Part shown: positions 1 through 64,000 of the stretch, piece after piece
How the letters are laid out: each line of letters starts with the position of its first letter
Numbering within the stretch: the first letter of the stretch is position 1
From: Protonemura montana
Lineage: Eukaryota; Arthropoda; Insecta; Plecoptera; Nemouridae
Length of the DNA stretch: 64,000 nt
Assembly: GCA_947568835.1 (NCBI GenBank)
Contig: OX387602.1
Location: 18,713,021-18,777,020 of the forward strand
Reading direction: 5' to 3'
Position numbers and translations under genes: made by a program
Notes under the pieces: generated by a model
What the model saw: the letters and a program-made list of their open reading frames with translations, nothing else
The model's database searches: none
Told to the model about the DNA's origin: nothing

Positions 1-169
1 TAAGTTACATTTTCTTTTAGTAACAGTAGCCATCTTTTCATTTAGCGTTCCCCACCATGGCCAATATTGTTTCGTCGATGTTATCACCCCCTGGTAGCCA
101 GGCTAGGAACTAAAACATAATTTGAATTTTTTTTCTTGCCCTGGAGAATGATTGGTGTGATTAAAAAAA

Positions 170-252
170 GATGTAGGCAACGAGGATCGAACGCAGGACG
201 TTTGATACCTGATGCACCTACATAAACCGCTCGACCACAAGACCCGCTCTCC
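170..252 (-). repeat. tRNA-like sequence 1 (tRNA-derived repeat)
   Basis: On the minus strand this reads like a decayed tRNA. It has an A-box-like motif TGGTCGAGCGG (227-237) and a B-box-like motif GCGTTCGATCC (184-194), spaced as in tRNA genes. The acceptor and T stems do not pair properly, so it is unlikely to give a working tRNA. It is probably the head of a tRNA-derived SINE or a tRNA pseudogene, and is the first of six such sequences in 2.6 kb, all in the same orientation. Confidence 0.55.
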
Positions 253-540
253 ATGATACGTTTTTTTGGGATACAAAAACTGTTCAACTGTGACAACTCC
301 GTCAAAAAATCCGAAAAAATCTCAAACACTATGAATTTCACTATGATTTTCAATAAAAGATATTTCGATGAAACATTATAAACATCAGCTTCAGTATTGC
401 CCATCATCGTACAAAATAAAAAATACGTTCGAAGTCTTGTGCAGTTTACTCATCCTGGATCTTTCACTATGTATGAACAGACTGTCGTATAACACCACTT
501 GGACACCCAGGACGACGGTGCCATACTCTGGCGCTGGCCC

Positions 541-833
541 TTAGGTCTAGCATCAAGCGTTTAGGAACGATTATAATTAGTGTTACGCATCATCAGCGCC
601 ACCTGTTGACAGGATTTTGTACTACACTTTGGAAAAATATGTTGATATTTTCCTGCTGTATTTTCATAGTAATTGTCCGATTAGTTAATGAATTAGATTA
701 AAAATCAGACTTGGAAAATGTCTTCAATTATTACAAGTCCAGAGTATAGTACAAAATCCTGCCAACAGGTGGCGCTGATGATGCTTAACACTCATTATAA
801 TCGTTCCTATATACTTGATGCTAGACGTAGGAG
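541..833. repeat. Foldback element with about 89-nt inverted arms
   Basis: Positions 545-633 and 739-829 are inverted copies of each other, close to nine bases in ten identical by eye, separated by about 105 nt. Both arms contain the string AGCGCCACCTGTTG and end near TCTAGCATCAAG. There is no coding capacity. The form is that of a non-autonomous DNA transposon (MITE or foldback type), but no clear target-site duplication was found, so the family is not assigned. The right arm ends about ten bases before the hairpin run starting at 840. Confidence 0.7.
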
Positions 834-839
834 CCCGGT

Positions 840-1107
840 TGCGTGAGCGACTGGCGCTCCGCGCCAGTCGCTCACGCACGCTGCTGGGCCCTGGCGCGGA
901 GCGCCAGGGCCCAGCAGCGTGCCGGTGCACCCGTGCACCTGAGCGCGCGAAGCGCGCTCAGGTGCACGGGCGCACCGGTGGGCGTCCAAGCGCGCTTCGC
1001 GCGCTTGGACGCCTACTTTCGCGCGCTGGCGCGCGCGAAGCGCGCGTGAGCGTTACAAAATTGCGAAGCGCGACTGGCGCGAAGCGCCAGTCGCGCTTCG
1101 CAATTTT
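840..1107. repeat. Run of six GC-rich hairpins with three-base loops
   Basis: Six inverted repeats follow one another. H1 has arms 840-857/861-878 (loop TCC). H2 has 878-897/901-920 (GGA). H3 has 922-948/952-978 (GAA, one mismatch in 27 pairs). H4 has 981-995/999-1013 (TTC). H5 has 1030-1036/1040-1046 (GAA). H6 has 1057-1080/1084-1107 (GAA, 24 perfect pairs). Read on the appropriate strand every loop is G-N-A. The inner stems fall into two types: CTGGCGC in H1, H2 and H6, and GCGCGC in H3, H4 and H5. The outer stems differ from one hairpin to the next. Open frames across it are by-products of the palindromes. I know no named family with this arrangement. Confidence 0.85.
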
Positions 1108-1163
1108 CGTGGTATCTACACCGTACGCCCAAAAAAAAATAAGATATGTGATACTGCAGTAAC

Positions 1164-1254
1164 TGTGCGGATGGGATTCGAACCCGGGACCCCTTCAGTA
1201 TTATGGTTAATTCACAAGAGGTTGTGCCTTGTACCGCACGACCACGCGGGCATC
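1164..1254 (-). repeat. tRNA-like sequence 2
   Basis: The minus strand has A-box-like TGGTCGTGCGG (1234-1244) and B-box-like GGTTCGAATCC (1174-1184). Acceptor pairing is poor, so this is a tRNA-derived repeat or pseudogene rather than a functional tRNA. It lies just beyond the hairpin run. Confidence 0.55.
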
Positions 1255-1354
1255 TAGTTGTAGAGGCATTTTTATGGTATTTAATTTCTTCAGACTGCAG
1301 CTACCATATGTGAATAATTTGAATGTCGTATTCCAATAGAAAAAAATATCCTGT

Positions 1355-1440
1355 CAGTGAGCGGGTTCGAACCAGGTCGCATCGAGGCTTGTTGGTTCCG
1401 AAGTAACGATATGTCCATTGTGCTACGCAGACGTTCATCC
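1355..1440 (-). repeat. tRNA-like sequence 3
   Basis: The minus strand has A-box-like TAGCACAATGG (1415-1425) and B-box-like GGTTCGAACCC (1363-1373), about 50 nt apart, with an anticodon-loop-like stretch between them. The stems are imperfect. It is probably a tRNA-derived repeat. Confidence 0.55.
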
Positions 1441-1899
1441 TTGCTGTGGTAAACTGAATATATTTTAATTTTATATCTGATGTCCCTGTCTAACGGGTTG
1501 ACTATAGGTACATGTCACTGACGGCACTCAATGCATACTACGGTTCGGAGTCGCATTCTTCTTTGCGTTTCAGTGAACCATCATTTAAGAAATTCAAGAT
1601 ATTATGACCGACTATGACCGACTTACGCAGCGAGCAAGAACTGGACCTGACCCCCGCACCAAGTAATGCAGGGGCAATCGTCCACTCCAAAGATACGGGC
1701 TACCACCAGTTGCCGCGATCTAGCGTGAAAGTGTCAGCTGATAGCGCCCTCTGCAGGGACGCGAGCCACACCCAGTTGCTGGTTTGTCGTTTTTTTTTTT
1801 TGCCTTCTTATCCGACCCCGGCAGCAAGGAGATTGCTTCACACTACATCGCCTCTGCCATGCACTATCAAAGATTGTGCAAGCTATGTCATGAAGAACA

Positions 1900-1985
1900 A
1901 AAAGCGGAGCGGACAGGACTCGAATGCGGTCACATCCAAATTGCTCTTTCGAGGAGCGACTTTTCCAACCGGCCATCGAGACGAG
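1900..1985 (-). repeat. tRNA-like sequence 4 (SINE family shared with sequence 5)
   Basis: The minus strand has A-box-like TGGCCGGTTGG (1965-1975) and B-box-like CATTCGAGTCC (1916-1926). The flank ATGAAGAACAAAA on the plus strand just before it recurs before the copy at 2148-2232. The two are therefore members of one dispersed family, most simply a tRNA-derived SINE. Confidence 0.6.
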
Positions 1986-2147
1986 ATAATTACCGATGGA
2001 ACAAAGAGATACATGAATAGCAGAAGACGACTACAGTGTAATAATGAAAAGAGTCAAAAATACTTTGAGAGTTTCGATGGATGAACGAGCGATGCAATAT
2101 TTGCAGCATTCAATGAATGCCAGTCGCCACTTGATGAAGAACAAAAT

Positions 2148-2232
2148 GAGGATCGGGCAGGATTCGAACTCGAGTCATTTAAACAATGTCCCCATGAAGA
2201 AGTGGCCGTACCTCACGGCCACTGAGACGTGT
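2148..2232 (-). repeat. tRNA-like sequence 5 (same SINE family as sequence 4)
   Basis: The minus strand has A-box-like AGTGGCCGTGAGG (2211-2223) and B-box-like AGTTCGAATCC (2160-2170). It shares the ATGAAGAACAAAA flank with the copy at 1900-1985, so both halves, tRNA-like head and tail, were duplicated together. Confidence 0.6.
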
Positions 2233-2514
2233 TGCTATTCCGGAGGAAATAACATATACTTGAATAGCGGCTGGCGGGGATCACGGTACACCATCGAGAA
2301 GAGATGTTAGTTTTCTCTGTAAAGATGAATACATATCCAGCAGTTTTACACACATGTGACTTACTTACCTGCTTCGAGCCAGCGACCCTCTGCACCCTGG
2401 CGCTGAGCACGAGAGCGATCTTCACTCGCCGCCGAATGGACGCTACGAAAACCGGCGAGAGTTGCATGACAATACTTTAACAATCTTGGTAGGTGATTGA
2501 TTCTTAGTTAAAAA

Positions 2515-2560
2515 TAGTGCACCAAGCGGGATACGAACCCGGCCCCGTTTATCCTCCGTT
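2515..2560 (-). repeat. Partial tRNA-like sequence 6
   Basis: Only a B-box-like GGTTCGTATCC (2529-2539, minus strand) with a matching T-arm context is clear. No A box was found at the right distance. It is probably a truncated tRNA-derived repeat. Confidence 0.35.
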
Positions 2561-5500
2561 CCACTTTCATGTACCTTTTGAAAAAATTTGTCGACAAGAG
2601 TCAACACGTCGACGATTCATAAAATTGAATAGACGATTTACAACCAGGCTACAGGACTCTACGAAATCGTAGAAACACGATACACGATATTAACACGATA
2701 TTACAACACAATATTAATTGCCTTTGGAATTACTGAAAATAAAGCCCTTTTGAAATCGTCTATCTACTTCTCAGAAAAATGCTTGTGCTAGGGCAAAAAC
2801 ATACTGGTGCATTTCTTTGTCTGGAATGCGATACATTTTCTGCCCACTGCAGAGGTTATTTTTGGCGTAAGCTCACGTTAGCCCCGCGTACCCACTTTTT
2901 CTTGTCATTTAATTTTGGCGTGTGAGGTGCTGCCTGAGTTTTTTTCGGGGCACAAAATTTGGGTTTTGCTTCGGGCGTCCAAACCCTACACTGTGCGGAC
3001 ACGACACAATCGTATCTCAAGTCGATACGTCACAGGTGTATAATTTTGGTTTAATTAATTTCAAATTGGCCATTGATCGATCATTGTATCTGTAGAATCT
3101 CCATTCTCCAACGCCGGACTTGGGCGCTGCTACCAGTTTATGTGTATACAACCCTTAGTTTAACTATACACCACCTTGCATATACATTCCTTTCCTGCTT
3201 CCTTTGTTTTTTTTTTTGTTTTTTTTCAACATTTCACCGCTAAAACCCGATCGAATCATGTAAACGAAAATGCAATGAACAGAGAATACCAAAAGGAGCA
3301 TGCAGCGTACCTACCCCTTTTCCAAAGAAAAAGAAAATATTAAAGAAAAAAAAATCTACGCTCATCCACTAGGCAACTCAAATTGCGTTTCGAAGCTCTA
3401 GTTGGTTGGGCTCCCAAAAATCTATACTTTGTGCATCCCTTGCACCCGCATATCAACAAATATTTTAAATTTTCCTAAACGTTTCATGAGTTTCCATGGA
3501 GTTTCTTGGTTCCTGAGTTTCCTAGATAGTTTCAGATAGACACACATATTTTAATTTTAAGTACATTTTGGGCATTTTAACTGCTCCGACGATTTGTTTG
3601 CTTCAAAACAGGAAACACTCTCTAAGTATTAATTTAAAATTAAATCTTTATGTAATGTTCTCTTTGAAGTCCACCCCTTTTAACAACCCATACAGGGAAA
3701 ATAGCGCTATTCGAATATTTACTGTATTTCAGTATGCTGGTGCTTAGGCAACCTCGTACATGCATGTGCTGCGGCTGTTATAGCTCGCAGGCGCCAAGGA
3801 ATGGAATGTCTGTCTTGGCCCTCGAACAGCAAGTTGCCCATCCAACCAACTCCCCCTCCTCACACTTTTTGAAAAAATATGTCTAAAATATGTCATTCTT
3901 ATTGGGTAGATTTAATTCCGAAGTTTGGATGCAGCTGTGCTGCGTGAGGAACGGTAATGGTATGGAGGAGGGAAGGGGTAATTAATTTGAAGTTGGCTTT
4001 GAGAGCTGAAGCTATGCATTTGGACTTGACGACTAAAGAAGCCTAGTTTGTATGGCAATTTCAAACAAATTGCACACGATTTACCGAAAACTAATGACGT
4101 AACAGGCAACCGCGATCAGAAAATTCGCTTCTGGGCTATCGATATTTCCATTGGCAGAAATACAAATTTGAAACAGCAGCAGATCAACAAAGACATGACA
4201 AACAGAAGAATTCAGCCGTATCGATATAACTGTGATACCAACCAAAGAATACCTACAATCAAATCCCATCGAGTACTTTTCTCCGACAACAGAGCGCATT
4301 GCGATCTAGAAAGGGGCAAATTTTATTGAAATCCTCGCGACTATACATTTGAAATAAGTCGGTATTGTGGTGTACAGATGGTGCCACCAACGGGTTGGTT
4401 GGAGTCATAGGCCATAAAAAAACACCTCCGACAAATATTGTTTGAGTTGAAAGATTGCGAATGACTATATCTTGTTTTTGTCTCAATACATCCATTGCCA
4501 GACGTCTTTCATAGTCGAGTCTGATCTGACCGAGGAGGGACACATGATGGTTTTTAGACTCATGTCTACTTGATTTATCCTTAGCACTAGTTTTAAGAAA
4601 AACTATTTGAAATGGGTTTTGAATGCTAAGTTGTCTTTTACCTAGCTTTCAAAACCCATTTCAAATAGTTTTTAGAGGAGGGACACATTTTTTTCTTGAG
4701 AAGGCATAGTCGCACCATCACGTCATCCTGCACGAACACAAACTCGACACATTCACCCATCAATCTGCAATTTTCGTTTTACAAAACCATGAAGTTGTTT
4801 AATGAAATATTCGCTAGTTTTGGGAAAAATAGTATCATGCGTTTACACCTCTGCTTTCCAAATAAACTTTGCTTGCAAACGATAGTATTTCATCCCTTAG
4901 CTTAGACTTGAAAATAGGAAAACACCCTTGTTTTAAATTGCAAACCGAATGAAGTCTTATGAATGAATTTGAGCCCATGGTCTTCATTTTTCAATTGCCA
5001 ACCCAAACCGCTGTAGATGTCGAAAACTCAGGAATAATCGCGCTGCGCCGATAATGTTCTCTGCGCCCGCCGCTGCCTAGCGTCGGTCACGTGGGATAAT
5101 GTCTACCGCGACGCAGAACAGGCCACGTGACACATGATGACGTCTCGCTCGGAAGTGCCGGGGTCAGCGGTAGGTCAACTCAGACTTGTCTTTTCATTCA
5201 AGCTCTCATGAGTACCATCCAGCTAATGATTTATATCATTGCATGAGAATGTTTGTTAGAGACGATAACATAGATCTCTCCCTTTATAAGGAAAAATGTG
5301 GAAAATTATGCCCGGCGGAATATCAATTTCAATCGAAAGAAAAAAAAACAAGCTGGAGCAACTTTTTCTTCACTCAAAAGAATAATTTTTGTAGCTTGAA
5401 AAAAAATACAGAAAAATGTTTGAAGTTCATAGGTAATTATTATTAACGTTGTACATGAAATTTACACGAACGATGAAATAATTGGCCTTTCGTCCCGTGA

Positions 5501-8500
5501 AAGAAGCGGCCGTGTATTTCTAACGCACCTTGGCACGACGTAAGCCAATGAAACTACGCATTTTCTCATGAAGTACGCGACGTTTAGTAAGTTGCGAGCG
5601 CAAGTACCTGCGGTCATTATCCGCATTCCAAAGTCTGGAACCTTGGTCAAACGCTTATAACGTAGACACCTAAGAGCAATCACTTCTTCGGCAAGATTTA
5701 TGTAAAGTAAATACCTTGGGGAATGGTTGATGTTATGATGCAGGCATAGAACACTGTCGCACAAAATGTTGTAACCATGTCTGTACGAGCAGCGCAGCCC
5801 TAGGAGACCTTGTTCCAAAATGCATTTTAATAATAATTATTCACATATAACTACATGACTTATTGTGGCCTAGTTTACAAGATACAAGCACGGCATAGAC
5901 AAAAAGAAACACAGAAATTACAAGCTATATACCAGCAATTCTGCCTGTCAACCACTTTGACAGCAGGCAGAGAGATTACACATTTGCAGAAGGAGTGGGT
6001 GATAGACAGTGAAATGATGAGTTGCGATGAGCAATGAATGACTGATGATGAGCCTCTGAGTTCCGATGGATTGCTTGATTCGAAACGCATTTCCAACAAA
6101 AAGTGTCTTGCACGAAACGTGTTCGCAAGCTTGTTAGGTACCATCGCGCATGATATTTTGTTATTTCACATTGATCACGCGAAAATCGTCCTCAGGACCA
6201 ATAATTTTTAATAAATAGTCACTCTAAGAACACAAATGGACCACCTGCAGCGTTTCGACGAACGTGAAGCTAGAAATCTACCCCCCCCCCCCCCCCCCTT
6301 CGCAGAATGTCAAAAATACTGCCATTCAGTGAGAGAGGATACGAAATCGAAGTCCTTTGGACCAATTTCTTCCATCAGATCTAGTGGAAATAAATCCGTG
6401 CAAAGTACTTTGATGAAGTAAGTTCCCACAACAACCAAGTTCTTAACTGGGACCTCCCTCCTCCCGCACTCCCTGAACATTTTAAATGCGTAGCGTCTTC
6501 CAAGAACACATTATGAATGTAAATTATGAGAATGTATGAAAATTTCAGTTTCTATGTAAGTAGGTGGGTATAGTACAAGCATTGTGGGAATTACAGCCTG
6601 CAGCCTTCCCCCCCCCCCATCTCTTCATCACTACCACGCCTTTGCCGCAAATACAGCCCGATAATCCGTTCCAAAAGAAGTCTGCAGGAGTACAGCAGTA
6701 GGAAATCGTTAAAACTTAAAGTAAATAAAAACTACTCCCTGGAAAGGGTATTAGTTGAAGAAAAAATATCCGTAAAATGAACGGCGAGTCGAAAAAGAAA
6801 CTCTTCATTGGCGCCCCGAGTGCCAGATATACCCAATCTTTTGGAATCGGAATCGTGGTCGATGGTGCCGGAAAATCTAAAAATCCTTAGGTTTAAGAGC
6901 AAGTCTAAAAATGGCCAAACTTCGAAACCCCGACTTCACATTGTAACATGTCAAATATATAATAGGTTCCAAAAATGTCAAATATAGTGTCATATATATA
7001 CGTCAATAATTTACACAAAACGTTATCAACCAAAAGACTGTGAAGACGCAAAAGAAATTACGTGGGATTTAAAAATTGAACGAATCTGATTATCGGAAAG
7101 TAAGTAGACTTCGCATTGCGTCAAACCAACAAGGTCGGATTGCTCGCATTAAATCGCACGCACGGCAAGCAGACCAGCGAGTGAACGACACTTCCAACAA
7201 ACAACGTAACGCGTGTACCTCAGAAATAGACGTTTTATTTAGCACCTCATATCGCAACAGGGCAAGGCTCGTCATGGCAAGCTGGCGATGCAGCGTCTGG
7301 GAAATCTGCCTGCTTGAAAAGGCGGAGAGCAAAATAAAGCATAAGCTTACGGGCTCTTCTTTTGTTTAGGTAGCAACAGAAGTTTGTTGGTAAACATTTC
7401 TTTGGGGGCACTCTACTTTTTTCGCACTTTGAAACCCAGCATATGGACACGATAGCATTTGGTGCCATCGATACAGTGACTGATAACGTAAGACGATTAA
7501 AAATACCCGTTGCCTATCACACAATTACAGATGGTTTATCTGGTAAAAAATAATCTTCTGATCTTGGCCTACCACGGTGACTTGTGACAACGCCTTCAAA
7601 GTAAGACTATGAACGTGAATAAGGGAATTATTATAAGTGTCAACAATCTATCGTATTTTGATCGTAGACCGCACGTACTTGTGATGTGCACCTCAAGTAT
7701 GCTGTCGCTAATATCAAAGAAGTGCCGTTTGCTGCATTGCGTCAAACTTCGCCGGTCATAAATACAACGCTTGGCGATATTATCAGGCATGCATGTTTAT
7801 TGACCTTGGTTGTTTTGCGTCCAGCTCTACCTTCGAGCTGAGTAGGTACACCTTTCGATAAAAGACGTAAAAATGAAGCTGGGCTCTCTTTGGAATTAAG
7901 CCAGTGGCAAATTTAGTACACTGCGTAAATCAGACGTTGAGAATTGACCTTTGGGTCTTTTTAGATTTTGTACCTAGGATTACAGGTGAAAAAACACAAG
8001 AAAAATCAATGTTCAATTAATGGGTTTTCAACTACAGACACATTGAAGGACACATAAAAACTGTAGTGACGAACATTGTTTTGATGATTGTGTGTATATT
8101 TAAAATTCCCCGTTTCTTGTTTCTTTTTCCTTTTATCCTATTTTCGGACATTTCCGTTTTACTCATAATTAATCATTTTGCCTGTAGGAAGTGGTACCTT
8201 ACTAACAATATGTGCCCACTGCCCACACTGGTGTGTGACACGCTTTTGCCAAAGATTGTCTATGGCTCTATACAACTGTTGGCATGGGAAATTCGCATAA
8301 TATCGGCAACCTGTGTGAAAATTGAGTCCTCGCTCCTCACCGTGGGATTCGACAGATGGCTAAAGCTTGTTTACCTGCACAATATACATGGCATATATGT
8401 AGGGTATGCATAAATGATAACAACGTCGCCGCTATTGATTAACACAAAGGCCATACAAAGGCAAGAACGCAAAACTGTGTGATTTTTCATAACTGTATAT

Positions 8501-10600
8501 ATCGTGACGTCAGTGGAATTTTTACAATTATTAGTTATATTGTGTTGTTAATTGTACCTTTAATGGTGTGTATTCGTCACAATGTGCGAATGTGCGCATT
8601 GTACGAATACGAATGTATTAGAGTTTTCAAATAGAATCGCACCACACAATATGACGGTATTGCTCTATAGAATTATCTGCATATGACGCTGTCCATAGAG
8701 ATAAGCATAATATAGTATTTCTATGGAACCACACGTGTGACACGTGTGATACGACACTTCCACCCAACAGCTGGCGTTATGCGTCGTTTCGATTTACTTG
8801 TCGACAACATGCTGAAATATTAAACACTACCTAGTTATGACTATAACGTTGCGTTTCAAAGGTGATGTTACGTTGATTTAAACATTTTCAGATGTGAGGT
8901 TTTCCCTCCGTTTTCATAGTAGAAGCTTTACTACCTTCGCAATAAAAGTATTCGCAATAAAATTGACGGTTACATTTTTTTCTATTCCTTCATACACGGA
9001 ATAATCATTCTGCCAGGTAATAAAGTGCGATTTCACATCAATGCAGACCAAAGATACAGACTGTCACGCCAGAGAGGCATCGGTCAGGTGGTGGATTGCT
9101 GGTTCAATTGGGTGAACTTAATTATCTGCAAACGTTCTTAGATAAGCAGTAGGAGAAACAATGGGAAGACAATCAATCGATTGCCAATTCATACATTGTT
9201 TTTTGGCAATAGGCTTTTGCGATTTGTCATTAATCTTTCTTATGTAGCTGTCTCCTTTTTTTGAAGATTATAAAACAATTGGTAGATAGGGACATCTATT
9301 GTAACAGCTCTTGAATCTACAACAGGCATTCAGACCAATTTAAATATTGACATATTGATGAAAATCAATGTGAGACAAACGTACTGCAGTAAAGTATTGT
9401 CATAGTTTAATGAGTTGTATTATTGCTAAGCAGAATTGCCACTCCGTATTTCTTACACTAGTTTTTCAATGCTCAATAGAATTTGCGAGTAAATCATTGC
9501 GAGGATCTCATTAGACCAAATAGTTATCATTGATAACAATTTTCTTTTGCCATGGCTAAGTATGGCACAGAAAAATAAATCTATACTAAGTCAAGGAATG
9601 AGACAATTTTGTTGTTAGGGCTAAAATGTAATAAGTACGATACAACAAAAGTCATAAGGTGTAACTTAAAAAAAAAATGGAAGTGCCAGCAACCACGTAG
9701 CCAATTGTGACAAATCGATCTCGAAACCAGTCGAACCCGGAACCGCAGAGAACCGAACAACGATGAATGCTTGGCGCCGCTTGTCACGTAAATTCACTAA
9801 ATGAAAATGAACGATAAGGATGCCAATAGAGTTTAATTAGCACTAGTACTCCATTTGCCTGCACGAGGATCTGGTTTGCTCTTGTGCGAGTCACAACCTT
9901 AATACTCTTGACTTTCTTCCGTTTGTCGACGAGAACGTGATAAAAATGTAGTGTTCCAATGTTAGGCTTAGGCAAAACAAAAATCTGTGTGCAGGTATTC
10001 AGGAATACATCAACCATGATGCCCTTCCTCGAATGCAAGGAGATCTGAGAAATAATAACAAAGTGTTTGAGCAGGGATTTGCGTCGAATTGTCTGTTATC
10101 TGTAAACACAAAAGTAACATTGGTCGACAGCGGACCATAGCGGGCAAGAAAATATACCAAAAATCAATCAAAATCTAATTTGGATCCGGATAGTCTCGAA
10201 ACCAGTATGGAAAGTTCGACCGCTGAGCCAAGGACAGTGGGACTGGAAGAGAGGTTGGAAAATTCACAAACGAATTTCTTTCGGGGTTTCTTGATCTTTA
10301 TTGACAAGACGCTTTTAAGCCGAGAAAGTTGATCTCACGCTCGAGAAAGAAGATGCGAGCGGATGACAGGACTTTTGACCTCTAGGAGTCTATGCTTCAA
10401 TGTTATGTTTCAGCGCCCCAGTCCATTAAAATGAATTGATAATACCGTTACAGATCCCTATTCATCTAAGTATACTCTAATTCGACTTCTAATGGGCAAA
10501 TCATGCCACTTTCAATCAACAACGCAGAGTACTCGAATTTTCAAAATTCGATTTTTCTTTAAACAGAAAACTAACAGAGCTTCATAGAGCACAATATTAT
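2561..10600. other. Eight-kilobase stretch without a supportable gene
   Basis: Open frames here are short, lack splice context and resemble no family I recognise. The stretch contains a perfect inverted repeat (4598-4673), a run of 18 C (6281-6298) with a second C-run near 6608-6618, an imperfect palindrome (8571-8609), and a weak tRNA-like fragment on the minus strand near 10195-10245 (A-box-like TGGCTCAGCGG at 10220-10230). Otherwise I see only AT-rich unique-looking DNA. Confidence 0.5.
4598..4673. repeat. Perfect 26-bp inverted repeat, 24-nt loop, inside 13-bp direct repeats
   Basis: Arms 4598-4623 and 4648-4673 are perfect reverse complements. The 13-mer GAGGAGGGACACA occurs at 4532-4544 and again at 4675-4687, directly after the right arm. 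The arrangement could be a very small transposon relic or a snap-back duplication of flanking DNA. No coding capacity. Confidence 0.8.
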
Positions 10601-11026
10601 AATTGTCGAAGCGTTATTGACCAGCAGCAGTCAATCAGATGGCAGCCGTCACGTGTTGGCCCGCGTGCGTGCCACCACACGAGCAGGACGTCGTCACGTG
10701 GCTGCCAAAACCGTTCGCACCAGACTATTGATGTGGTGACGTAACGACGCCGACGCCGGCGCCGTAGTGGACGTCGCAGCAACCTCGGCGACTGTCGTCG
10801 AGTGAAGACACCCGTGCCTATGTGTTCCAAAAAGTGTGTGAAAGAGACTTTGTCGCGGGCAGAGGTTTTCCTCGTGATATACTTGTGCAATATGCAACTC
10901 CATTGTTGTTAATTGCCGAGTGTGGCCTGTGTTTGTTGATAAGAACTCGGGGCGTCGGGGGGGACCTGGGGAAGTGTGTGTCGTAATCTCCTGGTCGCGT
11001 AGCCAGGCGTGAGTCGCTGGTCTAGC

Positions 11027-11034
11027 TATAAATA
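11027..11034 (+). promoter_or_regulatory. TATA box of the Cys-His-Asp protein gene
   Basis: TATAAATA lies about 107 bp upstream of the proposed start codon at 11134. A likely initiator around 11060 (ACAGTTC) sits about 33 bp downstream of the box, the usual distance. The DNA from about 10640 to 10830 is GC-richer than its surroundings and contains CACGTG motifs, as promoter-proximal regions often do. Confidence 0.55.
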
Positions 11035-11133
11035 CAAGAGACGTCAGTTACAGTGGGACAGTTCGACGTAGAGCAAGTACGAGGAGACTTCTGTAGAGGG
11101 GTCACAGTTTCACAGCGAGGTGGTCTCCGTTGT

Positions 11134-14100
11134 ATGGGTAAGTGTCAACGCAAATATATTCGTTTTCGTCACTCGTTAGCCTCTCTGAAATATTGCTGAA
11201 TTGGGTCAGTCGATTTGATGCGCCATTTGGGGCAGCGGATGGCATTTAATTACTGCCAAAGAATTTCTCAATGACAGTGCTGTCACATAAATGCGTCGTA
11301 ATGAAGTCATGTGACCGCTCGTCTTTGACTTGCTTTGGTAAACCTTGCTGGCACTTTTAAAAAATGAAATTGTGTCACACTGCGATGGACGCATTGCGCA
11401 AAGTTGGGCCGACTCTACCCCCATTCGCCAATCAGCTGTTTTCTTCACGAACCGATTGACCTGGAACTGTAAGCGTTTTTGCCTTCGGTTTCGTGCATAG
11501 CAAAATCCAAATTGTGTCGTAATTTTACTCCTTATCATGAATGTAAATACTTTATTTACATAAAATAAGTTAGTCGTGGTCACACTTTTCAGGATTTGTT
11601 TACATTACGCGTTGCTATTATTTAGTGCCAGCCGATGTTTATTGTACATTTTTTTAAAATATTCTAAATTTCAATTTCAATTTCAATCATATCTAAATCT
11701 ATCGTGCTCTACATTGTGTTTAGGGTAATGCAATGCAACTGTGACAAACGGGAAATTTAAGGGTAGGGTGTTGACTCACGGCTCCGGGGTCCACGAATTT
11801 AAATGACCAAACCAGTTTAGGAAAACACCATTGATTGTGCTTTGAATGTGGGCATTGTTCACCCATTTCCGACGCCGGAGTGTAACGTTAGTGCTTTGGT
11901 AAATGTCAATGTAATGATAGAGATAGACACGCCCCGATCATGTTGCACAGTTCCAAGAAGCAAAAAATTACAGTTAAACAGTGGGAAATAACAAAAGTAA
12001 ATAAATGGGAGGAAATTCCTCGCTTGACAATTCATATCCTCTTCGCTGTGATATTGGAATCTAGCTGTATCTGAAAATAAGTAGTTGTTACAGCTCTTTT
12101 AGACTTTTGACTCATGCACAAGCATCATAAAACCTATGATAAAACCATGGACATTAAACGTTGTTACCTCTGTAAATGATCAGAGTTCAGGAAGAATACA
12201 AATTAAAACTCACACAAGCAGGCATGACAGCAGGAAGGAGTGTCACTAAAAATAAAGTACTGCCTAGTGCCTTTAAGGTTTAAAGACTTCATTCCTTGTA
12301 TATTTATTTATTTAATGCCTTTGTTCTAATTATAGGGGTAAGACAACAACAATTTTTTGGACAAAAGCAATAAACAAAACATTTACTGCTCTGGAAATTA
12401 ATCGAAATTTTGCAATTAGGACCCATCAAAAATTTTGCCCTTCTCATTTCCACCACCTTGACCTTGCCATGGCCAACAACGTCAAAAAATAATGCTCAAT
12501 CCTAAGGCCAAATCACTATTCCATTTGCAGATTTAGATACGAGTCTCTTTTTATCGGATCCCCCTGCGGAGCCTATAAGCAGCTGCAGGGATGAGTCTGG
12601 ATATGTGCCAACCGTCGGCCGCTGGGGCAGCGAATGGCCGAGTTGACTCGAGAATGCGTACTGGGAGGTCAACAATGAGCTAGCGGGCTCTGGAGGGGGT
12701 GAGTGGCCCGAGGGCCATCCCCTGCCGCTGCCGTCGTGGGGAGCTGCGCGCCCGCCGCTTAACGTCGCCACTGTCGAGCAATATGAAGAGCTCGCGGCAA
12801 GTGCGGAACTGGCGGTGCAGCAGCTACTCGCCGCGCACAACTACAATAGTGTCGGCAACTTGATCAGGTGAGTGAGAACTTCCAGGGCTACGAACATGCA
12901 CATTTTGTCAGCCCTAGGCAACAAGAATTAATCAAGACCCTGACCTGATTTTCCTTTTTGATTTTTCTGAGCATTTGTTTGCCCTTCAACACCTTAGGAC
13001 TACAAAAACCACAATTTCCTTGCAAAATAAAAATAACTTCATTATCCACCCTCCTAGTCTCGCAACATTTCATGTTAAAGCCAGTGGTCTCGTTTATAGC
13101 ACTTATCTTAAAGAGCCCAAACTGGAATCAGAGTGAAAAACACGGCTTTGATGCAGATTCCATCGGGAGTACAAGGCCAGCGGATCGTGCAGCCTATCGC
13201 AATTCTACCGCGACTATGTGCCGCCGATCACGGCGGAACATCACACATGTGTGGGCCTTGCGCTGACCCTGCTGCAGCGGCTTTCAGCACTAGAGGCACG
13301 TTTTCCGGGACTCAACCGCCGGCTGTACCTCGTCTCATGCGAAGAGGTGAGTTTGAGCTTAAACAACATGGACTACTTTGTCCACAGGCAGCTTGAAAAG
13401 TTATTTAAAGAATTGTATGGCAAAACTCAGAGATATGTTGGGAAAATGTGTATTTTTAGGAAATATATTAATGAGCAAGGTGAATTCTCATTGCAATTTT
13501 TATCATGAAAGTCCTCTTCAGGGGAAAATTCTTTTTTAAACATCAGAAAAAAAGGTAGTATTGATAAAAATATTCAATTTAAGTCTTATATAAAGCAGGA
13601 TTGCCTTGGCTTTTTAACCAACCATGATACTACCAAGCACGTAAGGCTAACCCCATGTTTCCGCCCAGGCCATCGAGGACATTGATGACTACGTGAGCGA
13701 GAAGCCATGCGCGACGAGCACAGAAAAAGAGCATGTGCTGGTAGCGCTGTCGGTGAGGGTGGCGGGCCGGCGCGGCGTCATGCTGCTCGACCCTGGCTAC
13801 CACGTGGCTAGGGTCGTCACCGTGATGGCTGACTCCGCTTACCCGCACACTGGCTGGTTCACACAGTCCGACGAGCCGCACTGTCGCAAAGAGTACCAAT
13901 ACACCGCTTCGTCTGACGGCGACTACGTTGTTTGGATGGACCGAGAGACACGATCGGGCATTGAGAAGATATCAGTAAGTGTGCTCTATGTGGCGCGGCC
14001 ATTCCTGGCACCCATCGATGTCACGGAACGCCGTAACCTCGTCTACAACTTTCGTAGTCTTCTGGCGCGAGACACGAAAGGTCATCTCGTGGCAGGGGTC

Positions 14101-14397
14101 TACTTCAAGATCCTCGATTGTGGAAACGTTTTTGACGAGGAGAGTGGGTTGAGTTTCACGCTGTTTTACCAAGCTGGCAGCGAGAATAAGCGGATTAAGA
14201 TCCCTTTCAGTCGGTATTTGCGTACTGAGGGCAAGGTCGACGACTCTGTCGCCATCTGCGGTATGCAACTGGGTTTCCAAGAAGGAAAGCTGCAAGAGAT
14301 TTTGACCAGCCTTGCAGGTCTTTTGTCTGACGTGGACTTCCGAACGCAACTCCTCCGCATCAATTCAGACATCAATGCCATCGCAGACGACAACTGA
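11134..14397 (+). CDS. NAT/transglutaminase-fold-like Cys-His-Asp protein, 419 aa
   Basis: Four coding exons: 11134-11137, 12531-12867, 13157-13346 and 13669-14397. All junctions are GT/AG, phases agree and the total is 1260 nt. The first exon holds only ATG plus one base; joined to the second it begins MDLDTSLFLSD. Cys145 (in AEHHTCVGLAL), His199 (in KEHVLVALSV) and Asp218 (in VMLLDPGYH) are in the order and sequence context of the catalytic triad of arylamine N-acetyltransferases and related papain-like enzymes. The C-terminal half looks beta-rich and is unfamiliar. The substrate is unknown, and enzyme activity is inference. Codon 40 (12644-12646) is an in-frame TGA before the triad; a CGA-to-TGA change, an assembly error or a dead allele would explain it. 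The rest of the frame is clean, which argues against an old pseudogene. A TATA box lies upstream and AATAAA lies at 15042-15047. Confidence 0.7.
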
Positions 14398-16322
14398 GAA
14401 ATATTCAATAGCCCGAGCTTTTCGGAGGCCGGGGCTTCGCCTCAATAGTATTTTGTTTTGGTTGCGAATTTCTTTTTGCTATCTTTCATTTAGAATTAGG
14501 CATTTCTTTAGAGTGAATAATACCATGTAATCAGTTGTGCTTCTAGATTTAAAGTTTTCCATAAAGCTGCTTAGTTTCAAGCTTATTTTCTTATCATAAG
14601 TGTAACCAAAGCTTATTTTATTACTATTAGTTACTTAATCTCAAAGATATGATACTATTCACTTATGACACCACTACTATTTGGTTAGCCTGTCTTTACG
14701 ATCCACTATATTATCAATTTACCAATGACACTGGTTACTTAAACGAAACTCCAAAAGAAGAATTCAGAACATCACCTATGTTAGATTTTGCTAGCAAGCC
14801 ATCAGCACTTAGTGCAACAATACTGCCTACTTGCATGAACTGTAGTAGGATTTAACATGCACAGCCTTTCGATACAACTCATTTTGCTTGTTTTTATTTT
14901 TTTTAATGAACAGATTGAAATTTCCTTAAGACAATTGATACACTTCAAACACATGTACGACTTAGTTGAGCTTTTTATGTTGATAGAACTTTGAACTTAG
15001 TATAGGATTTTGCTCATTCCTAATGTTTATGGATCCCATGAAATAAAAATATCAACCATCTGCAAAGTTCAACTTGTTACTTTTCCTTGAACCTATAAAA
15101 TATGACAGGACACGATTACATCAGTATTGTTTCCTTCCTGAAATGATATTTTTTTGAAACAGGCACATGAACCTGGGTATTCAGCAAAACACTTCGATTA
15201 ATAAGCTACCAATTTTATTACCTCGACATTAAACACAATTCATTAACCATCATATTGAATATTGAATGTGTTGATCGAATAGCCAAGAACTTTAAATGAC
15301 AAAATATAACTTAATTACCATCTATTTCGATACAAATATTATCATTTAGTTCTCACACAACCTAAACCTCGCCACAAAACCAGAGCGAGAGTTGAGATAC
15401 TCAAACGTCTACAACTGAAAGTATAGGAGAGTATTTAAGCTAACAAATAAAAAATGTCTCCTTCTTTAACATACATACAAGGAAGCCTTACTTAGTATTT
15501 CCAGCTTGGAGTTTCAATAAAGGAGTAGGCCTGCAAATCAAATCATCCAGTTACTGGAAGTCCCCAAACAGCAATAAATATTAAATAGTGGCAGTTAAGT
15601 ATAATAAAAGTTATAAATATCAACTCATCATAGTTTTATCATTGAGTGTGTGTATACCAACGGTTTTATCTATAAAGTCAGCAGATTGGATTCCCAATGA
15701 CAGAGTAGTCATCATAGACATTTAACGCTGATCATAGTCTCCTATTTTCCAATTCACACCAAGAAAGTGTCCAGGATAGCAAGAGTGTAACTTTTTTGTT
15801 ATAGATCACAAAAGTTATCTCGATAACTCCCGGATTAATGAACGCTATTTACCGAGATAGCGTTCATGATATCTAACGAAAAAGCTACAAGATCGCTACC
15901 CAAGACTTGTGACCATTTATTAATGGAACTATTAATGTGTTGTACAAGATTTCTATTGGAACTTAAAATTAAACATAAATCACAGGCCAAGCTAAAAAGG
16001 CAGAGTGCCCACAAGCAAAACAAAATGCATATTTAAATAGTTACTTAATATGAAGGTACTTAGGTATTTATTTACACTAAATAAACATATTAAGGTAAGA
16101 GGTATGATAATAAAAGTAAAAATAATTATGCACCTCATCTACATAGAAACTACAATATGAAACATAAGTTCGAAAGCATAATAATTATTGATTGGCGAGA
16201 GAGAACATGACTTGTAACTGTGTTCCTCTTCACATCCCTGGTCAAGAAGATAACCGGGTGACCCTCCGCAAGAAACCGATAAAGTTTGTGCACCAGAAAC
16301 GAGGGGAATTCTGGACTGGTAT
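14398..16322. other. Converging 3' regions of the Cys-His-Asp gene and MLF
   Basis: The two genes end toward each other here. A polyadenylation signal AATAAA at 15042-15047 would serve the plus-strand gene; TTTATT near 16063-16070 could serve MLF on the minus strand. Two small perfect hairpins lie side by side (arms 15813-15819/15822-15828 and 15838-15848/15857-15867). No gene is visible. Confidence 0.5.
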
Positions 16323-19300
16323 TTAGATTTCAATAGTCTCGATGACGTCACTGTCTTCATCGTCTTCGCTGTCTTCGGAGGGTTTCAGAGATTTGGGTTT
16401 CCTCTCGGTGTCGGGTTCGGGCTCGTGGTCTCGTTTCCTCGTTCTCTCGTGGAGAACGGGTGGTTCTGGCTGGTTGGGACTGATGGGGCCGGAGCTGGAA
16501 CCATGAGTAGGCGACGTGACAGACGACAACAGGAAACTGTTGTTTGAGTTTGGAAGCTTTTGCATTTAATTTATAAGCTCGCAGTCGCAGCATTTGCACT
16601 TATCATGCTCTGTGGTGTGGGGATTGCACATTAGAAGCAATAGTTACCTTGCAATAAAGTTTGTATCCATACAAGCACTTCACGATCGTGGCTGCACACA
16701 AATGACTATTAGCACTAATGCTAGTTCATTAAATTAATTAAATGGGAGAAGTAACAGTTACCAAAACCTTCATGGCGAATGTTGGACAGTGATCATCTAC
16801 TAGGTGTAATGAAACAAATATTTTTTATTTAGGGTTTTAAAGTGCTAAAAAAAGGGAATATTAGGGGGGAAAAGTCTCTGTATGTCAGAAAAGAATGATT
16901 TTTTAAATAGAACATTTTTCAAAGTTTCAGGCTCAAAGTTATAAATATTTGAAAATATAAGTACAACTCATTTTGCTACATTCAAATTCTCTAACTGCAT
17001 CTCATATTTTTCCACTAGTAGAAAAACGGCTAATGTAAAATATATTTGCTTAAAATTAATGCACAACAAGTTTAAGTGCCTCATCAAAATTGTATACTGA
17101 AGTTGTTTGTGGTTTGGCTGCTAGGAGTAAGTACTTTCCTTTATTATAACAAATGTTAATTATAAATGCCTAGATGCATCTTCAATATGAGCAGCAAAAA
17201 CTTTTAACTGCAAATATTGTTTTGAGCACAGTACACATGCTCAAATGTAAAACTGGTTGACATTCTGTCCTTGTGCTTCACAACACTCCACAGTCTACAG
17301 GGTTACAATGAAGTTTTGGTCAGAAATAATTTTTTCCCAAAATGCCCATTTGTTTCTGGGAAAAAAAATGGAAAGAATGCAGAAATTTCAAGACCCTGAG
17401 TGTTCTAGACACTGATATTTATTATTTTCAAACTAAACACTTGTTAATTCTATCTCCAAAAGGTAATCCATTGCATTTACCCAAAGGATCACAAATTAAT
17501 GACACTTTCATGGCATTGTTAACGAATAGCGGTATGATTTCACTATATGTAGAGATAATGTTCCAAGTGTACGGAATCATAAAGACTAGGAGCCAAAAAA
17601 AAAGAAAGCAAACAAGTTAAAAAAAAAAAAAACTTGGATAAGAATTAATATACATTGTAATGGTATGTTTGTATAAAAAATTATACAAGCAAGCAGGTAA
17701 TGAAAGGGAAAATATTTTGTTACTTACAAATAAGTGTATGACTCCCCAGTAACGTCATTACCAACCAACCAAACCTTTTAGTATCAATATTTCCTCGAGT
17801 ATCTGAAAAGTAGTGACAAATACATCACCAACATTCCACACCAAATGCAATCACACACGGACATACCCAAATGATTACCGACAGAACAAATGAAGATGAC
17901 AGAACACCAATTTATAATCCATAGATATTAGGTTAGGGAAAGAAGAAGATTGAAAGAACACGATGAAATAATAATATAGGGAGTGAATAATGTAAAAAGT
18001 GTATATCGTTAAGTAATTTTTTGTTTTTGTTTTGTATGTAACAACTAACATTGTTTGTAAAGTTGTATCAAAGGGAAGTAAAGATTGTTGAAGTATCCCG
18101 TTTAGTGCGGCGTGGTGTAGGAAGGTGACTGCACAGGAGAACAGGAGAGGTGCTTACCTCGAGGTGCCAGTGACGGCAGGGTAGCTCCTTCGAGCAGTAT
18201 GCGCACGAATTCGAGGTCGGGAGCTACCGAACAAGCAGAACAACGGGGAGAAAATTATAACAAAATACACCAAGAAACTGAAAATAGATTGAGGATAAAG
18301 CAAAAACAAATATGAAAGAAAATGATGGCTGCATCATTTTTAAGTTACAGACTAGGTAAGAAACAATATGGAAAAGAAGTTGGATGCTCAAGTACTAATA
18401 CTTTCTAATTACATTCTTTGTTGGAAAGTTTATTTTGATTTGCATTTCCCACAAAACCGTTGTAATTTTAATGCAGAACTCGAACCAAACAAAGGCAAAG
18501 AAAAAGAAACAATATTCTAAGAGGGTAAAATAGTAAAACGTTCAAAATGAAGCGGAAAGACCACCACTACTGCCATGAATAGATGATCCTGCACAATTGA
18601 AACTACAAAAGAACCAAAGCTGTCCAATACTTAATCACAGACAGAATTCTCTTATGTCATGCTTCAAGACAGAATAATCGACGTTAGCAAATCATTACGT
18701 TTTTCCAGCCAACCATTGGCGTGACTTCTCAAGCAGTGCAAGATGGAAACAGTAGTAGCAGGTGCAGCTTACCAACAACTGGAGCTGACTCGAGATGAGA
18801 GCACCATGGCTCCGCGACTTACCTAATGGAGGCGGATGAAGGCAGAGCCAGCTGAGGTTCGCGGTGCCGGCGGCTGTGACCTTGGCGGTAGTTGATGGCT
18901 CCTTGTGACACGGAGCTCACCTTGCGCTCAAACTCGCGGTTAAAATCATCAGCCTCCTCTGTAACGATGAAACAATAATGAAATGATGGGTGGAAGATAA
19001 TTAAAAAAGCCACTAATTTCCAATTTTTTTTACCAAACGGTTTCCAGTGGTGGAAACACAGGTTCTCGTGAGATCACCGAAGATAAGCAACACTACACTG
19101 GGTCAGGTACTGATTACCACCATTCACTTAACCAGTGTTGTTTCAGCAAGAAAGGTTGAAGGTGTTGAAGTTAGTACAACAACTTGCCTTGCTTTTTTCA
19201 CCTCTCCACCACATGGATATGTGGAGCAGTGCTATTGTTCAAGTTGTAAATCCTTTGGAAGGGACGTTAAGATTCGGTGGACTTTGACAGGAGCTGCCAC

Positions 19301-21283
19301 ACATAAGCACTCACCCTCCTCGAGATTGATAAACTCCTGCCGTTCTTCCTGGTCGCCGGAGACGATGTTCTGTTCACGCTCCATGACATGGGCACGCTCG
19401 CCGATGTGGTGACCGATGGCGATTTTCTTGACTCCAGAGCGCGAGTCGCACACGGTCTTTTTGGTCTCCTTGACTCCACCTGGCGCAACGCGGGTCGACG
19501 ACGACTCCTGGTACACTTGCGGGCGGCCGTCCGGGCCTGTGCCCATCGTCATCACCGTGCTGCTGCTGTAAGAGTGGCAACTCGGGTCGCTGCCCAAGCC
19601 ACCGTTCTGCGCGGCAAAAGCAAAATGTTTTAACCCTAAACTTGTTATGTTCTTGTGAAGAATGGCTCTTTCCTGAACATAACTAGGTAGTTGTCTTTTA
19701 ATGTGGTGCCATTCTAAGCCAAGCTAGCTCAGAGACAGACAATACTTTATTTGACAAAAATTTTGAATTATGAGATCAACACATTTTTACAAACCTAACC
19801 TAACCTGGCTCTAAACTCAACATAATTAATCATGGTCCCATAAGAGCCCATGTTATATTAAAGTCCGAGCACATCTCGGACTATTAAAATTTCAGTTAAT
19901 CCAAGGTTTGAATGCGTACCAAATTCTGTAATATTTTAGGTGACTTAATTTTAATTAGTTTAGATACTGAGACACTGTATGTTTGAAGTTTGAATAATAT
20001 TTTTTGAAGGATAATTTATCTTTTACAAGCACAGCTTAGTAGATTTTACAACCCTACAATGACGGCGGCGCATCTGCCGCAAAAGTATGTTCTCTTGTTC
20101 AGAGTGTAAACTAATTGAATGGCTACATCTAAACAAAATCTTAACTCGTTTAAAGTTTGATAAAAATAAATTTTTAATCATAAAAACAAAAACAAAAAAT
20201 GCACCTCAAATGTTAGCATATATACTCATGCATTCACAACATATGTAAAGTATTAATTGAAATAATCTAATTATTTTGTATGCACTTCAATTGCCTATGC
20301 CAATGTATTTTACGTTGAAATATTTTGAACCTACTTGGAGTTTCAGACAATGATATCGGGACAGTCAAAGTATTGTATAGTTGATGCTTTGAGTTCACGC
20401 TTGGTAATGGAGAGAACCAATATTTACATTCAGACTGAACATTTGACCTTCATCCACTAGACCCACTATTCACTTACCTATTGGCCATCGTCAAATTAAA
20501 ATGTACATAAAGGGAACTACATGTACACATCAAGTTTACTTACCATTCCTTGGAACATTCTGTTCATATTCATGTTCATGCTTGGGAAGCCATAAGGCAT
20601 GAGTTCTTGCCGGCCCAGGTGATGTGGAGCATTCAATGCAGGCGGTCCCATTCCACCCATGATGGCACCCATGGCACCACCCATGGCACCACCCATCCCT
20701 GGCAATCCAGGAATCCCTCCCATGCCCCCCATGCCGCCCATCATGCCCATTGGAGAATTAGCAAACATTGAGTTCACCATGTTGTTCATGTGCCGCATCT
20801 GTCGGATGTGTGCTCTGAAAGACGACACGCAGTTTTTTTAATTTTTTTATTTTTATCAAATACCATTTATTATGGGAAACAGGTACACAACAATATGTTT
20901 GTCTTATAATTTTGAAAAATATGCATTTATGATCGTGGGTGAAAAGGGCAGAGTTGTGCAGAATGCAGTAATTATCATTGTAAAAATAATTGACATGTGA
21001 CAGTGCAAGGAGCACAACCCATAATTACCTTGCAAATAAGATTTACTTTTTCCTGGCGCTGTGCTTTAAAAAAAACTTTAGAATACGGCTTAAAAATACC
21101 AATAATAACATAATAAAAGAAAAATGCATTTACTAAGAAGTGCTGGAGACACCAGAGTCCATTGATGGACCTATGGTTAGACATGGACACAAGCAGAAAC
21201 TACATTACATAATGAATCGTAACAACTTACCCAAAGAACGGATCGTCCTCAAAATCACCCATGTAGGACCCAAACAGTGACAT
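16323..21283 (-). CDS. Mlf: Myeloid leukemia factor homologue (MLF), 343 aa
   Basis: Six coding exons in transcript order: 21231-21283, 20544-20814, 19315-19606, 18823-18958, 18158-18223 and 16323-16536 (1032 nt). The protein starts MSLFGSYMGDFEDDPFF, typical of MLF N-termini. It continues through a Gly/Met-rich stretch of short repeats (about residues 40-75) into the conserved MLF core (about residues 135-205) with the motifs GRPQVYQESSSTR, APGG and AIGHHIGERAHVMERE. The C-terminus is acidic (SEDSEDDEDSDV). MLF proteins are small adaptors moving between nucleus and cytoplasm and act in transcription and blood-cell fate; in flies the Mlf protein supports Runx factors. The last exon's acceptor (CAG at 16537-16539, minus strand) has a weak pyrimidine tract, so its boundary and the use of the 66-nt fifth exon are less certain. 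Confidence 0.9.
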
Positions 21284-22045
21284 GATAAAACTATGTCTCT
21301 TTACCGTCCTTAAATATACTACGAGGGCCTTCGTTCGTTCGATTTCGGATGAATACAATTCCTTTACGAGTATTCAGTGATGTCCATTGACAGCTAATGG
21401 CGAATGAAAGTGATTGGCCGAGAAGAATCTAGGACACAGGTTTGCCAACAGGTAAGAAAATTGATACCAATATGAAATGCCAAAATGATACATTTAGAAA
21501 AATATATTTACATCGTTTAAATTGTTTAATTCTGGATAAACGTTGCTTCAAAATAATTTTAAATAGCAGGATGGAGAATTTCTATTGGTTTTTGGCCTTT
21601 TTTTCATTGAAACATTGGATATATGGCATCGAGGGGGGCGATTTTGACAGATCGGACCGTGCACCTTTAAACACGTCATCATCGCACCGAGTAAACCAGG
21701 TGCACTGTGCTAGACATTAGTAAATGAAAAATAAACACTTACCAGTATTGAAATAATGTCTTGAACCATCAGCATATAATTTAATAGCTTAACTCTGTTT
21801 AGTGAATCTATTTAATGTGCTCACCTTGGCTCGTGCAGAATGATAATGCCAGAAAATATACCTACATTCGTAATCAACTCCTAACCTATAATTTCCTGTA
21901 GTCATCTACTGCGGTGGTAATTTATCATAATTTAAAATTGAAGGTAATTTGTGAAACAAAAATTTGCTTACTCTACCTTGGCTTATTCTGTCGTTCTTCA
22001 ACAATAATTTGTTTCAGTGGTTGGATCCTTACAGCTGAAACTGAC
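21284..22045. promoter_or_regulatory. Divergent promoter region between MLF and UBIAD1
   Basis: The start codons of MLF (minus) and UBIAD1 (plus) lie 762 bp apart, so both promoters must be here or in untranslated exons within it. An inverted CCAAT motif (ATTGG) lies near 21412. A good acceptor (TTTGTTTCAG ending about 22017) just before the UBIAD1 start implies an upstream untranslated exon. Confidence 0.5.
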
Positions 22046-23002
22046 ATGGGCACCAGCGTCGATTCTCAGCAGAAAGATGCTGCTTCAACTGCCCAGCTGA
22101 TGAAACTGTCTTCTTACCTGTTAGCAGTTCGGCCATGGTCCTTGAGTGCATCACTCATGCCAACACTGCTTGGTAGCGCCCTTGCGTACAAGGTTGCACC
22201 CAACTCTTATGAATTCAGCTGGCTCATTTTGCTCCTGACGCTAATTATTGTTGTGTCTGTACATGGTGCAGGAAATGTAGTCAACACTTACTTTGACTTT
22301 GTTAAAGGAGTTGACAGTAGAAAGAGTGATGATCGTACACTGGTCGACCACATTCTTTCGAAAGATGAAGTTGTCACATTAGGTGCCATGCTGTATGCAA
22401 TTGGGTGTACAGGATTCATTCTCCTTGTTGCGATATCACCTGCAAAAATGGAGCACTTAGCTCTTGTATATTTTGGCGGACTCTCTAGCTCTTTTCTCTA
22501 TACTGGAGGTATTGGATTAAAGTATATCGCATTAGGAGATGTTTTGATTCTCATAATTTTTGGTCCAATTTCAGTACTGTTTGCGTTTATGTCTCAAACA
22601 GGACACATACAATGGGCAACAATCTATTATGCAATTCCACTGGCTCTCAATACTGAGGCTATACTTCACAGTAATAACACCAGAGACTTGGAGAGTGATA
22701 GACGAGTTGGTATAGTAACTTTGGCCATTCTCATAGGAGACACAGCATCTCATGTTCTTTACGCTTTTCTTCTTTTTACTCCGTACATCTTGTTTGTTGT
22801 GCTGAGCTTGCGCCATTCTGTGTTCTTCCTTCTGCCGCTAGTCACCCTCCCGGTGGCTTTCCGCATTGAGAAAGAGTTCCGTTGTGCCGACACTATTCAG
22901 AAGGTGCCGAAACAGACAGCTAAACTCAATCTGTTTTTTGGCTTCCTCTACGTTCTGGCCTGCAGCCTTGTCAATACGCACCAGTTGCCTTATATTTACT
23001 GA
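22046..23002 (+). CDS. UBIAD1: UbiA prenyltransferase domain-containing protein 1 (menaquinone-4 synthase)
   Basis: A 318-residue multi-pass membrane prenyltransferase encoded in one exon. The family attaches a geranylgeranyl chain to a naphthoquinone ring to make menaquinone-4 (vitamin K2) in ER/Golgi and mitochondrial membranes; the fly homologue is heix. Two Asp-rich, Mg-diphosphate-binding motifs are visible: NVVNTYFDFVKGVD (residues 77-90) followed by SDDRTLVD, and NNTRDLESDRR (210-220). YFGGLSSSFLYTGGIGLKY (142-160) is close to the vertebrate sequence. Several hydrophobic helices are evident. I chose the ATG at 22046 because it follows a probable acceptor at 22017 and gives MGTSVDS and the usual family length; the frame is open further upstream. 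AATAAA lies at 23269-23274. Confidence 0.95.
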   Translation: MGTSVDSQQKDAASTAQLMKLSSYLLAVRPWSLSASLMPTLLGSALAYKVAPNSYEFSWLILLLTLIIVVSVHGAGNVVNTYFDFVKGVDSRKSDDRTLVDHILSKDEVVTLGAMLYAIGCTGFILLVAISPAKMEHLALVYFGGLSSSFLYTGGIGLKYIALGDVLILIIFGPISVLFAFMSQTGHIQWATIYYAIPLALNTEAILHSNNTRDLESDRRVGIVTLAILIGDTASHVLYAFLLFTPYILFVVLSLRHSVFFLLPLVTLPVAFRIEKEFRCADTIQKVPKQTAKLNLFFGFLYVLACSLVNTHQLPYIY

Positions 23003-26000
23003 AAAGGATTCTCAATTATTATTTTATAATTTATGACATGTAGCGGGATGTCCAGTAGCAAATTTTGTGATGTTCAAACATATATCTGTAACGACCGCAT
23101 CCCATTAATGGCACAATTTGAAAGAATGTTAAAACAATCCATAAATACCGTAAGAAATGTATGGAGACTTTCATAAATTCATTGCCAGCATATTAAAAAA
23201 TTATTTACTGAAGAAAAGTCTCAATATTTTGCAGTTGAAAATTTGTCACTTTGTACTAACAACAAATTAATAAAAATTACCAAATTGCACCAAAGATAAT
23301 TAAGACACCTAGTTTTTGGTGAAATTTACAGACACTTCAAACTAGAGAGCCCTAGAGCCATTGATAGCAGCCAATTATCTGCTCTGAATCTACAGGTTGG
23401 CATTTCTTAACTGTATGCTTTTCAGTGTAGGCTTTTATAATACTCAAAAAGAAAAGAAAAAAATGTGTATGACAATATGATACAATAGGTATACTAGTTT
23501 AAGATGCTTTAAGATTTTATAGCAGCTGCTGTAGTAACTTCAGTCACCACAAGAGAGCTTTTGATACCGTTAGAATAGGAGAGGTGGGCGAAGGAGCCAC
23601 TGTTCTTTTTCTCAGAAATATTACTTTAATCAGACAGAATGTATGCCCTTATTATTGTTATTCAATCAATTATCATTCACTGACAGTAGTACTGACAGTA
23701 CACATCAAGGACCTATATACGATAAACCAGTGACAACCACCTTAAGAACTGAATGGACTGAAATGTTAATGCCAATAGAAGTTTCATGTGAGTGAAGTAG
23801 AACCAATGAATGCCAGATAGATAGCAACTTCCATTGCTCAGGTTAATTTTTAGGAAATTTCTAGTTGACCAGTCTAAAATTGTTATCATATTTAATTGAT
23901 TTTTATTCATAATTGGTTACAACTGTTTTTGCCATTGTGCTCAATCGCCACACTCTACAACATATGTAAAGAAATTATGGGAAATCTACTGCAAATTGTT
24001 GTAATTTAATGCTTCTGTGAGATGGTTGTGAAAATGCAAATTATGCTCGACTGTTGCGCAAGCTCGGTAGCTATATTACGATTTGTTATTGTGTACTTGT
24101 TACATTGGTGTTATTTTGTAAGTTCCTTTGTTTCAATGTTGGTGAATTAACCAGTGCCAGATAAGCAGAGTTTACGCTTAACCCCTATAATTTAGAGGGT
24201 AAAGTTGTTATCACCATGGTAAAAGCCCCTTTAAATCTGGAAACACTGTCTGCGATTGGCTGACAATATTTTAACTTGGGAGTTAACTTAAACTCTCCTT
24301 TCTGGATCTGGCCCCAGGATACTTAAAAGGTCACCCCACTAACGTTTGGTGCAGCTCAGGTGACTGAAAAGGAGGGACGTCATTTCAAAACGGCTTAAAG
24401 AATATGAGCAGAGCTGATATAGCTTTATGTATGATCTATTTCTTCGAACATCAAAGTTTAATTTAGACAAATATATATTTATATTAAGTGTGGACAAGAA
24501 ACCAAGTCAGGTTGATTAAAATAACAGAATGTCTCGAAACCTATCAAATATCGGTAACGGAATTATTTATCTATGCATCAATTTTAAGATGCAAGCTAAA
24601 ATATCATATTGTTCTTATTTTTTAATTGAGCATGATTATTTAAATCAATTTTCAGAAATGTATTAACCTTACTCTTGAGTTGTCTGTATTAGCTTTAGTA
24701 AAGTGTTTTGCAAGCAAGTTTTCTTACTTTGTTGTCTTTATTCCCTCGCTTGTCTCTCATTCTTGATATCTCGAGAAATTCTAGGAACTCCTAGAAATTT
24801 CTCTACAAGAGCACCAAGCGACGCCAATTTCTACTCCGGTAAGGTGTACTTCCTCTTTCTTTCCTTCTTCACTGCAATTAATATCAACTAGTAGGATAGT
24901 GAAAAACTTCAATATTAAGAACAACAAAAAGTCCATTTAGCTCTAAGAATAAGTCAGTTTAGAATCATCTACCAAAGTAGAAAAGTTTGCATGCTAGGTT
25001 TCTTTATTAATCATTTTATCCCAGCAATCTTTAATTCATTTGAAATAAATACAATTTTTTTTTTAAATATTTTTTCAACAATTAGTCAAATATTTGCAAA
25101 CTTCTAGCAGCACACCGTAGAGTTATGGTTGAAAGATTTTTCTCTAGAATCCAGTGCCTACAGAATTTGAAGACGAGTGGTAAAAATCAGTAGCAAGATT
25201 TTACACGATCAACGATCTGGTTCACTTTGGGATATGTCTAAGAAAAATTCAATATCAGATTTACAAATCTTGTAGCCTTTTTATTTCTTTCATGGGTCAC
25301 ATTCACACACATTTGGAACGATTACAAAACACTAGTTGATTGATCGAAATGTATTCCTACTCTAAGCAACCAAACACTTCTAGACTAGCTAGTTCACTCT
25401 AGCAAAGTCTGCAGTTACTTTCAATTCAACACACATTTGATTGTGATGATGCTGTAATTGCATTGATTTGGACAGAGGGCAATATTTAGCAGACAATTTC
25501 TTAACCACATAATGTTAAACAATATTGAATATCGTCGGAGTTATAAAGTCTTTGAGATGACGGAGATCTGTGGCAAAATATTGGCGTAATCTCTTCCTAG
25601 AAACTCTTACAAATAAACTGCCAAAAATTATTTTAAACTCTGTTCCTCCACTGATTATAACTATTAACTAAAAAGAATCTTTTATCATATTTGCAAAACA
25701 ATTCTCAATCAGCTAGAAATTTGACAAACAGATATAAAAGTAAACTAATAAAAATGTGGATAAGTTTTCAATTTTCCACCAAATGATCTTCTTACTCATT
25801 AAGTTTGAGAAGATGCTTGAAAAGTTTTCACTCTTCAATTCGTAACGCATTAGAAAGCACCGAGTGAGTTCATTAGATTAATTCACACAAACCCTAAGTT
25901 ACCGAGTGTCTCGTATTATCCAGAGATTTCAAACAATCTACAGACGCCATGTACCTACTTCGGACCGTTTCAGACGTAGCGCTGTGGATAAGAAAGTTGC

Positions 26001-27563
26001 GACACGACCATACCTTTTAAAGAAAGATAAAAAATATATTTTTGGAATATACCACCAAAAATCTGGAATTTTGATTCCTATGTTACCGCGTCAGCTGCAC
26101 AAATATATTTCTCTCATGGACAAACTGTCTGAGACACATGATAAACGCACCTAATACGAATAGTGGGAGGACCACTGACACAGTTTTCTTAAATGGTATC
26201 GTCGCAAAACCATACACACGGTACTTTTGCAGGATAAGCAAACCATGCTATATCATTCAGTTAGCTAAAGTTATAATCGTGCTCGCAATTTTCGCGGCAA
26301 AACTCACATTGCCGCGGGAAATCTTGCTCAAGGTCATGTGGGTTCGCTCTTGTCACGACATCCACACACTTATAACGTCGTTCCTTTCAGTTTGTTGAGC
26401 CGCCAAGAAGAAATTCGATCTTTGAGGTCAGAAGCTAAAAGAAGTAAAAAAGGTGGTTTAATCAACAACGTTTCTGTTTTAGAGGATTTTGGGTAAACTT
26501 AACACAAAGGTTTCTGAAACGATGAGCTTTTTACTAACTGCCAATAGCTGGACACACTTGCAGTAGTACTGACAGAGGAAGCAAAGGACATATTTCTGAG
26601 AGACAAACTACAATAATAAATTTTTAGTTGAAGTAATTTTAATTGACGCAAAAAAAAACAAGCTGGCCAAATTTTAGAACCCTAGAGTGGGTTTCAGGAG
26701 TAAGATTATGCAACTTCTTTACAGCAAAATGAGATGAGATAGCAAATTTTTTCCAATGCTGGCACAAATGATGGCTTTTCATCACATATCATTTCACTCG
26801 AAAAAGTTATAGAACTGCACACCAGTAATTTTACATCTAGAGCTTGGATGGTTAGACAGAACTTGAATACATACCAACCTATTGAGTGAAGGAGAAAACA
26901 ATAAGACAGAGAGAAATGACAAAGCAATGCATATTTTTTACTCTCCTACTCACAAGCTGAACCAATTTTATTGACAACTTCATGGTCCTTTAAGAATCTC
27001 TAAGCTCAGATCTTTAGCTAGGTCTTTGGAATCGATAATCAGGAAAGTTACTTTTTTAATAAATTTTTACGAAAGGTTATGCATTTTTGCAAGTTTAAAA
27101 GATTGATGAAACCTAGGTATGTACTGAACAAAAAATTAACCAAGCTTTGCAAATATGTTGACTGCATTGAAATGTTCTATCCAATACCTGAAAATTATCC
27201 ATGAATTTTCCAGAAGTTTCTCCTTTGAAGCTTTATTTACACTTTAGACATTTTTTGTGTTTTTGGATGTATTATTTTGCCATATCCATCAGACAGCTTA
27301 ATATTAAAACACTTCTTTGCCACCTTTAAGAGGACAAGTCATATTTTTTTTTTGCAATCTAAAAAAAGGGTCAACATGTCTCTCCAAATGCTCATCCTAA
27401 AATGTAACACCAAGCGCTCATGCATATTAAAAATCCAATATTCTCTAGAAAGATCATTTCATCCTGGGATTCAAACACTGGTCCCCCAGCTATTGCCTAA
27501 AGCTTAGCCAACTAATATCTCCAGATGCAGCTTATTTACTCAGCGTGTTTCCTGGCTTCCTAC
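23003..27563. other. Intergenic stretch between UBIAD1 and UBE4B 3' ends
   Basis: UBIAD1 and UBE4B converge on this AT-rich 4.5 kb. It should contain the unlocated last coding exon of UBE4B. A possible small repeat with weakly similar inverted ends spans about 24152-24317 (CCAG...GAGTTTA at one end, TAAACTC...CTGG at the other). Open frames at 25906-26154 and 26138-26398 match nothing I recognise. Confidence 0.4.
25906..26154 (+). CDS. Unrecognised short open frame, 82 aa
   Basis: The predicted peptide is basic (many Lys and Arg) and contains KKDKKYIFGIYHQKSG. An overlapping frame continues at 26138-26398, and another open frame extends to about 26495. The base composition is less AT-rich than the surroundings, which hints at a former coding sequence now broken. 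No family, splice context or promoter could be tied to it. It may be chance. Confidence 0.15.
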   Translation: MSRIIQRFQTIYRRHVPTSDRFRRSAVDKKVATRPYLLKKDKKYIFGIYHQKSGILIPMLPRQLHKYISLMDKLSETHDKRT

Positions 27564-30500
27564 CTGGTTGCAGCATGTCCTCGGAGAGCGGTTGCCGGCT
27601 GAACGGGTCTGTCGAAGAGTTGAGCAAATGTCGCATGATGATCGGACGGTCCATCACCATGCCCGATGGTAACGTTACAGGGTCCTCCATCAGCGTATCC
27701 ATTAAAGGATCTGACCAGAGAAAACGTTGCACATTAAAAAAAGGGAAAATCATTGCTACGATATGCAATGCATTTAGGTGGATGCCTTTTTGAGTTCTCA
27801 ACTCTCAAGTGCTCTACTTTGTAAGTAATGTCATATGACATTACATGAATTTCTGTGTTTATAATATGAAAGCCATTATTGCAGATCCCCACTAAAATTT
27901 AATTCTAGATTTGTTGAAGTCACTTATGACTGGCAGAGGGACTATCATGCACAGACAAACTATTGTGTACAATAAAGATTATTTCCTACATGAAGCACAA
28001 AAAAGCGATAGAATTCACAAAAGACAAACCTCTGAATTCCTCTGGAGCGTCGCTGAAGTCAACTTCGCGTTTTATGTTTAAAATAGCAATCTCACTCGCA
28101 CGAACCACAAGCCCTCGGAACAGCTCGATCTCGTGCGGTGTCTTGATTGCAGCTCGTTCCATGCGGTTGGCAGCGTCCTCAAACAGCTCGCGCTTGAAAG
28201 AACGCTAGCGGAGCCGGAAAAAAAGTAGATTAGCTGGTAACTACAGCACTTCTATTACTGCAGTACTAGCACCTACAACCAACCTATGTAATGGAAACAT
28301 TCCAACCTAGTTTAGGAAATAAACTAATACATCTTTCTGGATTCTCTAGCCCCAACATACGGCACCCATCCACCCACCTCATCCCCCGCCAATGCAGCGG
28401 CAAATTGGTCGCAGTCCAGGTGCAAGTAAATGTCTGCCAACTGACCAAGAAGTCTCCGCGGCTCCCAACCATACTTCTCCGGTTTGCGCACCTTCAGGTT
28501 CTTGCCTGAAAAGTTTCAACAACTAATGAAGAACTGGGCTAGCCAAACAGCACAAAAAAAAACTGAGCTTTGCACTTTAGTTCTCTTACATTTTGGTCCA
28601 CATAGTTGTTGAAGGTTGAAGTTCAGCATAGCTGATAATCTGTCGACCAGCTCGGGTCGAAGGAACGGTTCTTTGATGTCGACAGTCAGATAATGGAACA
28701 TGTCAACTGTTTCTTTTGCTAATGTCAGGTATGATCTGGAAAAAGTCAAATACATTGAATGAAGGCAAGCATTGAAGTTTGAACTTATGTAGGATCTTGC
28801 TATAAGAATGGGGAAGACCATAAACGGTTAATAAACCTAGATAATTTTTTTTTGCCTTGATACTGACAAAATTAGATACCACATTGCATCTAAGAGAAAC
28901 GTAGAAGAATCGTCATCACTTAAAGAAATAAAAGCATCGGACTCACCTGCACTGCCGTTCGTCGGCAGTCAGTTGTCTTTGCCGCGCCTGCTGTTGGTCG
29001 GCGGGTGTTTTTCTCCATGTTTCTGCGTCTGCCATCAGTTCCTGCACCTCATGAATGCGCTGCAAAGTCCCGCACACAAAATTCAATGCTCGTTATGGTT
29101 GGATTGGTGCACTTGTCAGTTGCCAGGTGGCAACACAACAGTGGGGTGGTAATTCTTATGTTCAATCTCTTCAAGTGACAACCGTTACAAATGCTGTTCT
29201 TAATTCTCAGTACGAGAAATGCAACATACTGAAAATAGAAAAGCCAGTTGCAAAAGATGCAGTTGGTTGTTTATGTTTTCAATGAATTGTGTTTCTTTGT
29301 ATCCTTTACCCAGTATTTATACTAGAGTCTTTATCTCCTACAAATTAAATACTGTTATTGAATGTCAGCTTTCTGGCGCTTTTGGCAAGCATTCGAAATT
29401 TTTTCACATAAGAGTAACCAATGCTATTTGTTAGGGATCCCTATATTTATTTTGTAATGAGATGTAAATATGGTTTAGATTAAAAAAAATAATAATAAAA
29501 TAAACAGGAGGCTATCTTACCTTAAGAGATTCTAAGCTTTCGTCGAGAAGAAAAGTTGTGTCGTTCATCAGCATGTTGACAAACTTGACAAACTGAGTGC
29601 CAGATCTGAAAGAGGGCAAAATTTTACTTGAGTGTCCACTCAATTTCAAAGTTTAGTAATCCGACAAGCTCAGAGAGTTGTGTAACACGTCTCTCTCACC
29701 TGGACTCGTTGATGATTGCTTGCCGATGAACGGGACTGTCCCACATTCCCTTGAGAATCAAGCTGATATGGTAACGTATTGTGAACTTATCGTAGAACTC
29801 TGAGCTGGAGCCGGTTGTTTCGACATCTGGAGATCCAAGAAAGGCAAAATCAATGTTGGGCAAATGTTAAATTTGTAAATAAAGCAAAGAAGTAAAACAG
29901 AATAAATTAAAAGTAAAGCTCAACTTGAATCAAAGAACTTGCTGAAGTGGAGAAAACTAAAATTTGAGATGAAACATACAAAACTACATACGGAAATGAC
30001 GCTACAAACATGAATGCATTACGGTGCATACCTGTGTAGAACTTCATGAGGCTGGAGGGCAGGTGCATCTGCGCAATGGGATGTGCCATGACTCGCAAGT
30101 GCAGCATCTCCGTGCGTGGCTGGATGCCAGGGTTGACGACGAACAGCACCTCGATGATCTTGGCGATCATGTATGGGTTCTTGATCGCGTGCGGAGAGCA
30201 CACTGCCACGAGCAGCCAGGTGATCAGCGAGTCCTCCATGTTCTCGGCAATCACGTCGGGGCTAAATCTGAATGACACAAAATATGTTAGACTTGTCGAT
30301 ATCGATTTAAATAGATACAAATGTTGCTAGCTTCGAAAATGACTTATAAATCAAGAGAGAAAAATGTATTTGAAGAAGTAGATACGCAAAAGTGTAAGGT
30401 ATTGGCAATAATTGATTTTCTTCATCATTCCTAAACAAGGAGTTAACAAGGAGTTAACTTATGGGCAAAAATTTGGCTGGAATTTTTTTTTCTACATTTA

Positions 30501-33500
30501 CAGAACAGAAGACTGAAATTATCAATTTCAGAGCATGGATAAAAACTAATGGTAACCCATGATTTACATGAACAACCACTTTACAGAACTATGAAAAGCT
30601 GTTTTATAATTATGTATTACTGCAAATTGGATCTATATTACAGTTTAAAAAAATTTAATAAGAATACTTACTGCAAGGCGAAGAGCAGAAACTCTGCGAT
30701 GTCCTCGACATACCACTCGGGTAGTGCAGCAAATGCAGGCGGAGTATCAGCCGGCAACGGCAGCGTAGGGTGCGAGTGCACTGAGCCGGCAGGGGACTGC
30801 GTCAGTGCCGCCAGCAGGAACTCCGCCACGGACGTGTAGAATTGCAGGCTGCGGCGGAAGAGGGCGTCGTGCAGTAGGCCTGCGTCCGCGCACGACTTGC
30901 TGCGGTTCAGCTTCTTAACCTGTTGCTTCCACCGCTTTATCAGCTCCTTGTTGCGTGCCTCCACGTTGTAGTCTTTCCACTGAGACTCGGTGGCAAGCAT
31001 CTCGTTCACCTGATGATCAATCAATCGTTTTAATTTGTTTAAACAAAGTAATCGGAAGATTGATTAGCTAAAAACTTTCATTATCTCTGGCAAGGCCAAA
31101 TTGAAACCTTAAGTTAGCTATAGTAACAAATTTGATCAGATGTCACTCTAAGGCCAGATGCAAAAAGTAGATTTACAGTTTAACCTCCAGAGTTCAAAAC
31201 AAAGACAAAAAGAGACTCCAGAGACAAAAACTTGAACCCTAAACTCATGGGGGGGTTAAGCATATACTCTGCTTTATGGTTCCGGTACCATGAGTGTGGG
31301 CATGAGTTTATATATGAGAGACAATTAAGCAAGACTGCAAACTCAATGTTGGCTGCCACAAAAGTCGTAAGACCACAGGTGCTTCATTCGGGTGAACTCA
31401 CAAGTTTCTGCAGGTCGCGAAGTGCTCGCAAGCGGCGCTGGTACTTCTGGCAGACGGGTAACAGCGCTAGATGATGGCAGTGCAGCGTCAGGAACCAGCA
31501 CTGCGTGGGGAACTTGGGCTCACGCCAGTGCTGGGAGCTGGAAATATCTGCAACAAGGAACGCCACATAATTATATACTGTGGAACGTAGCCGGAGCACT
31601 GTTCGTAACATTTTTTAATCTGATTTCTTGGTTAAAAATTACAATACTATTCAGAATTGCAATCATATTTCAATATGCATACGTGAAATATGTGAAACGT
31701 GTTTGATAAAAAATTGAACCACGAACACATCAGCATCAGACATCTCACGTCAGTGAGAATTTCTGAGCAAGTAGTACCAAGTATACTTTCTTCGCAAAAT
31801 TAATGCATTAGTCCGAGATTATTCCGAGCTGTGGTTTCAAGTCCTGCAATCGACATATAGAATGGATGTGGATATATCGAGGATAATAACTTAATAAGTA
31901 TACCATATGCGTTGTTCCAAGTTGTAGGTACCCAGCATCTTAAATTAGTAGTTAATATTATGATGTTTTAATTGCACGGTTGCTGCCCAATCATGACTAG
32001 GCAGCATCCAATAACCACATGCTATCATCTTCAAAACTACAAACAAAATCTCAAAGACTTACTTAGTGAGTTGAGCCAGTCCGCTGCCTCCTGTGAAGTG
32101 AACTTGAGCCGAGTGTCATTGCGTATGTCAACGACGCACGCTGGATGGTAAGGGTACAACGGGTCGACCTTGTCAAGCTTCACCTTGACGGCAAGCTGCT
32201 GCATTACAGAGAGCAGGTTGAGCATGAAGCCATCCCCGGCAAGTGTGCGCTCCTCAACCTGAATCTGCGCCCGCTTCTCATTATTACGCAGCAGCGTGGC
32301 CAGGTATGAGAGCGCAGTCTCGCGCGACGACGACGTCACCAGGATGTCGTACACAATCTTGTGGACCAGTGTCTGTGGAATGATGGCATATGCTGACATT
32401 TTTGTAACTTAGTGTTTTCGAATTTTTTTTAACACAATGGTAGACCGTGTTGAGCTATGCGTGGAACTATAGTACAAGTCGGTTAAGAAAATCGTCTGTT
32501 TTGTTTTTCTAGTGAAATTTTGTAAATTGAAAAATTTAATTTGACATTTTATATTTGCTTACAGTTGGATAGATAGCCTTTCCAAACAAGTCTTGAGTAA
32601 TGTGTTTTTTATAAGTCAACACTGTACTTTCTAAGCATACATAGGCAGAGAATAGAATCAAATTGCTTTAAGGAATATGTATAACGATGGGGATTTGTTT
32701 GTGTCAATGGGGATTTTAAGTGCCAAAGGGTCAACAATTTAGAATTGGGACAAATACATCAAAGATAAAGCAATGTTGACTGTTGTGTCAAAATTATTGC
32801 CAATAAGGAGTGAAAGTACCAGGTTCCTCAGTTAAATGTTGAACTAATTCATATTTTCTTTTAGAGGATTAGATCAGATAGCACCGTGGATTCCCTAGCT
32901 CCAAAATCTGCCTTCTATCTACAACTAATTTTCTTTAGAGTTTCTGCTTGTAAGCAGTTGCATTAGCTGGGACTGACCCTCGTATTTTCCAACTCCTGCT
33001 GTAGCGTCTGATTGAGCGACTTGTCAGCGACCGGGTTTCCAGAGAAGAATTTGTCGGCAACCTTGGGTTCATCCTCTGCAAACACGGACACGGACAGAAA
33101 CGGTCCGAGGAACGACGTACGTGCCAGCTCGCGGCCTACGGCTGGGGTCACCACGTCTGGTAGGAAGTTCACCTGCGCACAAGTCACAAGATCACGATAG
33201 GGAGACAGAGCCTTTGCAAGGAATTTGTGATTTGTGCTCAGTTGGCTTTATTCATTGATGAATGCAAAAATTAAATAATCAGCAAAGAAGCAGAGGCAAA
33301 TTCTCACTTGCAGCAGAAAGCATACAATTATGGAACAAACTGTCAAGTGAATTTATTAACCATGCACCATAAAATGTCAGGGAAACTCAGTGCTTGACTT
33401 TAGACTCAGTTGTCAGATTCAGGGTTATAAATCACCGTACACCAGACTTAGACACCTTCAATGTTCATACCATGGTATATCATTAGAGTTGTACCAAGAA

Positions 33501-36500
33501 TAAAAGAAAATAAAAAAATAAACCATGAAACTCTTGGAAGCCTACCTGGTGAGTAAGAAGACCTCCGATGGGGCGCACATTCCCCGAAGGACCACACCGG
33601 ATCTCCACCAGGTCGCTGAGGGCTTGCAACGGCTGGCGATGAGCGTTGCCAACAATCGAAGCCGTGTGCATCGACGTAAACAGCCCCTGCAGCAGTGGGC
33701 TGAACACCTGCAAAACGGAAACAGACCGTCATCACACACTGGAAACAAGCCTTGTGTAGGCACTGTATAATAGCATATTTGGCCTGCCCCAGTGCAGGCC
33801 AACCCTAACACACTTGTAAACCAGTGCATTTATTTGCTTTCCATGCACTGTCGAGTTCTTAGAGCATGAAAAGTGCACTAGGAGGGACCCGAGAGCGAGC
33901 AACTCTGCCAGCCGAACGGAAAGTTACACTGGTACAGGGTAGTCACATACCCAGTCGAAACCTGTAGATTGCCCCTAGTGCACTCTGGGGGCACACCAGA
34001 GCTGCCACTTGAATAAGCCACAAGAGCACAAAAACAACTATTTAGTGTTGATGACGATTTGTGGGCGGTGTTTTAAAATCATCATCCCGTAATAGGTGTC
34101 CGTCTAAGAGGCACCGGTCTAGTGGTACCAATAAATTGCAGTTTTGTTTGGTTCTACATCAAGGTAAAATCAAGCAAAATTGTTAGTGATAGATATCAAA
34201 GTTGACAAAGTTCCAAATCTTAACCATGCCAAAAAATAGTACCTTCAGCAAAGAGAAGCAAGTACTCTCAAAAGTGTACCAGTCGTGTTATGAGCACTCA
34301 AAAAGAAAACCCAAAAAAACTGGCACATGTACCTTGCGGAAAGTCTCCTCGTTGTGGTATGAGCGAGCCACAAGCTCGTGCAAGAACCCGCGAGGCAGTG
34401 TCTGCGCCAGCACTGGCGCTAACAGCGGAGACACACGATCCGTTGGACCCAGAGAACCTTCCAGCGTCAGCGCTGCGTGCGTCACACTCTGCGTGCGGAT
34501 ATCGGCCAGAGCAGCGCTAAGAGGCGGGGCGCTGCTCCTCTGCAAGCACAATGCAAGCACGGGGCTGGGATCACGGCTTTACACTACCAAAGGGGCATCA
34601 GTGGCTATATGATTTTATTTTTGGGAAGAAACTTGACTGAAATATAATTCCGGTGCTTTCCATTTATGATTTACCTTATTTCTCAATTATAATTTTCATT
34701 GTGTAAATGCTTTCTATACTCACTCGGTGAGCTCCGAGATCTCACCTTGGGATGGTTTCTCTCCTCAACAGCAACACGTGAGTAGCACTCAGCTAGGTAT
34801 GTGAGTGCGCGTGCTTGTGGGGTGAGTGGCGCGGCTGCGGCAGGAAAGGGCGCTGGACCTGGCGGGGGTTCGGTTTCTACGGGACTGCCAGCCGGCGGGG
34901 TCAGACCTGGGCTGTCACTGCCTGCCGGAGCATGGCTCCAAGCAGCAGACATGTACTGCAGAGGGTTGTCACCCCGACCGAACTGCGCCAGCACCTCCAT
35001 CATCGCCTGGCTGATGAGGTCCTGAGAGAGATGGTCATGGGTTAGTTAGTTAGTTAGTTAGTTATTTAGTCACTAGTTAGCAAAGGATTGTGTTGATCGG
35101 TGGCAACACCAAAAATACCAATAGTAATTATTCAGTGCACTAGGGCTTTGCAAACACAATTTGAATTGGGCTGTAGATAATTTTTTTTTTTTTTTTTTAT
35201 TTAAAATGTTTCTTATTTACACTTTTGAGACTAGGGCTTTATAACCATTCTGAAAGCTTCTTTGCATATTTTTTTAGTTCACAAAAAACTCATCCAATAT
35301 CAAACCATAATACCTCTGTTATGGAAACAATTTCTAGCAATTTCAACCAAACATGAGTTTGCACTTTGTGGTGAACATTTTGATGAAAATATACACAATG
35401 ATTTTTGTCAATTTTTATTGACTATCAAACTTAAATTAGCTGATTAGTTAGCTTAATTATCTTGAAATGCTGAGGGTACAAAAATAAATCCTGGGAATGT
35501 CATGTATATTGAAGCAGCTGTTTTGCTGGTAGAGCGTAAAAAAAAAACACAACTTTATTTGCTTTATGATGGGTTATTATGAGCTATACATGAATTGCAT
35601 TTGCATTGAATTGAGTAATGCAGTGATACTATGCCTAGAGTAAAAGACTTGGGACCAAAATTGTACCATAATTGTTTCACAACTTAACGCGGACAAACTT
35701 TTGTGACTAACCTGTGACTGTAGAGGCGTGCCTTCCTGCATTGAATCGCTAAAAGAGGACGCTGTTTCTGGCAGGAAGATAGATCCCTCGCTCTGCTCTT
35801 GCCAGGCCACACAGAGGACCCGTGAGACGACGGCTTGCACCTGTTCTTCAGTCACCTCAGCGCTCGAGCTGATGGTGCGGAGGCGAACACCTCCTCCAGC
35901 AGCCCTTGCCTCTGGCTCCTCCACCTCCATGTTCTCGATGCCTGCGGAAACAACTACGTCAAGATGTTGAAGACACAGGTTCTGTCGGATGATGACCTTT
36001 GATTTAATTGCCAAAGAAAAATGAAATTATACGAAATCTTATCATAATTTGAATTATTTCTTTAAGCACCACACATATTTTTTAGTTTTCATGCCAAGTT
36101 GAGAATTTTAAAATTAATTTCAAAATGTTTAGGTGCGTTGTGGTTTGTAACAATGAAGAAAGAAGTACAGAAAAAAACCAAAAAGAATTTGAGAAGTGCA
36201 AAACAATTACCAACATTGAGAAAAAAGACTCTTAGTGAGTTCAGACTATTCCTGGCCGAGCCATTAAAGCTAAAACTCTAAAAATCAAGTGTGTTGTAGA
36301 CAAAGGATTAAACCAAAACTCCCTGAAATTTACGTACTCTGATAAGCGTGTAAATAATAATTAATCAACCCTGAAATCACTTGAAATCCATCGTTGGTTT
36401 AGGGCTGTACAAAGTTAGAGTCAAATAAACAAAAAAGTAACAAAGGGATTTTTCCCTCAAGTTCAAATTTTCATGAAACTTTATTTAATTTTTCAACAAT

Positions 36501-37577
36501 GGACTTTATTTCCTAGAAATACATACTCTGAAATTTTTTTAAGAAAGCTGAAATTGTCAATAAATAATGATCATTCAACCCCTGAAAAGATGGTGCCTTC
36601 TGATAAGGTGATGGCCCTTTAACCTGTTACTAACCTGAATCAACATCTAGTGTTGACACATTAGACTTTTCATTCTGTAGTTCATCGACCTCCATCTGTG
36701 ATGACACATCGGTGCTAGTCTGTGACTCGCTTTTCTGTGATTCTCCCAATAACGGAGTTGAACCTGAAAGCAGATAAGAATATTTTATTTTACTGCATAG
36801 TCATCTTTTTGCACTTTCTGATCTATCTTGGCCCACAACTTTGCAATAGTGAGTTGCAAAATGACCATAGGCACAACACCATGAAATAGAAAGTCTATAA
36901 ATAGTACATTTGCTTTCCCTTTCAATGTCCAAAATTAAATTGCACCTACTTGACTGGAATTATTATTTTAAATGATAATGTTGTACACCTAGGTACCAGG
37001 TGTATGTAAGTACAATATCATTGCTCTATCTACCTGATTTAGTTGAGGTTGGTTTACCGAAAGAAAAAAAACTCTAATACCTATCCATATTCTGAAATCC
37101 TACTGAGCGGCATATGTACATACCTTTATCAATCTCATTGCTGGAGGAAGGCCCTGGCGTTGAAGGCGAAAGCGGAGCAGTACTGTTCGGAGAAGTCGGA
37201 GCCAACTGCTGGCCAGTCAATGATGTATTCGGACTTACGCTCGTATCCAGAGCCGCCAATCTTGCTAACCTTCGCCGCCGAATCTAAATAAGCAGAAATT
37301 TGATCAAGCCTTACAGCAAAATGTTCGTTAAGACGTTGTTTATTTTTTTGGGAATTAAAACGTTGGGTCAATAATTTTTGCATTCAATCATTTCACTTTA
37401 AAATTAAAATTGGATTTATGGTTTTCATAATTTATTAACAAAATCAACGTTAACTTAATGTAGCTCAAAGAACAGGATATTTTAAAATTATTTGACAAAA
37501 GAACACGTTCAATGCCCCTGCATAGGCCTATGCTCGGTAGCAAAAATTCTTACCTCTTCCTGACTTAGCTCACTCAT
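27564..37577 (-). CDS. UBE4B: Ubiquitin conjugation factor E4 B (U-box E3/E4 ligase), last exon not found
   Basis: Nineteen coding exons in transcript order: 37554-37577, 37124-37283, 36635-36763, 35712-35941, 34746-35021, 34333-34539, 33546-33707, 32978-33172, 32063-32372, 31402-31547, 30672-31009, 30032-30267, 29700-29826, 29521-29605, 28947-29059, 28590-28735, 28378-28505, 28030-28204 and 27564-27710. Phases agree at every join, giving 1111 codons. UBE4B extends polyubiquitin chains with the p97/VCP ATPase. The N-terminus [18 protein letters not shown] matches the family. The Ufd2 core is long and helical ([22 protein letters not shown]). The U-box begins [17 protein letters not shown] and includes [18 protein letters not shown]. 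The last exon found ends in phase 1 within the U-box, so roughly 20 more residues should follow below 27560; I could not locate them. Confidence 0.95.
33779..33984. repeat. Two small inverted repeats in a UBE4B intron
   Basis: A hairpin with arms TTGGCCTGC/GCAGGCCAA (33779-33787/33794-33802) lies about 70 bp from an inverted pair AGTGCACTAGG/CCTAGTGCACT (33872-33882/33974-33984). The second pair bounds about 113 bp and could be a tiny MITE, but no target duplication is evident. Confidence 0.35.
35042..35065. repeat. (GTTA)n microsatellite
   Basis: About six GTTA units in a UBE4B intron, followed further on by a run of about 18 T (35181-35198). Confidence 0.85.
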
Positions 37578-37986
37578 CGTTCACTGATCAAAGGTTTAAA
37601 CCCAAAATTATGAGAGCACAATTATGCGCAAGACATTCGTGTGTGTGCTAATAATAAACGTAGAAAAGTGCGTCCTCCTATTCACCCCAAAACTCATATA
37701 CGTCAAGTCACTGTTTTGCTGTCTGCTGTTTTCGTGAATATCTGACGTCACGTCAGTTTCGTTTCTTTCTCCTCAGCTGGTAGTGACGTCAAATGTGCAT
37801 ACAGTTTTCAGATCTACCGCTAGCAGCACGTGGTACATTTTCAAGATGGCTGGTAGAGTGACGTGATTTCAAATTTTGTTACGTCTTTGGAAAATTTTAT
37901 CCAAGGAACTATTTATTTATTACTTTATACTTCAAGCACAATTCTTCATAAACTTATCATGAACTTAAGTCTTTCAAAATTATAAA
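37578..37986. promoter_or_regulatory. Divergent promoter shared by UBE4B and the Nudix gene
   Basis: The two start codons face away from each other 409 bp apart. Two full CRE palindromes TGACGTCA lie at 37743-37750 and 37784-37791, a CACGTG E-box at 37827-37832, and AAGATGGC (YY1-like) at about 37843-37850. No TATA box is obvious. Such motifs are common in TATA-less housekeeping promoters; the shared use is inference. Confidence 0.6.
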
Positions 37987-38781
37987 ATGTTTGTGATTTT
38001 AAGTAAACACATTGGATTTAACTTGCCAAGAACGAAATTGGAGGTTATGCTGTGCAGACAATTTCGACAATTGTTTTTCTTTGGGACCAAAAATCCACGT
38101 ACAGTGAAGAGAATACAACAAGTTAGTACGTTACCAGTCAAGATTATTCTTGGTAAGGAAAATCGTGAAAAATGTATAGCTCGGCTGCAAGATATGAAAC
38201 CGTTTCGAATGCGACCAAGCTCGAATCCAGAAAGGAAAGCTGCTGTACTTGTTCCTCTGTGCATGGTTAAGCATGAGCTGTCGCTGCTTTACACACTTCG
38301 TTCTTCTGACTTGAAGAACTATCGTGGTCAAGTTTCTTTTCCTGGAGGCATGTACGACATGGAAGATGCAGATTTGCAAGAAACAGCCGTTCGAGAAACT
38401 TACGAGGAACTTGGGATTCCTCCACAGCAAATTGACATCTGGGGTCAAGGAAGTCCTATAGGCACTGTCACCAGAGAAATGTCAGTTTTGCCTGTGCTAG
38501 CATACATTGGTGAAGTGAATTTAAAAAAGTTGCAGCTGAACCGTCAAGAAGTTGAGGCAGTATTTAGTATACCATTGACTTTATTAAGTGATCCATCAAA
38601 TTTTAAGTACACCCAATTTCGCAACAGCTACACATTACCAGTATTTATTGGAGGAGAGTATCGAGTATGGGGAATGACAGCAATAATCACTCATATAATA
38701 TTGGGTGCACTTATACCGAATGCATATAACAACAAATTAAAATTTATAAAGTCAGTACTATCAGAAAAAAAACAAAAATAA
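37987..38781 (+). CDS. Nudix hydrolase of the CoA diphosphatase group (NUDT8/NUDT7-like)
   Basis: A single-exon frame of 264 residues. The family motif before the Nudix box is present (LLYTLRSSDLK...GQVSFPGG, about residues 100-121). The Nudix box has the spacing of the CoA-type subgroup, with metal-binding Arg136-Glu137 and Glu140-Glu141 in VRETYEELG. Members split coenzyme A or its esters into 3',5'-ADP and phosphopantetheine. A basic, hydrophobic N-terminus suggests a mitochondrial presequence, as in NUDT8; there is no clear C-terminal peroxisome signal (it ends KKQK). The alternative start at Met21 (38047) would give a more typical presequence beginning MLCRQFRQLFFFG. The TAA stop lies inside AATAAA (38777-38782). 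Confidence 0.88.
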   Translation: MFVILSKHIGFNLPRTKLEVMLCRQFRQLFFFGTKNPRTVKRIQQVSTLPVKIILGKENREKCIARLQDMKPFRMRPSSNPERKAAVLVPLCMVKHELSLLYTLRSSDLKNYRGQVSFPGGMYDMEDADLQETAVRETYEELGIPPQQIDIWGQGSPIGTVTREMSVLPVLAYIGEVNLKKLQLNRQEVEAVFSIPLTLLSDPSNFKYTQFRNSYTLPVFIGGEYRVWGMTAIITHIILGALIPNAYNNKLKFIKSVLSEKKQK

Positions 38782-39480
38782 AAACTACCCTTCTACCTGG
38801 AAAATGTATGATGCTAAGTTTGTTTTGTAGACATGTAATTGGGTCGTTTCTGGTATACAGAACAATGCTTTATTTACCTGCTGGCATTAGAACTGTAATA
38901 ATCCAGCACTGTATCATGACTGTATCTTTGCATGCCTAGTACCAATGCTAGTACCTACCTATGACAGATTTATTACAATTGGGATGAGCTTCAGGATTAT
39001 CTTTGGTAAAAAAATATGCAGAGTGTTTTATTTATTATTTATTATAATAGAGGAAAGCAATATAAAGCATAATTATAGCATAATAAGAGCATAAGTTTTA
39101 GTAAATATTTTAAATTTTATGTTTGGTAAATTGACTAGCAATACCCAATTTAAGTAAGGGACGGTAGAGCAATGTCCCGATAACAGTGCACATCACAGAA
39201 AATCTCACTTGAAGGTAACTCATTCTCATTTATGTTCCCAACACCTGCCGCATTGATAAATGCCTATCGGAAAATTGAAAAACCGACCCTTCAGTCAATG
39301 AATAAACTAATTCATTGACCCCACAAAAGAACAATCCTTCTTTCTTCAATTCACAAAATTTAAATTGTATTTATTGAAAAATCTCATCCCTTGAACCCCA
39401 GTAGCTAGACTATTGATAATGGAAGCGTGTTAAGAAGCGACCTACACCAATGACTACAATCAAACAGCCGTTAGGGCTGC

Positions 39481-40980
39481 TTAATAAGTGTGACCGATCT
39501 TGAGAGGGTCCCACTGGGGGCTGGAGAGCGGACCATTCTTGAATCCTCCTTTGATCGAGTTCTTGCTCGAACTCGGGGAGGTGGGAGCGACAACAGCTTG
39601 GCTAGAGCAAGAAAAACAGATATTTGTAAAATGTCTATACCTTAATCGAAATAAATATAAATGTAGCATGACAATCTGTACCAAAGAAATCATTTATTTA
39701 AAAATATATCTTTTAGGAAATATTGTCACCAAAGATAATGTTATATTTACATGCACTTTGCTCACACTATTGTTCTACTACTGTACAATGTAAGAAGTTG
39801 CAATAAATATTTTTGAACTGATCTATCGATTGCAGTTGTTCTTTTTTAAATGTTCAAATCAGTTTAAGTTCAACTATTGTAAAAAAGGGAGAAAATATAC
39901 ATCTTAGCTGTCGTGCGGAAAGTGTGCAAGAGGGAGTTTTTTTGTGGCATATTCTGTGACGAGTCAGTTCGTCTTGAAATAATCATCCTTACTTCAAATC
40001 ACTACTGTCGCGATTACTTACAGCTGCTGTGCTCCCAAAGGAAGATTATTTTCTCCCTCCGTGAAACTCTTAAGATTGTGTACTGAGTAACGGTTGTACA
40101 TTCCCCAAATGCTCTTCATCAGCTTGCCATTGTACTTAGCCAATGGATGATCCAAATCTGAAAGTTACATTCAAACCCAGATGAAGTCCCAAAACAAACT
40201 CGAATAGTATAAAAAAAAATGTTAGCTCATGTTCTGTTTTTTCTTTTAAATGTCAGTGGACAGCACTTATCAGCTTCACAAGATGAAGCCTCGGCGCCAT
40301 TTTCCAAAACTGAACGTCCTTGTTGAGATCACAGCACATCTTGTAGTAGGTGCTCGATTTAAACATGAAATATATTCAGTGATCAGTAGACACTGTTAAA
40401 CTCAAATTAGTCATTAGCTTACTTTGCTGGTTAACTTGAAACTTTTGGTTGGCCGACTCGCGTTCGTAGCCGTAAATTTTGTTGACAGCGATATCCCATG
40501 TCAGATGCTTGTCCATGTTTGTATGGAAGCCACGAACAGAGCGCACACCATGGGGAACAGACGACATTGTTTTCCTTGTAGTGGTATCTGTCCAAAAATG
40601 ATTGAAAATGGAAAACTAATTTATAACCAAGTTTAGTACCATATCCCACCGTGCCCCAAATCTTATTTTATTACGACATGCAACCTGGCTGTTATATTTT
40701 CAGACAAGTATAAAAACCATACATTATAAATACACTAATAAACTAATAAATAATAATAAAACAATAATAAATTATTTGTTTACTTCTTAAAAATTGATTG
40801 TAAGCTCTCAATTTAAATAAACTTGCTAAACAGAATGCAATAAAATTTTCCCTTACCCAGTGAAGAATCAAAAATCAGGTCTTCCAAATCTCTTTTATTC
40901 GAGTTAATAAACAGGTGGGAGTATCCTTCTCCGCAATGACTAGATTCCACTCGAGCCGGTGTCTCAAAGACCACGAGCAT
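39481..40980 (-). CDS. Small protein of 181 aa, possibly myofilin-like
   Basis: Four coding exons in transcript order: 40857-40980, 40423-40587, 40022-40157 and 39481-39601 (546 nt, phases agree). The protein begins MLVVFETPARVESS; a second ATG at 40567 starts MSSVPHGVRSVRGFHTNMD and could be used by another promoter or splice form. The middle is aromatic and basic (WDIAVNKIYGYERES, MKSIWGMYNRYSV), followed by a Ser/Pro/Lys-rich tail ending GHTY. There is no signal peptide or membrane segment. I do not recognise it firmly; the size and the VRGFHTN...WDIAVNKIYGYER region make me think of the insect thick-filament protein myofilin, but this is a weak guess from memory. A polyadenylation signal AATAAA (minus) lies at 39370-39375. 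Confidence 0.7.
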
Positions 40981-43900
40981 GCGACTGATTAAAATGCACG
41001 AGGAGAAAAATTGCGATTAAAATCGCCAGCAACGCAGATCACAATATGCACAGTCAGAAACGAGATCGATTTGTGTGGTAAACCAAACGTATAGAACACC
41101 AATGGATCTATGAGTGCAATATTGTTAGCAACTTCCTTTTATCATCTCGTCTTGGCCTTGTTTATTCGTCGGCTACGCGTCACAATCTGTGGACTGCGTC
41201 TTATCATCATAGAGTTCACCAAATGTCAAAAAATCTCTTACAGTCTACATACACACAAACAGCACTAGGGACACTGATCTTAAGAATTTATCCTTTGTAA
41301 CACAATAACGAACTGCAAGGAATTGTTCTTAAACGTTAAAACCATTGCTCCAGTTTTTTCTTTAATTTTCTAGATAGAATATGTAAAAAAATATTGTTCT
41401 ATAAGAGATTGAATACCCAGAGCTTAATCTCTTGGTTGCTAGTGTATTTTGATATCAGTTGATTTAAAAAAATTAAAATGATGCATTGCATGCCACTGGT
41501 CGCATAAGCCAAAGAAAATATACTGTTTCCAAAGAAAATGTCCTTCAATTAACTCTAAATGCCATTTAGTTAGATGCACATACATTTGGCTACAGACCAG
41601 ATGAAACTTAATTCAATCTCAGGCACAATTGGACATAGACCATTATTGGCGGGAAATGGAAACTGAAGGCAGTTGATCTTCCATGGAGATTGCCTCGTGC
41701 CCAATAATTTTTCTGGACAGGACGGAGTGCAGGCACTTGATCCAGCAGACCGGAGTTTGACCCCAACATTTATTTTGCGGAAAGTCCTGCTATCATATCT
41801 AATAGATGGATGACCAATTAAAATATTGTTGAAATAATCGCTAGGAACCTTTAGTTACTTTATTTACGAATCACTACGAACTTAATATAATAAAAAAATC
41901 ATCTACTACGAAGAAACTGCTACGAATAACCGAGAGTTAGGACCAAAAGTGTATTACACTAGAGTAGAACCATTTTACACTGCACCATCTAGCTGTGCCT
42001 GTCAAACCCTCTGCCTAAGCCACTACCACTAATAAATTGCAAGTTTGTTAGCTCCTCTGCAACACCCAGCTGAAATTTCTGCAGAAAAATTACACTCATC
42101 ACTAAATGTACTTAAAAAGTCTTCTAGTTTACCTGTCACGTTAGCTCGGTCTGTATTATTAAATAAAAATGTTACCACAATCTATTTTCAGACGTCTGAA
42201 CTTTCAGAGATCATATTAGTCACTTATAATATTTATGACTTCTCATGCTCTTGGAAAATTGTTATGTAAATAAATGCAATCCCATTCTTGTCCTCAATCA
42301 TTCCTGCATAAGATTTACATTTCATAAATATTGGCTTAACAAGGAAATCACATAAATTCCCAATCAAAACATTACACACCACTCTCTGTTTGTCTGCGTG
42401 TCGTACTACCATTAAGACCCATATTTTTAGATCCTCAAAAGGACAAAGGTTATCATCAAAATAGGTCAGGCTATATAATTGTCAGAAGTGACCTTTCCTA
42501 ATTTTAAAGTGTCTCTAATTTGAAGTTTCTCAGTGATATGAAAAAATATCTTGCAAGTCTTAACTTTTACCACATTTCTAGCTCCTGAACATGGAAATTG
42601 TTCTAGCAAGCAATTAATTAAATACGTCTAACAACCCACTGTTTTGTCAGCGTAGCCCACTCCTATCAAAGAGAGCCAAGGGGACTAATGACTAAATGTC
42701 CCTCTGGAAAACAGAAGTCCTACACAAACCTATGCTGTCACAACGTTGATAAGCAAAGCCAGCGAAGTTTTTGTTTTTACATCAATCCCTCCAACCTCTC
42801 TCCTGAACAGAACTGGTCATGACACGAGTATAATGGTCACCCATCTAATACCTGATCCAGACTAGTGTTGCTTACCATAAGGTTCACAGGAATGTTCAAA
42901 CCTACTACAGAAGTAGTTAAATATATTGTCTAACTAAAAATTTGATTTAAGCTACGAATGAAAAATTAAGGCGACTATGGGCAGGCCCAGGAATGGCCCC
43001 CCATGCAGAGTTTTAGATATTATTTAAAAGTCCAAAAGTACTGGGATTTTTCCAGCTAGATGTTTGTTAATATTGCTACATAGTTATCTCAATATGCAAC
43101 AATATACATTCTGTCATCATTTTTAGCCTTTATTATCTATTTATTGAATTTTTGTATAATTTAAAAATTTGTGATTTTTCTTCTCTGGGTGCTCATGTCA
43201 CTAATTTAACGTTTTGTGCCTTGTGGTGTGGTGGACTTTGTTTCTTGTAATGACAGAGGATTAGCAATCCATGGAAGCAAAATATTGTGAGAAATTAATG
43301 TGTGTTAGTTTTAAAAAATCAACAATTATACAAAAAGGTACCAGCAATATCTAATCTAATATTTTTTGATCATGAACTTAGTCTCTTAGAGTTCGAGAAT
43401 TGCGCAACATACGAAATCAAAATTTTGCCCACAAATATGCAACAACATATTTTGGGATGTGCTGGTCTGCTAGTTTCAAACAAAGAAATGAATCGACTTT
43501 CGAAACAACCCAGTTCAAAACTGGACGTAAATGCTAATTGACAGAAAAACCAGTAACAAGTTATTATTCACTATACTAGTTAGTTATTACGCATGTACCT
43601 TTACAAAAATCATAACTAGCGTCATCAAATCATCAGCATTGATAAGTGAACTTCCTTCACTGTGATGCATTGTTTGTGCAACTCTGCAACCTTATAATGC
43701 CCTGTGATTTACGCGACTACTAGCATTGAACTGCTATCAATGCAGGGAGGGTCAATTATTATCAATGATCCCCCCTGCACAGCACCTAGCATGGAGCAAG
43801 AGAACTTGCATGCAGGGACACTTGAAATCAGCAGACTAAAGGTCATTATTTGACCTGAGACTTGCGCATAGCAACCAATTCTATGAACTAAACTAAATAT

Positions 43901-45254
43901 GTTGGTTTTTAAATGTGTTCAGCTGGAGCGTTACTTGGAACTTTGGCAAACGTTGATCGAGTGAACTGTAGAAAGCCACGCACATATCAAGCGCTATGGT
44001 CGCCAGATTGTTGTAAGAAACCCTGCTCCTTTCTTTAGCTGTCAATTAAAATCCCATTACTATCACATAAAATTAATTTTCTTCCAGAATCCAACACGTC
44101 TTACCAAACGTTATCTATAGGTCAAATTATGTATGAGATTATAATAAAAGACTAAAATCCTTGCCTTAATGGATGCACATAATTTTATTTTTGCTCAGCA
44201 AAATTCCTAATTCATTATTCACATTACCATACCTTCACAAATTTTAAAACAATTTTCCAAACTCTCTTAAATATGAAGTAAAGTATGGCAGGTAGCTTCC
44301 ATTATAGAAACATATGAAACCATTTACTTGAAATTAAAATAATTATATCTAAGCCCCAAAATACAAGGATAATAAATAAAAACAATCTAAATGAGAAATT
44401 TTAGGGCATGTTCTAAGATTTTAATTGATTACAAGTAACTAAGGTAAAATCTTAACAAGTTAGCAGTTATGAGCTCGTCTGAAATAAATAACCACAACGT
44501 ACATATTTGAATTGATAGATTGTGTGATATCTGCGAGCTTTTACAAATCTAATACACTTCTGACCTGTAACCAAATGTCATCTGACCTTACAAATGAGTC
44601 AAAAGGTGGACACGTGGCATATTCTTAAAAATATGTGCTACAACACCTGGGTGTGGACACTTACATAATATCAAGGACTGAAGTACTGGCTACAAAATTT
44701 AAATGAAAACATATCAGTACAGGCATCAGAAATGGTAACAATCCATGATTGCAAGTAGTAACAGAATGCTTAAATGATTTACTTACAAATTTAAAATGGG
44801 GTGTGATAAGTGAAACAAATTGAATGGGTTCTTGCTGTCATGGAAGCCAAGAGTGGCAGATAAGAAAGGCTATGCACACCCTAGCTAATTGAGTAACAAC
44901 GTTCACGGGCTTAAGCATAATGAACACATTTCACTGCACACACAATAAATATTGGAAGGAACAGTCGATATCCTACTAGGCACAATCAGAGTCTTCTTAT
45001 CCTAACCTAGCCCAAAATTGGCTTAGACCTATGGGAATATTTGTTTCGTTGTACTATACACAAAAGTCTAAACAGACCCTTTCTAAAGATTTATGAAAAT
45101 ATATTAAGGGAATGCAGAAGTACCTCTGCTACAAGGGTTATTCTCTACATTTGGATTGGATTAGCTAAATTGATGATAATTAATATTTAATAATTAGTCT
45201 TCTCTGCCTGTTTCAGGTGTGAGAGTGTTTGAGATCGGCACACGGTGGCGAGGA
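40981..45254. other. Intergenic stretch without a supportable gene
   Basis: AT-rich DNA between the 181-residue protein gene and the 3' end of TTLL4. Open frames are short and unsupported. A weak inverted repeat around 43740-43795 (TGCAGGGAGGGTCA against TGATCCCCCCTGCA) is the only structure noted. Promoter elements of the minus-strand gene at 39481-40980 should lie just above 40981. Confidence 0.4.
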
Positions 45255-48200
45255 CTACCTGTCCTCGTCCGCCTTGTCGTGCACTGCACTCGAGGCCACG
45301 TCCAAATCAAGGGAAGACGATTTGGCCATCGAAGTGGGTAGGGTGGATGACTTGGGCTTGCGAGTCAGGTAAACAGAACGGGAATAAGGACGCTGGCCCA
45401 AGCCATACTTGCAATTTCTTTGTCTTGTTGATCCCGAGAGAGCCATCGTAGCCAATGTAAAGATTTTCCTGAAGTAGCAAGTCATGCAGATTAGGGATTG
45501 CACCAAAATGTATAAGTTAAAATATTTGAACATTTTCTGGATTTCACTTAGCAGTTTTACAAGAAATGCAAAAAAAGCATCAACTTGCCTGTCTGGTGTG
45601 GGCTTTTCTTCATATTCATCTTCCCAGCCATTTGAGCTGTCACCCAAACTCGATTGGCTGGCATAGGACTGCAAATTAGTAGAAAATGCATTAATTGACA
45701 AGACATGAGAAGTTATTTCAACATCCCTAATGAAATAACGGGTGTTTTTCTGAAAGAATGACAAAAAAAGGTATCATTGAGAGATTTCTACGCTAAAGGC
45801 AGTTAACAGGGTCAGGCTGGGCTTAAAAACAAAACCCACCATTTTATCGTTGATTTGCAACAGTAGTACGGGAATTGCATAAGTTGATTAGTCAGGTTCA
45901 AGACACAAATAAGGATGTTGTCATCAGGGCATCGAACCGAAATTAATATCGGTTCGGGTTCAGTTTCAGGTTCGGTAAAATGTGAAATTTCGGTTTGGGT
46001 TTTTTTTAAGTTTGCTTATTCCGGTTCGCGTTCAGTCCGTTTTCAGGTTCGGGTTCGGGTTCGTTCGGGTTTAGGTTCAGGTTTTCTTCCCTTCGCTCTG
46101 CTTGGGATCGGGCGATAGTTTTCGCAAATTTTGTTTATTATATTTTTCCAACAATAAAGTGATAGACATTTAAATGTTTGCAATAATGTACTGGATGAAA
46201 ATGGTACTTTGGATCGATGTTAAATTTTGAGTAGGTAGTATACAAAATATCAACCAAGTTATGGCATAATATTATAGTTTTAAGTGGTTATAATGCTAAT
46301 AACTAATATAATATGTCCTACGAAATAGGTTTGAAATAGATACAAACTGCAGACTGTAAACTGGGTCTCGACAGTCGATACAATGTACTCATAAATACAT
46401 TTCCAAATTTACCTTCATAATCACGTTACAGCCGTCTATTCTGCAACTTGATTCCTTTTTGACGTAGCTTTAACTGAAATTTTTTCTGATCTTGCTTTCT
46501 TGTTTGCGCCCCATGATTCAAAGGTGTACATAAAACACAAGAGCGTAATACGGCCACCTCCTATGACGAATGAAAAAAGACTGACACTGACCGAACAAGC
46601 CAAAGCAAGCAACACATTTGGTTGTAAGTTGGTAAAGTGCAAACTTGCTACTTCTTAAAATAGAAGATATTCCCTTCCCAGTTCCCTACATTTTGTCCAT
46701 TTCCCTTGAAATGGTATTAAAGTGGTTAATTTGTAACAAAATAACCGGGTAAGCCTTAAATTAAAAACGATGCATAACTAGAAACAATTCACTCGATACC
46801 CAACCCAGTTTGTCTTTGTTTTTGTACCATACCGTCGCATTGCTTTGTCGGCGCTGCCCAACAAAGGGTAGCGGCGCTATATAAAAGCGAGTTGTTGGTA
46901 GAACCACTGTTGATATTCAAGAGAATCTACGAGTTCGCTGATAGCCACGCTAACGTTACAGCTCTCGCAGGTTCAGTATTCTGTAGAAATTTCAAAAGAT
47001 TTCTCAGTCACCGATGTAAACCGTATAAAATATTTATTTTTCTTGAGCCCGACTGCGGAATGAGACGTCTGCCTGATACATAGACAAGTAAAGGTGCGGA
47101 AGTGTGCTTACCCACAGAAAACGGGTGGGTAAGAGAAAGGTTCGATAAAGTTCCGCTAAACAAAAATATCTTGCATCTCTCCTGGAAGGATATCTGCACA
47201 ATTTTAAATAAAACGCAAGATGTGCAAAAACCGAAAAAACCCGAGAAATAATACCGGTTTGGGTTCAGGTTTTTCATAACTAAAATACAGGTTCCGGTTC
47301 GGGTTTCCAAATTTTCCAGATTCTGGTTCGGGTTCCACACATAATTGCGGTTTTTTCGGGTTATGGGTTGGGGTTCGGGTTCGATGCCCTGGTTGTCATT
47401 AGGCAATGTCTAAAATTCAATGGGGAGTATCATTATTAGCACTGTAAGAAATAAGCTATTACATGAGGCCAAAGAAGCCTCGCAAGATAAAGCTCTCAGA
47501 AACGCCTAAATAACAGCTGGCGCCAGCATCTAAACAACAAACATACATTTATCATTTGAATGCTAAATCTTCTGGTCTGCATGAAGCTAAACAGCATCGC
47601 CAACTAACATCGAATATGGTATGAATTGTCAGGTTACGGGATCACTGTGCAAGGAATAAACAGTGCGACTGCTGCCGCTAATTAACGACTGCCATCCTAA
47701 AGCACGCTAAGTGGTGCACAGATAGGACTCACAAATATCGGTTAGAATATTTCATCTTCAGAAATAGGGATATGGGTTTGGTACATTATAAAAGTCTAGA
47801 AGATCACACTTAAAGCGGGCGGAGCCTGAAAGAACTAATAACTCTTTCTTTCTACCGAAGGTCTTCACACAAAGCTAACGGCAACTACCGGTAATAGACT
47901 CCATCAGCTAGCTGCTGAAGAGCTGTGAAACTATCTACGCTAGTTAAAGAGAATTTATACATCGATTTGATAACTTTCACTAGTTGTACAGTATTCTAAT
48001 TAACTAAACATCCTACCAAGGGATTCCACACCCAGTAGCCTACAGAATGTCACCAATCACTCAACTTACTCTTCTCTGCTTTCTTATATTGAGAGTAAAT
48101 TTTCCTCAACAGATTGTACACTTTCTCCTAGGTGAAGTAAACGACATTAAAAACGTATATTATGTTTAAAGAATAAAAGCAGATGCTGATCTAGAGTAAA

Positions 48201-51200
48201 CATGGCACGATCTCCTTTAACTTTTAGTAATTTTCCACTAACATGAAAAGATTGTAGTCTTAAGATGCATAAGGACCAACATGAGATGATATAAACAACA
48301 GGCACTCAAGTTTATTTTGTTTGGTGATGGATTTACCCCTCTGATCTCAAATTATCTGGGTAGAGCGTGAGATCCAGCCATCCGATCAAAATTAAAGTCA
48401 GGCGATCCGTTGTTGGCAAACAGTAGGATTCCCTAAATCGAGGTGTCCAAATGATTTCATTGCCAATTTTAGAGTTTTTGAAACAAGTTTTCAACCAATT
48501 TTGACTAAGTGGTAAAAACTACAAAAAGTACTGGTGAAAACACTTAAAATAGCACAGGTTTTTTGAGAGTACCTATAATCAGGGATTGATGACAACATTG
48601 GCTTCAAAGCCTCTCTACGGCAACTGTTATCGAGGTTATTTGAGATCAGTGATTTACCTCCACATTATGGTCTTGATAAGTTAGATGTGTCCATTCACCC
48701 GTGCAAAAAATTGAATGATTGTCAAATTATGAGTGTTTTGGACAAGATGTATTTTCACAGGATAACTTAAGATAGGACAGAGATACAAAGGACAAAAGAG
48801 ATAAACATTAGCCTTCATTCGAGACGGTCAGGAGATGAAAACGAAGGCAGGCTCTTTACCTTGGCTAGTCCCCCAGGCACTGGAATTGTGAGATGGAACT
48901 TCTTTTGGCACTTGGCTTCCAGCAAGTTGATGCCTGGAATGCATTCAACAATGTTAATTATGTCAATTATTGTAGTTAAATATTGTTGCATTTTTAAAGC
49001 AAATGGTCCTTGCAACTCATCAGATGACACCAACTGGTGAGTACTAGGTATTATTTACTAATTATTTTAAATGATTTAACATAAATGTTGACTTAGTTGA
49101 CTTAGTGTTGACTTAGTGCAATAAAATATGTACTGAAGTAAAGCTCAGCTTGATTCAACTATCCCTACTTCAAACACACAGAACCTGGTTCAACAGCAAC
49201 CCACAATTATTCTAATTGATATAAAATCAAATTGAATCATTACCTTCCTGCCGATTGGCGTGGTACTTGTTCTCCCAAGCGTCCAACAACATGTTGTAAT
49301 AGCGCGGTGTCTCAAAAAAGTCGTGGTATGTGTACGTTTCTGTCGTGGGGAAGATACACTTGAAGTTGCCAGCCTGCGACAGTTCGTCCTCGCCTTGAAT
49401 AAGATGCCTCACGTCGTCGGGCGTAAGGTCGGCCAGGATCTGCTCAAGGTACTGAAATCGGGGATAGACAACACTCGTTACACCACTTTAAAAAATACTC
49501 TCTTAAAAAACAAGTTGCTTCCAAAAACTTTATACTGTTTCAAGCTTGGCTATGTTTGGCAAAACACAGCTGACTGGTAATTAATTACCTGTGGGTGGTA
49601 CCAATGCAATACCGTAAAAATGGTTGCTAAGCCACTAGAAACTTTAGAAATTAAACTTTGATCTTGCTGGGAATTAGAATACTACCAATCTTTTTTTGAA
49701 TAATTTCAAGTGATGATTTATAAATAATAAACATAATATAATTATAATATAAGCACATTTTTTAAGGATAAGGATATTTTTAAGGATGATTTGAAGTTAA
49801 AAAATCTTGAAGACCTCCAGTTAGACTGAAACTATTCTGAGAAAATAATGATCCAAGCAGTGAGTATTGCATTTACCTCCTTGCGCGAGCTGGTCTGCTG
49901 ATGGGTCATGTGCTTGGCTCGTTCTGCCTTGGACAACACCATGGTGTACAGTCGCTTGTCGAAGCAGAGGTGGCCCGTGTTTCCACGCAGACCAAACGCA
50001 TGCAGGTATGTGTCCTGCTGTGCGCGAGGCATCTTGCTGGGGATCTGGAATCCAGCCATGTTGAGCAGGTCACGCACCATCGGGCCCTTCACCACCAGGT
50101 CTAGTGGGGACGCCGAGTGTAGAGATGGCGAGATATTCACCTGCAAGCGGTCAAATGAGTGCGATTAGACAGCTTGTTTTGGATTTCGTGCCCATTGTAC
50201 TTTTCAACAGTTCATGGTGATCTTTATCAAGTTTCACTGACTCATTCTCTGTTTCTTTCTTTTAAACCAAACGAAGGATCAAACCAATCAAACCCATCGA
50301 GGGATCAAACTTAACAACGCTTTTAATTTTAAATTTCTCACGGGGCCAATATAAATCAAAAGTGGACCCAAGCCTATCAGGCTATCACTTAACACTATTG
50401 CTAAATGTGAACAAGGCACGGACAGTCTTAAACAACCTCGAGTGAAAAGATCTGTAACGTTAATATACTCAATCTATTGCGGCTGCTTTCTACAATCCGG
50501 TAAGTTTAATCATCTTTCAACCTGATCAGAAATAAAAAAGCCAAGTACCGAGAATGGTAAAAGTCATGTCTAAAATACAATAACTTGTAACGCTATCTCT
50601 TTGGCTCTTTTATGGTTCTACTCAACAATTCAACGCAACACAATTTCAAAGAAAGATAATGAATTACTATTAAATTGATCTGTCTTGCATGGACCTACTT
50701 TATCTCATTCGAAGTTTGAAGGTGATTTGTAAAATATCAACCAAACAACCTCAAAGAAGTCTCAAAATGTGTCTCACCTCGAGCAACCATGGCTTGAGGT
50801 TGACGTCAAGCAAGACATCGATGCCGAACAGCTCGTAGGACGAGTAGCGTGAGCTGAGGTTTGACCGAGTGAGGAGGCTGATAGCAGACTCCCCGCTGAT
50901 CAGTGTCTTGATGGAAAGGTCCACGAGTCGGCCCCAGAGGGCATCCACATCGACGCCGTCTTCGCGAAGATATGACCATAGGCTCTTCACAGTCCTTCAA
51001 ACAGCAAATACTCACTGTCATGCTCAAGAGCCATGGATAGCATATCAAACTTCCTCTGTTTGCCTCTGTTATCTGATCATCCTTCACAAATAAAGAGCAA
51101 AAATGTAATACAAGGGTAGTTAATTTTTGCTATTTCCAAATTGGTCATAAGTCACACAAAAATGAAAGAGTACCAGGAGAAAAAGGTAATTACTAAATAG

Positions 51201-54200
51201 TAAATAGATATCTTATATCAGTCCAGAAGCATTAAAAGCAACCACAGCGTGCTCTGCCGAATCGTCGGACGACATCCTTTTAAATACAAAAAATGCACTA
51301 AAAAAGAGCTTATACCACTGAGTGTAATAAACACTAAACGCTTTTATCATAAATCAAATCCAAGCATCAACCTGTCAAACACCAAACAACACGACCTCAT
51401 CATAAACCCACTGGGCTCTAAAAACTTGGCAAAAATACTCCTCATACTTCTCCAGAAGAAATTCTAATACCAGTTTATCACTTTCAGACCTTCCCTTGGA
51501 TTGCGTTCCCATCCTGTTTTGCATCCCATTGTGGATAAATCCAGTACACAACTAGATTTTTTTTTTATCTCTTACATACATAGATACTTGTCATTTGTCT
51601 TACTCTTCGATAGTGTTTAATCTCACACTTTATCTAAGCATACCAATCCATACTCATAACCTAACCAAGCAAAAAAGCACTCGCAGCGCCAGCGTAGAAT
51701 TAGTCGTAACTCCTCGTTAGTAAACCTCAAATAAAGACTTACCACTTATGTCCCTTGCAAGCAGTGCTGTCTTCATTGGCAGTGTACTGGCTGCTCAGCT
51801 TGTTGATGCTGTAGTTGGTGAGATGCATGAATCGGTCGCTGAGGCTGGCCGGGTCTTCCGAGTACTTGACCGATGCAAATCGCACCAGACCATCGTCATA
51901 AATGTAGATCCGCAGCGGGTTGATGCTGGTCACCAGCACGTACAGCCGGAGATCAAACTTGCTGCCGTTGATCAAGTACGGTTGGGCTATGTATTTCTGG
52001 ACGACTAGCGGCCGCTTCTTGGGTATCTGGTTCCATCGATGGACGACCTTGATACCAGTGCCTCGAGCCGATGCCGGCTGAAACACATATAGTCCTTGGT
52101 TTCATGGAAGGATTACAGAGACAATCATTTCATCAATTTAATGCAATGGTTGAATTGTGTGCATACCGGCTTGATGATCCAGCGTTCAGTACCACTGCTC
52201 TTCTCCCACACTTGGCGAAGGAGCTTAGTGTCTTGTGGAAGTACATAAGTACGTGGAATGAATCCAAATCTGCAAAGGTAATGAATCAAGTTGTTTATCG
52301 TTAAGTTAATGTGAAAAATTCTTGATTTATCGTCCCATTTAACGTTGTACTCACTCTTTTTTGCCAAACTTCAACATCAGGTGGTGAAGATTCTTCCACA
52401 AACGATCTTTACGGCCAATCTGGAATGTCCCGGGGAAATGGTTGATCTTTTGAAAGTCTTTCAAAGTTTTGAAGCATACGGACTTCATATGTTTCCCCCA
52501 AGTTCCCGTCCAGTCATTTGATTCTACAGAAAATAAAATGAATTAATGCTTCAGCAATATACACTAAATTATCAATTTAAACCATAAAAATTGAATGCAA
52601 AAGTTGGTGAAGTGCAAGGCAGTGGTGCTATTATCAAGCACATGCCGTGTGGTGTAGCGACATTAAATTGTTCATTAAATTGTGTGAAACCAAATGTGTT
52701 GATTAATTTTAAATTATCAGAACAGGAAAGAATAAGAAGAGAGATAGTCCAGCATGCACACCTCTTGTGAACTCACTTCTTACGAGCCTAAATCCTGTGT
52801 TGACGAGAGTTCGTCTCACAACCAATGGAGTTATTGGACTAAGCTTCCACTTCAAAAGTCGGTGGATTTCTACTGGCAGTGAATCCCCTACAAGAGCAGG
52901 AACATCATCATTAGGCTGGTATTTAATAACAGAGATAACGTAAAAATAATGTGCTCAAGTACTCCTTACATTTCGGTGCATCATGAAGGGTGAAGTTAAT
53001 GTAGGGGGGCACATAGGAGAACAGGCTCAGACGAAGGGCAGAGGGAATATTCTTCGGTAGTTTTGGGAATTGGGGAATCAAGCTTAGTGGAGCGGCAGCT
53101 TTTTCGCTGAGCGAGATGGATCCAATTGAAGCTCGCATGCGAGACGATGCATTCGATCCACTTGAAGAGACGGTAGTTAGGCTGCTCTTCACAGACAGAT
53201 TGTCTACAACACCACAAAAATTTATTTATTTGATCTGGTTGTATTTTGCAGTTAATTAATACATGGAGTTGTAGTATTACAAACAATAAGGAACATGCAG
53301 TTAAAATACCTTCTTCACTATCTTCTTCATGGTCCTCTTGGTCTGGCACGTCTTCAGAGCAATCTTGTTCACTAAAAGAGAAACAATATTTTTTTCAGCA
53401 TGGGAAGACCTACGATGTACTGCAAAAGACATGCAGGTCTCGAGTCTGAGTTCAATGCAAGCAACTTGCTACTGAACAAAGTAAGAACAACTGAACTTAC
53501 TCGTCTTCAGAAACAAAACAAGAATACTGGTTCGGTGAGTCAAGACCTCCTTTCTTTAGGCTCGGCGAATGTTCCACAACGGAAACGCTTGGCAAGCTGC
53601 TGTTGATTTTGGAAGGTAATGAAGGTAGCTAGAAACAGAGGTAAACTTGGGTACAACTCAAGAGTGGAAACAATCATTGAATATAACTTATTGTCGTACT
53701 CACTAAACAAAACATTTTTTTAAATTAAAGTACTTTAATTACCCTTGCTCGCTGGCCAGAAGGTCTATATGTGATGCACCTGTTCCCATTGCTTGCGTTG
53801 CTGTCATCGACACAATTATCTGTCTGCCAGTTATGAGGAGAAATATCGCGAGCGCGCTTAGGATCGTGAGCATGGTTATAGCAGGTCACGTCAACGGTAG
53901 GTTCAGACTCACTTCGCTGGCGTAGTCTCTTTCCTTCTGCACCTCGCAGCTCAAGGAGTCTGCTCCTTAGAACTTCCACCTCCAACTGGTAGCGGTCTTC
54001 AATCGATGAAGTCGTAACGTGGTTCCTAAGTCTTGACGAGTTCTCTATGCTCTTAATTTTGTTCTCAATTTTTTCATCGAAGCTGCCATTATACGTTCTC
54101 CCTCCTCGGCATTTGCTACCTACTGGAGATTTCTCTTTACTGATGCATTGATTAGAATCTGAGAGACAATCACTATCAGAGGTACTGATGTTTCCATTTT

Positions 54201-54909
54201 TAAAGCCATTTGTTTGAAAATTTTGATTGATAGAAATGTGAGCAACTCTCTCAAGTTTTGAGTAACCAGTAACTACTCTTTGGCACATGTCAGGAAAGCC
54301 ATTGTCATACAGTTGATGAGCATTCTTAGAGTTTTGGTCTAACCCAGAGTGAGTCAGCTTTTGAGCAACATTTATTCCACTTGCTTCATAAGTTTTTTGT
54401 TGATGTCCTGGGTGGATTGGTAGAAGCCTTTCTTTTGAATTCTTTGATGGTGATAAATTAAATGCTTTTGGTGAGGTATCCATACTTCTTCCAACGTTAG
54501 CAGATTTGGGACGACCTGATTGGCGCAAATGATACAACGATTTCGGAGAACAAAAATTGGAGGGCAGGGACGTACTACTTGACTTGTTAACTAAGTCTGC
54601 CTTCAGCAAACCCTTTGGAAAGCTTTGGAATTCCTTCACCGTCTCATATGCCCCGTTGTATTCACGGAGAGGGTCAGCTTCCAGACCCTCGCTTCTGCTC
54701 CGATGCCGTCCACATTGAGGTTTGTTATCACACGATGGGCATCCACTTGCATATGCAAAATGGAATTGAGGAGTAATGGTTAGGCTGTATGGGTTGTTAT
54801 GCCGTAGGTCAGGTTCTGCGCTAAATCCTCCAGAATTACTTGTCGTAGGCCTGCACCTGGCACAGCAGTTATTTAAGGACACTTTCGTTGTGGAATAACA
54901 GGATTCCAT
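45255..54909 (-). CDS. TTLL4: Tubulin polyglutamylase TTLL4, 1121 aa
   Basis: Fourteen coding exons in transcript order: 53743-54909, 53501-53628, 53310-53371, 52970-53203, 52777-52887, 52355-52523, 52167-52269, 51743-52077, 50778-50994, 49877-50140, 49244-49451, 48860-48933, 45589-45668 and 45255-45468. They sum to 3366 nt. The enzyme adds glutamate to tubulin, starting side chains, and in vertebrates also modifies nucleosome assembly proteins. The long N-terminal exon is Ser/Asn-rich and unstructured. The TTL ATP-grasp domain spans about residues 540-930, with WKLSPITP, NHFPGTFQIGRKDRLWKN, KPPASARGTGI, SKFDLRLYVLVTS, FMHLTNYSINK and ELFGIDVLLD...LKPWLLEVN. A helical segment (PDDVRHLIQGEDEL) follows. 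The intron after 45589-45668 begins GC rather than GT. The preceding intron carries a hAT element. Human TTLL4 is about 1200 residues. Confidence 0.95.
45925..47391 (-). mobile_element. Non-autonomous hAT transposon, complete ends (copy 1)
   Basis: The element begins CAGGGCATCGAACC and ends with the inverse, GGTTCGATGCCCTG. It is flanked by a perfect 8-bp target duplication GTTGTCAT (45917-45924 and 47392-47399), the mark of hAT insertion. Both ends carry arrays of a GGTTCGGGTTC-type subterminal repeat. On the minus strand an ATG at 46514 starts a short exon like the BED zinc-finger exon of hAT transposases; copy 2 keeps it open, but here a TAA (46470-46472) stops it. No catalytic domain is present, so it would need a partner element. 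It lies in a TTLL4 intron, in the gene's orientation judged by the BED exon. Confidence 0.9.
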
Positions 54910-57165
54910 ACCGAGATTTAATCATGTGTAGGTGACATTTTTGAGTTGAACTCTTGATGCTTGTTTTATTTCAAACAAGAAAGTGCGGTCTGTAAGGGAA
55001 ACATTAAGTCATTACCATGGACGGCTGTAGAGTTGAACCTCAATGGCAACTGCTGCAATTGGTATGCCTAGTGCACGCGCGTTTTTGTCAAATATTACAT
55101 ATTTGGAGGGTACCAAAACTAACTGCTGTAAATGATTTACAACATATTAAGCAAGATGTTTTTTCATAAGCTGGGGTACACAATATACTATCTATTTAAT
55201 TCACAAATGTGAAACAATGGAGAAACAAATCAATACTCACCACAATAAGTAGGTACAGAAGGCGGACATCTTTGGTAGTCAGACGCCCGGAGCGCGGGAG
55301 TTTGCGTTCTGATTGGTCGAGTCGGAAGCCCCGCGAACTAACCGGCTGTCTTTAAACCTACGCTCGTTGCAGGGCCTACTTTGCCACGGGGTTCGATCCC
55401 GAAGTTCTACAAAGATATCGTGGGAAATAATTCACAGTCTACATTGTATGTATTGGCATGGACGTTCATTTAATTTAACAGTTAAAATGAAAAACCGCAT
55501 GGTTTATTAGTAAGAAATAAACTTAAAATGTACGCTAATATAAAAATTGTGCGGTACAACAGTTGTGAGCTGTGGTTGTCGGTGAATGAGCAATGTCAAA
55601 TTTAAAGCGGGAACAAATTTGTTGGTCGCTGCGAAATGGCGGGAAACCGGGGAACTAACAGCGCCCTGCCGTGCCGTGGAGGTACGAGGGATTATTCGAG
55701 AGCCGGCGGGCAGACGGGAAGGCAGATATCTCTGGACCAGAAGCCTCCGGGATTCCAGAAAAAAGACCGCAGCATCCCCGACTAGAGGTGAGCTCGTGCT
55801 CTCCACAATACGCACGTCGATGTATGATATTCCATAGCGTTTCCATATATGATCCAGATGATCCAACCAAGAACCGAAGTTGGGAAGTTCTCCCTGGTGG
55901 CAGACGGAATACGGCTGTGGAACGAACTCCCTGCCATGGTCATGACGCTCTTCCCCAAGAACGCATAGGAATTAAGACGCCGGTTAAAAGAAAATCAAAG
56001 ACAGAATAATCCAAACGACTCGTCCTGTAAATAACGTAGCTAACTCCAACCGGACACCACTAACCAAACACCATACACACGGCAATCATAAAACATGTAC
56101 CATGCCTAAGTATGAGAATAAATAAATAAATAAATAAATAATTTAAAATAATAATAAGGGATCACTGAAACTGATATAACTGATAGCGACTGAAAGTGAC
56201 TACCGAAATCGTGTTTACGTACCCAAAAGGCGATTACCGTCCCTCGGTTGCAGATGGTGTTTCCACCCAAACTGTCGGCATCATGTTTACCTGTTAATTC
56301 GGGGTCACCACGCTCGTTTAGGGCTGCCGCCAAGAGAAATAACAGGTACAAGTCTCAGTCATTGCATATCATGATACACAATGATTCAGCTCCAGAGAAT
56401 CAAGGTGGCAACCAGATCATATAAGGGCGGCAAAGCACAAACTGACCTCGTATGGGTATCAAAATTGCATACACACCGCAGCATAGTATTGTCATTGGGT
56501 GTTATCGAAGTTCGTAGTTAGTAATGTAGTTTATCGTAGTAACCCACAAATCGTGATTTTCCATGTAATTTTAAATACCTTTGAGTTCGACTTCGGTTTG
56601 ATGACTTTCAAGACATTTGATGTATCTCAAATGGAAACGTCTGGGAAATGCTAATTGTTCAGATGCAATAGTGTGGTATGCTGCTGACCCTGGAAAAGTG
56701 TGTCATAGCGGGATTGGATAAGCTTTTTCGCGTAAAGTTGTAAGATATTGGGGAGTTTTAGTGGTAACTAGTCAATTGAACCAAGCTTGTCTCACGATGA
56801 CGTTACATGGCATAGGAACACAGACCTTTCACAAGTGCAAACACTCCTGACTCCCGATCGGAATACGTCATCCAACCCCAGAGGTCAAAGGTCACCCTGG
56901 CAAACGAGACAGATTTATTCAATTAAAATCAAATATCAATTAAAACGCGCAATTTCCATTAAAATATGTAACGGCCAAGTGAAAAATATAATCTCAGCGG
57001 TCATGCTATCTCATAAAATGTATTCATACGGAATTGATAAATTTCATTGATAATACAATTTGTTTTGCGTATGTGATTGTATTTTGCTCCAACGTTTGAC
57101 TTGATAACAAGACAGCTAATCTGAAGCAGTTTCCTTCGGCAGATTTTCCCGACATCGACATCATC
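54910..57165. other. Region between TTLL4 and the secreted coiled-coil gene
   Basis: The two genes diverge from this 2.3 kb. A GC-richer patch around 55260-55400 contains GATTGGTC (inverted CCAAT) and may hold the TTLL4 promoter or an untranslated exon. A second GC-richer patch lies at 55640-55810. A LINE tail follows at 55850-56145. The rest is unique-looking AT-rich DNA. Confidence 0.4.
55850..56145 (+). mobile_element. 5'-truncated LINE fragment (reverse transcriptase tail)
   Basis: A plus-strand frame near 55870-55970 reads GKFSLVADGIRLWNELPAMV, the pattern found at the C-terminal end of many non-LTR reverse transcriptases (F...A...LWNSLP). It is followed by a stop, more basic sequence (ELRRRLKENQ) and a terminal (AAAT)n run at about 56116-56141. 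A microsatellite-like 3' end and severe 5' truncation are usual for Jockey/CR1/I-type LINEs; the exact clade cannot be told from so short a piece. Confidence 0.6.
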
Positions 57166-60100
57166 ATGAGATTGGTTGTCTGGATCTTGGTGCTGGCAGC
57201 TGCAGCAATGGCCAGCGCTGCCCCCAGCACAACGCAGGAGATCTCGTAAACAGACTTAGAATTCCTTCTAATTAATATATAAACAGTGTTCACCGTCACT
57301 CGGTCATGGGTGTAGCTCATGGCATGGAAGCAGAGATTTTCCTGTTGGTGAAACATGGAAGGGCTCATATCAAATCCAGAATCCTGGGGCTGTCGGTGCA
57401 GTGGCTTTTTTCAACACTAGCTTCAACTTTTCTCTCAATTTTTAACTTTCGACCATCCCAGAGAAGTGTTGAAAATTTTAGAATCCATGATTGAATACTT
57501 ACCTACAGGTTGAACATCGGGACGCCCCGAGGCAAAACGTTTGTTTTTTTAATTGACTACTCGATAGATTATTGAAATACATTGTGATAACGTTTATTTA
57601 GAACTGTCACGTTAGTCAACGATGTTGTGATGTCTGTGTCAAATTTGAAACAGAATTCACAAATTATGTAGATTCTGAGGCTACATACCACCAGAAGTTG
57701 TTGCGCAGGCACAAAAAGTCAAATAAAATAGGGCATAAAATATTTTAGCACCACGGCAGCTGAAGAGGGGATAAATAAAACACACTGGCCACCAGTCACC
57801 TCAATACCTTTAGCTTAGAGAAAATAATACGGGTATTTATTTTATTATTTTCTAAATATTATTTTCTCTAAGCCTTTAGTTCAGAACTTGAGCACCCAGT
57901 CGTAAAAGAAAATGCCAGCAACTAAAATTGCTGTGAGCATAGAAAATCGTTTTTTTCTAGGCTCCGAGACACTCAGAGACTGGACAGTAACTTTGCATAA
58001 CAACACGCCCCCTCTTCCCGTTTTCACAAGCCAATCTCGATGATTCAGTTGTTGCAAGCTACCTGCATTTTCCGACCTTGGGTCAACCATTCTAGACATG
58101 GGTCAAACCTTGAATAATTTTCAATGCACTGACGATTTGTAAAATACTTTTGAGTAGAAGGGTGAAACAGATATTAAAAAAATGACGAGATTGTTGATAA
58201 CGTAAATTAAGTTGCTTACAACATATTATCTTTCCATTAGATGGAGTCGTAAGCGCATCCAGCACTAATGCATATTCTGATCCATAAAATGGTAACATTG
58301 GATAATTTTTTATTGTTTTTTTAGATCTCTGCTCTACCCTGCAGTTCTGAACACCCAGTTCAACTCTCCTTAGACCACCTAAAAGGGCAGAGTGATTTTA
58401 TGAGCAAAAACAGCAGGCCAATATATCCAGCAGTAGAACAACATGTAGAATATCCTAGTAATTAACTTTAAGAAATTTCAAATTTAACCCCAGTCAGATT
58501 GGAGATTTAAGTTGCGAATAGATTAAACTTGTTATTGTTGTATACAGCCATGCAGCCATTCGTGACGCGATCTTGTCCTTGGTGCGAATGGTGAGCGAGT
58601 CTGGAGATAAAATAGAACGACATGAGTATCGAGAGAGGCAGTTGGGTGAGCAGCTCAAGAAGGCGCTGGGCGGACTGGACAAGCGACACCAAGCCTCGGG
58701 CAAAGCCGTCGAAGCCTTATCTGGGTTGATCGGGCGGCTGGATGAACGGTTACGCAACATCGAGGCGATGATCAAGCAGGTCAGGGGAAGTCAGGGGTTA
58801 ATCTTTGAGGGATTGGGAAACCAAAAGTCAGGGAAACATTTAATTTTTGTGGATGGCTGATAAGAAAGTTACATTCAGGACTTGATCAAACCAAAATAAA
58901 TTGAAATATCAAGCACTGTTGGTTTTTTCTTAATTGTATCAAATATTCTTGGGTGGTTTTTAGGGTAGGCTGGTATCCAGAACTGACAAGAAATCTTGTA
59001 GTGGCTTTATAATTATAAATTTAGTTTACTATTTAACTTTAATTCAGAGACTGCCCACTTATTCAAGTGCTACAGTTTGGGGTCAAAGTGTAGAACAACT
59101 TTGAAAATTCACAAAATATTGAAATAGATATTTATCTTTATGGTTTCTAGGTTCAGGTCTACTTGATTTAGCTTTATAATTGGGTACTTGTTATCTATAG
59201 ATATATATATAAATATGTTTCATACAAATATATTCAATTTAATTTTATAATTAGCCTACATTTACTACATGGAGATATCTATTGTTGAAACCTGCAGCTC
59301 ACAGACATTCCAATGGAACAAAACACGCACCTCTACTCACCTGTTGCTGTGTCATTTCAGCCCGACGAAGGTGAGCGAATCCAACTGCAGAAGTCTCAAA
59401 ATGCACCGGACCAAATAGAGCAGATGCTCACATCGTGGATGGAGAAGTCAGGAAGCTTCCAAAAAATGGAGTCTGCTCTGACCCAGCGCATGGACAACAT
59501 AGCCCTCAAACTGGACAAACTTGAAGCTAATGGCCCCACGAGCAGCAGCTCAGGCATCGAGATAGAAAACCTGCTCTCAGCCACTGCTAAACTGGCCAGT
59601 ACTGATGCCAAAGTACGGCACAGCGCGACCGAGACAGAGCGCATTCTTAGCCAGTACGAGGCACGGCTCGGCGAGTTTTCCAGCCGGACTCCTGCTGCCG
59701 TTCACGAAGATAACCAGAACTGGCACCCAGTCTTCCTTGGGACACTTGAAAGCCACCAAAAAATATTGCAAGACTTGCGGCAGGTCACGCAGGGAACGGC
59801 TAACGATGTGTCCACCCTAGCACACAAGGCAGACTTGTGGGCAGCAAGTAATGCAACCCATGACTTGATGCAAAATATCAAATACCATTTGGAATCGGGG
59901 GCAGAGAAGGGGCTAGCTAAGTTGGAGGAGAAATTATCGGAAGCACATTCTGAACTTGCCCGGGGGCAAGAGGAGGTGATGAAGAGCGTTTCGAATGCAA
60001 GCCTCATGACTGTAAGTCACTTCGGAGATGTCACCAAAAGCTACGAGCAACTGCTCAAAGAGGTCCACGGACTGGCTAAAGTGGAGCAAGTTATGATACA

Positions 60101-60680
60101 GACTTCAGACAACGTAATGGATACTAAGCGTAGGGTCGAAAATGGGGTGCATCAGATATTGCTGGAGGTTGGTGACCTTGTCAAACTCCAGTCAAAGGAA
60201 TTGAACGGGACTATCAACCGACGGTTTGACAATATTTCTGGCACGATACTAGAAAACCAGACAGGAGTGCTAACAAATTTGAGCACCAAGATCGAGATGG
60301 AGATCAGCCAGGTGTGGAGGCAGATCGGCATCATGTACCAGCAGCTTACTGCGTCGGCGGCTGTACTGGACCATCTTCAGCAGCAAACAGAGATCTACGT
60401 CAACGGCAGCCTGCGTATGATGGACAGTATGGAGGGCAAGGTTGGTCAGATCACTGGACGCATGGGCGAGGTTGATGAGAACCTCAACTACTTGCTCGGT
60501 CGCTTGTCGCTAGTCACGCAAGAGTTCAACACGATTAAGTCCGGTCTTTCCACTGCGCTGGACAACATCCGGGAAAGTTTCCGCTCCGTGCAAGAACAAG
60601 TGAAGGATGTAGGCCCAGGACCCAACCCTATTACTAGCACAGAGATTGCTTCGCCAGAAGGAAATGAACATTTGAACTAG
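57166..60680 (+). CDS. Secreted coiled-coil protein, 543 aa, function unknown
   Basis: Three coding exons: 57166-57245, 58548-58779 and 59361-60680 (1632 nt, phases 2 and 0 agree). The first exon encodes a clear signal peptide, MRLVVWILVLAAAAMASA, with probable cleavage after ASA or nearby. The rest is hydrophilic and helical with long heptad-like stretches (LGEQLKKALGGLDKRH, TSWMEKSGSFQKMESAL, VWRQIGIMYQQLTAS, MGEVDENLNYLLGRLSLV) and few Cys residues. Several N-glycosylation sequons occur (NGTI, NISG, NQTG, NLST, NGSL). It ends with a short Gly/Pro-rich tail and has no globular domain such as fibrinogen or C-type lectin. The C-terminal third looks the most conserved in character. I do not recognise the family; an extracellular oligomer is the natural inference. 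An alternative acceptor at 59298 would keep the frame and add 21 residues. Confidence 0.75.
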
Positions 60681-61333
60681 CAACAGTGAAGTTTTAATTA
60701 GTACTTATCAAATCCCCTAGAAAGTAATGCCGTGTTAGTATTTCCAAATGTTATACCTTAGTTACGGCAGTTCCGGTTTGAGCTGAGAAAAATTTTGGTG
60801 CAGAATGACTTAATTTCTACATGCTTCAAAGGTAATTCTAGGTAATCTGAATTTATCAGCTGGCAAGTAATCTTTGATTGCTAATTATAATAGGCAAGTG
60901 CCAACTACCCTTGAGGTGGATTTATGACAGAGGTGTTAGGATAGCACTTGGAGACATTTGTAATATTTTCTAAAACCACTGTAACAATTTATTATTAACT
61001 ATTAGTACCTGCTGCCTGATGACCGCTGTTTATGTTGAGGGAGTGGGCATTTTGGTTGAAAAGTGTCTCGATTTGAAGTATATGTTACAAAGTTTCCTGA
61101 GTTTTGCCCGATGCCTTTGCCAAAGCCGTTTATGGTCCCTCAACCAAGAGTACTAAGAAAATGCTAAGTAAATCAAGTTTTATGCCCTAAAGACTTGTTG
61201 ATTTTCTTTTGATTTTTTGCCTCTACGCCAGTACTTTGAACGTTGATGAGTTGCATGGCTAAGGGCCACAATCATTTGATGTGTCTTTGCAAGCTGCAAA
61301 GCTGCATTTTAAAAATTTCATGATTGCATAAAC
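60681..61333. other. 3' flank of the coiled-coil gene
   Basis: AT-rich sequence that should include the 3' untranslated region of the coiled-coil gene; no separate gene is visible. Bases 61326-61333 (GCATAAAC) are the left-hand target site of the hAT copy that follows. Confidence 0.4.
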
Positions 61334-62653
61334 CAGGGCATCGAACCCGAACCCGTTACCCGAAAAAACCGCAATTATGTGTGGAACCTGAACCAGAATC
61401 TGGAAAATTTGGAAACCCAAACCCGAACCTATATTTAAGTTATGATAAACCTGAACCCAAACTAGCATTATTTCTCGGGTTTTTGCACATCTTGCGTTTT
61501 TTTTTAAATTGTGCAGATATCCTTCCAGGAGAGATGCAAGATATTTTTGTTTAGCAGAACTTTATCAAAATAAGTCTGTCAAAATATAACCCAGCTTAAC
61601 AAGTTTTGTCTAGACACAAAACGACTTTTCATAAAGGGTAACATTTAAATTCTTATAGTATTTACTTGCAATTTATAATATCCGAGACAGACTATGGCAG
61701 TCTTTAAAATCCGGCCAAGTATAATACCAGCATGAAATCACATATTATTAAAGAACTAGAGATAAACATGGGTTAATTTGTGCGTAAGCGCACGTAAGCC
61801 CGCTTACCCACCCATTTTCTGTGGGTAAGCACACTTACGCACCTTTACTTGTCTATGTACCAGACAGACGTCTCATTGCGCAGTCGGGCTCAAGAAAAGA
61901 ATTATTTTTACGGTTTACATCGGTGACTGAGAAATCTTTTGAAATTTCTGCAGAAAACCCAACCTGCGAGAGCTATAACCTGTAACGTTAGCGTGGCTAT
62001 CAGCGAACTCATAGATTATCTTGAATATCAACAGTGGTCCTACCGACGACTCGCTTTTATATCGCACCGCTACCCTTTGTCGGGCAGCGACGATAAAGCA
62101 TTGCGACAGTATGGTACAAAAACAAAGACAAACTGGGTTGGGTATCGAGTGAATTGTTTCCAGTTATGCATCTTTTTTAATTTATGGCTTACCCGCTTAT
62201 TTCGTTATAAATTAACCACTTTAATACCATTTCTTGTGTTATATGTCCACCTTTGAATCATGGGGCGCAAACAAGAAAGCAAGATCAGAAAAAATTTCAG
62301 TTATAGCTACGTCAAAAAGGAATCAAGTTGCAGAATAGACGGCTGTAGCGTGATTATGAAGGTAAATTTGCAAATGTATTTATGAGTACATTGTATCGAC
62401 TGTCGAGACCCAGTTTACAGTCTGCAGTTCGTATCTATTTCAAACCTATTTCGTAGGACATATTAGTTATTAGTATTATAACCACTTAAAACTATAATAT
62501 TATGCCATAACTTGGTTGAAATTTTTTATACCTTTTAATCAAAATTAAACATCGATCAAAAGTACCAATTTCATCCAGTATATTATTGCAAACCTTTAAA
62601 TGTCTATCACTTTATTGTTGGAAGAATATAATAAACAAAATTTGCGAAAACTA
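61334..62653 (+). mobile_element. hAT transposon copy 2, right end missing
   Basis: This is the same element as that at 45925-47391, in the opposite orientation. It begins CAGGGCATCGAACCCGAACC and aligns through most of its length. The BED-like first exon is open here (62260-62361, beginning MGRKQESKIRKNF, with CRIDGC as a possible zinc-binding pair) and ends at a GTAAAT donor, but no catalytic exon follows. Relative to copy 1 it lacks about 155 bp near 62230 and has extra sequence around 61562-61795. Similarity stops at about 62653, just after GAAAACTATC, where Helitron-like sequence begins; the terminal inverted repeat and second target copy are therefore absent. Confidence 0.85.
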
Positions 62654-64000
62654 TCACTTCATCGAACTTAAACCCATACCCGTTTCGTTGAACAAGCCGG
62701 CGGCCACGTTGATGTTGCGTAAGAGTATTACAACCGCGTGCACTGTCAGACGCAGTTTGTGCGGCGGCATTTCGGTCGGCGTAAGGGAGTTCAGGTACTC
62801 GACTGGAAAGTCATTCGCCTGTGCGTCATCCTGATAGCCCTCAGCAAACTCGACGGAGTCGGCACTGCAGTACTCGTGGACGTCACCCTCAAGTCGATCG
62901 AGAACTGCTTCGTTGATGGCCAGCGACTCGGTGTTCTTGGGACAGAGTATGGCGTAGTCCAGCATCTCGACCATCTCGCCGGTGGTGACGTTCTTGCCGA
63001 ACACGGCGTCTACGACGTTGGCAGCGATGCACTGGTCTGGCAGGGCGATGGTGTCTTGAGGAAGGTGATGGTCATTGAGCAGTTCGCCGTTGCCGACACG
63101 CAGCAGCCACTCGACGAACTGGTCCTCTCCTCTTTAGCGCGCATGTTGATGCTTAGCTCCAGCGTTCGGAACAGCGGCCACAGAGTGCAACGATTGATGC
63201 ACTGTTCGATGATGGACTTGCGGTGGCCGTTCCACACAACCGGGAGGCACTGTCGGAAGTCGCCGCCGAGCAGGATCACCTTCCCGCCGACGGGCCGATC
63301 GATGTTGGTCATGTCACGCAGCATGAGCTCGACCGCCTTGAGAGCCAGATGATGAGCTTCGACGCCCTCATCGCTCCACCCTCGTTGGTGTTTGGCTTCA
63401 CCCTGGACATGCTGTTTTCTACGATGGGAACGAGCAGTCGGAATCGCGAGTGGCAGGTCCGTTCTCCTTTAAGCAGCATCGCCGCAATGCCCGTCCAAGC
63501 GACAGCCACAGCACAATCGTTTCGGGCTCGCAGCGCGCTGATGATGGTGTTGTAGAGGAACGTTTTTCCACTGACTCCCGGGCCGTCCAGGAAGAAGCAC
63601 CTCTGCTCGGCGTCCAGGTTGTCGATAGCAGCCATCCCCTCTTCGAACGCCGCGCGCTGCCTGTCGTTGAGCATTGGCACGTTAGTCTCGGCCTCGACCC
63701 TCTTGGCGTCCTGGTTGAACTGCTCCTCGACGGCAACCACCACAGGATCTCGGGGCTCGGGCAAACCGATGTCGGCGTTCTTCAGCCTGTGTAGAGCGAG
63801 CACGGACTGAATTGCAATCAGCGCCATCTGCTCCGCCTCTTCGGGATCGTTGCCTCAGACAAAGTCCTCGCAGAAATCTCCCTGAAAGCGGTCCCTCAGC
63901 GAGCGCGGAGACGTTGGTTCGCAGAAGGCGCAGATCACGGCTAACAGCTGGTGGAGCTGATGTGGCATCTGAATAGTGGCGGCTTCCTCAAGACACCGCA
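62654..64000 (-). mobile_element. Decayed Helitron: PIF1-like helicase region, continues past window end
   Basis: The minus strand encodes parts of the PIF1-family helicase domain of a Helitron, a rolling-circle DNA transposon. Seen in order are the Walker A segment DGPGVSGKTFLYN (frame 63827-63309), the Walker B segment VILLGGDFRQCLPV (frame 63324-63010), and the C-terminal part with YAILCPKN and VVILLRNINVAAGLFNETG (frame 63004-62654). The three lie in different frames, and a TGA occurs upstream near 63857, so at least three breaks separate it from a working enzyme. The replication-initiator domain should lie beyond 64000. The sequence is much richer in GC than its neighbours. A host PIF1 gene is excluded by the Helitron-type C-terminus and the decay. 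Confidence 0.88.

Follow-up and report, generated by a model that had tools for sequence, protein, structure and literature searches.

The six-hairpin array and its host repeat

The DNA analysed here, called the window below, is a 64-kb stretch of the Protonemura montana genome (C1:18713021-18777020); the genome searched has 34 contigs and totals 258,480,905 bases. Six hairpins stand at positions 840-1107 of the window, each with a loop of exactly three bases that reads G-N-A on one strand. HP1 (840-878) has arms of 18 bp and the loop TCC, HP2 (876-922) arms of 22 bp and the loop GGA, and HP3 (922-978) arms of 27 bp with one mismatch and the loop GAA. The arms of HP4 (981-1013, loop TTC) are perfect over 15 bp and reach up to 26 bp in other copies, while those of HP5 (1030-1046, loop GAA) measure 7 bp in the window and 14 bp in many other copies. 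HP6 (1057-1107, loop GAA), with arms of 24 bp, is homologous to the single hairpin of a commoner module described below. Adjacent hairpins abut or overlap by a few bases (876-878, 922). In 2000 dinucleotide shuffles of positions 836-1112, hairpins with arms of at least 7 bp averaged 0.18 (maximum 4) against six observed, and those with arms of at least 12 bp averaged 0.001 against five observed. The folding z-score of the array DNA was -21.3. The six hairpins with three-base G-N-A loops described in the first-pass annotation are thereby confirmed as a real array, far above chance expectation. Its description of the outer stems as unrelated does not hold for HP1 and HP6, which share their inner 11 bases (GCGACTGGCGC), so that the stems are not all unrelated. 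The rest of the window has nine hairpins with three-base loops and arms of at least 7 bp; one of the nine is of the G-N-A type (TAC at 55096), close to the chance expectation of about 1/8.

Ahead of the array lies an inverted repeat with arms of 98 bp (left 536-633, right 738-835) and a 104-nt spacer, which is not homogenised and served as an internal control. Its arms hold a CCAACAGGTGGCGCT-like motif in opposite orientations (595-608 and 762-776), which we take to resemble the CTCF core motif.

A genome search with window positions 790-1140 gave 36 near-full-length arrays (75-100% identity). Pairs of hairpin heads 15-45 bases apart occur at 38 places, namely the 36 arrays and two others, and the HP1-HP2 pair is common to all 36 arrays. 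Thirty of the 36 arrays were aligned, with the window in place of its own copy (L032). The hairpin order is common to the 30 aligned arrays (HP5 is whole or partial in 28 and absent from L060 and L061), and their flanks are homologous for about 500 bases on each side. The arrays are therefore of common descent and spread within a larger repeat. This host repeat is dispersed and non-coding; it covers window positions 1-2580, and its homology begins about 1.35 kb upstream of window base 1. Four loci compared over a greater length have 2.3-2.6 kb in common with the window: positions 1-2580 are 91-94% identical to L020, L022 and L024, and positions 3-2312 are 89% identical to L023. Moreover, L027 (2603-6576) matches L025 (2671-6601) over a length equivalent to about -1350 to 2580 of the window. 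Judged from these alignments, what spreads is a dispersed repeat about 4 kb long.

The first-pass annotation had proposed a self-spreading palindrome, and this is not supported, since the arrays carry the same HP1-HP2 pair and, where aligned, homologous flanks, and it is the larger repeat that spreads. Likewise, the long homologous flanks of the array copies compared do not fit a hairpin that moves by itself to unrelated sites, as in organellar elements. The annotation had also named identical outer arms in every copy as the mark of an ordinary satellite or MITE. The arms are homologous between loci, as in an ordinary dispersed repeat, but they are not identical, and many of their differences are paired.

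Two open reading frames tested in window 1-2580 had no Pfam match; many dispersed copies without coding capacity (36 arrays; two frames tested) are a trait of foldback or MITE-type elements. At the right end, four loci finish exactly with ...ATCACATCTAG and four others one base sooner, while the left ends differ among the six loci compared. Neither terminal inverted repeats nor a target-site duplication were recognised by eye at the ends of these six loci or at the right ends. Helitrons have a 3' end of the form CTRR preceded by a hairpin and a 5' end with TC. Several copies of the host repeat have a precise terminus, CTA or CTAG, preceded by a short inverted repeat, for which non-autonomous Helitron-like elements are a possible comparison; no coding partner is linked to the repeat. 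A GC-rich module starting with CAGTGTCGGACTGGCC stands in direct orientation at both element ends in L027 (2606-2681 and 6619-6694) and at one end in some other copies. In L057 (1545-1865), GCGCGCTC-like repeats enlarge the HP5 region, and a second hairpin stands alongside it.

Arm agreement, paired changes and loop orientation

The arms of the hairpin stems mismatch within copies in 82 of 3653 cells (2.2%) in the 30 arrays, and the same columns differ by 5.4% between copies. In the 98-bp inverted repeat, mismatch within copies was 343 of 2891 cells (11.9%) and the difference between copies 3.5%. Copies differ by 7.2% and 11.3% in the two outer flanks and by 4.2% in the spacer of the inverted repeat.

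On a defined structure of 119 pairs in the 30 arrays, both sides had changed in 24 pairs and in 69 of 3509 cells. Shuffling gave averages of 8.3 pairs and 11.8 cells and never reached the observed values in 500 rounds, and sliding the partner by 1-3 columns left 1-3 pairs. In one parsimony reconstruction, using a tree built from the flanks only, the stems underwent 43 paired changes from one Watson-Crick pair to another, 23 of them on terminal and 20 on internal branches, and 76 breaks, of which 70 fell on terminal and 6 on internal branches, compared to 0 paired changes and 68 breaks in the inverted repeat of the same copies (Fisher p 2e-10 for stems vs. inverted repeat; p 3e-6 for internal vs. 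terminal). The effect of a short spacer, 43 paired changes in stems with three-base loops vs. 0 with a 104-nt spacer, is measured against one long-spacer control only. In that control a pair was restored by a single change 12 times, indicating that it is not wholly free of pair restoration. On terminal branches breaks exceed paired changes, which indicates that resident copies are corrected slowly; part of the surplus of paired changes on internal branches could be due to selection in the active lineage. Three neighbouring pairs changed together on the branch leading to L052/L054. A two-base change common to L033 and L036, which the tree does not place as sisters (the placement of L036 has low support, 56), adds four pairs to HP1; an arm is thus lengthened in two copies, in agreement with the earlier proposal. 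The tree is partly resolved (support of at least 95 at 7 of 27 nodes and of at least 70 at 15) and tracts may have been exchanged between copies, so that the event counts are approximate and could be inflated by exchange.

Among the 82 mismatches, 25 are G-T and 22 are A-C, a balance that argues against pairing or selection at the RNA level. No Rfam family reached the gathering level in the window, and ARAGORN (default settings) found no tRNA genes there. On the inverted repeat and the hairpins of L025, an Rfam search gave only miRNA-like matches, far below the gathering score; lowered tRNA thresholds gave weak tRNA-like matches in the nine loci tried. With no Rfam match at gathering level, no excess of G-T over A-C mismatches and hairpins in both directions, an RNA gene or RNA-selected structure was rejected as the main cause. 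Stretches that look tRNA-like by eye (GTTCGAAC-like) lie on the minus strand at about 165-250, 1165-1255, 1345-1440, 2140-2230 and 2515-2580, and a 5S rRNA match (65.5 bits) lies on the minus strand of L025 (780-898), at a distance of about 3.1 kb upstream from the window. As to a viral origin, a single exact pattern scan of viral contigs gave no match.

Among the 177 loops of the 30 copies, 175 read G-N-A or its complement, and the other two read CAA and GAC. On the tree, the middle base underwent at least 10 changes, vs. two at the outer positions (binomial p 5e-4). Parsimony gave at least 18 orientation flips in these copies (HP2 at least nine, HP3 at least four, HP4 at least five). The HP2 figure is about that expected with shuffled labels (8.3), indicating that there is no phylogenetic signal in HP2 orientation. 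Flips part the well-supported sisters L056/L058 (support 100, HP2), L039/L047 (93) and L050/L059 (93, HP3), and loop orientation also differs between the near-sisters L060 and L061. A swap between TCC and GGA amounts to three simultaneous changes. Flips were absent from HP1, HP5 and HP6 in the 30 copies, although the arms of HP1 and HP6 are long and mostly perfect; the HP1 loop starts with T in 36 of 36 arrays (T-N-C, once TCA). This lack of flips in the long-armed HP1 and HP6 is not predicted by a purely mechanical model.

The genome-wide check of the hairpin heads found CTGGCGC-N3-GCGCCAG at 703 places (reversed control 0) and the second head, AGCGCGC-N3-GCGCGCT, at 84. Among the 703 loops of the first head, 680 are G-N-A (348 + 332), and 490 are GAA (243 + 247). 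Heads with one mismatch number 178 (881 - 703) vs. 703 exact ones (reversed-pattern control 16), so heads do decay genome-wide. In the arrays, the inner six base pairs are nearly invariant, even as pairs (2 of 2130 base cells changed). Private changes in the 30 array copies rise from 0.09% in the inner 6 bp to 0.23% at 7-12 bp and 0.97% beyond; for comparison, they amount to 0.79% in the inverted-repeat arms and 1.83% in the flanks. Some constraint in addition to arm copying therefore acts on the inner six pairs. Immunity of the heads to mutation is ruled out by the 178 one-mismatch heads, the gradient being a property of the 30 array copies only.

Single-hairpin modules and copied arms

In the commoner module, an arm related to window 726-834 is followed by a G-rich block, a single hairpin and an A-run. 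It was aligned in 43 modules from 22 loci, which are those that passed a length filter and include several near-identical partners. In most of the 43 modules the stem is imperfect beside the head, with GA in the left arm and GA in the right arm. This imperfect form, GCGACTGGCGC-N3-GCGCCAGGAGC, occurs at 468 places genome-wide, which include HP6 of some arrays (L049, L051), and from its number we infer that it is ancestral. Among 100 of the 468 places listed, many of them members of tandem arrays and not independent, 99 loops read G-N-A and one AAA, and none was flipped.

In the aligned arrays, HP1-HP5 occupy the place of the G-rich block. L060 and L061, which are without HP5, have a 24-bp insert ahead of HP1 that by eye is like part of the G-rich block, and the decayed arrays L068 and L069 have the same insert. 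The best explanation is that the array derives from the commoner module with one hairpin beside a G-rich block.

The G-rich block is very conserved, has several G runs and adjoins the hairpin (L008:1835-2110 and most other modules); its G runs may be able to form a G-quadruplex. TAGGTGGGGTTTGGGG, taken from this block, occurs at 791 places with at most one mismatch, exact and mismatched matches pooled (control 11). Modules also occur in tandem arrays (G000:C13:8404144-8422055, C1:20138571-20142490 and L013), with periods of about 1763, 976 and 816 bases.

A homogenised form of the hairpin, GACTGGCGC-N3-GCGCCAGTC, was found at 70 places in all; among 50 of these 70 listed, 46 are in arrays and the other four are L073-L076. 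The reverse form, in which the left arm follows the right, was found at 3 places. The right arm of L074 is the complement of that copy's own left arm in 26 of 26 bases and at 4 of 4 informative sites; the copied arm includes a variant that L014 and other relatives also have, and the G-rich block has been lost as far as the hairpin base. L075 likewise has a right arm complementary to its own left arm in 26 of 26 bases and at 4 of 4 informative sites, with another variant; its G-rich block is intact and its loop is inverted to TTC. Copying was partial in the other two loci. Of six informative sites in L076, four follow its own left arm, namely three next to the head and one at a greater distance, with a site of the ancestral type between; in L073 three of nine do so, all of them next to the head. 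Going by the runs of copied sites, each overwriting would have been a single multi-base step. The earlier proposal that the arms are templated by their own hairpin is strongly supported by the paired changes and by this own-arm overwriting, and parental and derived copies are present side by side.

L071 has a homogenised main hairpin and, between this and the G-rich block, an extra 12-bp hairpin with the same head; by eye, another extra hairpin with a mismatch lies there as well. This suggests the birth of new hairpins from the shared head, and L071 is the best sign of it; a clean before/after pair for such a birth was not found among the loci. New snap-back hairpins may plausibly have enlarged the array.

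Template switching, rival explanations and further features

In our reading, to which we give a probability of about three in four, the array is the hairpin block of a dispersed repeat and each hairpin is a hotspot of template switching. During DNA synthesis, a strand would fold at the compact C-GNA-G turn, or the polymerase would jump across it, and one arm, or arm and loop, would be copied back into the other arm. Such back-copying would keep the stems near-perfect despite drift, flip the loops and lengthen the arms, and now and then it would probably leave behind a new hairpin with the same head. The G-N-A turn may help the strand to fold or the polymerase to jump. The DNA hairpin d(GCGAAGC) is very stable. 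A DNA folding model gave equal energy for the twelve lowest loops, the median loop and GAA, GGA, TTC and TCC, which neither strengthens nor weakens the G-N-A idea. One candidate activity would be snap-back extension of the Pol theta type, in which a snapped-back 3' end is extended from two terminal base pairs (PMC11292364); the data reported there are biochemistry of the human enzyme and have no link to the Protonemura montana genome. More broadly, C-GNA-G triloops might be a general nucleating turn for template switching in replication, the shared head folding, overwriting arms and sometimes seeding a hairpin beside a fork-stalling G-rich block, as local multiplication within a mobile repeat. 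We offer this extension tentatively, at odds somewhat short of even.

Selection probably acts on the active lineage as well. Selection alone, with functional hairpins (a protein-binding, nicking or replication signal) and compensatory point mutations fixed in the active lineage, is compatible with template switching and unlikely to be the whole explanation. It would fit the prevalence of paired changes on internal branches (20 vs. 6) and of breaks on terminal ones (70 vs. 23), the near-invariant heads of the arrays and the single loop orientation of the imperfect hairpins, as seen in the 100 of 468 places listed with their many tandem members. However, the loop swaps and the runs of several changes that copy an own variant (L074, L075, L052/L054) resemble single events, and G-T mismatches are not in excess of A-C.

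Alternatively, the hairpins might extrude as cruciforms in double-stranded DNA, with inversion by junction resolution and homogenisation by gene conversion between arms or copies. This would likewise yield flipped loops and homogenised arms, and near-sisters do differ in loop orientation (L056/L058, L060/L061). We consider it improbable, as the copied sites lie only beside the head in L073 and mostly so in L076, the larger inverted repeat has 0 paired changes, and in L074 the overwriting of the arm went together with loss of the G-rich block up to the hairpin base, which copying from a fold fits better. That the arrays are an ordinary dispersed repeat or satellite, still-young descendants of one perfect ancestor, would account for the homologous stems and the hairpin order common to the 36 arrays where compared; it is very hard to reconcile with copies that differ in flanks, spacer and stems to the extent given above, yet have an arm mismatch of 2.2%, and with paired changes and flips that postdate the separation of the copies; the paired changes contradict it unless alignment or assembly is in error. 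Palindromes are difficult to sequence, but an artefact of assembly or polishing is hardly credible when 30 aligned copies differ from one another in flanks and stem sequence and L075 carries a single event with its flanks intact.

The template-switch process favoured here is already known. Switching between the arms of inverted repeats has arm homogenisation and spacer inversion as its stated signatures in yeast coding genes (PMC8604942), and similar patterns are reported for the hairpins of RNA genes, where the evidence for maintenance of short stems is called circumstantial by the paper itself (PMC8794818). Inversion of the spacer between perfect arms is present in our material as well, in at least 18 array flips and in L075. 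The yeast and RNA-gene cases are alike in arm homogenisation, multi-base paired changes, full inversion of short spacers and recurrent flips (PMC8604942, PMC8794818). They differ in that those hairpins are scattered over genes, whereas here they form a conserved array within a nuclear multicopy repeat, for which hundreds of unconverted places serve as a reference for the parental state. In our tally of Table 2 of PMC8604942, three-base spacers occur in 4 of 10 genes (PIM1, YPS1, YBZ1, TAT2), and 4 of 4 are G-N-A or its complement, compared to 1/8 under equal base use, a figure that codon use may raise; the section with this table does not discuss loop sequence.

The short palindromic repeats of Volvox (PMC2670323) and the hairpin-forming elements of sponges (PMC2800124) are likewise hairpin families with nested or tandem hairpins and conserved stems, and those of Volvox have short recurring loops. 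Both are found in organelle DNA, and the hairpin itself is proposed as what spreads, whereas the array is nuclear and spreads, as far as the alignments reach, with a repeat about 4 kb long. In mitochondrial genes of nematomorphs, perfect inverted repeats have mismatch-poor arms that the authors think are actively maintained; unlike the array, these palindromes are coding and mitochondrial (PMC6649704).

A literature search gave no paper on G-N-A triloops with transposons, nor on tandem hairpins in transposable elements. Within this limited check, the system, its scale and the link to G-N-A triloops seem to be new: an extensive natural system in the nuclear genome in which parental and derived states occur together. 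Most inferences of template switching at small hairpins have hitherto come from isolated events. In the present genome the unconverted hairpin occurs at 468 places alongside converted, flipped and multiplied forms, so that tract length and direction, dependence on the loop and the influence of adjacent sequence could be measured. If the G-N-A loop is causal, a rule of DNA shape would predict sites of clustered mutation, which could be tested in published mutation data.

Larger palindromes were also found. L018 (667-5204) holds one of about 4.5 kb with arms 98.5% identical, and L030, L031 and L009 hold palindromes of 1.0-1.3 kb, indicating inverted duplication at several scales. Pieces of a PIF1-like helicase lie on the minus strand at window 62654-63854 in three overlapping open frames and are probably a degenerate helicase of the transposon type. 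Matches to UbiA, NUDIX and tubulin-ligase are also present.
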